Of a stretch of DNA of 42,216 nucleotides, positions 1-42,216 are shown piece after piece. The position numbers and the translations under genes were made by a program. Position 1 is the stretch's first letter; each line of letters opens with the position of its first letter. The stretch spans positions 1-42,216 of the forward strand of contig JADCEN010000075.1 of NCBI GenBank assembly GCA_020250175.1. The letters run 5' to 3'. This DNA comes from Rhodobacter sp. GTDB lineage: Bacteria; Pseudomonadota; Alphaproteobacteria; Rhodobacterales; Rhodobacteraceae. The notes under the pieces are model-generated. The model did not search any database. It was not told the DNA's origin and was given only the letters and a program-made list of their open reading frames with translations.

Positions 1-90
1 ATCGCGGTGTTCCATCACCAGCCGCACCGCGCGCTCGCGGAACTCAGGGGAATACGGCTTCGCGGTCTTCTTCTTCCGTGTCTGCTCCAT
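1..90 (-). CDS. IS3-family transposase OrfA, N-terminal part (runs off left edge)
   Basis: The first 30 residues read as a typical IS3-family OrfA start: a Lys/Arg-rich head (MEQTRKKKTAKPYSPEFRER), then a helix continuing RAVRLVMEHRD. In this family OrfA carries the helix-turn-helix that binds the element's ends, and OrfB supplies the DDE integrase by frameshifting. Only the beginning lies in the window. The ATG at 90 has a GGAGA about 13 bases upstream. The element's end appears to be at about 141, where a GGCGGTTCA terminus abuts IS256-type coding sequence. The family call rests on the N-terminus alone. Confidence 0.7.
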   Translation of the reverse strand, partial: MEQTRKKKTAKPYSPEFRERAVRLVMEHRD

Positions 91-141
91 AACGGGCAAT
101 TCTCCGAGAGTCTTGCCCTCCGGTAAACCCGGGGCGGTTCA

Positions 142-656
142 GTCCACTACATGCGCAATGCCCTGGCCCATGCCGGCAAGAGCGGGCGACGCGTCGTATC
201 CGCCTTCATCGCCACCGCCTTTGCCCAGGACACGCCGGACGCCGCCAGTACCCAGTGGCGCGGGATTGCCGATCAGCTCCGCCCCAAAGTCCCCAACTGG
301 CCACCCTTATGGAATGAGCCATTGTCCGCCATGGGTCCGAGGACAATGGCGAATGCCGAGCACGATGTGATGGCCTATATGGGTTTTCCCGCCGCCCACC
401 GCGCCAAACTGCACTCGACCAACCCGATCGAGCGCCTTGACGGCGAGATCAAACGCAGAACCGGCGTCGTCGGGATCTTTCCCAACGAGCAAGCCATCAC
501 CCGTCTGATCGGGGCCATGCTCATGGAACAATCCGAAGAATGGGCCGTCCAGCGCGCCCGCGACATGACCCTTGAACCGAAGGTCCGCGCAGCGAAACCA
601 TGGCACCCGTCAGCGATGATCCTATCGTTATGCTATCGGCAGTCCCCGGCGCATGA
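142..656 (+). pseudogene. IS256-family (Mutator type) transposase, 3' fragment
   Basis: The reading frame from 142 begins in mid-protein (VHYMRNALAHAGKSGRR). It carries the conserved C-terminal blocks of IS256-type transposases: HRAKLHSTNPIERLDGEIKR, RRTGVVGIFPNEQAITRLIG and EWAVQRARDMTLE. The 5' part, with the first catalytic aspartates, is missing because an IS3-type end abuts at 141. Near 303 a base seems lost, and at 318-350 an extra palindromic segment is present. Near 600 the expected tail (SDDPIVML..., stop at 654) lies in another frame. This is a dead remnant. A typical IS256-like 3' terminus (CTACACC...GGGACA) seems to lie near 698-718, which I could not confirm. Confidence 0.8.
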
Positions 657-983
657 CCAGCCCAGACACATTCCGGATCACGGTGAGCACCAGAAGCTAC
701 ACCATGTCATGGGACATGATCCAGCCGGTTCTCAGCCTCTCCCGCATAACCCCCTAATATAACGGAATAATCCGACCACAGCCGGATCGGGAGAACGCTT
801 TCGCGGGGGCAAGTGGCGGAGGGAACGCGACTGCCGTCGAACCGTCTCTGGCCAATGGGACTCAACCATCCACCGAATTGCAGCGTCACGCCTCAGTCCG
901 TGCAACTTCGGGATTGGCCACCGCGACGTGCCCTTGTGTCAGAAGCACAGGGTCGGTTGCACTTGTTTCCACAAGATTAGCGC
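657..983. other. Gene-free spacer between IS debris and ABC-transporter locus
   Basis: About 330 bases between the IS256 remnant and the convergent end of the ABC-ATPase gene. The first 60-70 bases are probably the untranslated end of the IS256-type element. The rest shows no convincing reading frame, RNA gene or terminator. Confidence 0.5.
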
Positions 984-2063
984 TCAATCGAGCCTTTGTT
1001 CGGACGCTGGGTCGAACAGATGCACCTGGTTCGGGTCGAGCGACAGACGGACCGTCTGACCCAGCATGGGCCCAGAACCTGAGCGTGCATCGCGAAGAAC
1101 CATCTGTCCGATGGCCGTAGAGAAGGTCAGGATCATCTCGTGACCGAGGTTCTCAATATGCTCAACCGTCCCGACGAGTCCGGGTTCTGCCCCTTCTTGA
1201 GACAGCCTTAGGTGCTCGGGCCTTTGGCCAAGGATCACGTTGCCCAGTCGGACGGCGGACGGAGGTAGAGCAAGTTGCTGGCCGCCGAAGCGGACTGCGC
1301 CGCCTTTGACGGGAAGGGTCACGACGTTCATGCGCGGGGTGCCGATGAAGCGCGCCACGAAGAGGTTGGCGGGGCGGTGATAGACTTCGTCTGGCGTGCC
1401 GTATTGCATCAGGTTTGCCTTGTGCCCTGCGGCCAGCGGGGCCAGGACGGCAATGCGGTCGCCCATCGTCATGGCTTCGGTCTGGTCGTGCGTGACATAG
1501 ACCATCGAGGCGCCTTGCGTGCGGTGAAAGCGTACAATCTCGGCCCGCATCGCGGTGCGGAACTCGGCATCAAGGTTCGAGAGGGGCTCGTCGAAGAGGA
1601 ATACGCCCGGTCGACGCAGGATGGCACGCGCAAGGGCCACCCGCTGGCGCTGACCGCCCGACAGGGCGCCGGGGCGCTTGTGCAGATGGTCAGAGAGGCC
1701 CACGACTGCAGCGACATCGGCCACCTTCCGGTCGATCTCTGCCTTTCCCTCGCCCCGGATTTTCAGGCCGAAGCCAAGGTTTCCCGCCACGGTCATGTTG
1801 GGAAACAGGGCATAGCTTTGGAACACCATGGCGATGTCCCGCGCGGCAGGGTCGGCGTCGTTCATCCGCTTGCCGCCGATGCGCATGTCGCCAGAACTGA
1901 TCCCGGCAAGCCCCGCGATTGACCTCAGGATAGTGGATTTGCCACAGCCTGACGGGCCGACCAGCACAACGAACTCGCCATCATTGACCGTCAGCGACAG
2001 ATCCTTGACGACTGGGACATTGCCAAAGCTGATCCCGACATTCTGAAACTCGACGGCTGCCAT
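984..2063 (-). CDS. ABC importer ATPase, MalK/UgpC class
   Basis: 359-residue nucleotide-binding subunit of a carbohydrate ABC importer. It hydrolyses ATP at the inner face of the membrane to drive the two permeases encoded just upstream. Visible motifs are Walker A GPSGCGKST (36-44), Q-loop FQSYALFP, signature LSGGQRQRVALARAI, Walker B VFLFDEPLSNLD and the switch histidine in YVTHDQTEAM. About 120 residues follow with the TOBE/OB-fold pattern of MalK/UgpC proteins, ending LSLDPNQVHLFDP. Length is normal for the class. It is the last gene of a four-gene minus-strand operon, 24 bases after the second permease. The substrate cannot be read from the ATPase. Confidence 0.93.
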   Translation of the reverse strand: MAAVEFQNVGISFGNVPVVKDLSLTVNDGEFVVLVGPSGCGKSTILRSIAGLAGISSGDMRIGGKRMNDADPAARDIAMVFQSYALFPNMTVAGNLGFGLKIRGEGKAEIDRKVADVAAVVGLSDHLHKRPGALSGGQRQRVALARAILRRPGVFLFDEPLSNLDAEFRTAMRAEIVRFHRTQGASMVYVTHDQTEAMTMGDRIAVLAPLAAGHKANLMQYGTPDEVYHRPANLFVARFIGTPRMNVVTLPVKGGAVRFGGQQLALPPSAVRLGNVILGQRPEHLRLSQEGAEPGLVGTVEHIENLGHEMILTFSTAIGQMVLRDARSGSGPMLGQTVRLSLDPNQVHLFDPASEQRLD

Positions 2064-2087
2064 GTCAGGCCCTCCGGAAAAGGTTGT

Positions 2088-2909
2088 TCATTTCACCGCC
2101 CCAAGGCTGAGACCGCCCACGATCTGGCGCTGTGCCAGCACCGCGAAGATCAGCATCGGCAGCATCGAGGTGATGGCTGCGGCCGAGAGCGCACCCCAGT
2201 CGATCGAGGCGTAGCCCCGATAGGCCGCGACGGCCAAGGTCACCGTCTGCGCCTTGTCGAAGGTCAGGCCAAGCGCGATGGCAAGTTCGTTCCAGATGCG
2301 GATTGTGTTGAGAATCGCCGTGGCTGCGATGCCCGGTGCCGCCATGGGCAGATAGACGCGCAAGAGGATTTGCCAGCTCTTCGCCCCCTCCAGCCGCGCA
2401 GCCTCATAGAGCGCGAAAGGCACGTCGGCGAAGAAGGCGCGCATCATCCAGATGGTGAAGGGCAGCGTGAAGGTCTGATAGACCAGCGCGAGGCCGAAGA
2501 CCGAGTCGTAAAGCCCGGTCGCCTGGAACAACCCATACATCGGGATGACGAACAGAAACTCGGGCAGCATGTAGGACAAAAGCAGCCAGGCGAGGATCGC
2601 GCCCCGCGCGGGCACCCTGCGCTGGTTCAACGCAAAGGCGGCCGGAATGCCGATGACGAAGGCCATCAGGTTGCCGAGGAGCGCCGCCAAGACGCTGTTG
2701 AAGAAGCCCTTGATGAAGGCCGCGTCGCCCCAGACCTTGGCATAATGGTCCCAAATCGGGACGAAGATCAGCTTCGGTGGCATGGCAAAGGCATCGGCCT
2801 GGGTTTTGAGCGAGATGCCCATGATCCACAGGATCGGGAACAGGCTGAGGAACCCGGCAAGGATCAGGATGGCGTAGGAAAGGATCGTGGCACGTCTTGC
2901 GCGGGTCAT
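2088..2909 (-). CDS. Carbohydrate ABC transporter permease, MalG/UgpE type
   Basis: 273-residue inner-membrane permease with six predicted hydrophobic segments. The first is ILSYAILILAGFLSLFPILW. It has the EAA loop that docks the ATPase (YEAARLEGAKSWQILLRVYLP) and the MalG-type C-terminus ending GGLSLGAVK. The start is the ATG at 2909, preceded by GGAGG. It overlaps the stop of the upstream permease in an ATGA arrangement, so translation is probably coupled. The open frame extends further upstream, but that part is out-of-frame sequence of the neighbouring permease. Confidence 0.93.
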   Translation of the reverse strand: MTRARRATILSYAILILAGFLSLFPILWIMGISLKTQADAFAMPPKLIFVPIWDHYAKVWGDAAFIKGFFNSVLAALLGNLMAFVIGIPAAFALNQRRVPARGAILAWLLLSYMLPEFLFVIPMYGLFQATGLYDSVFGLALVYQTFTLPFTIWMMRAFFADVPFALYEAARLEGAKSWQILLRVYLPMAAPGIAATAILNTIRIWNELAIALGLTFDKAQTVTLAVAAYRGYASIDWGALSAAAITSMLPMLIFAVLAQRQIVGGLSLGAVK

Positions 2910-3784
2910 TCGGCACCTCCCGTCCGGCGGTCGAGTGCGCCATAGGCGGCGCAGATGGCGAAGATCAGCGCCGAGAAGATCACGACGATTGCTGCGGCCT
3001 CTCCGAAGTTCGAAAACTTGAAAGCGGTCTGATAGGTCAGCGTTTGCACCGCCTCGGTCGCGCGCAGGGGGCCGCCGCCGGTCAGACCAAAGACGAGGTC
3101 GAAGACCTTGAGAGTGTCGATCAGTCGGAACACGACGACCGTTACGATCACCGGGCGCAGCATCGGCAAAGTCAGATAGCGAAACATCTGCCAGCCGTTT
3201 GCCCCTTCCAGCCTTGCGGCCTCGAACGGTTCTTCGGGCAGGCTTTTCAGCGCAGCGGCCAAGATGATGAAGACAAAACCGGTCTGCCACCAGGTCTCGA
3301 CCATCACGAGGCTGGCCATCGCGGTGCTGGTGGAGCCAAGCCAGTTCGGCTCAGGCAGGCCGACCCCGGCAAGCGCGGCGTTGATCACGCCAAAGGTGGG
3401 GTCAAGAAGGACCTTCCAGACCAGCGACACAGCAATCCCCGAAACCATCAAAGGCAGGATCATCAGCACGCGGAAAACACCCGCACCGCGCGTCACGCGG
3501 TTGGCGGCAAGGGCAAGGATCATTCCAAGGACCAGTTCGACCAGAACCGCCGAAATTGCAAAGGTCACCGTGTTCATCAGGGCAATCACAAAAGAGCCCT
3601 TGAGCCAAAGCAACTTGAAGTTCTTTAGCCCAGAGAAGACCGAATCCCCGCCCCAGGTCCAGTCATGCAGCGACATCCAAAGCACGGTTGCGATTGGGTA
3701 AAGCGTGCAGGCCCCCAGTACCAGGACCGTCGGCAAGACATAGGGCCAGAGGTTCGGCTGAGAGGGTGCTGAGTCCTGTGCCAT
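2906..3784 (-). CDS. Carbohydrate ABC transporter permease, MalF/UgpA type
   Basis: 292-residue permease and partner of the MalG-type subunit. The N-terminal segment (LWPYVLPTVLVLGACTLYPI) and five later hydrophobic stretches give the usual six helices. The EAA loop reads FEAARLEGANGWQMFRYLTL. The GLTGGGPLRATEAVQTLTYQ stretch is typical of sugar-importer permeases of this family. It lies between the binding-protein gene and the second permease. The gap to the binding protein holds a hairpin (3812-3841), which may lower expression of the membrane subunits relative to the binding protein. Confidence 0.93.
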   Translation of the reverse strand: MAQDSAPSQPNLWPYVLPTVLVLGACTLYPIATVLWMSLHDWTWGGDSVFSGLKNFKLLWLKGSFVIALMNTVTFAISAVLVELVLGMILALAANRVTRGAGVFRVLMILPLMVSGIAVSLVWKVLLDPTFGVINAALAGVGLPEPNWLGSTSTAMASLVMVETWWQTGFVFIILAAALKSLPEEPFEAARLEGANGWQMFRYLTLPMLRPVIVTVVVFRLIDTLKVFDLVFGLTGGGPLRATEAVQTLTYQTAFKFSNFGEAAAIVVIFSALIFAICAAYGALDRRTGGAE

Positions 3785-3811
3785 GGTCGATCCTTTCGGA
3801 CAGAAGCGAAA

Positions 3812-3841
3812 TGCCCCGCCGCAGCGGACTGCAGCGGGGCA
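3812..3841 (-). terminator. Hairpin between binding-protein and permease genes (attenuator or mRNA-stabilising)
   Basis: Read on the minus strand, TGCCCCGC (3841-3834) pairs perfectly with GCGGGGCA (3819-3812) around a 14-base loop, just after the binding-protein stop at 3849. No U-run follows. It is therefore better read as a partial terminator or 3'-end protecting hairpin, of the kind common after binding-protein genes, than as a full terminator. Confidence 0.55.
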
Positions 3842-3848
3842 AAGGGCG

Positions 3849-5174
3849 TTACTGCATCACTTCCGGAGCAACGGCTTGCAGCGTGGCGACCGCAGATGCC
3901 GGGTCTTCGCCGCCATAGATCGCGTGGATCGCATCGACGATCACCAGAACCACCTCGCCCCAGCCTTCTTTGAAGACCATGGTCGGGCGGGTGTGCTGCA
4001 GCTGCGCGCTGACCGCCTCAACATAACCCGGAGCGAAGGCCGCGACATAGTCAGGGCTGGCCCAGGTCGAGGTGCGAGTGGCGCCGCCGGTCTTCAGGCC
4101 AAAGGTTGCGTCCATCTCTTTGGAAGTCGCCCATTGCATGAAGAGCCACGCGGCAGTCTTCTTCTCCGAGTTCTCAGCCATCGACAGGCCCCAGGACCAA
4201 TGACCGCTGACGCTGACGCCATCGGTGGCGGGCAGCACGGCATAGCCGACTTTGCCAGCAACGGCCGAGTTGGCGGCATCTTCAAAGCCCGGACCAAAGA
4301 CGCTGGCATCGACAAAGAACGCAGCCTTGCCTTGCGCGAAATAGCGGCTGGCATCTTCCCAGCCGAATGACAGTGCATTCTCGGGACCAGCTTTCAGCAG
4401 GCCCGCATAATGCGCGAGGCCGGCCGCGATGCGCGGATCGTCAAAGCGTGGCTTGTCCCAGGCGCCGTCGAACCAGATGTTATAGGGAAGCGGGGCTTCG
4501 GCTTCGCCCCAGGCGTTCAGCACGATCCCGGTCATGGTATCGACCAGGCTGCCCGACCGCTGGCCGCGCATGACCGACCCAAAGGCCTCGCCTGCACCTT
4601 CATCGGTGACCTTTTGTGCACCCGCCAGCAGGTCATCCCAGGTGGCTGGAACCGTCCCGCCAAGGTGCTTGGCGACCAGATCCTTGTTATAGAACAGGAT
4701 AAAGGCTTCCATCGAGATCGGGAGGGCATATTGCTGTGCCGCGGCATCGCCGGGCGGAAAGCTCGCGCCCTGCAACAGCGCAGGCGAGAAATCGGCAAAG
4801 TCATAGGTCGCGTCGGTCAGCGCGGCGTCGTTGATGTAGGGCGTCAGCGGAGCGACGCCGCCGACATTGACCTGTTCATAGACTGCGGCATCCATCAGGG
4901 TCATGAACACGTCGGCAACCGGCTCTTCCGAGCGGATCGCAAGGTTGGCGCGGTCCAGATACAGGTCTTCGGCAAAGGCCGTCACGTTGACCTTGATGCC
5001 GGTCAGGGCTTCGAACTCGGCCAGGTTCTCGCGCACGCCAGCGGTCCAGGGATGTTCGCTGGCCAGAAGGGTAATCTCGGTGCCCGAGGCCTGCTTCCAG
5101 TCAAAGGCGAATGCAGGGGCAGTGAATGCCGCAGCCGAGAGCATCAGCGTGGCGGCCAGTAGTCTTGTCGTCAT
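3849..5174 (-). CDS. Extracellular solute-binding protein, sugar ABC importer (family 1)
   Basis: 441-residue periplasmic binding protein with a clear signal peptide: MTTRLLAAT, then a hydrophobic core and AFA, with cleavage probably before FDWKQ. The body fits family-1 sugar-binding proteins (early ITLLASEHPWTAGV, QYALPISMEAFILFYNKDLV, EDASRYFAQGKAAFFVDASV). The start at 5174 was chosen because GGAGGT lies 7-12 bases upstream and the signal peptide begins there. A longer frame to 5222 has no such support. It is the first gene of the minus-strand importer operon, divergent from gntR. The ligand is unknown. The neighbouring kinase, SIS protein and oxidoreductase suggest a sugar, amino sugar or glycoside. 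Confidence 0.92.
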   Translation of the reverse strand: MTTRLLAATLMLSAAAFTAPAFAFDWKQASGTEITLLASEHPWTAGVRENLAEFEALTGIKVNVTAFAEDLYLDRANLAIRSEEPVADVFMTLMDAAVYEQVNVGGVAPLTPYINDAALTDATYDFADFSPALLQGASFPPGDAAAQQYALPISMEAFILFYNKDLVAKHLGGTVPATWDDLLAGAQKVTDEGAGEAFGSVMRGQRSGSLVDTMTGIVLNAWGEAEAPLPYNIWFDGAWDKPRFDDPRIAAGLAHYAGLLKAGPENALSFGWEDASRYFAQGKAAFFVDASVFGPGFEDAANSAVAGKVGYAVLPATDGVSVSGHWSWGLSMAENSEKKTAAWLFMQWATSKEMDATFGLKTGGATRTSTWASPDYVAAFAPGYVEAVSAQLQHTRPTMVFKEGWGEVVLVIVDAIHAIYGGEDPASAVATLQAVAPEVMQ

Positions 5175-5226
5175 GGGATGTACCTCCGTTGTGGCATGCC
5201 TTTTTCGGATCGGTTCAGTCATCTAG

Positions 5227-5254
5227 TTGACAGGTTGTTATGACATGCTAATGT
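5227..5254 (+). promoter_or_regulatory. Candidate promoter of the gntR operon
   Basis: TTGACA (5227-5232) is a perfect -35 hexamer. Sixteen bases later TAATGT (5249-5254) could serve as -10. The first codon of gntR is at 5336, giving a leader of about 75 bases. The -10 lies inside the palindrome at 5245-5265. Confidence 0.45.
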
Positions 5255-5265
5255 CCGGATAGCAT
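5245..5265. promoter_or_regulatory. Candidate GntR-family operator
   Basis: ATGCTA (5245-5250) and TAGCAT (5260-5265) form a perfect inverted repeat with a 9-base spacer in the 160-base space between the divergent binding-protein and gntR genes. It covers the candidate -10 of gntR. That fits repression of gntR, and perhaps of the importer, by the adjacent regulator. This is inferred from position and symmetry only. Confidence 0.45.
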
Positions 5266-5335
5266 ATCGACAGTGCTGGCGCAATCCGGATTCTTGGCGT
5301 CCTATAGCCGGATCAGACAGCACGAGGAGCACGGC

Positions 5336-6100
5336 ATGACGACGGATACACGGGAACGGCAGGCAATTCGGCGCAGCAGCAATGTGCCTGCCTACAACCA
5401 ATTGGCTGAGATTCTTGAGCAGCAGATAGCTGCCCTGACAGATGAGGAGCGCACCCGCGCTTTGCCGTCCGAGGGTGACCTGTCGCGCCAGTATGGCCTG
5501 TCACGAATCACGGTCCGTCAGGCCTTGAAGACGCTTGAGGCCAAGGGGCTGGTCTATTCGGCGCAAGGGCGGGGGTCATTTCCCACCATGCCGCGCGTAA
5601 AGGGTATCTCGGGCTTCCACAGCTTTACCTCGGAAGTGCGCCGGAACGGGCAAGAGCCCTCGACCCGCATCCTTGCAACGACCGAAGTGGATGGGCTTCC
5701 AAAGTCCGTCACCGAAAAGCTGTCCGTGACCGAGGATGAGAACAGCCCCCAGGTCCACCTGCGCCGCCTGCGCCTGATCGATGGCGTGCCGATCGCAGTA
5801 GAAGACGCCTGGCTGCCCAAAGCGCTGTTCCCCGATCTGGCACCTGCTGATTTCAACGACGGCTCACTTTATGCCTTGCTGGCTGACCGCTGGGGGTTGG
5901 AACCGGCGTGGACCGACGCGTTGATCGAACCTGACCGTGCGTCGCCAGAGGTGTCCAAGCTTCTGAACATCGAAACCGACGATCCGGTGCTGGTGGCCTG
6001 GCGCGTCACGGTGACCGCCGAGGACAAGGTGTTCGAACGCGTCCGCTCGATCTATCGCCCCGGCTTTTCCCTGCGCGTCGCGCGCTATCGGTTGGGTTGA
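5336..6100 (+). CDS. GntR-family regulator with UTRA domain (HutC subfamily)
   Basis: 254-residue transcription factor. The N-terminal winged helix-turn-helix (about 17-80) has the family pattern PAYNQLAEILEQQI...LPSEGDLSRQYGLSRIT and VRQALKTLEAKGLVYSAQGRG. The rest (about 95-245) fits a UTRA effector-binding fold, which in this subfamily senses a sugar or sugar phosphate. The start is the ATG at 5336 with GAGGAG upstream. It sits between the importer operon and the catabolic genes and likely controls both, probably as a repressor released by a pathway intermediate. The stop nearly touches the ROK kinase start, so the genes are co-transcribed. Confidence 0.92.
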   Translation: MTTDTRERQAIRRSSNVPAYNQLAEILEQQIAALTDEERTRALPSEGDLSRQYGLSRITVRQALKTLEAKGLVYSAQGRGSFPTMPRVKGISGFHSFTSEVRRNGQEPSTRILATTEVDGLPKSVTEKLSVTEDENSPQVHLRRLRLIDGVPIAVEDAWLPKALFPDLAPADFNDGSLYALLADRWGLEPAWTDALIEPDRASPEVSKLLNIETDDPVLVAWRVTVTAEDKVFERVRSIYRPGFSLRVARYRLG

Positions 6101-6102
6101 TA

Positions 6103-7038
6103 ATGACCAAGGGCGCAGCGATCGGCCTGGATATCGGCGGCGGCAGCACCAAGGTAGGGCTGATTTCGCACGACGGGCAGCTCCTGGCATCGCACCGTGT
6201 GGTGCTGGCCGAGGGCGCCGAGTTCCCGGCTATCTTGGCCGACTATCGTGCGGCAATTGCCGCCCTGAGGGCCGAGGGGTTGCCAGTGGGTATTGCTTAT
6301 CCGGGGCATATCGACCGAGCCCGGGGCCTTGGCCTGAACTCGAACGTTCCGGCACTGGATGGCCACCCATTGGCAGCAGCCTTGGCGGGGGTTTCGGGCC
6401 CGGCCGCCATACTTAACGATGCCGACGCTGCGGCGGTGGCCGAGGCCCGGCATCACCCGGAAGGTCTCGAAGGGCGGATGCTGATGGTCACCCTTGGCAC
6501 CGGGGTTGGCGTTTCGATGATTGTCGCGGGTCGGCCGCTGGAAACGGCAGGCGGGACGCTTGGCGATTCCGGGCATGTCAACGTCGACCCTTCGGCGCGG
6601 TACCGCTGTCGGCAGGGCTGCACCGGTTGTCTTGAATCCGTGGCCTCGGCCGAAGCGCTGGAGCGCGACGGCACGCTGATGGCCAGCATCGGCGAAAGCC
6701 CAGCCTTAGCCTCCGAAGCGGATGCTGCGGGAACGGTCTCGGCATCTGCCGTCTGCCGCGCTGCGTTGTCGGGTGATCCCGGTGCGCAACGTATGATCGG
6801 CCAAATGGCCGACTGGCTGGGCATGGCCGTGGCCAGCTGGCGAGCAAGCTTTCATCCCGACCTGATCGTCTTTGGGGGCGGGCTGTCCGTGCTGGGCCAG
6901 CCCTTCATCGACCAGATCCGTGACCGTGCCGATGCGCGGTCACTCCCCTTTCTCTCGGCGCATTGCCGCCTGACCCTCGCCCGTCTGGGCAATGACGCGG
7001 GGATGATCGGTGCGGGTCTTGCCGCGCTGACCCCCTGA
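6103..7038 (+). CDS. ROK-family sugar kinase
   Basis: 311-residue ROK protein; these are cytoplasmic ATP-dependent hexose or amino-sugar kinases, or related regulators. The ATP phosphate loop IGLDIGGGSTKVG lies at the N-terminus and LGTGVGVSMI in the middle. GDSGHVNVDP and the Cys motif CRQGCTGCLES form the ROK zinc site. FGGGLSVLG lies near the C-terminus. There is no DNA-binding head, so this is a kinase-type member, not a NagC-like repressor. It starts 3 bases after the gntR stop. It probably phosphorylates the imported sugar before the SIS-domain protein acts. Specificity among glucose, GlcNAc, ManNAc and others cannot be decided. Confidence 0.9.
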   Translation: MTKGAAIGLDIGGGSTKVGLISHDGQLLASHRVVLAEGAEFPAILADYRAAIAALRAEGLPVGIAYPGHIDRARGLGLNSNVPALDGHPLAAALAGVSGPAAILNDADAAAVAEARHHPEGLEGRMLMVTLGTGVGVSMIVAGRPLETAGGTLGDSGHVNVDPSARYRCRQGCTGCLESVASAEALERDGTLMASIGESPALASEADAAGTVSASAVCRAALSGDPGAQRMIGQMADWLGMAVASWRASFHPDLIVFGGGLSVLGQPFIDQIRDRADARSLPFLSAHCRLTLARLGNDAGMIGAGLAALTP

Positions 7039-7055
7039 ACCAAAAGGAAGAACCA

Positions 7056-8105
7056 ATGTCTGACGCCTATCTCGCCGAAATTGCCGAACAGCCCGGCATT
7101 CTTGACCGTCTGGGTCAGGGTTTTGATGCAACGTGCGGCGCTGCGCTGGCGCAGGTTCATGCCGATCTTGACGCAGGCCGGTTCGACCGGGTGATCCTGA
7201 CGGGCATGGGCGGGTCGCTGCATGGCGCGCATCCCGCACATCTGGCGCTTTCGCGTGCCCTGTCCATCCCGGTTCTATTGTGGGAATCGGGCGAACTGAC
7301 CCAGCAAGCCCCCGACACCGTCACCCCGCGCACCCTGTTGATCGCCATTTCGCAATCGGGCGAAAGCGGAGAAGTCCGGCGTCTGACCGAGGCTGCAACC
7401 CGTCCGGCCTGCGTTATCTCCATCACCAACGGCGCGGACAATGCCCTTGCCCGTTGGGCCGACATCGCCGTGGCAACCCATGCCGGACCGGAACGCACGG
7501 CCTCGACCAAGACCTATACCGCAGGGCTGGCCGCGACCCATCTAGTCGTCGCCCATCTGACGGGCAAGGCACAGGGTGCTGCGAATGACGTGCGCGCGCT
7601 GTCGCGGACCGTGGCTGACCTCATCAAGCGCATGCCTGCTGAAGCAGAAGCCGCCGCCCACCACCTTGGCCACACCGCGCCCCTGACGGTGATCGGCCGT
7701 GGCGACAGCTTTGCCTCGGCCGCGATGGCTGCCCTTCTGACCGAGGAAGCCGCGAAACTGCCTTGCGAAGCGCTGACGGGTGGCCAGTTCCGCCATGGCC
7801 CGCTGGAACTTGTCCGCGATGGGTTCCGCGCCGTCGTCTACCTTGGCGAATGTGCCGCGCGTCCCTTGACCGAGGCGCTGGTGGATCGCATCGCAGCCCT
7901 TGGCGGGCGCGTGGTTGCCATCGGCACCAACCCCGGCCCGGCCACGGATGACGTTCTGCCTATTGCCCTTCCGCAGGTTGCTGCGGGCCTTCTGCCGGTG
8001 CTGGAAATCCTGCCCGTCCAGTTCCTTGTGATCCCGCTGGCCATCGCGCGGGGGTTTGAGCCTGCGGCGTTTCTGAACGCGCAGAAAATCACGACGGGGG
8101 AATGA
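7056..8105 (+). CDS. SIS-domain sugar-phosphate isomerase/deaminase-like protein
   Basis: 349 residues with two SIS domains (about 40-170 and 205-335), resembling the isomerase half of GlmS and the AgaS/FrlB group. The phosphosugar-binding serine loop is SQSGESGE (99-106). A second-domain block reads EEAAKLPCEALTGGQFRHGP, where the Glu and His are the residues usually used for ring opening and isomerisation. There is no glutaminase domain, so it should work on a phosphorylated sugar or amino-sugar conjugate, not make glucosamine-6-P from glutamine. It follows the ROK kinase by 17 bases with an AAAAGGAAG ribosome site. Confidence 0.88.
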   Translation: MSDAYLAEIAEQPGILDRLGQGFDATCGAALAQVHADLDAGRFDRVILTGMGGSLHGAHPAHLALSRALSIPVLLWESGELTQQAPDTVTPRTLLIAISQSGESGEVRRLTEAATRPACVISITNGADNALARWADIAVATHAGPERTASTKTYTAGLAATHLVVAHLTGKAQGAANDVRALSRTVADLIKRMPAEAEAAAHHLGHTAPLTVIGRGDSFASAAMAALLTEEAAKLPCEALTGGQFRHGPLELVRDGFRAVVYLGECAARPLTEALVDRIAALGGRVVAIGTNPGPATDDVLPIALPQVAAGLLPVLEILPVQFLVIPLAIARGFEPAAFLNAQKITTGE

Positions 8106-8109
8106 CCTG

Positions 8110-9756
8110 ATGCCGATCCAGAGCAGCCTGCCAAAAGGCGACTATGACTATGTGATCATCGGCGCGGGATCGGCTGGCTGCGTACTGGCGGCCCGTCTAA
8201 CCGAAGACCCGTTGACCCGTGTCTGCCTGATCGAGGTCGGACCCCGTGACCGGAGCCTGTTCATCCACATGCCCGCCGCGCTGACCATGCCGATCGAAAG
8301 CAAGGTCTGGAACTGGCAATACGTGACCGGCCCCGAGCCACATCTGAACAACCGCACCATCGGTCAGGCACGCGGGCGGGGGCTAGGCGGCAGCTCCTCG
8401 ATCAACGGCATGGTCTGGGTGCGCGGCCACAAGTCCGACTATGACCAGTGGGAAGCCGAGGGGCTGAAGGGCTGGTCCTTTGCCGATTGCCTGCCCTACT
8501 TCAAGAAGATGGAAAGCTTCGAAGGCGGGCGTGATCCCAACCGGGGCGGCGGTGGCCCGCTGAAGATCACCCGAAGCCGCGCAGCGCATCCCTTCTACGA
8601 GGCATTCCTACGTGCGGGTGAGGCTTATGGCCTGCCGGTCGCAAAAGACTACAACAGCGCCGAAATCGAAGGGCTTCATGTCACCCAAGCGACGATCTCA
8701 GGCGGTCGGCGGCAAAGCACGGCGGTCGCTTATCTGCATCCCGTAGCCCATCGCCCGAACCTGACGGTTCTGACCGGCTGGCGCGCTGACCGTGTGCTGA
8801 TGGAGGGTGACCGCGCCACCGGCGTTGCCCTGCGGCGAGGCCGCGAGACGGCAGACCTGCATGCAGGACGTGAAGTGATCCTGTCGGCGGGCACCATCGG
8901 CACAGCGCATCTGATGCTGCTGTCCGGTATCGGCCCGGCCGACCACCTGCGCGCCAGCGGCGTGACTGTGCGCCATGATCTGCCCGGCGTGGGCGAGAAC
9001 TTGCAAGATCACTTCGTCGCCTCGCTGATGTTCCGCGCCTCGGGCACGCGCAGCATCGCGTCGGACCTGTCAATTTGGAACCGCCCGCGTATCGGCCTTG
9101 AGTGGCTGCTGACCCGCGGCGGTCTAGGGGCCACCAGCTTCTTCGAGGTGGGCGCCTTCTTTCGCAGCGGCCCCGGGGCGGCCTATGCCAACATGCAGCA
9201 TGAGTTCCTGCCCTTCCTTGCCGATTTCCAGGCTGGCCGGGTGCGGATCGACCACGGCTATCAATACTTCCTCAGCCAGATGCGCCCGAAAAGCCGCGGC
9301 TGGCTGCGCCTGCGAAGCGCCGATCCCGATACCCACCCCGAAATCGTCTTCAATTACCTCGACGATCCCGCCGATGCCGAGGAAATGCTCGATGGCCTTG
9401 CCCAGACCCGCGACATGGCACGCCAAGCGCCTTGGGCTGCCATGGGTGGTACCGAGATCGCACCGGGGCCGGACGTGCGCTCCCGAACTGAGGCCCTGGC
9501 CTGGATGCGCAGCATCGGCAACACCGAGCATCACCCGGTTGGCACCTGTCGCATGGGTCATGACGCCATGGCGGTGACAGACGGCGAGGGCCTGGTGCGC
9601 GGCCTGACAGGACTGCGGATCGTGGACGGCTCGATCCTGCCTTACATCCCGACCGCCAACGTCAACGCGCCGATCATCATGGTCGCCGAAAAGATCGCCG
9701 ACCGTATCCGCGGCCGCCAAGCTTTGGCGCGGGAAACCCTTCGGCCCGCAAGCTGA
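8110..9756 (+). CDS. GMC-family FAD oxidoreductase (choline dehydrogenase-like)
   Basis: 548-residue flavoprotein oxidising an alcohol group, probably on a sugar, polyol or glycoside. The Rossmann FAD motif is YVIIGAGSAGCVLAARL (14-30). The GMC signature GRGLGGSSSINGMVWVRG follows. The C-terminal active site has His475 in HHPVGTCRMG and Asn519 in TANVNAPI. No signal peptide is visible, so it should be cytoplasmic. Length equals BetA/AlkJ-type members. It starts four bases after the SIS gene, in the same operon. BetA identity is unlikely because no choline or betaine genes are nearby. Its partner acceptor is not in the window. Confidence 0.9.
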   Translation: MPIQSSLPKGDYDYVIIGAGSAGCVLAARLTEDPLTRVCLIEVGPRDRSLFIHMPAALTMPIESKVWNWQYVTGPEPHLNNRTIGQARGRGLGGSSSINGMVWVRGHKSDYDQWEAEGLKGWSFADCLPYFKKMESFEGGRDPNRGGGGPLKITRSRAAHPFYEAFLRAGEAYGLPVAKDYNSAEIEGLHVTQATISGGRRQSTAVAYLHPVAHRPNLTVLTGWRADRVLMEGDRATGVALRRGRETADLHAGREVILSAGTIGTAHLMLLSGIGPADHLRASGVTVRHDLPGVGENLQDHFVASLMFRASGTRSIASDLSIWNRPRIGLEWLLTRGGLGATSFFEVGAFFRSGPGAAYANMQHEFLPFLADFQAGRVRIDHGYQYFLSQMRPKSRGWLRLRSADPDTHPEIVFNYLDDPADAEEMLDGLAQTRDMARQAPWAAMGGTEIAPGPDVRSRTEALAWMRSIGNTEHHPVGTCRMGHDAMAVTDGEGLVRGLTGLRIVDGSILPYIPTANVNAPIIMVAEKIADRIRGRQALARETLRPAS

Positions 9757-9768
9757 CGACAGCAAAGG

Positions 9769-10365
9769 ATGAACAAGATGCTGCAGGATTTCATCGCCGC
9801 CGAAGGCGGAAACGGTCAGATCACGATCAGCGATCAAGAGGCCACGATTACCGCCCAGGCCCGGACCGACTGGTTCTTCCATCCCGACGGGTCTTCGCGC
9901 CAAGCCAATGTGCCGTCGCTTATTCTGGAGACTACCGCTCCCGAGGTAAGCCTTGCCGCAAAGGTTTCCGTCGGTTTTGCGGGCACCTACGATGCGGGGG
10001 CGCTGTTCGTAGATACCGGCCCTGACCATTGGGCCAAACTGGCCTTCGAGCTGTCGCCCCAAGGCTTCCCCACGATCGTCAGCGTTGTGACAAAGGGCAC
10101 GTCGGACGACTGCGACGGTCCGCGTCACCCCGCCGACGCGGTCTGGCTGCGCCTACACGTGCGCGGCGGGATTGTCGCCTTCCACTTCTCCGAAGACGGC
10201 CAATTTTGGCGCTTCAACCGTACCTTTTCGCTGTCCCGTAGCCCCGGCGCTCCGATCCGCCTGGGCCTCTCTGCTCAGGCCCCAAAAGGCGAAGGCTGCA
10301 CCGCCCGGTTCACCGAGGTCAAATTGCGACATACGCCCCTGATCGACTTTCGAGACGGAAGCTGA
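9769..10365 (+). CDS. DUF1349 (concanavalin-like fold) protein
   Basis: 198 residues matching the DUF1349 pattern of beta-sandwich proteins: TDWFFHPDG near the N-terminus, then YDAGALFVDTGPDHWAKLAFE, GGIVAFHFSEDGQFWRFNRT and a final LGLSAQAPKGEGCTARFTEV. Relatives are carbohydrate-binding or lectin-like cytosolic proteins, often next to sugar-use genes. It is the last gene of the operon, 12 bases after the GMC oxidoreductase with an AAAGG ribosome site. The role is unknown; binding a pathway sugar is an inference from fold and neighbours. Confidence 0.85.
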   Translation: MNKMLQDFIAAEGGNGQITISDQEATITAQARTDWFFHPDGSSRQANVPSLILETTAPEVSLAAKVSVGFAGTYDAGALFVDTGPDHWAKLAFELSPQGFPTIVSVVTKGTSDDCDGPRHPADAVWLRLHVRGGIVAFHFSEDGQFWRFNRTFSLSRSPGAPIRLGLSAQAPKGEGCTARFTEVKLRHTPLIDFRDGS

Positions 10366-10455
10366 ACAGCCCAAGGTTGCACCTTTGCAGAGACACCATC
10401 CGACGCAGTGGTTTTCTTCGATCAGTTGCCAGTCCTTACCGTTCGATCAGTCAAC

Positions 10456-12378
10456 TCAGTAGTCTGTCTCTACATACACCCCCGAGCAGTCGTAAGCGAC
10501 AGCTGCAGCCATTGCGCCGTTGTTCATAAACAGTCGGGGTGACAGGAACTGCGTGTTGGCGGGCAGGTCCGTGGTGATCTCCTGCTCGAACACCGCGCCC
10601 GAAACCTCGTCGACCACCCGCACCCAGACCGAGCTGCCATTGGGCGGTGCCGCGATGTAGAGGGTCAGCACCCCACCCGTTGCGATGGTGAAACTCGCGC
10701 CCATGTCGGTCAGCGTCGGCGCCCCGGTGCCGTCGTTTGCGACCAGCTGCCAGCGGGTGTGGGTACCGCGTTGGAAGCCGATGCCGATGCAGTTGATGGC
10801 GGCGGCCAGCGTCAGGGTGGTGGCCAGCGCGGCGGTTGCGCCGTAGAGGCCGAAGAATCCCATGCCGGTTGCCTGCAGCGTCGTCAGCGAAATCCGCGTC
10901 ACGAAGGTCCAGCCGCCCAGTCCCGCCGCATTGCCGCGCCAGCAGGCCCAACCGGCAGAACGCTGTTCGGCCGCCGAGTCCACCACCGCCGCCGAGGTAA
11001 TTCGCCAACGGCGCATGCTTGCGGCAAGGTTCGTCGCAGCCAGCGTGGGGGTGGACACGGTGCCGACCGAGGTCACGGGCAAGCCTTCAGTGGTGATCGT
11101 GGTAGTCACCGACGGCGACCAGTTGGCGATCCGGTTGACCCCGAAATGCGGCTGCAGGGAAAAATCCCGGCCGGAGGGGCGCATGACGTCGATCCAAGGG
11201 GCCCCCGCCCGGTTGCGCGCATAAAGGGCCGCCTTGCCGGTGGGCGGCGGGGATGGCGCAGCGCTGAGCCCCGGCAGGATCGTCGGCTGCGGCAGTTCCA
11301 CCTGGCCGTTGGTGCGGTCGATCTTCAATGCATCGAAGAAGGCCGCACCATCTGGGCTGACCTTGAAGCTGAAATCGTCGTTGCCGAGCAAGCCGATCAG
11401 CGCCCGGGCAGAGAAGCCGGTCTTGAAGGCGAAGCCCGCATCGTTCCCGGCGGCAGCCTTGTTGACGGTGGCCTCGATCCCGGACCCGGCGTTGTTGAAC
11501 AGCAGTGCCGGGGTGTTGACCGAGACCCGGTTATAGCTGTCCGCCGTGGCCCCGCCGAGGCCCAGAAGCTGGGCGGTCAGGTTGGCTTGGGGCATGCCGA
11601 CCTGCGTGACCGCATTGGCGAAAGTCACGGTGGGCGTGTTCACCACGGTCGCGCCCCCGGCCCCTGCCGTGGCCGAGCCGATGTTGACGACGGTGGTCGA
11701 TCCGGAAGCACCGCCGGTGCCGAGGTTCACGGTCTTGGTGACGCCGGTGGTCGTCGCCCCGGTGCCCATGCCGTAGGTGGCGGTTGTTGTCGCCGTGCCG
11801 ATGCTGGCCGAGGCCGCCGAGACGGTGACGGTGCCCGAGGCGGTCAGCGTGCCGGAGAAGGTCTTGTTGCCGGTGAACGTCTGGGTGCCCGCGAGGATCG
11901 CCAACTCGCTGGAGGTGTTGGGCAATGTGAAGGTTCGGGTTGTTCCGGTCGTGATCCCCGACAGCGAAAACAGCGCCTTCTTGGTCGGATCGGCATCATT
12001 GACGAGGCTGAAGATCGCGTCAGACACATCCTGCGGCACGCCGACCGGGTCCCAGGCACTTCCATTCCAGACGACAAAGACCTGCTCGGCCGCGATCCAG
12101 ACCAACCAGCCTTGGCGCGGCACCAGGCGCAGCCAGACGCCATCGACCCAGAAGGCCACGTTCAGATCCCACCCGCCCCAGAGCCCCGCAGCACCCGAGG
12201 CCACAAGGTGCCGGTCGCCATCGGCGGGGCTAGCCGGGGGCGTGGTGCGCGTGCGGTCGAGGACCGACAGTTGCACCATGGCGTCGAGCAGGCGCAAAGC
12301 CTCGTTGTAGGTGACATGCTTCTGGGCTTGGGCCGCAAGAAGATATGGCAGGCCAAGGTGGGTGGAGGTGTCGGACAT
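10456..12378 (-). CDS. DUF2793-containing phage tail/host-interaction protein
   Basis: 640 residues. The first ~90 fit DUF2793 (LGLPYLLAAQAQKHVTYNEA, LRLLDAMVQLSVLDR, then ...GWLVWIAAEQVFVVWNGSAW), an N-terminal module of GTA-related tail proteins. Residues about 150-290 are Ser/Thr/Gly/Ala-rich repeats around GTQTFTGNKTFSGTLTASG, typical of trimeric fibre shafts. The C-terminus looks like a compact beta domain that could bind the host surface. It is the last gene of the structural block, immediately after the gp15-like hub gene, where fibres are normally encoded. The host boundary of the block falls in the 90 bases between here and the DUF1349 gene. Confidence 0.82.
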   Translation of the reverse strand: MSDTSTHLGLPYLLAAQAQKHVTYNEALRLLDAMVQLSVLDRTRTTPPASPADGDRHLVASGAAGLWGGWDLNVAFWVDGVWLRLVPRQGWLVWIAAEQVFVVWNGSAWDPVGVPQDVSDAIFSLVNDADPTKKALFSLSGITTGTTRTFTLPNTSSELAILAGTQTFTGNKTFSGTLTASGTVTVSAASASIGTATTTATYGMGTGATTTGVTKTVNLGTGGASGSTTVVNIGSATAGAGGATVVNTPTVTFANAVTQVGMPQANLTAQLLGLGGATADSYNRVSVNTPALLFNNAGSGIEATVNKAAAGNDAGFAFKTGFSARALIGLLGNDDFSFKVSPDGAAFFDALKIDRTNGQVELPQPTILPGLSAAPSPPPTGKAALYARNRAGAPWIDVMRPSGRDFSLQPHFGVNRIANWSPSVTTTITTEGLPVTSVGTVSTPTLAATNLAASMRRWRITSAAVVDSAAEQRSAGWACWRGNAAGLGGWTFVTRISLTTLQATGMGFFGLYGATAALATTLTLAAAINCIGIGFQRGTHTRWQLVANDGTGAPTLTDMGASFTIATGGVLTLYIAAPPNGSSVWVRVVDEVSGAVFEQEITTDLPANTQFLSPRLFMNNGAMAAAVAYDCSGVYVETDY

Positions 12379-12387
12379 GACGGGCCT

Positions 12388-15300
12388 TCAGAACTGGAGG
12401 GTGACGGTGGCGTGATCGCCGCGACCGAGGCGGTTCGAGAGCTGGGAGATGCGGATGGCCAATGTCTGACCGGGGGCCAGCGGTGCGCCCCAGTCGGCGG
12501 TCTGCTGAGCGGCGGTGTAGAGGACGGAGGTCGTGGTGTTGGTCAGCGTGCGCTTGACAATCGCCCCGTCGAGGATCTGGACGTCGTAGCTTTCGGCATC
12601 CTCGGCCAGGGGTACCTCGACCTGTTCCCATGCATCGGCCACCAACGCGCGGGACCGCCGCGTCCAGCGGATCGTCAGATCGCCCGGACTGCGCGCTGTG
12701 CGCCACGGTTGTGCGACATGGACCGGGGCGAAGGGCACGAGGCCGCGACCGGCGGGCATGGAGGCCAGCGCGGTGTAGCTGGCGTCACTGACGGCGCGTG
12801 CCGCAGGGCCGATGCGCCAGTTCCATGGCAGACCAAGATCGGCTTCGGCGACCGGCAATGGGGCCAAGGCAGAATCCAGTATTACCACCCGTGCCTCGGC
12901 CGGCGTGGGATTGCCCATCGCGCCTTCCGTCCCGCGTTGCCCGCGCAGGAGGCGGGTCAGGCGATAGCGGCCGGGGGCGATCAGTTCGGCGGCACCCGCC
13001 TGCACGATCTCCCATTTGCCCGATGCAGCTTCCACTGCCAGCGCGTTGGCGCCGCCGAACAGGGTAAGATCGGTGACGCTTTCCAGCGTGCCGGAGGCAA
13101 GATCGACGACCAGCGCATTGCCGAGATCAAAGCGAGAGGTCGGGCCCGGGTAAAAGTCCGACACCAGCGTGCCGATCCGCGCTCGGCTGCCGAAGGTGGT
13201 CAGCAGGTTGAACCCATCCGCCCCTGGGCTGCGGAACACCGCCATCTCGCCCGGCCAGGGAGCGGAATGGGCGGCGACCATCGGCCGGTGCGCGGGCTGG
13301 TCTTCGGAAAGCTGCGGCAGGTCAAGCATCACCACATTCGGCGCACCGAAGACCACGGACCGGGTGAGCGTCACGGCGCGCGGATCGCCGGGTGGCAGGT
13401 CATAGGCAGCGCGGTCCTGGCGGACAGCCTCGATACCGCGCCCCTCGGAATCCGCGATGGACACCAGCCGCAACTCGATGTCGCGGCCGTCATGGACCAG
13501 CCGGATCACGTCGGCGGGGTCCAGCGCCAGCCGCGATGACGGCAGGCGGAAGGTGGCGCTCTCGCGGCCAATCCAGGCTTCCATCAGCGCGCGGCGGCAG
13601 CGGCGTTCAGCCTCCTCGGGCGGGATTGCCATCGGGAAGGATTCGGACGCGATGCGGGTGGTGTCGACGGTGATGCGACGGGCTTCGACGAGCGCTGCGT
13701 CATAGTCCTCATCGGCGCGCGCGACCTGCCACTTCAGCGCCTGCGGCAGTTCGGTTTCCTGCGCGCGGACGAGTTCCAGCGCCTCGCCTTCGCGCGACGC
13801 CACGAGGTCGTCATGCGCTAAGGTCAGAACGGACGCCCGCCCGCGCATGACGAAGCGGATCAAGCCTTCGGTCTCGATGGCTTCGAACCCGAAATGCCGG
13901 GCCAGCGTGCTGATCGAGGAGCGCGGGGCTTCCAAGGCGGTGATGGCATAGCCCTCGACAGCCCCCCAGAGGCCGGACACGTCGATCAATGCTTCAGGCA
14001 TCCCGGCGCGAAGGCAGAGATGGCGCACCAGTGCCGCAAGCGACACCGCCCCCAGCCGCCCGGTCAGCCAGTGGCCCAGCCGCCAGTTCGGGCCATCGGT
14101 CCAGACATCGGTCAGTTCGGGAAAGAACGGATAGGGCCGCGCGTCCCAGGTCCAGGCGGCGCATTCAGGGATATGGACCATTGGGCCGCCGTAGACAGCG
14201 GATGTCGGGTTGTTGGCCGGTTCGCCCCAATGCAGGTAGCTCGCCTCGAGATAGGCCCGCTGAATGGCATCGTCGCGCCAGCCCCGCGAGAAATGCGGCG
14301 TGAAGCTTTCCGACGACTTCGGGTCGAAGAAGACGTTGGGCTGGTTTGTGCCCCGGTCGATAGCGGGGCAGCCCAGTTCAGTGAAGCGGATGGGTTTGGA
14401 TTGCGGCACCCATGCGGTCGCCGTGCCGCTTTCCACCCCTCCCGGGCGGTTGAAATGCTGGCTCTGCCACCAAGCACGGATATCCTTGGGGCGAAACACC
14501 CAAGGCTTCGCCGCAGCCCCATCGGTGATCGGCGTGCGTATCTGCGCGGAGCGGTCGGCGGCGTTGGCATAGAACCAGTCGAAGCCTTCACCCCCGGCGA
14601 TATTGGATTGCAGATAGGCGCGGTCATAGATCGCAGGCCAGCCGTCGAGCGCATCGGCATGGTCAAACCCGTCCCGCCAGTCCGACAGCGGCAGATAGTT
14701 ATCGATGCCGACGAAGTCGATGTTGCCATCCGACCAGAGTGGGTCGAGGTGGAAATAGACGTCGCCGCTGCCGTCCTGCGGATGATGGCCGAAGTATTCC
14801 GACCAGTCGGCGGCATAGCCGATCTTGGTGCCCGCCCCGAGGATGGCGCTCACGTCGGCCGCGAGGGTCTTGAAGGCGGTGACGGTAGGGTAAGTGCTGG
14901 CCCCCGAGCGGATGGTGGTCAGGCCGGGCATCTCGGTGCCGATCAGGAAGGCATCGACGCCACCCGCTGCTGCGCAGAGGTGCGCGTAGTGCAGCACCAT
15001 GCGGCGCAGGCCCCAGTCGGAAGGCGAGCCGGTGAAGCTGACTGTCTCGCCCGACACGCTGAAATTCCCCGGCGTCGCCGCCCCGAACAGCGCCGACACT
15101 TGTGTTGCCGCCGTGCCGGTCTTGTCGACCGATCCGGCAAATCCGGCCGCCGGAGAACAGGTGATCCGCCCCCGCCATGGAAATGCAGGCTGGCCGGGCG
15201 AGGCGGCATTGGCGCTGTAGGGGTTCGGCAGCGTGTTGCCGGGCGGTACGTCCATCAGCAGGAAGGGATAGAAGGTGACGCGCAGCCCGCGCGCCTTCAT

Positions 15301-16353
15301 CTCCTGGATCGCCTGCACCACAGCGAAATCCGCAGGCGTGCCGCCATAGACCGGCCGATCCTCGGCATCACGGCTGACCAAATGGGCGCTGGCCCGGCTG
15401 ACGCCATTCACCGACCAATTGGCGGGGGTGGTGGCCTTGGAGGCAACTTCGACGCCGGGCTTCACCTTGCAGGATCCCGCGCGCAGGTCGTTGCCGAACC
15501 AGGCTACCACGAGGCTGACGCTCTCGACCGCCGGGGCCATGGCCTGCAGACGGTCCAGCGCCACGACGATGTCGGGCTGATCGGGCAGCGCGTTCAGGTT
15601 CTCCGCGACCGTGGCACCGCCGCTGCCCTTGCGGATGGCGTCGGTGGCATAGGTGAACTCGCCCGAGGCCGGGATCAGTGTGACGGCACGGGTCAGCCCT
15701 TCGGCGGTGTCCGGATCGGCCAACGGGCGGAAGACTTCGAATGACAGTTGCGGCAGGCGGTTGCCAAAGGTCGCCAGCGCCAGGTCCTCGAACATGACAT
15801 AGGCCGTGCCGCGATAGGCGGGCGTGTTGGCCGCCCCCATCTTGGCCGCAATGAACGGATCGGCCGTCTGCACCTCGTTGCCGGGATACCAGCGCCAGGT
15901 CACGCCGGTCATGTCCATCGCCTTGCCGTCGGACCAGACGCGACCGATGCCGGTGATCGGCCCCTCGCAGAGCGCCACGGCGAAGCTGGCATAGTAGAGG
16001 TATTCGGTGGTCTTGACCTTGCCGCCGCCGCCACCTTTGCCGCCGCCTTGGGTCGTGGTCTTGGTCTCCTCGCGGAAATCGGTGGCCCAGATGATGTTGC
16101 CGCCGATGCGCATGCGGCCATACAGGCGTGGGATCACCGCTCCTTCGGTGGCCGAGGTGATGCGCAGCGTGTCGAGACGCGCGCCTTCGATCCTTTGCGC
16201 CGGGGCCAGCGAGGACACGATCCAGCTGTCGACCACAGAGCCCACGGTCGAGCCGATGAAGCCGCCGATGGCCGCACCGGAAAAGCCGAGGATCGCGCCG
16301 CCAAAGGCCCCGCCGATGGCAGTGCCGACAGCGCCGAGGACAAGCGTGGCCAT
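12388..16353 (-). CDS. GTA gp15-like tail hub / host-specificity protein
   Basis: 1321-residue baseplate hub protein like GTA ORFg15. The first ~45 residues are a glycine-zipper-like membrane-active stretch (GGAFGGAILGFSGAAIGGFI). The conserved region LYGRMRIGGNIIWATDFREE and a KGGGGGK linker follow. A TIM-barrel-like section lies around residues 450-700 (FVGIDNYLPLSDW near 546; later IRFTELGCPAIDRG). The C-terminal part from about 790 is a phage-tail module. In GTAs this protein forms the tail tip that contacts and crosses the cell envelope. Length matches the family (about 1,300). It follows the NlpC/P60 gene directly, as in GTA clusters. Confidence 0.88.
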   Translation of the reverse strand: MATLVLGAVGTAIGGAFGGAILGFSGAAIGGFIGSTVGSVVDSWIVSSLAPAQRIEGARLDTLRITSATEGAVIPRLYGRMRIGGNIIWATDFREETKTTTQGGGKGGGGGKVKTTEYLYYASFAVALCEGPITGIGRVWSDGKAMDMTGVTWRWYPGNEVQTADPFIAAKMGAANTPAYRGTAYVMFEDLALATFGNRLPQLSFEVFRPLADPDTAEGLTRAVTLIPASGEFTYATDAIRKGSGGATVAENLNALPDQPDIVVALDRLQAMAPAVESVSLVVAWFGNDLRAGSCKVKPGVEVASKATTPANWSVNGVSRASAHLVSRDAEDRPVYGGTPADFAVVQAIQEMKARGLRVTFYPFLLMDVPPGNTLPNPYSANAASPGQPAFPWRGRITCSPAAGFAGSVDKTGTAATQVSALFGAATPGNFSVSGETVSFTGSPSDWGLRRMVLHYAHLCAAAGGVDAFLIGTEMPGLTTIRSGASTYPTVTAFKTLAADVSAILGAGTKIGYAADWSEYFGHHPQDGSGDVYFHLDPLWSDGNIDFVGIDNYLPLSDWRDGFDHADALDGWPAIYDRAYLQSNIAGGEGFDWFYANAADRSAQIRTPITDGAAAKPWVFRPKDIRAWWQSQHFNRPGGVESGTATAWVPQSKPIRFTELGCPAIDRGTNQPNVFFDPKSSESFTPHFSRGWRDDAIQRAYLEASYLHWGEPANNPTSAVYGGPMVHIPECAAWTWDARPYPFFPELTDVWTDGPNWRLGHWLTGRLGAVSLAALVRHLCLRAGMPEALIDVSGLWGAVEGYAITALEAPRSSISTLARHFGFEAIETEGLIRFVMRGRASVLTLAHDDLVASREGEALELVRAQETELPQALKWQVARADEDYDAALVEARRITVDTTRIASESFPMAIPPEEAERRCRRALMEAWIGRESATFRLPSSRLALDPADVIRLVHDGRDIELRLVSIADSEGRGIEAVRQDRAAYDLPPGDPRAVTLTRSVVFGAPNVVMLDLPQLSEDQPAHRPMVAAHSAPWPGEMAVFRSPGADGFNLLTTFGSRARIGTLVSDFYPGPTSRFDLGNALVVDLASGTLESVTDLTLFGGANALAVEAASGKWEIVQAGAAELIAPGRYRLTRLLRGQRGTEGAMGNPTPAEARVVILDSALAPLPVAEADLGLPWNWRIGPAARAVSDASYTALASMPAGRGLVPFAPVHVAQPWRTARSPGDLTIRWTRRSRALVADAWEQVEVPLAEDAESYDVQILDGAIVKRTLTNTTTSVLYTAAQQTADWGAPLAPGQTLAIRISQLSNRLGRGDHATVTLQF

Positions 16354-16362
16354 GAAGAACTC

Positions 16363-16797
16363 TCAGCGTTTGGGAAACAGGAAGGCGAAGGCAATGCGGC
16401 GTCGCCACGTCGGGGTCAGCGGTTCCTCGATCACGCCCAACCGCTCATAGGCATGGAGGAAGGTGTCGTGGCCGGTGAGGATGCCGACATGCTTGGCAAT
16501 GGCGCGCGGCATCATGCGGAACAGGATCAGCGCGCCGGGCGGGGCATCGACGCGTGCGATTTCCGGCATCATGCGGCGGGCACCTTCGGCCAGCACTTCG
16601 CGCGGTCCTCTTTCGCCCCAGTCCCGGCTATAGGGCGCGATTGGGAAAGGTTCGGGCCCAACGACATCGCGCCAGACGCCGCGCGCCAGACCAAGGCAAT
16701 CGCAGCCGACGCCCTTCAGGCTGGCTTGATCGTGGTAGGGCGTGCCGAGCCAGGACCGCGCGATAGCAATGACCCTGTCGGAATCGACCGTAATCAC
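16363..16797 (-). CDS. NlpC/P60 tail-tip peptidase, GTA gp14-like
   Basis: 144-residue cell-wall peptidase of the phage tail. The N-terminal part IARSWLGTPYHDQASLKGVG is followed by catalytic Cys34 in CDCLGLARG. A conserved His lies in AKHVGILTG, about residue 95, and DTFLHAYE follows. In GTA clusters this small papain-like enzyme cuts peptidoglycan during DNA entry. The ATG overlaps the stop of the DUF2163 gene (16794-16797), so expression is coupled. There is no signal peptide, as expected for a virion part. Confidence 0.9.
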   Translation of the reverse strand: MITVDSDRVIAIARSWLGTPYHDQASLKGVGCDCLGLARGVWRDVVGPEPFPIAPYSRDWGERGPREVLAEGARRMMPEIARVDAPPGALILFRMMPRAIAKHVGILTGHDTFLHAYERLGVIEEPLTPTWRRRIAFAFLFPKR

Positions 16798-17678
16798 AGC
16801 ACAGCCCCCTCGTGGCCGCCGTCAGTGGTGGCATAGCGCAGGACCGCATCCTGGCCGGGGATGTTGGGGAAGCCCCGGAAGTTGGCGACATTGGCGAACT
16901 TCGTGCCGCAGGTCGTAATGCGCTTGTCGCACCCGGCACGGATGATGAGGGTGTCGGTCCCGGCGATGGCGCGCACCGGGGCTTCCAGCAGCGTCAGCAC
17001 GGCGACGCCGTCGACGAGGTCGTGCGACAACACCTCGGCCCGCCGCCCAGCATTGGCGCCGCTGGTCCAATCGAGCGTGCCGAACGTGAACCAGCCCGCC
17101 GTGAAGCCGCCAAGCCCCGAGGCGGTGAAAGCTCGGTCGCGCAAAAGGTCGATGACTGCGCCAGTGCCCTTGAACGCCGGGGCCTCGAGATTGACCCCGC
17201 AACGCGCATCGCCAAGGGCGGCATCGCAACTCGCCTGAAACGTTCGTCCGACCGTCTGGCCCAGCACATGCGCCAGGGATCGCACCTCGGCGACGAATGC
17301 CAGACGCCCTCGTCGGATCTGGCCGATGGCCCCGCGCCGCATCAGCAATCGCTGGGATGTCGCGGCCCAGTTCACCCGCCAGACATCGACGGCCGCATTG
17401 TCCCAGCGTCCGTCGAGAATGTCGGTCTCGGTGATCCGGTCGGAGGACAGCACGCCCTGAGCGTCCTGCGCATCGACGGAAAGGTCGGACCCCGACCGCA
17501 CCTCGGAGGCGGCAAAGCCACTCTCCGGCTCGAAATCGGTGCCGTCGAACATCAGGGTTCGATCATGGTCGGTGAAGCCAAGCGTCACCCCATCGGCCCG
17601 CACGATCCGCCAGCACCAGGCAAGCGTCGTCGTGCCCTCGTCGAGATGGGCCTGCAGCGCGGGCGGGAGCGCTTTCAC
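16794..17678 (-). CDS. DUF2163 / BR0599-family tail protein, GTA gp13-like
   Basis: 294 residues starting at the GTG at 17678 (VKALPPALQAHLDEGTTTLA). That start was chosen because GGGGCGGA lies upstream and it overlaps the stop of the preceding gene (GTGA). The long open frame upstream only duplicates that neighbour in another frame. The N-terminal half fits DUF2163 (CWRIVRADGVTLGFTDHDRT). The C-terminal half fits the phage BR0599 family, with a cluster of cysteines (CDAALGDARCGVNL; CDKRITTCGTKFANVANFRG). Gene order with gp12, gp14 and gp15 is GTA-like. It is part of the distal tail; the cysteines may bind a metal cluster, as reported for distal tail proteins. Confidence 0.88.
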   Translation of the reverse strand: MKALPPALQAHLDEGTTTLAWCWRIVRADGVTLGFTDHDRTLMFDGTDFEPESGFAASEVRSGSDLSVDAQDAQGVLSSDRITETDILDGRWDNAAVDVWRVNWAATSQRLLMRRGAIGQIRRGRLAFVAEVRSLAHVLGQTVGRTFQASCDAALGDARCGVNLEAPAFKGTGAVIDLLRDRAFTASGLGGFTAGWFTFGTLDWTSGANAGRRAEVLSHDLVDGVAVLTLLEAPVRAIAGTDTLIIRAGCDKRITTCGTKFANVANFRGFPNIPGQDAVLRYATTDGGHEGAVL

Positions 17679-17884
17679 TTCCGCCCCCAGCCACGCCACA
17701 GGGCGACCGAGGCCAGCGCGGACGATACCACGCCCCCGGCGGTGCCGGTCAGGGCATAGAGGTTGAACGGGCGCAGATCGAAACTGCCAGTCGCCAGATC
17801 GAAATCCGCCAGCCCGGCCATGGCCAGCCCGGAGGCGGCAAGACAGGCCAGATAGACCAGCCCGCGTGCAAGGTTCCAGTTCAT
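17675..17884 (-). CDS. Small two-helix membrane protein, possible holin/spanin-type
   Basis: 69 residues (MNWNLARGLVYLACLAASGL...ALWRGWGRK) with two hydrophobic stretches, about 8-25 and 42-62, separated by an acidic loop. The start at 17884 overlaps the lysozyme stop (ATGA) and the end overlaps the gp13-like start. It therefore belongs to a tight translationally coupled series. Position directly after the lysozyme suggests a holin or other lysis function. No specific family was recognised. Confidence 0.7.
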   Translation of the reverse strand: MNWNLARGLVYLACLAASGLAMAGLADFDLATGSFDLRPFNLYALTGTAGGVVSSALASVALWRGWGRK

Positions 17885-18549
17885 GATGTTCCATACCTCT
17901 TGAAGAATTCCGTCAGCCGCTGCCACCACGACTGGCTGGCAGCAGGTTTGGTCGGCACCGGCAATGACACGGGCAGCGGCACCGGCTGGCTCTGCGGGCG
18001 CAGCAATGCCAGCGCCTCGGCCTCGGTCAGTCGCCGGATCGGCCACGAGAAATCCACCCGGCCAGTGTGATCGACCGCCCAGACCGGAATGGTGCCGGTC
18101 GGATAGCGGCCATCGCGGAACAGATCGCGTTCCGCCTCCCGGCGCGTGCGGATCGCAGCAGGGCGGAGCCAGCCCATGAAACCCTGCGCGGCAGCGGCGC
18201 GGGTGCCCGCGTTCAGATGGCGGGTCAGCGATGCCTTGGCGATCCCACCGGTATTGTAGTGGAAACTGACCAGCGCATCGAACTCATGCGGCTCCAGCGG
18301 CACCTTCATCGCGCGCAGCACGTCGGCCTCGTAGGCCACGATGTCGGCGCGGAAGAGCCGGAACGCCTCGCGGATCCCGGCATCGAGATCGGCGGGCATG
18401 CCGCGCGGCAGCCGCGCCGGATCGGGCGAACCGGCGGCAGCGGTATGGCCAATGCCGAAGGTCCAGACGTTCTTCACATCGAGATAAGGCCCGGGCACGA
18501 GTCCTTCGTGCCGGACGATGGCCAGAAGCCCCCGATCAGTCATGTGCAT
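17881..18549 (-). CDS. Phage endolysin, T4-type lysozyme (GH24)
   Basis: 222-residue muramidase that cuts peptidoglycan at lysis. The catalytic triad spacing of T4 lysozyme is intact: Glu15 in RHEG, Asp24 in YLDVKN and Thr30 before FGIGHT. The family block FDALVSFHYNTGGIAKASLT is also present. A C-terminal Pro-rich segment (QPVPLPVSLPVPT) and basic tail follow. No signal-anchor sequence is seen, so export probably needs a holin. Candidates are the 69-residue protein downstream and the interrupted small membrane gene upstream (18554-19068). ATG at 18549; an alternative ATG two codons later is possible. Confidence 0.92.
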   Translation of the reverse strand: MHMTDRGLLAIVRHEGLVPGPYLDVKNVWTFGIGHTAAAGSPDPARLPRGMPADLDAGIREAFRLFRADIVAYEADVLRAMKVPLEPHEFDALVSFHYNTGGIAKASLTRHLNAGTRAAAAQGFMGWLRPAAIRTRREAERDLFRDGRYPTGTIPVWAVDHTGRVDFSWPIRRLTEAEALALLRPQSQPVPLPVSLPVPTKPAASQSWWQRLTEFFKRYGTS

Positions 18550-18629
18550 GGGATCACCCGAAAAGTGTTGAGAGGATCAGGATTAGCGCGGCGACCAAGA
18601 GGCCGATGCGCAGACGGTGGCTGAAGGCC

Positions 18630-18986
18630 TGTGCTTAAAGAGCAGTTCACCTTCAACGAGTAGCGAAGCCATGATTCCTATTGACTTTAAGAAATCTATT
18701 TCTACCATGAGAGCCGATTGGAACCCGGAGAATCAATCCATGACCGAAATCACATCGGACGCCAAACTGGAACCGAACGCCAAGAAGTGGAACATCGTTA
18801 GAAAGACGAGAGGAGGATACGCGGGTGACGTAATGTTTGTGTTCGGCGTGCTGAATGCAACTGGTAGCGTTCTTCAACAGTTTGAAGTATCAAAGGATTT
18901 GGGCGAAAGGCTGGAAAAGTTCGGCCCGGGTGCCATCGTAAACAAAATCTTTCGGTGTGGAAACTCACTAGACCTAACAAAGCACA
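18630..18986. mobile_element. 357-base insertion with TGTGCTT inverted ends
   Basis: The segment starts TGTGCTT (18630-18636) and ends AAGCACA (18980-18986), its exact reverse complement. It is flanked by CC on both sides (18628-18629, 18987-18988). It is clearly richer in A+T than its neighbours. Its removal restores an in-frame 51-codon gene (18554-19068). It encodes no transposase, only the reading frame at 18671. It may be a non-autonomous (MITE-like) element or a moron acquired by other means. The short ends could be chance; the in-frame restoration is the stronger evidence. Confidence 0.5.
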
Positions 18987-18991
18987 CCTGA
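18671..18991 (+). CDS. Unrecognised 106-residue protein carried by the insertion
   Basis: Reading frame opposite to the phage operon, from the ATG at 18671 to a stop at 18989 that lies just outside the insertion. A later ATG at 18740 (MTEITSDAKLEPNAKKWNIV) is also possible. The product is mixed alpha/beta in character (GGYAGDVMFVFGVLNATGSV, then QQFEVSKDLGERLEKFGPGA) with one Cys near the end. No signal peptide or membrane helix is seen. I recognise no family. The ribosome site is weak. It may be a truncated piece of a larger protein. Confidence 0.45.
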   Translation: MIPIDFKKSISTMRADWNPENQSMTEITSDAKLEPNAKKWNIVRKTRGGYAGDVMFVFGVLNATGSVLQQFEVSKDLGERLEKFGPGAIVNKIFRCGNSLDLTKHT

Positions 18992-19064
18992 GCCGCGAAC
19001 AATGCAGTTGCGGAGAAAATAGCCAGATCACGCAAGGCAGCGGCAATAAAGCCGGTTTCTTCGT

Positions 19065-19691
19065 TCATCGCCGGATCTCCAAGAGCGGGATGGATGTGAT
19101 CGACCCGAGCCGCTCGAGGTCGAGGGTGACGTCGAGCATGTCGGTGTCGAAGCGAACGGGGACGTCGAACTCGAAGCCAGCCGTGATCGTCACGCCCGCG
19201 CCCGGGGCGGTGGTGAAGGTCACGCTGCCGGTGGTGGTGTTGACGCTCCAGCCGGACATCTGCTCGACCCCGTTCAGGGCAAGACGGACGGTCCCTGCCA
19301 CCGGCTTGGCAATGGCGCGGGTCCAGCTTTGCGCGCCGGAGGTGTAGCGTTTCAGCAGGGCGAATGTAGTGACCGCACCATTGCCGGTGCCGATGGGCTG
19401 GTCGGTTGGGGCCACCGCCTGCGACGGCATGCAGGATTTGTAATCCGCCCAGTCCTTGTAGCGAAAGCCGTGCAGGCGGCCGTTGCGCGCTTCGAAGAAG
19501 GCAACGACCGCCGCCAGATCGTCAGCGCGGCGGATGCCGTAGGCCACATCATAGCGGCGGCGCGAGTTGGCCCAGCTGGCATTGCGCTCTTCGTCGCCCG
19601 AGGCCAGTTCGACCACTTGCGTGCGCCGTTCCGGTCCACCGCGCGCCCCGCGGCTGATGTTGTCGGGGAACCTGACTTCATGGAATGCCAT
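19065..19691 (-). CDS. DUF2460-type tail protein, GTA gp12-like (TIGR02217)
   Basis: 208 residues starting at the ATG at 19691 (MAFHEVRFPDNISRGARGGP), chosen for the GGAGA 7-11 bases upstream. The open frame extends well upstream but that part is non-coding. It has the family pattern PERRTQVVELASGDEERNAS, WANSRRRYDVAYGI, then ARNGRLHGFRYKDWADYKS. The C-terminal beta-rich part ends LGSITSIPLLEIRR. In GTAs this is the distal-tail/hub protein between the tape measure and gp13. Its stop overlaps the start of the interrupted small membrane gene. Confidence 0.88.
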   Translation of the reverse strand: MAFHEVRFPDNISRGARGGPERRTQVVELASGDEERNASWANSRRRYDVAYGIRRADDLAAVVAFFEARNGRLHGFRYKDWADYKSCMPSQAVAPTDQPIGTGNGAVTTFALLKRYTSGAQSWTRAIAKPVAGTVRLALNGVEQMSGWSVNTTTGSVTFTTAPGAGVTITAGFEFDVPVRFDTDMLDVTLDLERLGSITSIPLLEIRR

Positions 19692-19752
19692 CAATATTCT
19701 CCGTCGCTCGTGCTCTGATCCCCGCAACCGGTTCCCACTTGCGGGGTCGCAC

Positions 19753-22200
19753 TCACATGCCCCTCCGGCCCAGCGAAACGGCGCGGGCGATGTCGGAAGC
19801 CACCTGCGTGCGCGATTGCCGGAAGCTTTCGGCATCGCGGGCCATGATGGTGACGTTGACGGTGGGTGCGCTGGACTGGCCTTGGCCGTATCCCGCGGCA
19901 TCGCGGCGGGAAAGGACACGCTCGCCGCGTTGCAGGATCGCCGGAACCTCGTCGGGCTTGATCCCGGCCCAGCCACCCGCATGCATGCGCGGGGCATTGG
20001 CGAAAGCCAGCGCCGGAACCATGCGGCCCGGGCCTGGCGATCCGACCATGCCACCGTTGTGCAGGATATTGGCGAACAGCCCGCCCGCGCCGCCGAGGGC
20101 TCCGGACAACGCGTTAGCGATCGGCCCGAGGATGAAGGTCCGCGCCGCCAGCTTGGCCAGATCGGCGATCATCGAGGTGACCAGATCGCGGAAATCCAGC
20201 TTGCCGGTCTTGACGAACTCACCCACTGCGTTCTCGGCCGAGGTGAAGGCCCCGACCAGGGCCTGGCCGATATCGCCACCGATGTTGCGCGCCTTGGTGG
20301 CATAGTCGGAGAGTGCTGCGGTCACCGCACCCCAGCCGGTGGCGGCCTGATCAGCCCCGTCAGCCGCCGCCGCCCCGGCTTCGCGCGCAGCCGCACCGGC
20401 GCTTCCGGCAGCGGCAGCGGTGTCGTCCAGTTCGGCGTTCAGGGCATCCGCCGAATTGGCGGCATCTGCCAACGCCGTTCCGGCCTCCGCCCCGGTGCCG
20501 GTCACCGCATCGCGCAAGGCCTGCCAACTGGCAAGTGGACGCCCTGCAGCATCGGCCAGCATGCCTGCAGCCTCGCGATAACCGTCAGCCCGGCCACGCG
20601 CGTCGTCTGCCACCGTACCAAGCCCGAGGTCGGGTGGCTCGAGATAGGTCTGGGACAGCGCCGCAGAGAAGGCATCCGCTGCAGCAGCCCCGGCCGCTGT
20701 TGCGGCACCCTCGAACGGGTTGCCGATCCGCGCCAGTTCCACCGGGTCCAACGTGCCGATCCGCACCCCGCCTTCGCCCACCGCCCAGTCGGGCAGCAGA
20801 TCCAGCGCGGCGTTCAGCCCGTTGATGAAATTGTTGATGCGGGTGACGACGCCGTTCAGCATCGCTTCGACACCCGAGATCAGCCCGTTCGCGGCCTGGA
20901 AGGCAAAGTCGCCGATGGCGCCGGGCAGACTGCCCCAGATCGCGACGGCCGCATCATACGCCCCCTGGAAAATGGCGGCCGTCCGGTCCCCGAAACTGAC
21001 GACGCCTGCAATGGTGCCTTCCAATGCTGATAGCCCGGCCGCTTTCAATCCTTCCCAGCCAGCGGCCATATTGGCAAAGGCCGCATCGAGTGACAGACCG
21101 ATGCGGGACCAGACTTCGGACGCCAGGTCGCTCAGCAGGCGAAAGGCTTCGCCCACGCCGCCGACACGGGCCACAAGCTGCGAGCACTGATAGACCAGTT
21201 CCCCGACACCGACGATCAGAGCGCCGATCCCGGTCCGGATCAGCGCACCGCGCAGGAAGACCAGCGCCGTGGCAAGGCCGCGCACCGAAAGGGCGGCAAC
21301 GGCCAGCCCGGCCACCCAGCGACCCGCCATAAAGGCGGCGAAGATTGCGGCATAGGTCGCGAGGCGTGCGAGGTTATCGAAGACGGCATTGATCGCACCT
21401 CCGATGGGCCCAGTGCCGCGCGCCATATCGGCCAGAGCGTTTGCCACCGTCTCCAGCGCCGGGGCGACGGCAGCGGTCAGGCGGTTGGTCAGACCGAGCC
21501 AGATCAGGCTCAGCTTGGCGATGGCATCGCCGGTGCGTTCGATCTGTGCCGCATCTGCCGCGCTGACCGCCACCCCGAAATCCTGCACATCGTGCGCCGC
21601 TTCCCGCAGGGTTGCGGAGTCGATCCGCAGGAACGCCAGTGCAGCGCGATCACCAAAGAGATCGGATGCCACTGCGGCGCGTTCGGCCTCGGGGACATAA
21701 CGGGCCAAGGCGTCCTGAATGGCCGCGATGCGTTGATCGAGCGGCAGCGCCTGCAACTCCGCGGCTGTCAGGTTCAGCCGCTGCAGAGCCCCAACGGCCG
21801 ATCCGGACCCAGCCGCCGCTTCCGACAACCGCGTGGTCAGCTTCTTGGTGGCCTGTTCGATCTCGCCCATCGAGACACCGGCCAACTCGCCAGCCCAGGT
21901 CAGCACCTGCAGGCTTTCGACGGTTGTGCGGAGCGAGGCCGCCATGTCCACTTGTGCGCCGATGACGTCGAGCCCGGAGCGGACCATTGCCACACCCGCA
22001 GCGGCAGCAGCTGCGGTAACCGCCGCCAGCGCGATCCCGGCTTTGCGGGCAAAGCTGCCAAGCCGGGCATTTGCCAGTTCCATCTCGGAGGACAGGCGGC
22101 CAAACCCGCGCGTGCCAGCCTCGCCGATCCCTTCCAACTCGGCCCGGACCTGGCGGCCGCCTTCCGCGACCAGCCGGACACTGACCCTTTTCTCAGCCAT
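19753..22200 (-). CDS. Phage tail tape measure protein
   Basis: 815 residues of mostly helical, Ala/Gly-rich sequence, which sets tail length and occupies the tail tube. The N-terminus (MAEKRVSVRLVAEGGRQVRA) fits tape-measure heads. Several hydrophobic stretches occur at about 50-75 and 285-345. The C-terminus has the lambda-type block LHNGGMVGSPGPGRM, then GIKPDEVPAILQRGERVLSR and VNVTIMARDAESFRQSRTQ. At 815 residues it is much longer than GTA gp11-type tape measures (about 220), implying a longer tail. It starts inside the end of the frameshifted chaperone frame. Confidence 0.92.
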   Translation of the reverse strand: MAEKRVSVRLVAEGGRQVRAELEGIGEAGTRGFGRLSSEMELANARLGSFARKAGIALAAVTAAAAAAGVAMVRSGLDVIGAQVDMAASLRTTVESLQVLTWAGELAGVSMGEIEQATKKLTTRLSEAAAGSGSAVGALQRLNLTAAELQALPLDQRIAAIQDALARYVPEAERAAVASDLFGDRAALAFLRIDSATLREAAHDVQDFGVAVSAADAAQIERTGDAIAKLSLIWLGLTNRLTAAVAPALETVANALADMARGTGPIGGAINAVFDNLARLATYAAIFAAFMAGRWVAGLAVAALSVRGLATALVFLRGALIRTGIGALIVGVGELVYQCSQLVARVGGVGEAFRLLSDLASEVWSRIGLSLDAAFANMAAGWEGLKAAGLSALEGTIAGVVSFGDRTAAIFQGAYDAAVAIWGSLPGAIGDFAFQAANGLISGVEAMLNGVVTRINNFINGLNAALDLLPDWAVGEGGVRIGTLDPVELARIGNPFEGAATAAGAAAADAFSAALSQTYLEPPDLGLGTVADDARGRADGYREAAGMLADAAGRPLASWQALRDAVTGTGAEAGTALADAANSADALNAELDDTAAAAGSAGAAAREAGAAAADGADQAATGWGAVTAALSDYATKARNIGGDIGQALVGAFTSAENAVGEFVKTGKLDFRDLVTSMIADLAKLAARTFILGPIANALSGALGGAGGLFANILHNGGMVGSPGPGRMVPALAFANAPRMHAGGWAGIKPDEVPAILQRGERVLSRRDAAGYGQGQSSAPTVNVTIMARDAESFRQSRTQVASDIARAVSLGRRGM

Positions 22201-22857
22201 GGCCGTCTCCGATCTGTTCGTTCAGCTTGCGCACCATCACCGCCTCGATCTCGGGCAGCAGTTCGGCGGCGATCAGGGTGTCAATCCCTAGGGCTTTGGC
22301 CATCGCCAGCGCCGCGCCCATGTCCCAGCCGAGCACTGCGCCAGGGATCACCCGCAACTGGCCACCAAGGCGGCCAACCAGATCCCAGACCTGCCAGCCA
22401 TCTTCCGTCTGCGGACGGTTCAGTCTTGCGGGGCAGTCTGGGCAGCGCCCTTCACAGGCCGCGCAGTAGCGGTCGCCCCCGCCGAAGGACCATTCGGCAA
22501 GGGCGCGGAGACGTTTTTTTCCGCGTCCAGGATCAGACCCTTGGCGACGTACTGGGTCTGGAAGGCTTCGAAGACGGGCCAGATTTCCAGCAGTGCGTCG
22601 ATACCTTCGGGCGAAACCGGCACAGCATCGCCCGCGTCGTCGCCGACGCCTTCCCAATCCAGGACGGCACGCCGGGCGACGGCCTTGGCCATCGCCAGAG
22701 CCAATTCTTCTTGTGTCGCGTTGTCCGGCAGGCCTTCGAGGACAGGATCGGCACGCGCCGAGACCATCAAGGCGGTGGTCAGCGGCGCGACCTGCAGGCG
22801 AAGGCCGGGAGCAAGGGTCAGCCACGCGGGCGCGGAGGTCAGGTTCAGTCGGATCAT
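22193..22857 (-). CDS. Frameshifted tail assembly chaperone (G-T-like fusion)
   Basis: A -1 frameshift at the slippery heptamer (22519-22513) joins the first 114 codons of the short chaperone to a second frame ending at 22193, giving about 221 residues. The extension reads KRLRALAEWSFGGGDRYC, a CxxCxxxCxxC cysteine cluster (CAACEGRCPDC) that could bind zinc, then QVWDLVGRLGGQLRVIPGAV. This frame has no start of its own nearby. It overlaps the tape-measure start, as the T part of lambda gpGT does. In lambda the G:GT ratio matters for tail assembly. The frameshift is inferred from sequence and position. Confidence 0.75.
22420..22857 (-). CDS. Tail assembly chaperone, short (G-like) form
   Basis: 145 residues from the ATG at 22857 (MIRLNLTSAPAWLTLAPGLR) to the stop at 22420. 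It is the position-equivalent of lambda gpG, lying between tail tube and tape measure. The middle is helical (GVGDDAGDAVPVSPEGIDAL, LEIWPVFEAFQTQYVAKGLI). The last 40 residues are low-complexity (ATATARPVKGAAQTAPQD). This tail is what ribosomes read if they do not slip at 22513-22519. It starts two bases after the tail-tube stop. Confidence 0.8.
   Translation of the reverse strand: MIRLNLTSAPAWLTLAPGLRLQVAPLTTALMVSARADPVLEGLPDNATQEELALAMAKAVARRAVLDWEGVGDDAGDAVPVSPEGIDALLEIWPVFEAFQTQYVAKGLILDAEKNVSAPLPNGPSAGATATARPVKGAAQTAPQD
22513..22519 (-). promoter_or_regulatory. Canonical -1 ribosomal slippery site A AAA AAC
   Basis: On the minus strand the zero-frame codons are GAA AAA AAC, placing A AAA AAC in exact X XXY YYZ register. 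The plus strand shows seven T's at 22514-22520. Slippage by -1 reads CGT CTC next and opens the extension. A small stem (GGTC...GACC) lies about 30 bases downstream, but its stimulating role is uncertain. Confidence 0.8.
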
Positions 22858-22859
22858 GA

Positions 22860-23798
22860 TCAGTATCCCACAACGGAGTTGACGAGGACGGCGGTGCACA
22901 TGCGGGCGGGGCTGACGGCCTTGGCGGCTTGCCATTCGAAGGTGGCCTGAATGCCTTGCGGGCCCGGGATCTCGATCCGGGGGCGCGGCAGATAGACGGC
23001 ATGGGCGGTGAAGGTGAAGCTGGCGTTGGCGCCGAGGCTCCAGGCGAAGACCAATTCGCAGGGCGTTCCGTCGATGGCCTGCGTGATCAGCGTGCTGTCG
23101 GCGAAGCGCACCTCCACCCGACCGGTCAGCGCCGCCATGCCGGGGTCTGCTCCTTCGATGCGGCCGTCCGAGCGGATGGTTTCGATCCGGTCGAGCCCGT
23201 TGGAATAGGTCACCTCGGCCGAGATGACGTTGCCGAGCGGCGAGCCGTTGCGCGTGATCGCCCCGTTGAAATGCCCGAACCGCTGCAGGGACAGCGATGT
23301 TGGCGTTCCAGCGGCCGTGGTGGCCGCGACGCTTTCGCCTTGCGCGACCAGTCGTGCCGTGGCGGTCAGCAGGCCGGAGCGTGCCATCTGCCACGACAGC
23401 TGATCGCAGACGCAACCGGTGTACATCGCATAGCGCGGCACCTCGGGCATCGCCGTCTCGATGGCCATGCTGGGCAGCGTCCAGTTGCCGGACTGGAAGG
23501 TGTGGGTCTTGGGCGTCGTGCCAGAGGTGACGGGCGCGCCGAACGCCGCCTTCAGCCAGAGGCCAAGGTTCTCGACATCGATCGGCACCACGACATCGCC
23601 GTCGGCGGTGACCGCGTCCTTGATCGGAGCCAGCGGATCGCGCCCCTGGCCCAGCAGTTCCGAGGCGATCAACGGCTGCTCGGAACCGAGCGTGGTGCTG
23701 GCAAAGGGCACCGTCCGGTAGCCCGTCGCGGGCGCGGTGCCATAAACGGATTCGAACGCAAGCGCCATCTGCGCCCGCGCCCCATGGGCTCGTGCCAT
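22860..23798 (-). CDS. Phage major tail (tube) protein
   Basis: 312 residues with the beta-rich character of lambda/SPP1-like tail tube proteins. It opens MARAHGARAQMALAFESVYG and has GSEQPLIASELLGQGRDPLA and a central VVVPIDVENLGLWLKAAFGA. The late block is RIEIPGPQGIQATFEWQAAK. In such phages this protein stacks as hexameric rings along the tail. GGAG lies 6-9 bases before the ATG at 23798. Upstream is the terminator gene and downstream the chaperone pair, which is the canonical order for siphovirus tails. Confidence 0.85.
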   Translation of the reverse strand: MARAHGARAQMALAFESVYGTAPATGYRTVPFASTTLGSEQPLIASELLGQGRDPLAPIKDAVTADGDVVVPIDVENLGLWLKAAFGAPVTSGTTPKTHTFQSGNWTLPSMAIETAMPEVPRYAMYTGCVCDQLSWQMARSGLLTATARLVAQGESVAATTAAGTPTSLSLQRFGHFNGAITRNGSPLGNVISAEVTYSNGLDRIETIRSDGRIEGADPGMAALTGRVEVRFADSTLITQAIDGTPCELVFAWSLGANASFTFTAHAVYLPRPRIEIPGPQGIQATFEWQAAKAVSPARMCTAVLVNSVVGY

Positions 23799-23822
23799 CG
23801 TGTTCTCCTATCGTGTGAGGGG

Positions 23823-24242
23823 TCAGGCCAGAGGGTCGGCCGTGGAATAGTGCAAAATGACCGGGATCACCGCCGCCTTCAGGCTAGCGGCACCCTCGAC
23901 GGCTAGATCGACCGGACGCGGCGCTTCCGCCTCGACCCAATCACAAAGGCCGCCCAGCGTGCGGTCGGCGGCAAGTGCCCCGCCGATGCTGGAGCAGAGG
24001 GTGTCGAAGGTCGTGTCACGGGTGGCGCCCTGCACGACCGCTTCGATCTCGGCGCGGTGCTGGTAGTGGTAACGCAGCGGCGACAGCGTGACCTCGGGTT
24101 CCCCCGGCTCGCCGTCCCGCAGGATCAGGAGGCCAGCAGCGGGTACGCGTTCGGGCAGCACATCGCCGCGTGAGGTAGTGGCGGGCAACGTCGAGAGCCG
24201 CGCGTGCAGCGCAGCAAGGATGGTTTCGCGGGGTGTGGGCAT
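23823..24242 (-). CDS. Tail terminator / completion protein (gpU-like)
   Basis: 139 residues from the ATG at 24242 (MPTPRETILAALHARLSTLP) to 23823. An N-terminal helix is followed by beta strands (GLLILRDGEPGEPEVTLSPL, RYHYQHRAEIEAVVQG) and a C-terminal block with KAAVIPVILHYSTADPLA. Size and place, directly before the tail tube, fit the tail terminator that caps the tail at its head-proximal end. The open frame upstream to 24278 is not supported. The moron pair (24290-25385) separates it from the DUF6441 gene, its usual neighbour. Confidence 0.75.
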   Translation of the reverse strand: MPTPRETILAALHARLSTLPATTSRGDVLPERVPAAGLLILRDGEPGEPEVTLSPLRYHYQHRAEIEAVVQGATRDTTFDTLCSSIGGALAADRTLGGLCDWVEAEAPRPVDLAVEGAASLKAAVIPVILHYSTADPLA

Positions 24243-24289
24243 CTGGGTTCGTCCGAACGGCCGAGGACGAGAGACCACCGGCCTTGGGT

Positions 24290-24646
24290 TTACGTGCTTG
24301 GAAGCGGGGTGGAGTGCGTCCGCAGGTCCGCCTCGCCCCAGTCCTTCATCGCCGCCACAACGGCCAACAGTGACCGACCCTTGTCGGTCAGGGCATAGTC
24401 CACACGCGGCGGGACGACCGGAAACACTGTCCGGTCAAGAAGACCGTCCTGTTCCATTTCGCGCAGTTGCTGTGTCAGCATCTGCTTGGTGACGCCCGGG
24501 ATCGCCCTCAGCATCGCTCCGAACCTATCCACGCCCCCGGCGATGCAGAACAGGATGACCGGTTTCCACTTGCCGCCGATCATCGTCAGACAGTGCGTCA
24601 CCGGGCATTGTATCGCAGGGTCAGGCGCCAAAGGTCCGTTTTTCAT
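24290..24646 (-). CDS. HxlR-family winged-helix transcription regulator
   Basis: 118 residues with the HxlR pattern: near-N-terminal Cys in IQCPVTHCLTMIGGKWKPVI, recognition region FGAMLRAIPGVTKQMLTQQL, wing DRTVFPVVPPRVDYALTDKG. HxlR proteins are DNA-binding dimers, often sensing oxidants or electrophiles through Cys. The start at 24646 (MKNGPLAPD) was chosen for GGAGGT immediately upstream. It lies inside the phage head-tail gene series but has no structural role, so it is a moron. It is divergent from the secreted-protein gene and probably controls it through the palindrome at 24661-24675. Confidence 0.88.
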   Translation of the reverse strand: MKNGPLAPDPAIQCPVTHCLTMIGGKWKPVILFCIAGGVDRFGAMLRAIPGVTKQMLTQQLREMEQDGLLDRTVFPVVPPRVDYALTDKGRSLLAVVAAMKDWGEADLRTHSTPLPST

Positions 24647-24660
24647 GACTACCTCCGAAA

Positions 24661-24675
24661 ACAATGACTAATTGT
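24661..24675. promoter_or_regulatory. Candidate HxlR operator in divergent promoter region
   Basis: ACAAT (24661-24665) and ATTGT (24671-24675) form an inverted repeat with a 5-base spacer, between the divergent HxlR and secreted-protein genes. The site is A+T-rich within GC-rich surroundings. It fits a dimer binding site for the adjacent regulator. Basis is symmetry and position only. Confidence 0.45.
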
Positions 24676-24728
24676 CTTTATCGGATCATGCGCCATGCTG
24701 GCCAGGTCGTCAACCTGGAGAACAGAAC

Positions 24729-25385
24729 ATGCGACCTTCCCTTTTTGCCATTCTCGTCGCCGCAGTGCCCGGCTTGGCCGCCGCGCAGGACACTTCGCTC
24801 GCAGGACTGCAGGCAAGGGTCGTCGGACATTGGCAGTCCATCGCCTGTGAGGTTCGCCCGCAGCAGAACGCGGCCGATCTCACGCTTGCCCCGACCCCCA
24901 GCTATTTGACCCGCGATTTCACCTACGATGCCGACGGCGGCTTCGTGGCGAACATCACCGTCTATGCCGACCCTGCCTGTCAGGTACCCGCGGCGTCCTA
25001 TGACTTTGCCGGTGAGGTCGTCTGGCATGACGCCAATCCGGCCGCGCCGGGAGCCTGGTCGCAGGACTATGTTCTGAACCGCAAGCTGCAACTGACGATT
25101 CTGGCCGAGCCGATGGCCGCGCAATTGAACCAGCTGCCCGAAGGCGCCTGCGGCGCAGGTCCGTTCGTGGTCGGCGAGACGCGCGACGTCCTCGGTCAGC
25201 CCTGCGCGCTGCTGAAGCTCGTCGAGGGCAGCGCCTTTGTCATCGATCACGACTTCCTCTATGTGCGCGAAGATACGCCGAACATGCTTTTCATGGGGGC
25301 CAAGCACGTGGATGGCACCGGCTTCTATGCGCCCGAGAACCGTCCGCAGGTCGGACTTCAGCAGCCCATGATCCGGGTCGAGTGA
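24729..25385 (+). CDS. Secreted protein of unknown function, moron partner of HxlR
   Basis: 218 residues with a signal peptide (MRPSLFAILVAAVPGLAAAQ, cleavage probably after AAA). GGAG lies 9-12 bases before the ATG at 24729. The mature part starts with a lipocalin-like/DUF-type opening (GLQARVVGHWQSIACEVRP) and has beta-strand-rich text with four cysteines (ACEV, ACQV, ACGA, PCAL) that could form two disulfides in the periplasm. It ends with a possible ligand-fold block, HDFLYVREDTPNMLFMGAKH. No family was recognised. It is on the opposite strand to the phage operon and paired with an HxlR regulator, so it is probably lysogen-expressed cargo acting in the host envelope. Confidence 0.7.
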   Translation: MRPSLFAILVAAVPGLAAAQDTSLAGLQARVVGHWQSIACEVRPQQNAADLTLAPTPSYLTRDFTYDADGGFVANITVYADPACQVPAASYDFAGEVVWHDANPAAPGAWSQDYVLNRKLQLTILAEPMAAQLNQLPEGACGAGPFVVGETRDVLGQPCALLKLVEGSAFVIDHDFLYVREDTPNMLFMGAKHVDGTGFYAPENRPQVGLQQPMIRVE

Positions 25386-25403
25386 TCGGGTCTTCGACCG
25401 AGG

Positions 25404-25428
25404 CCTGTCGCTCCACCGGGGCGGCAGG
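25404..25428. terminator. Hairpin between convergent genes
   Basis: CCTGTCG (25404-25410) pairs with CGGCAGG (25422-25428) with one G-U pair and an 11-base loop. It lies between the convergent ends of the secreted-protein gene and the DUF6441 gene. No T-run follows, so termination strength is doubtful. Confidence 0.35.
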
Positions 25429-25442
25429 TTGCCAAGATCGCA

Positions 25443-26075
25443 TCAACCACCGCGCCCCTCCACCCAGTTCGCAACAATCAACCCGGGCAAACGGTCCGCC
25501 GCCCGCTCGGCATCTCGCGCCAGATCCAGCCGCTTCGGCAGCTTGACCTGCGGCACCAGCAGGAAGATCGGCGCTGTGACGACGCCCCGGCCCGTTTTCG
25601 ACCGGGAAGCCACGGCGCGGCCTTTGGTGTTAAGCCGCCCTTCGGCCACCAGCAGGCTTGGACCCCGGCGGCGGTAGATGAACCGCAGGCGCAAACCTGT
25701 GCGGCGTTCCCATTCGCCGGGGGTGATCCGACCGCCGCGCGTGGATTTGCCCGCCGCTGGTGTGGGGATCGCCAGCCAGAAGCCGTTCTTCGAGCGGATC
25801 AGCGGGCCGGTGTCATGCGCGCCGATGATCACCGGGGCGTTTGACCAGACCAGCGCGGCCGCGTTCAGGCTTTCGCCGGATTTCGGGAAACTGGCCGAGC
25901 GGATCGAGTTGGCGAGGCGCGTGCCCAACCCCGCGCCGGTGATCTGGGTGCGCCAGGCGGATTTCAAGCCGGTGCCAGCCTCGCGCATGGCGGCGGTGAC
26001 AGCGCGTTCTCCCGCTGCGACCTCGGCGGCCATCAGGGCGACGATGTCCGGATCGATGGCGAGTTTCAGTTTCAC
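25443..26075 (-). CDS. DUF6441-type phage minor tail/connector protein
   Basis: 210 residues (MKLKLAIDPDIVALMAAEVA). An N-terminal helical part has the pattern GTGLKSAWRTQITGAGLGTR. A basic middle section (RRTGLRLRFIYRRRGPSLLV) and a C-terminal block VTAPIFLLVPQVKLPKRLDL follow. These fit the DUF6441 family of phage proteins that sits where HK97 gp10-like neck proteins are found. A role in head-tail completion is inferred from position between the joining protein and the tail terminator. Its ATG overlaps the previous stop. Confidence 0.7.
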   Translation of the reverse strand: MKLKLAIDPDIVALMAAEVAAGERAVTAAMREAGTGLKSAWRTQITGAGLGTRLANSIRSASFPKSGESLNAAALVWSNAPVIIGAHDTGPLIRSKNGFWLAIPTPAAGKSTRGGRITPGEWERRTGLRLRFIYRRRGPSLLVAEGRLNTKGRAVASRSKTGRGVVTAPIFLLVPQVKLPKRLDLARDAERAADRLPGLIVANWVEGRGG

Positions 26076-26383
26076 GCTGGCCTCAAATCGACGGTCCAGA
26101 CCAGCCGCTCGTGATCACGGACGGGCTCCCCCTGAATGAGGAAGGCGTCACCGTCGATCTCGATGCAGTCACCTGGGCGCGGGTTGGGTACCTCGGCCAC
26201 ACGCAGGTCGATGCGGGTGGTTTCTGACCAGAGCCGCGCATCGCCGAAGTCGGTGACCGCATCAGCTCGCCGGGCGACGACGCGCACCAGAACGGGCGCG
26301 CCGCCATCGGCGATGTAGACCGCGTCGCGCCCCATGTTCGGATCGGCGAAAAGCGCGCCGACGGCGGCGGTGAAGGCAGACAT
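26072..26383 (-). CDS. Phage head-tail joining protein (gpFII-like)
   Basis: 103 residues from the ATG at 26383 (MSAFTAAVGALFADPNMGRD). The family signature is an N-terminal short helix with LFADPNMGRDAVY, then strands VLVRVVARRADAVTDFG and LRVAEVPNPRPGDCIEIDGD. Small beta-barrel proteins of this type bind the connector and provide the platform for tails. The start overlaps the last base of the DUF2190 stop region and the end overlaps the DUF6441 start, so all three are translationally coupled. A long frame upstream (to 27004) is not coding. Confidence 0.8.
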   Translation of the reverse strand: MSAFTAAVGALFADPNMGRDAVYIADGGAPVLVRVVARRADAVTDFGDARLWSETTRIDLRVAEVPNPRPGDCIEIDGDAFLIQGEPVRDHERLVWTVDLRPA

Positions 26384-26718
26384 CAAAACGCGCCGTTCAG
26401 ACGCACCCGGCCGATCAGGTCGGTGGCCCCGCCTGCGACAGCCTCGGTTGCCACGCCGATCAGGGTGTTCGAGGTCAGGGTCTTGGTCGTGTTCTTCGCC
26501 GTGTTGTCCCAGTAGATCTTGTCGCCAGCAGCCCATGCCTGCGAGGCGACCTTCTTCAGATCGTAGACGCCCTCGACTGCGGTCTCGACCGCTTCGCCAA
26601 GGGCGGCGGTGCCAGAAGCGACGCCGAAGATGGCACCGACGAGGAGGCCATCGCCTGATGCTACGGCATAGGGCGCGATCAGGGTGATGGTATTGCCGGG
26701 CTGGACGTAGTTCTTCAT
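26383..26718 (-). CDS. DUF2190-family capsid-associated protein
   Basis: 111 residues (MKNYVQPGNTITLIAPYAVA...). The DUF2190 pattern is complete: an initial strand, then SGDGLLVGAIFGVASGTAAL and VEGVYDLKKVASQAWAAGDK, then IYWDNTAKNTT and a final IGVATEAVAGGATDLIGRVR. In related phages these proteins trimerise on the capsid surface as decoration or cement, or occur near the capsid gene as fibre-like parts. AAAGGAC lies upstream. It follows the capsid fusion gene, separated by a strong hairpin (26745-26770). Confidence 0.85.
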   Translation of the reverse strand: MKNYVQPGNTITLIAPYAVASGDGLLVGAIFGVASGTAALGEAVETAVEGVYDLKKVASQAWAAGDKIYWDNTAKNTTKTLTSNTLIGVATEAVAGGATDLIGRVRLNGAF

Positions 26719-26744
26719 CGCGGATGTCCTTTCGCGAACATGGA

Positions 26745-26770
26745 GACAGGCGGCGCGAGGGCCGCCTGTC
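26745..26770 (-). terminator. Strong hairpin after the capsid gene (attenuator)
   Basis: GACAGGCGGC (26745-26754) and GCCGCCTGTC (26761-26770) are perfect 10-base arms with a 6-base loop, about 30 bases past the capsid stop and 27 before the next start. No U-run follows. It probably protects capsid mRNA or reduces read-through. Confidence 0.55.
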
Positions 26771-26798
26771 AGGGTTCAGGTGATGGGATTGTCGCGGC

Positions 26799-28832
26799 TT
26801 AAGCGCCGGGATTTCGGTAAAGACCGCGCCAGTCGATGGCCTTGGCGCCGAAGTCGAGGCGGCACTTGATCTCGACGCCGTCGACATCGAAGCCGTTGCG
26901 GGTCTCGACGTAGGCACCCTGCTGGCCCTCCAGATAGGCATATTCGATGGTGTCGATCTGGTTCGGGCTGGCCGCGAGATACCAGGCGGTCGGGCTCGCG
27001 GCATCGAGGCGCGGTTCGCTGATCGGGCTCAGCGAGCGGATCGACTGCGGTACCACGGTGGCGGGCGTGGCGGGAACAAGGTTCTGGGCCACAAGCTGCT
27101 CGGCCCTGAGTTCCAGCGCGGCGGGCACGATCAGGAAGGCGGGGCGGATGTTCAGGACGGTCTTCTTGTCGAAGCCGGTCTGCAGCGCCATGGCCGCCCG
27201 GGCCGCCCCCACCGCGTCGACCGCCAGCGCGGTGCCGGTCGCGGCCAGGTTCTTGTGGGTGGTATGGAACAGCGCGTTGCCGTCGGCCATCGCCGGGTTG
27301 GCGGTGATGATGCCCCAGACCACATCGCTTTCCAGCTGCGCGATGGAGTTGCCATACATCGCCGGGATCCGGGTGAAGGCATCCAGATCGTCGTTGATCA
27401 GCGTCTGACGGGTAATCGCGACCACGCGGCCATAGGTCTTGACCTTGTAGCTTTCCTTGCTCTCGCCGAGCGTGCCGCGCTTGAACTCGCCGCTTTCGCC
27501 AACCTCCAGAAGCTGGGGGGCCTCGCCCAGCTGGACACGGTGCATGGACTTGAAGTCGGTGGCCAGCACCTGGCGGCAGAACAGCATGAAGGTGCGGGGA
27601 TAGGTCTCGTAGGCCTGCCGCAGGGTCTTGTTGGTGACGGCCGACAGGATTTCGGGGAAGTCGGAGGTCGAATGCAGCGAGCGCGTCGCCACCTCGTCGC
27701 GCGACAGACCCCGCGTGTTCACCCCGGCATTGGTCAGGCTTTCGCGCGCCAGTTCGAGGAGCGACATGCCGCGGAATTGGCGGGCAGAGTCGTCCAGTTG
27801 GAACAGCGTCGGGCTGTAGCGGTGCAACAGCGCATTGGCCACGGCGTCGCGTCGGGTCACGCGTTCATCCCGGCCGCCGAGCGGGATCGACACATGTGGG
27901 AAGGTCCGGGTCTCGTCCGACCTGGCGGCAACCTGGTCGAGGATCAAGCGGCGGGATTCATCGACGGTGACACCGCATTTCACCAGATCCTCGGCAAAGC
28001 CGCGCTCGAGGTTCAGGCGACCTGCCAGATCGTAGATGGTGGAGACGCGGTCGCGTTCACCCTCGCGGGCCCGGGTGGCGATGGCTTCGGTGTCGGGCGG
28101 GGTCGCCGGGGTGGCCTGCGGCAGCGCGCGCGTCTCGACGGCGCGGGCCTGCGGTTCGGAAGCGGGATTGGTGGGGTCGGTCATCTGGGTTTCCTCGGTC
28201 GCATGGGGTTCGGCGGCCGCTGCGGCCGGGGTCGGGGTCGGGTTGGTCATCGGGGATGCTCCTTGTCGGGTGTTGGAAGCGTCCCGGCGATGAAGGACGC
28301 AGTCGTGAAGAGGTTGCTGGGCGCGGAAACCGGCGGCGGGGTCGGCCCCGACCGGCACGGCGGAGACCTCGAAGGGCGTCCAATCGACCGCGCGCCACAA
28401 CTCGCGGCCGCCATCGGGCTTGGAGACCTCAAAGCGGTGGACCTGGTAGCCGATGGAAACCGCCCGAATGTGCCCGGCCTGAATGTCGCGCCAGATCGGC
28501 TCGACATCGTCGCGTTCGGAGATGCGGACCAGCGCGATGCCCCTGCCGTTTTCAAGGCGGGCGGAACCGGGGACGACGGAGCCGATGACGGCATCAAGCG
28601 CGCCCAACTCATGCACCTTCAGGAACGGCGCACCCGCGTTCAGCCGTTCCAGCCGCACATGGGTGGGATCGAGGCTGAGTTCCTCGTCATAAGGCTCACC
28701 GAAGAAGCTGGCGCGGCGGACGCGGGCCCCGGCCGACCAGACCACCTCGACGGTGCGGGCGGTCGCATCAGCCGTGTTCGGCGCAAGCTCCGCCGTCCGG
28801 CGCATGGCCGGCAGTTCGATCATCGTGTCCAT
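26799..28832 (-). CDS. Prohead protease / major capsid protein fusion
   Basis: 677 residues combining two head functions. Residues about 15-190 form an HK97-type (S78) prohead protease: LNAGAPFLKVHELGALDAVI has the early His, and AGHIRAVSIGYQVHRFEV has the catalytic Ser region. A Pro/Ala/Thr-rich linker (about 195-250) and a helical scaffold-like region follow. The C-terminal ~340 residues fit the Mu gpT-like major capsid fold (MSLLELARESLTNAGVNTRG, ESYKVKTYGRVVAITRQTLI, AYLEGQQGAYVETRNGFDVD). The start at 28832 was chosen just before the portal stop; the frame upstream is not coding. An internal start at 28250 may also yield the capsid part alone. Confidence 0.88.
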   Translation of the reverse strand: MDTMIELPAMRRTAELAPNTADATARTVEVVWSAGARVRRASFFGEPYDEELSLDPTHVRLERLNAGAPFLKVHELGALDAVIGSVVPGSARLENGRGIALVRISERDDVEPIWRDIQAGHIRAVSIGYQVHRFEVSKPDGGRELWRAVDWTPFEVSAVPVGADPAAGFRAQQPLHDCVLHRRDASNTRQGASPMTNPTPTPAAAAAEPHATEETQMTDPTNPASEPQARAVETRALPQATPATPPDTEAIATRAREGERDRVSTIYDLAGRLNLERGFAEDLVKCGVTVDESRRLILDQVAARSDETRTFPHVSIPLGGRDERVTRRDAVANALLHRYSPTLFQLDDSARQFRGMSLLELARESLTNAGVNTRGLSRDEVATRSLHSTSDFPEILSAVTNKTLRQAYETYPRTFMLFCRQVLATDFKSMHRVQLGEAPQLLEVGESGEFKRGTLGESKESYKVKTYGRVVAITRQTLINDDLDAFTRIPAMYGNSIAQLESDVVWGIITANPAMADGNALFHTTHKNLAATGTALAVDAVGAARAAMALQTGFDKKTVLNIRPAFLIVPAALELRAEQLVAQNLVPATPATVVPQSIRSLSPISEPRLDAASPTAWYLAASPNQIDTIEYAYLEGQQGAYVETRNGFDVDGVEIKCRLDFGAKAIDWRGLYRNPGA
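28250..28264 (-). promoter_or_regulatory. Internal ribosome site and start within the protease-capsid fusion
   Basis: AAGGAG (28264-28259) lies 8 bases before an in-frame ATG (28250-28248), codon 195 of the fusion, at the protease/linker border. It is as good a Shine-Dalgarno as any in the operon. Translation from here would give a 483-residue scaffold-capsid product beginning MTNPTPTPAAAAAEP. Confidence 0.55.
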
Positions 28833-28836
28833 GGGG

Positions 28837-30381
28837 TCAGTCCTGTTGGGCGGTGCCGGGTTCCGCCGGGTCATTTTCGGGGTCGGCGACCGGATCGCTG
28901 GCGGGGTCACTGGCCAGGTCACTCGTTTGCGCGCTGCCGGTTTTCGTGACGCGGCGCGGATCGCTGTCGAGGACGAGGCCGAGGGCATCCAGCTTGGCAT
29001 TGGTCGCGGCGATTTCCGCCAGCACGGCATCCGGGTTTCGACCCTGCCGGGCGATCACCTCGGCCAGTGTCATGGTGCCCGAGCGGATCGACAGCAGGTT
29101 GGCCATTGCGTCCTTCTGCGGATCGACCGCTTCGAACTTCGGCGGCGACCATTCGACCGGCACGTCCGGCGTCGGGATCTGGCCCGCTGCCCAGGCGGCC
29201 TCGGTGAACCAGCGCCACACCGGGGCACAGAACATCGGAATGAACAGCTGCCACTGCACGGCGTCGATCTGGCGGCGGAACTCGACCAGCCCCGCCCGGA
29301 TCGAGGAATAGTTGACCTGGCTGAGATCGCCGGTCAGCAATTCATAGGGCACCCGGAACCCGGCCGAGATCGTGTGCAGGCTGGCCCGCTTGTATTCGCC
29401 ATAGCCGCCGGTGGCCGAAGGCTGGTTGAAACGGATGTCCTTGCCGCCGCGCGCGTAGGCAATCAGCCCCGGCTCGAACTGCTCAACCCGGTTGCCGTCG
29501 GCATCGACCACGGTGGGCGCGATGCCCTGCTGGGATTCGTCATCGCCAAAGACGATGGCGGTGACGCAGGCTTCGGTCTTCTTGCGGACCAGTTCCGCTA
29601 CCTCGTAATCGTCGAGATCGCGCAAGGACCGGATCACCGGCGCGCCCCACGGAACCCCGCGCGCCTGCGTGCGCTGCTTTTCATAGACATGGGCAATCTC
29701 GGTCGAAGGGACCGGGCGGCTGTCCAGACCGCCGCGCAAGGCTCCATGCGCATCGCCGGGGTGTTCCGGGTGCAGCCAGTAGGCCCGGCGTTTTCCGACC
29801 GGGTCGAATTCGATGCCCTGGACGATACGACCCGCGCCAACGTTGCTGGACTTGGTGGCGTCGAGGAAGTCCGCCTCCAGCACCTGCAATTGCAGCGGCA
29901 CTGCCAGACCATCGCTTGCCCGCCGCAGACGGCGGCGCACCAGCGCCTCGCCCGCCTCAACCATTTCCCGGCAGATCAGCGTCTGAAGCCCGTAGAAATC
30001 CAGCTGGCCATCGGCATCGCAATCTGCCGTCCAGCGGGTGAACAGCGCATCGACCTTGCGGTCCAGCTTGTCATCGCCGCTCGCGGCCCGGGGCATGATG
30101 CCGCTACCCACGATGTTATTGACCAGCACCGCCACCGCCTTGGCCGCATGCGGGTTATTGCGGACGAGATCGCGCATCCGGTCGCGCAAGAGCGCCCCGG
30201 CGACACCGATCTCGGTGTCCGCCGAGGACCCCGGTGCCCGCCACCCGTCCGTCCGCCGTCCCTTGGACGCGCCGTCATAGCCGCGTGTCAGGGTCTCGAA
30301 GGCCTGCCGTGCCAGCACGCGCCGGGCCGCCATGCGCGGGGCGACCGAGGCGATGGCGTGGTCCATCCAGTTGGCGGGCAT
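28837..30381 (-). CDS. Phage portal protein, lambda gpB family
   Basis: 514 residues. The N-terminal helical region has RTDGWRAPGSSADTEIG and LRDRMRDLVRNNPHAAKAVA (lambda-type portal start). The stem/wing region has LQLQVLEADFLDATKSSNVG and GIEFDPVGKRRAYWLHPEHP. The late block is VPYELLTGDLSQVNYSSIRA, characteristic of this family, with FRRQIDAVQWQLFIPMFCAP. It forms the dodecameric channel for DNA packaging. The ATG overlaps the GpW-type stop (ATGA). The tail is low-complexity acidic (repeats of SDPASDPVADPENDPAE). Confidence 0.92.
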   Translation of the reverse strand: MPANWMDHAIASVAPRMAARRVLARQAFETLTRGYDGASKGRRTDGWRAPGSSADTEIGVAGALLRDRMRDLVRNNPHAAKAVAVLVNNIVGSGIMPRAASGDDKLDRKVDALFTRWTADCDADGQLDFYGLQTLICREMVEAGEALVRRRLRRASDGLAVPLQLQVLEADFLDATKSSNVGAGRIVQGIEFDPVGKRRAYWLHPEHPGDAHGALRGGLDSRPVPSTEIAHVYEKQRTQARGVPWGAPVIRSLRDLDDYEVAELVRKKTEACVTAIVFGDDESQQGIAPTVVDADGNRVEQFEPGLIAYARGGKDIRFNQPSATGGYGEYKRASLHTISAGFRVPYELLTGDLSQVNYSSIRAGLVEFRRQIDAVQWQLFIPMFCAPVWRWFTEAAWAAGQIPTPDVPVEWSPPKFEAVDPQKDAMANLLSIRSGTMTLAEVIARQGRNPDAVLAEIAATNAKLDALGLVLDSDPRRVTKTGSAQTSDLASDPASDPVADPENDPAEPGTAQQD

Positions 30382-30590
30382 CAGCGATCCCCGCGTGAGA
30401 AGCCCGCCAGCCCGGCAACGGGCAGCGGCCGGGTCGTTCCGGCGATGGCCCGTTCGATGGTCCGAATGCGGCCCAGAAGATCCTCTGCCGAGCCGTAATC
30501 CACCGACTTGCCGTCATAGCTGACCCGCGTCGTACCGCTGGCATAGGCCCGGCGCAGGGCTGCGAGTTCGGTTTCCGTCCAATCTGCCAT
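30381..30590 (-). CDS. Head-tail connector, GpW family
   Basis: 69 residues (MADWTETELAALRRAYASGT). The GpW pattern is an N-terminal helix, then TRVSYDGKSVDYGSAEDLLG as a beta hairpin and second helix. Lambda gpW is 68 residues and joins the portal region to gpFII. It lies between the large terminase and portal, exactly as in lambda. The start at 30590 is chosen by family length; a longer frame upstream overlaps terminase and is not supported. Ends overlap on both sides or nearly so. Confidence 0.88.
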   Translation of the reverse strand: MADWTETELAALRRAYASGTTRVSYDGKSVDYGSAEDLLGRIRTIERAIAGTTRPLPVAGLAGFSRGDR

Positions 30591-30591
30591 G

Positions 30592-32598
30592 TCAGAACCA
30601 TCCTCCGCGTCGGCCAAGCCAATCCGACTGTCGTTTTCCCTGGGGTGCGGCTTGCGGCCGGTTGACCCGCCCCGCACCATCGATTTCCGTTGGCGCCGCC
30701 CCGAGTTGATCTTCGAGATCGCGCCATTTCTCGTCGGTCCAGCGATCCGCGCCCGCGATCCAGGCGGCGGCGCGGGCATAGACCCGGCAATCCAGCGCCT
30801 CGTTGCGTTCGCGCAGCTTCTGCCATTCCAGCCGGGCAAAGCCGCGCTTGGTGCGCACCGTCACCAGCTGTTCGGCCACGAACTGCTTCAGCCATTCGTT
30901 CTCGACCCAATGCGGCAGATGCACCGAGCCGGGCGGGAACGCGGCCCCGTCGGCCATGTCCTCCTCGGTCGGCCGCGCCAGCCGCAGGAAGCGATAAGTC
31001 TCGGCCTTGAAGGTCGACACCGCCACGGTCCAGAGCCGCGCGCCGCGCCGCAGACGTTTGCCGCCCTCGGTCGCGTCGACAAAGGTCGGCCCCGAGACCG
31101 GGCTGGAGCGATTGAACCCCTCGACACCCTTGACCGGCGATACCTGCCCAAACCCCTGCGCCCGCGACCAGGAATAGACCGCCGGGGCCTCGTAGCCGGT
31201 GTCGATGGCAAGCCGCGCGATCCGCAGATGCGCCCCGCGTTCGTGAGCCCAGGACCTGTCCAGCAGCGCCGTCAGTTCCGACCACGCATCATGCCGATCC
31301 GGCCCGCCCTCGATCACGATATGATCGACCAGCCAGCTTTCGAGCCCGCGACCCCAAGCCCAAACGTCGACTTCGATCCGGTCCTTCTGCACATCGGCCC
31401 CGGCAGTCAGGAACAGCCCACCCGCAGGGACCGTGCCGGATTTCCAGCGCTCGCGACGGTCATAGAGCCGCTGCCAGTCGGGAGCTTCGCCGGTTTCGAC
31501 CCATGTTTCGCCGAGGATCGTGTTGCGGAAGGCCTTGATCGCCTCGTCCGACCCTTGGGCCGCTTCCCATGACCGCACGATCCGTTCCCAACTCAACCAG
31601 CCAATCGGCGAGTAGAGCGCCGAGAGGTGATACCCGACCGTGGTCGGATCGGCGGCAACGGCAGTCGCGCGCCATTCGCCAGCCTCCAGCATCGCCGTCT
31701 TGTGATGCTCGCCGATGGGCTGGTCACAACCCTCGCAATGATATTCTGCGGTTTCCGGCTTGCCCTTTTGCCAGCGCAGCCGGTCGAATTTCAGCCACTG
31801 CATCGCCCCGCAATGCGGGCATGGCACGAAGAACCGACGCTGGTCGGACGCCTCGTATTCCCGTTCGATCCGGCTCAGCCCCCGGATGGTGGGGGTTGAG
31901 ACCAGGAAGACCTTGCGCCGATGGGCAAAGGTCAGCGACCGCGCCTCGGCCAGCGTCACCGGATCGCCTTCCTCGTCGGCCGAGGCCGGATAGGCGTCGA
32001 CCTCGTCCAGAAAGATGTAGCGCGCCGGGGTCGAGCGCAGCCCGACCGCCGAGTTCGCCCCGGTCATGATCAGGATGCCGCCCGCGAATTCCTTGGACAG
32101 CATGGTGTTGCCAGCATCGCGCGAACGCGCCGGTTTGACCCGGTCCCGCAGGTCCGGGCTTTCGTCGATCAGCGGGTCAATCCGCTGGCGCGAGTTGCGT
32201 TTGGCCAGTTCCACGGTCGGCTGGACCGCGAGCATCGGCCCCGGCGCCTGGTGAATGGCAAAGCCGATCCAGTTGTTGCCAGCCTCGGTCGCGCCGACCT
32301 GTGCCGCCTTCATGAAGACGATGCGCTGCATCACATCGCCGGGCGACAGCCGATCCATGATCTCGCGCATGTAGGGCGTGCGCGCGGTGCGATAGCGCCC
32401 CGGTTCTGCCGAGGCGCGACCCGACAGCATCCGGTGCCGATCCGCCCATTGCGAAACGGTCAGATCGGGATCGGGCGTCAGTCCAGCGCCCCAAGTGCGC
32501 AGGATCTCCACCGCGCCGTCGAAATCCGTCAGGTCGTCGCCAGTTTCACCTGAAGTCAGGCTGGACCTCGGCAAGTTCGTCGAGGTGGGCACGGACAT
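30592..32598 (-). CDS. Terminase large subunit, GpA family
   Basis: 668-residue packaging motor and nuclease. The ATPase A-motif-like loop is KAAQVGATEAGNNW (97-110) and Walker B is YIFLDEVDAYP (194-204). A zinc-finger-like pair of CxxC motifs (C260/C263, C288/C291) is typical of GpA-type terminases. The C-terminal half holds the nuclease region (FLTAGADVQKDRIEVDVWAW, RLAIDTGYEAP). It binds the small subunit and cuts the DNA; lambda-type GpA members make cos ends. It overlaps the end of the small-terminase gene by about 50 bases. Confidence 0.93.
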   Translation of the reverse strand: MSVPTSTNLPRSSLTSGETGDDLTDFDGAVEILRTWGAGLTPDPDLTVSQWADRHRMLSGRASAEPGRYRTARTPYMREIMDRLSPGDVMQRIVFMKAAQVGATEAGNNWIGFAIHQAPGPMLAVQPTVELAKRNSRQRIDPLIDESPDLRDRVKPARSRDAGNTMLSKEFAGGILIMTGANSAVGLRSTPARYIFLDEVDAYPASADEEGDPVTLAEARSLTFAHRRKVFLVSTPTIRGLSRIEREYEASDQRRFFVPCPHCGAMQWLKFDRLRWQKGKPETAEYHCEGCDQPIGEHHKTAMLEAGEWRATAVAADPTTVGYHLSALYSPIGWLSWERIVRSWEAAQGSDEAIKAFRNTILGETWVETGEAPDWQRLYDRRERWKSGTVPAGGLFLTAGADVQKDRIEVDVWAWGRGLESWLVDHIVIEGGPDRHDAWSELTALLDRSWAHERGAHLRIARLAIDTGYEAPAVYSWSRAQGFGQVSPVKGVEGFNRSSPVSGPTFVDATEGGKRLRRGARLWTVAVSTFKAETYRFLRLARPTEEDMADGAAFPPGSVHLPHWVENEWLKQFVAEQLVTVRTKRGFARLEWQKLRERNEALDCRVYARAAAWIAGADRWTDEKWRDLEDQLGAAPTEIDGAGRVNRPQAAPQGKRQSDWLGRRGGWF

Positions 32599-33148
32599 GT
32601 TTTTCCAAGGCCTTCTGCATCGCGGCCGGTTCCACGCCCAGTTCCGCCGCCATCAGCGCCGACGACCGCGCAGGCCAGTTCACCCAAGCGTCCCGCACCT
32701 CCCGCGCCAACCGGAACACCAGCGACAGCGCGCGTGCCCGCTCGATCAACTCCCCCTTCAGCTTTTGCAGCCTGATCCGCCGCTCCTGCGCCTTCAGCAC
32801 CTCGTTGGCGGTCTTCGCTTGAAGGTACGTCGTGCCGCCACCGACCGCAGGCACCGCCAGACCCTGCTCGCGGAGCGTATCGCCGACAGCAGCAACGGCC
32901 GCCTCGGGCACCGGCTTCAACTTCAGTTCAGGTGGCTTCGTTCGGGGCGCTTTCGCGGCGCCACTGGCGCCACGGTCGCTCCTCACCTTCGACGGGTCGG
33001 TCGTTTCCGCCCGACGCACATCACTGGCCTTGGCATCGATACTGCCATCCGCGAACAGCACAAGCCGCTCGGCGGTCTTCGCCTTCTGGATCGCGCCCCG
33101 CGACAGGCCGACATGCGCGGCGTATTGGCGCTCGCTCATGCCCTGCAT
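32546..33148 (-). CDS. Terminase small subunit (Nu1-like DNA-binding)
   Basis: 200 residues. The N-terminal helix-turn-helix is SERQYAAHVGLSRGAIQKAK. A charged linker (RGASGAAKAPRTKPPELKLK) and a long basic helix follow (QAKTANEVLKAQERRIRLQK). The final helical part WPARSSALMAAELGVEPAAM fits Nu1/terminase small subunits. It recognises the packaging site and hands DNA to GpA. GGAG lies 8 bases before the ATG at 33148. It is the first gene of the structural operon, facing the divergent plus-strand genes at 33260. The promoter is probably in the 110 bases between. Confidence 0.82.
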   Translation of the reverse strand: MQGMSERQYAAHVGLSRGAIQKAKTAERLVLFADGSIDAKASDVRRAETTDPSKVRSDRGASGAAKAPRTKPPELKLKPVPEAAVAAVGDTLREQGLAVPAVGGGTTYLQAKTANEVLKAQERRIRLQKLKGELIERARALSLVFRLAREVRDAWVNWPARSSALMAAELGVEPAAMQKALEKHVRAHLDELAEVQPDFR

Positions 33149-33179
33149 TGGCCGCTCCGATTATCATTCAAAAACATAT

Positions 33180-33198
33180 GCTTATCGAGTTGATAAGC
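33180..33198. promoter_or_regulatory. Inverted repeat in divergent promoter region
   Basis: GCTTATC (33180-33186) and GATAAGC (33192-33198) are perfect arms with a 5-base spacer, between the divergent small-terminase and 33260 genes. Its A+T-rich surroundings suit a promoter/operator. The binding protein is not known. Confidence 0.4.
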
Positions 33199-33259
33199 GT
33201 CCCGGACAGAGCGAACGTGTCTCCACAAGAACGATGCAACTCACCACGGAGCCACCAAG

Positions 33260-33484
33260 ATGACCCGCCGCGCGACCGACAACACGAAAGCCCTCGATGC
33301 CTTCCTCGCCGCCAAGTTCGAGATCGACACGATGCTGGCACGCCTCGCCGCCCTCAGCGCCGACCACTTCGAGACCAGCCCTGACGAGATCCACTGGGGG
33401 CACGTCGGCACTCTGAACCACTACCGCGCCAAGCTGCGCGAGATCACCGACAGCGCCTTCAAGGAAGGCGAACACGCCGATTAA
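33260..33484 (+). CDS. Small conserved helical protein of unknown function
   Basis: 74 residues (MTRRATDNTKALDAFLAAKF), strongly helical, with an acidic end (ITDSAFKEGEHAD). GGAG lies upstream. Its sequence style (EIDTMLARLAALSADHFETS, DEIHWGHVGTLNHYRAKLRE) resembles short proteins often found just upstream of DUF3489 genes in alphaproteobacterial prophages and islands. No domain or function is recognised. It is opposite in strand to the phage operon. Confidence 0.75.
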   Translation: MTRRATDNTKALDAFLAAKFEIDTMLARLAALSADHFETSPDEIHWGHVGTLNHYRAKLREITDSAFKEGEHAD

Positions 33485-33503
33485 CCCAGCCAGCCATCGC
33501 GCC

Positions 33504-33522
33504 AGCCCCGCCCTGCGGGGCT
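33504..33522 (+). terminator. GC-rich hairpin between two small genes
   Basis: AGCCCCG (33504-33510) and CGGGGCT (33516-33522), 5-base loop, between the 74-residue gene and the DUF3489 gene. There is no T-run. It may be an attenuator or just a structured leader for the DUF3489 gene. Confidence 0.4.
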
Positions 33523-33572
33523 TGGCCTCGTAGAAGGGCCCGCATCCCGCGTGCCCCGATACGGAGACGAAG

Positions 33573-34139
33573 ATGACACAACTGTCCGACACCCAAGCCC
33601 TGATCCTAAGCGCCGCCGCCCAGCGGCCCGAGCGCATCGCCCTGCCGCTGCCCGAAAGCCTGCGCGGCGGGGCCGCCGCCAAAGTGGTCGGCGCGATGAT
33701 CGCGAAGGGCCTCCTGCAGGAGGTCGATGCCGACCTGCGCAAGGGCGAACCCTTGTGGCGCGAAACCGGGGACGGCCACGGCACCACGCTGGTCGCCACC
33801 GACGCAGGCCTCGTCGCCATCGGCATCGAGCCCGAAGAGCCGCACACCGCGCCCGTGGGCACGACGGACGCGCCGACGGAAGGGCCCGCGCCCGAGACCC
33901 CCGCCGAACCCGACGCCGCGCCTAAGGCGCGCACGCTGCGCGAGGGCACCAAACAGGCCACGCTGATCTCCATGCTGCGCGCACCGGACGGTGCGACCAT
34001 CGAGGAGATCATGGCGGCGACGGGCTGGCAGTCGCATACGGTGCGCGGCGCGATGGCCGGGGCGCTGAAGAAGAAACTCGGACTCGAGGTTACCTCGGAG
34101 AAGGTCGAGGGGCGCGGTCGGGTCTACCGCTTAGCCTGA
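33573..34139 (+). CDS. DUF3489-family protein
   Basis: 188 residues. The C-terminal third is a clear DUF3489 domain: REGTKQATLISMLRAPDGAT, IEEIMAATGWQSHTVRGAMA, GALKKKLGLEVTSEKVEGRG, then RVYRLA, a winged-helix-like fold. The N-terminal ~85 residues have another short helical/beta unit (LSDTQALILSAAAQRPERIA). A Pro/Glu/Ala linker (about 88-118) joins them. Such proteins are usually beside recombinase and DUF2924 genes; neither is present here. DNA binding is inferred from the fold. GGAG lies 8-11 bases before the ATG. Confidence 0.88.
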   Translation: MTQLSDTQALILSAAAQRPERIALPLPESLRGGAAAKVVGAMIAKGLLQEVDADLRKGEPLWRETGDGHGTTLVATDAGLVAIGIEPEEPHTAPVGTTDAPTEGPAPETPAEPDAAPKARTLREGTKQATLISMLRAPDGATIEEIMAATGWQSHTVRGAMAGALKKKLGLEVTSEKVEGRGRVYRLA

Positions 34140-34168
34140 TCGCCTGCGAAATTGTGAAGCAAAGATCT

Positions 34169-34195
34169 TCAAGAGGTATGATGCATACCTCTTGA
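34169..34195. promoter_or_regulatory. Perfect palindrome upstream of orphan gene (operator candidate)
   Basis: TCAAGAGGTATG (34169-34180) and CATACCTCTTGA (34184-34195) are 12-base perfect arms around ATG. A half site, CTCTTGA, recurs at 34235-34241, just before the gene's ribosome site. An autoregulatory operator for the ribbon-helix-helix-like start of the downstream protein is the simplest reading. A terminator for the DUF3489 gene (stop at 34139) is the alternative. Confidence 0.55.
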
Positions 34196-34253
34196 CGAAT
34201 CGTATTGCCGTTCGGCAAGATGCATGCATCAACCCTCTTGAAAGGTGGCGCGC

Positions 34254-34808
34254 ATGGTCGACTCAATTACCGTTCGGCTTGATCACGATCTGGCATCTCG
34301 ACTCGGCAAGTTTTTGACTGAAAACCCCAGCCTCTCTGCAGCTTTTGTGGCCGTCCGCGCGTTGGAAGATTTTCTCCCCAAGTCTGTTAAGATCGCAATG
34401 ACCAAACCATCCGGACCGGGAGGCGGGCAGGATGAGGTCTCGGGTCGCGAGGGCTACGAGTTTGGAATCTCGGCTGGTCGGGCACTTGCGAGCCAAATCG
34501 GCGAACTCGTCAGCCCAGTGGCAACCGAGCTCAAACTACCGGACGGCCGTCGCGCGACGCTTCGGACGGCAAAGGGGCGAAACACCCAATGGGGATGCCT
34601 CAATACACTTCTTGAACGTGTCGATGTCGTCCTTTGCGCATTCACCCCGGATGGAAGCAACTTCGATGTTTGGGAGGTTGATGCAAAGGTTTGGGCGCGC
34701 GAGGCCCGAAACGCGTCTCCCGGCCACAAACTCCACAACAAGCTGACACTGCTGGGAAAGTCCGGAGTTGATAAGTTCGGGAAGCACTTCGGCAACTATG
34801 CCATCTGA
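34254..34808 (+). CDS. Orphan protein with ribbon-helix-helix-like N-terminus
   Basis: 184 residues from the ATG at 34254, with AAAGG 9-13 bases upstream. The first ~45 residues (SITVRLDHDLASRLGKFLTE, then NPSLSAAFVAVRALEDFL) look like a beta-strand/helix/helix ribbon-helix-helix fold, as in antitoxins and Arc-type repressors. The rest is not recognised. It has a basic/polar section (LPDGRRATLRTAKGRNTQWG) and a block VDVVLCAFTPDGSNFDVWEV, DAKVWAREARNASPG, whose alternating D/E/K could suit a nuclease fold, but no confident motif is seen. The region is lower in GC than neighbouring phage genes and is opposite in strand, so it is likely acquired cargo. Confidence 0.65.
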   Translation: MVDSITVRLDHDLASRLGKFLTENPSLSAAFVAVRALEDFLPKSVKIAMTKPSGPGGGQDEVSGREGYEFGISAGRALASQIGELVSPVATELKLPDGRRATLRTAKGRNTQWGCLNTLLERVDVVLCAFTPDGSNFDVWEVDAKVWAREARNASPGHKLHNKLTLLGKSGVDKFGKHFGNYAI

Positions 34809-34850
34809 TCGCAAGATTCTTACGGGGCTCGACATGGTCCTTGGCTTCGC

Positions 34851-35066
34851 TCACCGCATTCGGATCGCCTCGAAGAACCGCCGCAATGCGTAGCTGCGGC
34901 CAATCGAGACGACGGTGAACACCGCGCCCAGCTTCAGGTTCTGCGCCAGCGTCGTGTGCAGTCCAAAGATCGGGAAGATCAGGATCTGCGTCACGACTGC
35001 GACACCGTAGCCGACGATCACGTTGGCGACGGACTCGACCAGCGACATGAGGCGGGACTGCTTCAT
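34851..35066 (-). CDS. DUF7220-type small membrane protein
   Basis: 71 residues (MKQSRLMSLVESVANVIVGY). Two hydrophobic helices (about 12-32 and 38-58) are followed by GRSYALRRFFEAIRMR. This matches a short phage protein family with the pattern SLVES...GYGV...FPIFGL...FFTVVSI.R.Y.LRR, widely seen near phage methylases. Function unknown. It starts 9 bases after the C5-methylase stop and ends the modification operon. Confidence 0.8.
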   Translation of the reverse strand: MKQSRLMSLVESVANVIVGYGVAVVTQILIFPIFGLHTTLAQNLKLGAVFTVVSIGRSYALRRFFEAIRMR

Positions 35067-36253
35067 GCCACCGCCTCATCCATCGGCCAGCAGTTCAGCC
35101 GCGAGAGTTCGCAGCGCATGCGCTGCAACCAGGGGGACCACGCCGTTGCCACAGAGGCGAAGCCGGTCCACCCGGTGGGCCAGCCCATCAGCGCCTCGAC
35201 GAACAGCGGGTTCAAGGTCCGGCGCACATCGGAGGTATCGCTCCCAGCCATCTGCGTCGCCAGGACCTGGCGGCCAAGCAGGCCGTTCACCGGCGTGTTC
35301 GCCAGTGTCGTCGCCCCGTCCTTGTGATCCCGCGCCGTCGGCGTCATCCACATGCCCGCTGCATGGGTCAGATCGGCCGACCGACGGTTGCCCGCGCTCG
35401 GCTTGCATCCGTCGTTCGCCATCGGCGTCGGCCAATCGCGCGCCATCCGGTCCAGACCCTTCTCGTCCTTCCGCTCGCCACCCCGGCTGCGGAAGCTGTC
35501 GATCTGCGGCGTCGGCCAAAGTGCTGCCGTCGTCGCTAGGTTCAACCCGTGCTGCCCCGCTTCCTGCGACGGCGTGGGTTTGGTCTGCCGGTTCTCGTTG
35601 GCACTCGCCCTCGGCGTGGGCCAGAGACGCAGCAGTTCCGTCCGGTTCCCGCCACTCGACCGGGTGCCAGAGCAGGCGCGCGGGGTCGGCCAGTTCGTCT
35701 CCCTCGCGGATGGCGAGGATGAACAGCCTTTCGCGCTTGTGGGGCGCACCGATTTCCGCCGCTGTGAAGAGGCCTGCCGCAAGGCGGTAGCCCATGCCGA
35801 CCAGTCCTGCGGCGACTTCGGAGAAACCGAGGCGGAGATGATGGGCGACATTCTCGAGGAAGACGAAGGGCGGCCCGACCTCACCGATGATGCGGGCGAC
35901 ATGCGGCCAGAGATGGCGTGGATCCTCGGTGCCGAGCCGTCGGCCCGCCACGCTGAATGGTTGGCACGGATAGCCCGCAGTGATGATGTCCACCGCGCCG
36001 CGCCACTGGCGGCCGTCGAAGGTTCCAACGTCGTCCCAGACAACAGCCTGATCCAGGGACGCGTCCTCCATCCGCGCCACGAGAGTGGCTGCGGCGAAGG
36101 TTTCCCGTTCGACATGGCCCACAGCACGATATCCGGGGATGGCGATGGCGAGCCCGAGGTCGAGACCGCCTGCGCCAGAGCAGAGGGACAGACCGAAGAG
36201 ACATGCGTCTGCCGCCCCGGAAGCGCGTCCGGTGGAAGGTAAAGCCAGGTCAT
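35063..36253 (-). other. Overlapping same-strand frame with WPTP repeats and LNPxFVExLMGWP motif
   Basis: A 396-codon frame covers almost the whole C5-methylase gene in another register. In its C-terminal half it carries repeated WPTPxA units (WPTPRACSGT, WPTPRASANE, WPTPQIDSF, WPTPMANDG, MTPTARDHKD) and ends with LNPLFVEALMGWPTGWTGF. This is a pattern I know from phage proteins annotated as DNA methylases. The N-terminal half looks like meaningless translation. Whether it is ever translated, alone or by frameshift from the methylase, is not known. It is listed as an unresolved overlap, not a gene call. Confidence 0.35.
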
Positions 36254-36257
36254 TCAT
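35076..36257 (-). CDS. DNA (cytosine-5) methyltransferase, phage type
   Basis: 393 residues. Motif I is LSLCSGAGGLDLG (23-35), motif IV GYPCQPFSVAG with catalytic Cys98, motif VI ENV (135-137), motif VIII RERLF (175-179) and motif X GNGVVP (370-375). It transfers methyl from SAM to C5 of cytosine, probably guarding phage DNA against host restriction. No partner nuclease is adjacent. Between VIII and X the target-recognition region is a run of LADADGER-like units typical of prophage enzymes. Its start overlaps the ParB-methylase stop region. The same DNA is open in a second frame with WPTP motifs (see findings). Confidence 0.9.
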   Translation of the reverse strand: MNDLALPSTGRASGAADACLFGLSLCSGAGGLDLGLAIAIPGYRAVGHVERETFAAATLVARMEDASLDQAVVWDDVGTFDGRQWRGAVDIITAGYPCQPFSVAGRRLGTEDPRHLWPHVARIIGEVGPPFVFLENVAHHLRLGFSEVAAGLVGMGYRLAAGLFTAAEIGAPHKRERLFILAIREGDELADPARLLWHPVEWREPDGTAASLAHAEGECQREPADQTHAVAGSGAARVEPSDDGSTLADAADRQLPQPGWRAEGREGSGPDGARLADADGERRMQAERGQPSVGRSDPCSGHVDDADGAGSQGRGDDTGEHAGERPAWPPGPGDADGWERYLRCAPDLEPAVRRGADGLAHRVDRLRLCGNGVVPLVAAHALRTLAAELLADG

Positions 36258-36258
36258 G

Positions 36259-37599
36259 TCACGCGGAGGGTTCGGGTAGGGTTTCAGGTTCGGTCGGGGT
36301 TTCGGCCAGCCGCTCGGCCTTCACGCCCGCGAAGTTCCGTCCATCGCCGTCGAGGATTGCCTCCCGGCCGGTGTCGGCTTGCCAGCGTTCGACGGCCACA
36401 TCGATGTAGGCCGGGCTGATCTCCATCGCAAAGACGCGGCGGCCATTGGCCTCGCCCGCCATGATTTGCGACCCGGATCCGCAGAACGGCTCGTAGCAGA
36501 GTCCACCCCGCGCCACATGCTGGCGCATCGGGATACCGAAGGCATCGAGCGGTTTCGGCGTCGGGTGGTCGGGTCGCTCGTCTTTTGCAAAGCTGGGCAA
36601 CGCCCATGTCGATGGCAGGGTTTCCTCGGCCACCTTGGGCGGACGGTTCGGGCGGCGCCAACCCATGAAGCAGGGCTCGTGCTTCCACAGGTAGTGCGAC
36701 CGGGTCAGAACCCCGCGGTCCTTCACCCAAATGATCTGCTGATGCACGAAGGCCCCAGCCTTTTCCCAGCAGGCTTCGATCATCGCCTGGCGGCGCGACG
36801 CGTGCCAGCAGTACCAGGCGGCATCTTCGCCGATGGCCTCCGCCACGGCGGCGGCGATAAAGCCGTCGTAGAGTTCCGCCCCCTGCGAACTGTCGTCCCA
36901 AGTCGTGCCATAGGACGCCGACCAGTCCTTGTTGCGGGTCGGATGGTTCGAGCCGTCATAGTCCACAAGATACGGCGGGTCGGTCGCGAACAGGATCGCC
37001 CGCTCGCCATTCATCAGGCGGCGCACATCGGCCGCGCTGGTGCTGTCGCCGCACAGCAGCCGGTGGTCGCCGAGGATCCAGAGATCGCCGGTCCGCGAGG
37101 CCGGATTGCGCGGGGGTTCGGGGATGGTCACCGGCGGCACTGAGCCCCCGGCGCCACCTTCTTGCTCGTCCCCTTCCGGAACAAAGGCCAGCAACTTGTC
37201 CAACTCGCCGTCCGAAAAGCCGACCAGTGACAGGTCGAAATCCTCGGCCAGAAGCGTGTTCAGTTCGGCCGAGAGCAACGCCTCGTCCCAGGTGCCAAGC
37301 TCGGTCAGCTTGTTGTCGGCGATCCGATAGGCCCGGCGTTGGGTTTCGGTCAGGTGCCCAAGCACGATAACCGGCGCTTCGGTCAGCCCTAGTTGGGTGG
37401 CGGCGAGAACCCGGCCATGGCCCGCGATCAACTCGCCGTCCTCGGCCACGAGGCACGGCACGGTCCAGCCGAACTCGGCCATGCTGGCGGCGATCTTCGC
37501 CACCTGGTCCGCGCCATGCGCCTTGGCGTTACGTGCGTAGGGCTGGAGCTTCGCCAGCGGCCACATCTCGATCCGATCCGGGGCAAAGCTCAGCGTCAT
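36259..37599 (-). CDS. ParB-domain / DNA adenine or N4-cytosine methyltransferase fusion
   Basis: 446 residues. The N-terminal ParB-like nuclease/DNA-binding domain (about 10-110) has LQPYARNAKAHGADQVAKIA, GWTVPCLVAEDGELIAGHGR and YRIADNKLTELGTWD. The methylase follows with catalytic DPPY (207-210), then HPTPKP (345-350) and the SAM loop EPFCGSGSQ (370-378). This order marks a beta-class amino-methyltransferase. It is typical of alphaproteobacterial prophages. The start at 37599 (MTLSFAPDRIEMWP) has GAGGA upstream; an extension to 37707 runs through a palindrome and is not supported. It probably protects phage DNA. Confidence 0.92.
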   Translation of the reverse strand: MTLSFAPDRIEMWPLAKLQPYARNAKAHGADQVAKIAASMAEFGWTVPCLVAEDGELIAGHGRVLAATQLGLTEAPVIVLGHLTETQRRAYRIADNKLTELGTWDEALLSAELNTLLAEDFDLSLVGFSDGELDKLLAFVPEGDEQEGGAGGSVPPVTIPEPPRNPASRTGDLWILGDHRLLCGDSTSAADVRRLMNGERAILFATDPPYLVDYDGSNHPTRNKDWSASYGTTWDDSSQGAELYDGFIAAAVAEAIGEDAAWYCWHASRRQAMIEACWEKAGAFVHQQIIWVKDRGVLTRSHYLWKHEPCFMGWRRPNRPPKVAEETLPSTWALPSFAKDERPDHPTPKPLDAFGIPMRQHVARGGLCYEPFCGSGSQIMAGEANGRRVFAMEISPAYIDVAVERWQADTGREAILDGDGRNFAGVKAERLAETPTEPETLPEPSA

Positions 37600-37659
37600 C
37601 AGCGGGTCATTCCTCGGATCAAAGTGGATACCCTTGGCTTCCGGACTCCGGGGTCCAGA

Positions 37660-37681
37660 CTGGACTCCACGTGGAGTCCAG
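37660..37681. promoter_or_regulatory. Perfect 22-base palindrome upstream of ParB-methylase
   Basis: CTGGACTCCAC (37660-37670) is followed directly by its reverse complement GTGGAGTCCAG. It lies about 60-80 bases upstream of the methylase start, where a repressor or anti-restriction operator would lie. GGACTCC also occurs just before it (37642-37648), and further partial repeats (GGTCC, GTGTCC) flank it. Confidence 0.5.
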
Positions 37682-38064
37682 CAGCCACCAGGGGTGTCCA
37701 GCTTCAAGGGTTTGAATTTGCAGTGTTTCAGGCGGGTTCAGGCGGCGGTGGCTTCCGGGTGGCTTCCCAAAAATCCGGCCCTGTCGCTAGCGATGTGCCG
37801 CGCTTCGCCCGCCAGCATATGAATATGGCCCGGAAGGAACCGGAAACTCGCCGGGGCTGAACCCCGACCGGACTCTGGAAGCCAGCGGGGGTATCCACCT
37901 CGGGATCAGCCCCGCTTTGCCCGAGCGCACGACCCCGAGTATATCGGCATGGATAGCTTCAGAAAGGCGATCCGTCTCGCCTTGCGATGTCTCGCCCCAA
38001 ATTGTGTCACATAGCCGCACAATCTTGACGTCGCAAAAAAGCCTTCCGCCACTCGCTCTCAACG

Positions 38065-38093
38065 TTGACGCTGCTTCGATACACAGTTAATCC
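38065..38093 (+). promoter_or_regulatory. Candidate promoter of RNA-RT cassette
   Basis: TTGACG (38065-38070) followed after 17 bases by TAATCC (38088-38093). The -35 is close to consensus, the -10 weak. Transcription would start near 38100, just ahead of the first arm of the candidate RNA (38118). A second TTGACG at 38025-38030 has no good -10. Confidence 0.35.
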
Positions 38094-38117
38094 TTTACGT
38101 ACTGGCGTAGTAGCCGA

Positions 38118-38249
38118 GGCGGCGAGGGCAAAATACCGGGCGACCATGTTGCCGATGGCGTGCAAATCTCCTGTCCGAGACAGCAGAGATAAGTGCGACG
38201 ATGGGATCGATCTTCTTGTCGGACTCCCTGACTCTCCGCCCTCGCCGCC
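38118..38249 (+). ncRNA. Candidate structured RNA upstream of reverse transcriptase
   Basis: GGCGGCGAGGGC (38118-38129) is exactly complementary to GCCCTCGCCGCC (38238-38249), which ends 19 bases before the RT start. The 108 bases enclosed contain a good hairpin, ATCTC-CTGTC / GACAG-CA-GAGAT with a CGA loop (38166-38190). Another possible stem is CGAC/GTCG (38196-38221) around GATCGATC. No reading frame covers it. RT-based defence systems (retrons, DRT2, DRT9) keep a template RNA in exactly this place. That this RNA is the RT's template is inference. Confidence 0.55.
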
Positions 38250-38268
38250 GACCTAGCCGAGAACTTTG

Positions 38269-39816
38269 ATGCAGAACGCGATTAAAGCTGAAATCAAGAG
38301 ACTTGCGAAGCGAGCGTTTGAAAAGGAAGAGAAGTCGAAGAAGCTCGAAGAGCAGTATCAGCAGCGCTTCACAAAGCGTACAGGGCTTCCACCAGGTCCC
38401 TCTTCGAAGAAGCCGAAGACTCCGATTTTAAAGCACTTTGACCCGAAATACTGTTCCAGAAATGCGAACTTCCTTGCCAAAACCGTTTGGCATAAAGTCC
38501 TAAACAACTGCTACGAGCCCATTCCAGCAGTCTGCTACAAGATACCCAAACCCGACGGCACCAAGCGCGAGGTGATGGCTTTCGCGATCCCCGACGCCGC
38601 GTTGGCCAACGTGGTACTCCGTCGGGCTCGTGGCAGAAACTTGAAGCGTCTCTCTCCTGCATCCTTCGCGTATCATCCAGACAAGAACGTTTTCGACGCG
38701 ATTCTCGCCCTCCGAGAGTTCGACCACGGCGGAAAGCTTTTTGCTGTCCAGATCGATTTCGAGAAGTACTTCGACAATATACCCGCAGGCTACCTCAAGG
38801 GCAAAATTGCTGACTCGGGGCAAGTCAGCCTTACGCCACATGAGCGGCACATTTTTGATCGTTTCATGCACCACCAGTTTGCGGAGCACGACAAGTATGG
38901 AACGGGGAATTTTCAGCGCCGGTACAAGGGCACGCCGCAGGGATCATCCGTGTCACTGCTCTTGGCGAATCTTGCCAACCACGACCTCGACGTTGAATTG
39001 ACTGCAGCGGCCGGGCGGTTTGTTCGGTTTGCAGATGACGTCGTCGCCCTTTGTTCCGACTATGCCCAGGCGCAGTTGATCGAGAAGTGTTTCTTCGATC
39101 ACTGCAGGATCAGTGGCCTCAAGGTGAACTCCGACAAGTCGCCCGGTATTGCTGTGATCTCCGGGAAATCGCAGGAAGTCAGGACACTCCCTCACTTCGA
39201 TTACCTTGGCTATCGGTTCGCGCCGGGTGGACTGACTGTTCCGGAAAAGACCATCAACCGGCTGAAGGCCCGCGTTTCGCGACTGTCGAACATCTATCTC
39301 ATCCATTATCTGAGCGCAGGTTTCGACAAGAGTAGATGCAGCACCAGTGCTCCCGTTTATGACTGGGATCTGCTTGGATTGATCTATGAATTGCGACGCT
39401 CGCTCTACGGCGGGCTCTCGGAAGCAGAGATCGATGCCTTTATCCACCAAGGGAAGCGCCTTCCAAAAATGAAGGGCTTGATGGGTTTCTATTGCTTGCT
39501 CGACGACCCTGCTCCTTTGAAGCAGATAGATGGCTGGATCTTGAGCATGGTTCGTCGTGCCACCAGAAAGCGAAATGACATCCTTTCATCGAAGTACGGG
39601 GTGAACTGCCCCAAGCCTTCAAATCGACAACTCGCAACGGGAGAATGGTTGGATCCAGTAGCATGGAGGGGTGATCCGAAGCCGGAGGCGAGAATACCCA
39701 GCCTGGTTCGCGGCTGGCGCGCCGCGAGAAAACACTTTTACACGTTCGGCCTCGAGAATGTTGAAGCACCAAATTACGGCTTCTACTCCGATCTTGACGA
39801 CATCTTCGACTACTAA
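38269..39816 (+). CDS. Reverse transcriptase, UG/DRT-like (candidate phage-defence RT)
   Basis: 515 residues from the ATG at 38269 (a TTG one codon earlier is possible). The RT palm is clear: motif A QIDFEKYFDN (catalytic Asp163), motif B GTPQGSSVSL with LLANLANHDLD (from 221), motif C RFADDVVAL (Asp256, Asp257), and motif E region FDYLGYRF (about 309-317). The N-terminal 60 residues are Lys-rich. About 190 residues after the palm are an unassigned, helical, basic domain. SSVSL replaces the GGxxSP of group II introns. There is no maturase, HNH, or retron VTG/NAxxH signature. It lies on the opposite strand to phage genes, with lower GC, so it is cargo. Subclass not assigned. Confidence 0.85.
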   Translation: MQNAIKAEIKRLAKRAFEKEEKSKKLEEQYQQRFTKRTGLPPGPSSKKPKTPILKHFDPKYCSRNANFLAKTVWHKVLNNCYEPIPAVCYKIPKPDGTKREVMAFAIPDAALANVVLRRARGRNLKRLSPASFAYHPDKNVFDAILALREFDHGGKLFAVQIDFEKYFDNIPAGYLKGKIADSGQVSLTPHERHIFDRFMHHQFAEHDKYGTGNFQRRYKGTPQGSSVSLLLANLANHDLDVELTAAAGRFVRFADDVVALCSDYAQAQLIEKCFFDHCRISGLKVNSDKSPGIAVISGKSQEVRTLPHFDYLGYRFAPGGLTVPEKTINRLKARVSRLSNIYLIHYLSAGFDKSRCSTSAPVYDWDLLGLIYELRRSLYGGLSEAEIDAFIHQGKRLPKMKGLMGFYCLLDDPAPLKQIDGWILSMVRRATRKRNDILSSKYGVNCPKPSNRQLATGEWLDPVAWRGDPKPEARIPSLVRGWRAARKHFYTFGLENVEAPNYGFYSDLDDIFDY

Positions 39817-39832
39817 GGCTGGAGCAACGGCG

Positions 39833-39847
39833 ACCGAACCTATCGGT
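39833..39847. terminator. Small hairpin between convergent RT and DUF6362 genes
   Basis: ACCGA (39833-39837) and TCGGT (39843-39847), 5-base loop, followed by TTA on the plus strand. It overlaps the end of the DUF6362 gene. It is a weak candidate terminator for the RT cassette. Confidence 0.3.
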
Positions 39848-40268
39848 TTAGAGCACGATCAACCACATGCGCCATTGACCTCTTCGACGGCACCCGCCTC
39901 CCATCCAGTCGCCAGATGATGACTGCGATGCCGTACTGCCAGCGCCTGTTCGCGGTGGCACGGCTAATGCCCAGCTCCCAGCAGATCGGCTTCCAGGGCT
40001 TTAGGTTCGCCCGCAGCCAGAGCAGGCGTGCGTCAGCTGGATCGAGCCAGCGCAGCCACAAGAGCGCATCGTCGGCTTGGGTGATGTCGCGTGGGCCGGG
40101 CTTCGGCCGTCGCATCCGTGGTTCCTGGCCGACCTGATCGGCGAAGCTGTGGAAATACTCGGGCCAAGCGTTGAAATATCCCTGCGGCTTCACCTCGGGG
40201 AGCGACCGGAACACGTCTGCGGCACGTTCGAGCCGGTCCTCGACCATGGCAGGCGTCCACTCAGCCAT
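39840..40268 (-). CDS. DUF6362-family phage protein
   Basis: 142 residues from the ATG at 40268 (MAEWTPAMVEDRLERAADVF). Family pattern: RSLPEVKPQGYFNAWPEYFH, ITQADDALLWLRWLDPADAR, LLWLRANLKPWKPICWELGI, then SRATANRRWQYGIAVIIWRL. The last part is a helix-turn-helix. It is probably a DNA-binding phage protein, often found before terminase or methylase genes in alphaproteobacterial prophages. It overlaps the preceding small gene by 8 bases. The RT cassette separates it from the ParB-methylase. Confidence 0.85.
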   Translation of the reverse strand: MAEWTPAMVEDRLERAADVFRSLPEVKPQGYFNAWPEYFHSFADQVGQEPRMRRPKPGPRDITQADDALLWLRWLDPADARLLWLRANLKPWKPICWELGISRATANRRWQYGIAVIIWRLDGRRVPSKRSMAHVVDRALNR

Positions 40269-40461
40269 TTGCGACCTCACGTTCGGCCATGCGCGGCCCA
40301 TAGAACTTTTCCCCCAGCTGACGCACCAGTTCGCGCTCGGGCCAGGTGAGGCGCGGATCGTCGGCAGAAATCGCCAGCAGACCCTGTTCCTGCCACCCAT
40401 CTCGCTTGACCTGCTCGGGATCCCGTCGTTGGCCGCCGTAGCCCTTTGGATGCCACCTCAT
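40261..40461 (-). CDS. Small conserved phage protein of unknown function
   Basis: 66 residues (MRWHPKGYGGQRRDPEQVKR), basic at the N-terminus and helical at the end (LTWPERELVRQLGEKFYGPR). Start and stop overlap its neighbours (RuvC-like upstream by 4 bases, DUF6362 downstream by 8), showing a coupled operon. No domain recognised; the same three-gene order is familiar from Rhodobacterales prophages. Confidence 0.72.
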   Translation of the reverse strand: MRWHPKGYGGQRRDPEQVKRDGWQEQGLLAISADDPRLTWPERELVRQLGEKFYGPRMAEREVANG

Positions 40462-40979
40462 GCTACACCCCCGTTCGTCTCGATCGCCCAGTGCAGGATG
40501 GCGATGGCGTCGGCCTCGTTGTCGTCGGCGGGGCTGAAGCCACGGGCCCGGGCAGCGGCAATCATCGCGTCCTTGTCGGCATTCCCCTTGCCAGTGGCAT
40601 GGCGCTTGATGGTGCCGACTGGCACGCCCTGATACGGCACGCCTCGCAGTTCAGCCCAAGCCGTCAGTGTCGCCATCAACCCGCCATAGATGTGGGCCGC
40701 ATCGGTGCCCGCGTGCCGCCGCACCTCTTCAAACCAGATGGCTGAGATCGGGCCCGAGAGGCGGTCGATTTCGCCCAGCCAGTTCGTGAAGCGGAGGTAT
40801 CGCATGCCGCCGCCGTCGAAGCGGCCGGGACGGAAGCTGGCGGTGCCGCTGGTGATCAGGCCGTCATGGCAACGCAGGGCCCAGCCGGTGGTGGTGCCCA
40901 GATCGAGGGCGAGGATACATGAAGCGGAAACGCGCGCCGGTTGGAGGCGCACGTCCGGCGTGGAGATCGTCTGGTTCAT
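40458..40979 (-). CDS. RuvC-like Holliday junction resolvase, phage type
   Basis: 173 residues with an RNase H-like fold. First strand ILALDLGTTTGWAL (Asp26), second acidic site IWFEEVRR (Glu84/85), and C-terminal DDNEADAIAI (Asp153, Glu155, Asp157). These supply the metal-binding acids of RuvC-type enzymes, which cut branched DNA in recombination or before packaging. The first 20 residues look like an added tail. It is the first gene of the operon; upstream lies the stem-loop region 41084-41348. Confidence 0.85.
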   Translation of the reverse strand: MNQTISTPDVRLQPARVSASCILALDLGTTTGWALRCHDGLITSGTASFRPGRFDGGGMRYLRFTNWLGEIDRLSGPISAIWFEEVRRHAGTDAAHIYGGLMATLTAWAELRGVPYQGVPVGTIKRHATGKGNADKDAMIAAARARGFSPADDNEADAIAILHWAIETNGGVA

Positions 40980-41618
40980 GTTGAAGGCTCACAGACAGTG
41001 GGCCTTCGGCTTTGGTCACGCTGATGGAATCACGGCGGACGGGCGCAATCAAGAAAAATGCGCAATGCGGGCGATTTGGATTGCTGGCCCCACTTGGCCC
41101 TACCTCCGTCGAAAGTGGGGCCAGAAAAATGCATTCAAAATCAATGCTGTCCCCACTGGCCCTACCTGGTCCCACCTCTTTCTTTCCGATGCATGAAGTA
41201 GGGAGGGACTAGCGTGGACTCGTCATTCCTAGGGGAAAGGAAAGGAAGTCGGTGGCCCAGGTGGGGCCAGTGGGGACACGATTGATATTGATGGATTTTT
41301 TCTGTCCCCACTTCGCCGTCAAGGTGGGGACAGATCGGAAGGTGGGGCGGACACCAGGACAAAGACGAAAGTACCGTTGTCCTTCCGGTTTTCGATTTGC
41401 AGAGAGCTTTTTTCAACAGATGAACAGACTTGGGTCTTGCGCACTGAGGCCAAGACACCCATACCACTAAGGTGCCGCGCATGGCCGTTCCGGTCCGGGG
41501 TCTCCCCATGAAGAACATGCGAGTTGAAGATCGCAACAAGGCATCCTTTCCCAAGGGTCTTCGTGGCGGCAATGGACCGAGCCCTCGACTACGATGACCC
41601 TCAGGCACAGGACTTGCC
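40980..41618. other. 640-base gene-free region
   Basis: No convincing gene in either strand. The reading frames seen are short or of nonsense composition. The middle (41084-41348) is a cluster of related stem-loops described separately. The rest is probably the promoter region of the RuvC operon (left) and of the 41619 gene (right). Confidence 0.55.
41084..41348. repeat. Cluster of GTGGGG(A/C)CA stem-loops, possible origin or regulatory site
   Basis: Three stem-loops share one core. First: CTGGCCCCACTT (41084-41095) with AAGTGGGGCCAG (41113-41124), 12 perfect pairs. Second: TGTCCCCACTGGC (41148-41160) with GCCAGTGGGGACA (41266-41278), 13 perfect pairs extending inward to about 25 with few mismatches. 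Third: CTGTCCCCAC (41302-41311) with GTGGGGACAG (41324-41333). A further GGTGGGGC occurs at 41341-41348. Repeated binding sites in both orientations beside a gene-free stretch fit an iteron-type origin or an operator array. Which one cannot be told. Confidence 0.55.
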
Positions 41619-42107
41619 ATGACTGATCAATCCAAGGCCCTTCCGGCCAACCCCGAAATTGCAAAGGCGCAGGCGAAGCGCCTTAGGACGGCTCTCGCAC
41701 CCGATCACGTGATCGGACACAGCCAAGCCCTTGAAGTCATCGCCCGCATCCATGGGGAGCAAAGTTGGGGGCGATTGAACTCGCTGCTCAATGGATCTGC
41801 CAACGTCGCTCCTCCCTTAGGTGCAGACGTCCCGAATGTATCCCCAAAGGCACCGGGACCGAAAGCTTCTCCCGATAACCATGTCGAGCAGCGCGTCTTG
41901 CAAGCACTTTGGCACGGTCTCAAACGCGCTCGTGACACTCAGGTGTCTCCCAAAACGCTCGCGAAGACCAAGGAGCTGCAGAAGGACGAAATCATCGCAA
42001 CTGTCGCGATTGAAGGGTGGCTTGATACGCTCGATGTGGCCCTCGGCGGAATGATTTTCGATATGGGAACTGAGAACTTAGATTCCAACTTCAAGTGCAA
42101 CGGTTGA
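41619..42107 (+). CDS. Glyoxalase-superfamily-type small protein, 3' end altered by IS30
   Basis: 162 residues. The N-terminal block AKAQAKRLRTALAPDHVIGH, SQALEVIARIHGEQSWGRLN matches the KAQAKRLR...HSQALE..A..HG...W..L module of small plasmid and phage proteins annotated as glyoxalase-superfamily. No enzyme site is visible in it. A polar linker (about 60-90) and a helical unit (about 92-145: NHVEQRVLQALWHGLKRARD) follow. The last ~12 codons (from about 42072) lie within sequence that is also the 3' end of an IS30-type transposase. The natural C-terminus was probably lost by that insertion. Confidence 0.65.
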   Translation: MTDQSKALPANPEIAKAQAKRLRTALAPDHVIGHSQALEVIARIHGEQSWGRLNSLLNGSANVAPPLGADVPNVSPKAPGPKASPDNHVEQRVLQALWHGLKRARDTQVSPKTLAKTKELQKDEIIATVAIEGWLDTLDVALGGMIFDMGTENLDSNFKCNG

Positions 42108-42216
42108 TTTGAAGGCCGCGATTTCTTCGGCCATGGCTTCTGCGGGGGTTCTCCAGCCGAGGGTTTTCCTGGGGCGGTTGTTCAACAGGGCTGCGACATC
42201 GTTGAGCCAGGTCTGG
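42078..42216 (-). CDS. IS30-family transposase, C-terminal end (runs off right edge)
   Basis: Read from the right edge on the minus strand: QTWLNDVAALLNNRPRKTLG, then WRTPAEAMAEEIAAF, KSTVALEVGI and a stop at 42078. The NxRPRKTLGWxTPAE block is the hallmark end of IS30-family DDE transposases. The rest lies outside the window. The element's terminal repeat should lie just left of 42078; its exact border was not determined. Confidence 0.85.
   Translation of the reverse strand, partial: QTWLNDVAALLNNRPRKTLGWRTPAEAMAEEIAAFKSTVALEVGI

Follow-up and report, generated by a model that had tools for sequence, protein, structure and literature searches.

The window, that is, the whole stretch of 42,216 nucleotides analysed from Rhodobacter sp. 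(contig JADCEN010000075.1), is a prophage, with terminase, portal, head, tape measure and tail genes detected by PHROGs scan. It carries a gene for a reverse transcriptase (RT) of 515 amino acids (38269..39816, plus strand), directly preceded by a structured RNA on the same strand. Both are located between a ParB-like/DNA methyltransferase gene (36259..37707, minus strand) and a phrog_6836 gene (39840..40400, minus strand), which were identified by PHROGs scan and slot comparison as the two edges of a cargo slot (36259-40400). The segment 42107-42216 (minus strand), at the window edge, is presumably the end of an insertion-sequence transposase.

The RT frame starts with ATG at 38269, a TTG being present at 38266, and is unbroken. 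The PADLOC Drt9 profile matched residues 1-506 with 516.8 bits and the second-best family with 101.6 bits; the RT family is therefore not new. Known DRT9 structures also matched the RT, including the thumb and the C-terminal extension, and the profile score and structure matches together ruled out a new RT family. By profile match, alignment, structure comparison and tree, the RT is a member of the UG28/DRT9 lineage; the outgroup branches of the tree were long, and its root and the order of main groups are unsure. A preliminary description of this DNA had rightly recognised an RT of UG/DRT type, with catalytic Asp residues at 163, 256 and 257 and an SSVSL motif B. The three Asp residues were invariant among 14 aligned RT sequences, and SSVSL was found within PQGSSVSL. 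Its statement that none of the known families fits was overturned by the Drt9 match, and the 190-residue C-terminal domain that it left unassigned is covered by the DRT9 model and structures. Its exclusion of group II introns and retrons was borne out by the profile cut-offs: TIGR04416 gave 116.5 bits against a cut-off of 300, with no Rfam match at gathering threshold, and the best retron model gave 34.8 bits against 235.

In the predicted model, an N-terminal extension helix covers residues 2-38, and the RT aligned to DRT9 chains from residue 1. The catalytic motif is FADD in the window RT and YADD in E. coli DRT9. The C-terminal tail (39775..39813, plus strand; residues 503-515, of low confidence in the predicted model) contains Y503, Y506 and Y515 as candidate priming tyrosines, by homology to Y496/Y498 of EcDRT9 (PMC12489045). 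The window RT has Tyr in both alignment columns; of 10 branch and deep relatives, nine keep Tyr at the Y496 column and eight at the Y498 column. Tyr25 of E. coli DRT9 stacks on the loop base U121 (PMC12489045). This position is Ser in the window RT, and Tyr25 was found in 4/4 canonical RTs vs 0/10 branch and deep relatives.

In the upstream RNA, a covariance model matched 38100-38270, and a DRT9-type ncRNA core is placed at 38100..38249 (plus strand; limits of the core, with no implication for the mature ends). Shortly 5' of the RNA, a possible promoter (TTGACG, 17 nt, TAATCC; 38065..38093, plus strand) was picked by eye and is missing from the list of a consensus scan. The RNA is composed, in order, of SL1, the 5' strand of a closing helix, two more stem-loops, SL5, a 16-base loop and the 3' strand of the closing helix, all on the plus strand. 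SL1 is a 5' hairpin around GGC-GUAGUA-GCC (38103..38116), mostly invariant and with little covariation. The closing helix, supported by exact pairing, fold and covariation, is formed by 12 exact pairs between GGCGGCGAGGGC (38118..38129) and GCCCTCGCCGCC (38238..38249) and ends 19 bases before the ATG. SL5 (38199..38221; 38199-38205 with 38215-38221 in the consensus structure) lies directly 5' of the loop. Three of its seven pairs in the window are G-U. In the minimum-energy fold of the window RNA itself, the SL5 pairing is shifted and, as against the consensus, five of the 16 bases in the loop (38222, 38225-38228) pair with 38203-38207.

The preliminary description had drawn attention to this 12-pair closed RNA and proposed that the upstream regions of homologues be examined for covarying structure. 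The window RNA folded at −68.4 kcal/mol (z = −3.04; none of 200 shuffles was equally stable). A consensus of 39 pairs was obtained from aligned upstream regions of 11 loci. In an alignment of 18 sequences, 93.3% of cells pair, two-sided changes were observed at 26 of the 39 pairs vs 16.6 expected by shuffling and 11-16 when slid, and the covariation score was 0.584 vs 0.243 and 0.10-0.12 for controls; this alignment was fitted to the model (11 of the 18 sequences in it, 7 outside) and favours the structure. As judged from the stable fold and the compensatory changes, the closing helix and the RNA are therefore more than chance, and the proposed conservation of structure was found. The RNA model detected one place in the window's genome and, at E up to 1, none of six canonical loci, nor L021, L024, L048 and L057. 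Within the window there was no Rfam match at gathering threshold, and between RNA and RT no terminator-like hairpin was found.

Among the 18 RNAs, those of L017, L018 and L020 are followed by RT frames that look interrupted: the first stop comes after 371 aa in L017 and 298 aa in L020, and L018 is interrupted near its start, as judged by eye. Two related metagenome genomes (L015:4900-5080 and L019:4900-5040) lack the first RT codons and, in the ncRNA, the 3' half that contains the template loop, so that the RNA runs directly into the RT frame, by decay or assembly error.

The template of E. coli DRT9 is U4, which lies in an irregular loop following SL5 and is copied into poly-dA (PMC12483538; PMC12489045). 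A hexamer and phage defence also characterise the published poly-dA system. It is termed conserved in both papers ("universally" in PMC12483538), and the RNA model for the 201 DRT9 systems of PMC12483538 was seeded on Salmonella DRT9. The numbering of PMC12489045 (C94, G114, U121, U124-127) fits our E. coli DRT9 locus, L060. UUUU was present in all five canonical loci having upstream sequence (L060, L044, L071, L045 and L047; L072 has none) and in 0/18 loops of the window branch, cut mechanically from the alignment. The corresponding loop of the window, a putative template by its position, is GACUCCCUGACUCUCC (38222..38237, plus strand), common to the window, L001 and L008. The other distinct branch loops are GACUCCCUGACUCUAA, GAAUCCCUGACUCUCA, GAAUCCCUGACUAUUA, GACACCCUGACUUUCU, GACACCCUUACUUAGC, GAGUCCCUGACUCUUA, GAAACCCUUACUUUAA, UUUCCCCUUACUCUAU, GCUUCCCUUACUCUUA, GACUCCCAUAACUCAAA and GACGUAUGAUUAGAUUAG. 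CCCU(G/U)ACU was found in 16/18 branch loops, CCC in 17/18 and ACU in 17/18, the exceptions being L023, whose loop has CCCAUAACU, and L020, which lacks both CCC and ACU. The deep relative L024, outside the 18 and with an RT 33% identical, also has CCCUGACU upstream.

That the two kinds of loop occupy the same position is suggested by layout, spacing and the ACU motif. From the 4-mer before ACU to the closing helix, the distance by helix search is 7 nt in 10/18 branch loci, the window among them, 6 nt in three, 11 nt in four (counting an outer helix part) and 1 nt in one (where another helix won), the 4-mers of L020 and L023 being set by hand. It is 8, 13, 7, 2 and 9 nt in the canonical loci, thus 7-9 nt in 3/5. 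A sequence-only alignment of canonical and branch RNAs failed to bring U4 and the branch loop into register.

These results bear on whether the window encodes the ordinary kind of DRT9, with poly-dA as its product, as known from E. coli and Salmonella. Such a reading would agree with the shared RT lineage and fold, the retained C-terminal tyrosines and the similar RNA layout. The window loop, however, reads GACUCCCUGACUC and not U4; if the loop is the template, its sequence therefore rules out poly-dA. Nowhere in the window RNA are four or more U consecutive, which rejects poly-dA from another U run; runs of this length occur in 5/19 RNAs, all outside the loop. Moreover, SenDRT9 lost its defence when U4 was replaced by A4, C4 or G4, and with A4 the main product became poly-dT (PMC12483538). 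We consider an ordinary poly-dA system very improbable. Judged by its sequence, the window system is not a poly-dA DRT9 as published, the U4 template being missing, and its DNA product is probably different from poly-dA and G-rich. What is new lies in the RNA rather than in the RT family: the published U4 template is replaced in the window's branch. No DRT9 with another template was found in searches of open papers and in passages of a commentary and a review.

The window loop consists of GACUC-CCU-GACUC (38222-38234), its first base lying at the foot of the consensus SL5. In a comparison of 12 distinct loops, identity between the five leading bases and those 8 bases downstream was 53%, vs 10-32% at other offsets. 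A positional test for period 8 on these loops gave p 0.007 for the window's run of five and p 0.032 for the sum over loops, both optimistic, given the relatedness of the loops and a test devised after the repeat was seen. At least two leading bases matched at period 8 in 6/12 loops (window type, L046, L003, L017, L012 and L010), A and A' differing at the third base in L003 and L010; the other six (L011, L059, L013 type, L054, L023 and L020) did not fit this period. A wider repeat test over 13 loops gave p 0.06 for the window and p 0.007 for the sum, and repeats of 4-5 bases are frequent in 18-base windows elsewhere in these RNAs. The loop of the Zymomonas relative (L020:4868-5000) has GAUUAGAUUAG, in which five bases are repeated in tandem (p 0.007).

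The G-rich tandem repeat (AGGGAGTC)n is our best prediction of the product, with moderate support. Its main rival keeps the homopolymer but reads C: by slippage, the conserved CCC would give poly-dG. CCC, found in all but one of the branch loops, is more constant than the bases preceding it and sits where canonical RNAs carry the U tract, as this rival would expect. The tract is only three C long, however, and slippage leaves the 5-base repeat of the window unexplained; in SenDRT9, the C4 template failed to co-purify with the RT, and G4 was without dCTP polymerisation (PMC12483538). Poly-dG is in our view unlikely. A more specific form of the repeat prediction is that a DRT9 branch with a non-U template writes G-rich, telomere-like repeats, here (AGGGAGTC)n, by DRT10-like realignment. 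GGG, expected in every predicted repeat (CCC is present in 17/18 loops), could allow the product to form G-quadruplex DNA. We put this forward as a tentative possibility, more probably wrong than right.

Recopying of a confined loop is known from class 2 UG RTs, with U4 in DRT9, ACACAC in DRT3a and A-B-A' in DRT10 (PMC12632851; PMC13174585). In DRT10, A' re-anneals the nascent DNA, and the template comes right after a stable stem-loop (PMC12632851). We infer templating, priming and oligomerisation for the window system along the following lines. The upstream ncRNA would bind the RT and provide the template; by homology, the RT would prime DNA from its C-terminal tyrosines and repeatedly copy the loop that separates SL5 from the closing helix. 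The product would most likely be a G-containing repeat, since the window loop is GACUCCCUGACUC, and the resulting DNA would trigger abortive infection. A rival view holds that the RNA is a scaffold only, or that a longer stretch is copied as in DRT2, or that synthesis is untemplated, such modes being known for DRT2 and Abi RTs (PMC12483538; PMC12632851). The RT, however, is much nearer to DRT9 than to DRT2, and the loop contains invariant unpaired bases (11-sequence alignment), as for a template or contact site; we regard these modes as quite improbable. The reading that we favour, with somewhat better than even confidence, is an anti-phage system of DRT9 (UG28) descent, carried by a prophage, in which the RT repeatedly copies a non-U4 loop of the upstream template ncRNA.

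The preliminary description had also proposed that the RT is prophage cargo with a likely role in defence. Both slot edges were found as in the window in L001 and L008. Of 126 IMG/VR loci that have a phrog_6836 relative, the best 80 (L083-L162) were surveyed. Their slot was empty in 27, with a gap of 289-556 bases, filled in 38 and not scorable in 15. As to cargo in a prophage, the description was right. Sorting of the largest ORFs from filled slots in these 80 loci gave 20 groups, and DRT9 occupied 2/38. PADLOC, applied to ten slot representatives, gave five matches (PD-T7-1, DarG, BstA, SoFic and dGTPase) and no match for the other five. DarT lies beside DarG in L089, and L115 has a PIN protein; other cargo carried DUF3800, EamA, nitronate monooxygenase or no Pfam match. 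The slot is thus stocked with many unrelated defence genes, and its matchless proteins are candidate defence genes. Linkage to defence genes, sought in relatives, was found, and because the slot often holds defence cargo, a defence role of the window cassette is supported. As an alternative, the gene might serve lysogeny control or another phage need, as the prophage location and the identical place in L001 and L008 would allow. Against this, more than a third of the scorable slots hold a mere gap and others hold known defence genes, and defence is implicated for all characterised UG RTs (PMC12632851). Such a non-defence role is extremely unlikely.

RT relatives were found at five IMG/VR loci and, on genome contigs, in 17 cases, including Rhodovulum imhoffii (93%), Gemmobacter, Ruegeria, Sandarakinorhabdus, Mesorhizobium, Zymomonas, Bradyrhizobium and others. 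At E ≤ 1e-40, and with the window's genome counted, the RT was detected in 11/394 genomes of the family, 5/292 of the order and 2/385 of the class; the window's branch is mainly alphaproteobacterial. The window's genome has a single place for the RT query at E ≤ 0.001. Two plasmid records cover 80% of the query; the phages collection has no such place, with four partial matches of 24-27% identity, and the A3 scan of viral contigs added nothing. Outgroup searches gave Drt2 in 1/150 genomes and UG17 in 0/150, the latter query being without match anywhere and thus showing no absence. A Thioclava plasmid (L048:3830-5960) carries a diverged DRT9-like RT immediately followed by an annotated SLATT gene, and the region upstream of this RT has a different loop. 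UG28 has been split into UG28 and UG28b (PMC8934634).

If a non-U template is indeed copied here, DRT9 is not bound to poly-dA: RT and RNA scaffolds and protein priming would stay while the written DNA changes, and the window RT would be a naturally re-templated RT. It would then be testable whether defence needs a homopolymer or merely long DNA, and DRT9 would be tied to DRT10 and to telomerase-like repeat addition.

Among the named systems, DRT9 (UG28) of E. coli and Salmonella shares with the window the whole-length RT with its long N-terminal helix, thumb/C-terminal extension, catalytic Asp residues and C-terminal tyrosines, as well as a cis-encoded ncRNA just 5' of the RT, in which a loop precedes the 3' strand of a closing helix. 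The window RT is, however, only 27-30% identical, has FADD for YADD, about 15 more residues before motif B and a longer C-tail, and lacks Tyr at EcDRT9 position 25; its RNA is without U4, and no terminator-like hairpin was found between RNA and RT. With group II intron RTs and retrons, only the RT core is shared. DRT3a is likewise a class 2 RT copying a short loop (ACACAC) at a like position (PMC13174585), but its match is weaker (54.4 bits by PADLOC, 5e-5), and the window's genome has no second RT like the query at E ≤ 0.001. DRT10 (UG17) may share an A-B-A' template right after a stem-loop, by the rule of PMC12632851; the direct repeat is exact over five bases in the window, and A-B-A' is off period 8 in half of the 12 distinct branch loops. 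The RT itself is not UG17 (76.9 bits vs 516.8 for Drt9), and DRT10 has a SLATT partner gene; the window neighbours, as identified by PHROGs, are the ParB-like/methyltransferase and phrog_6836 genes.
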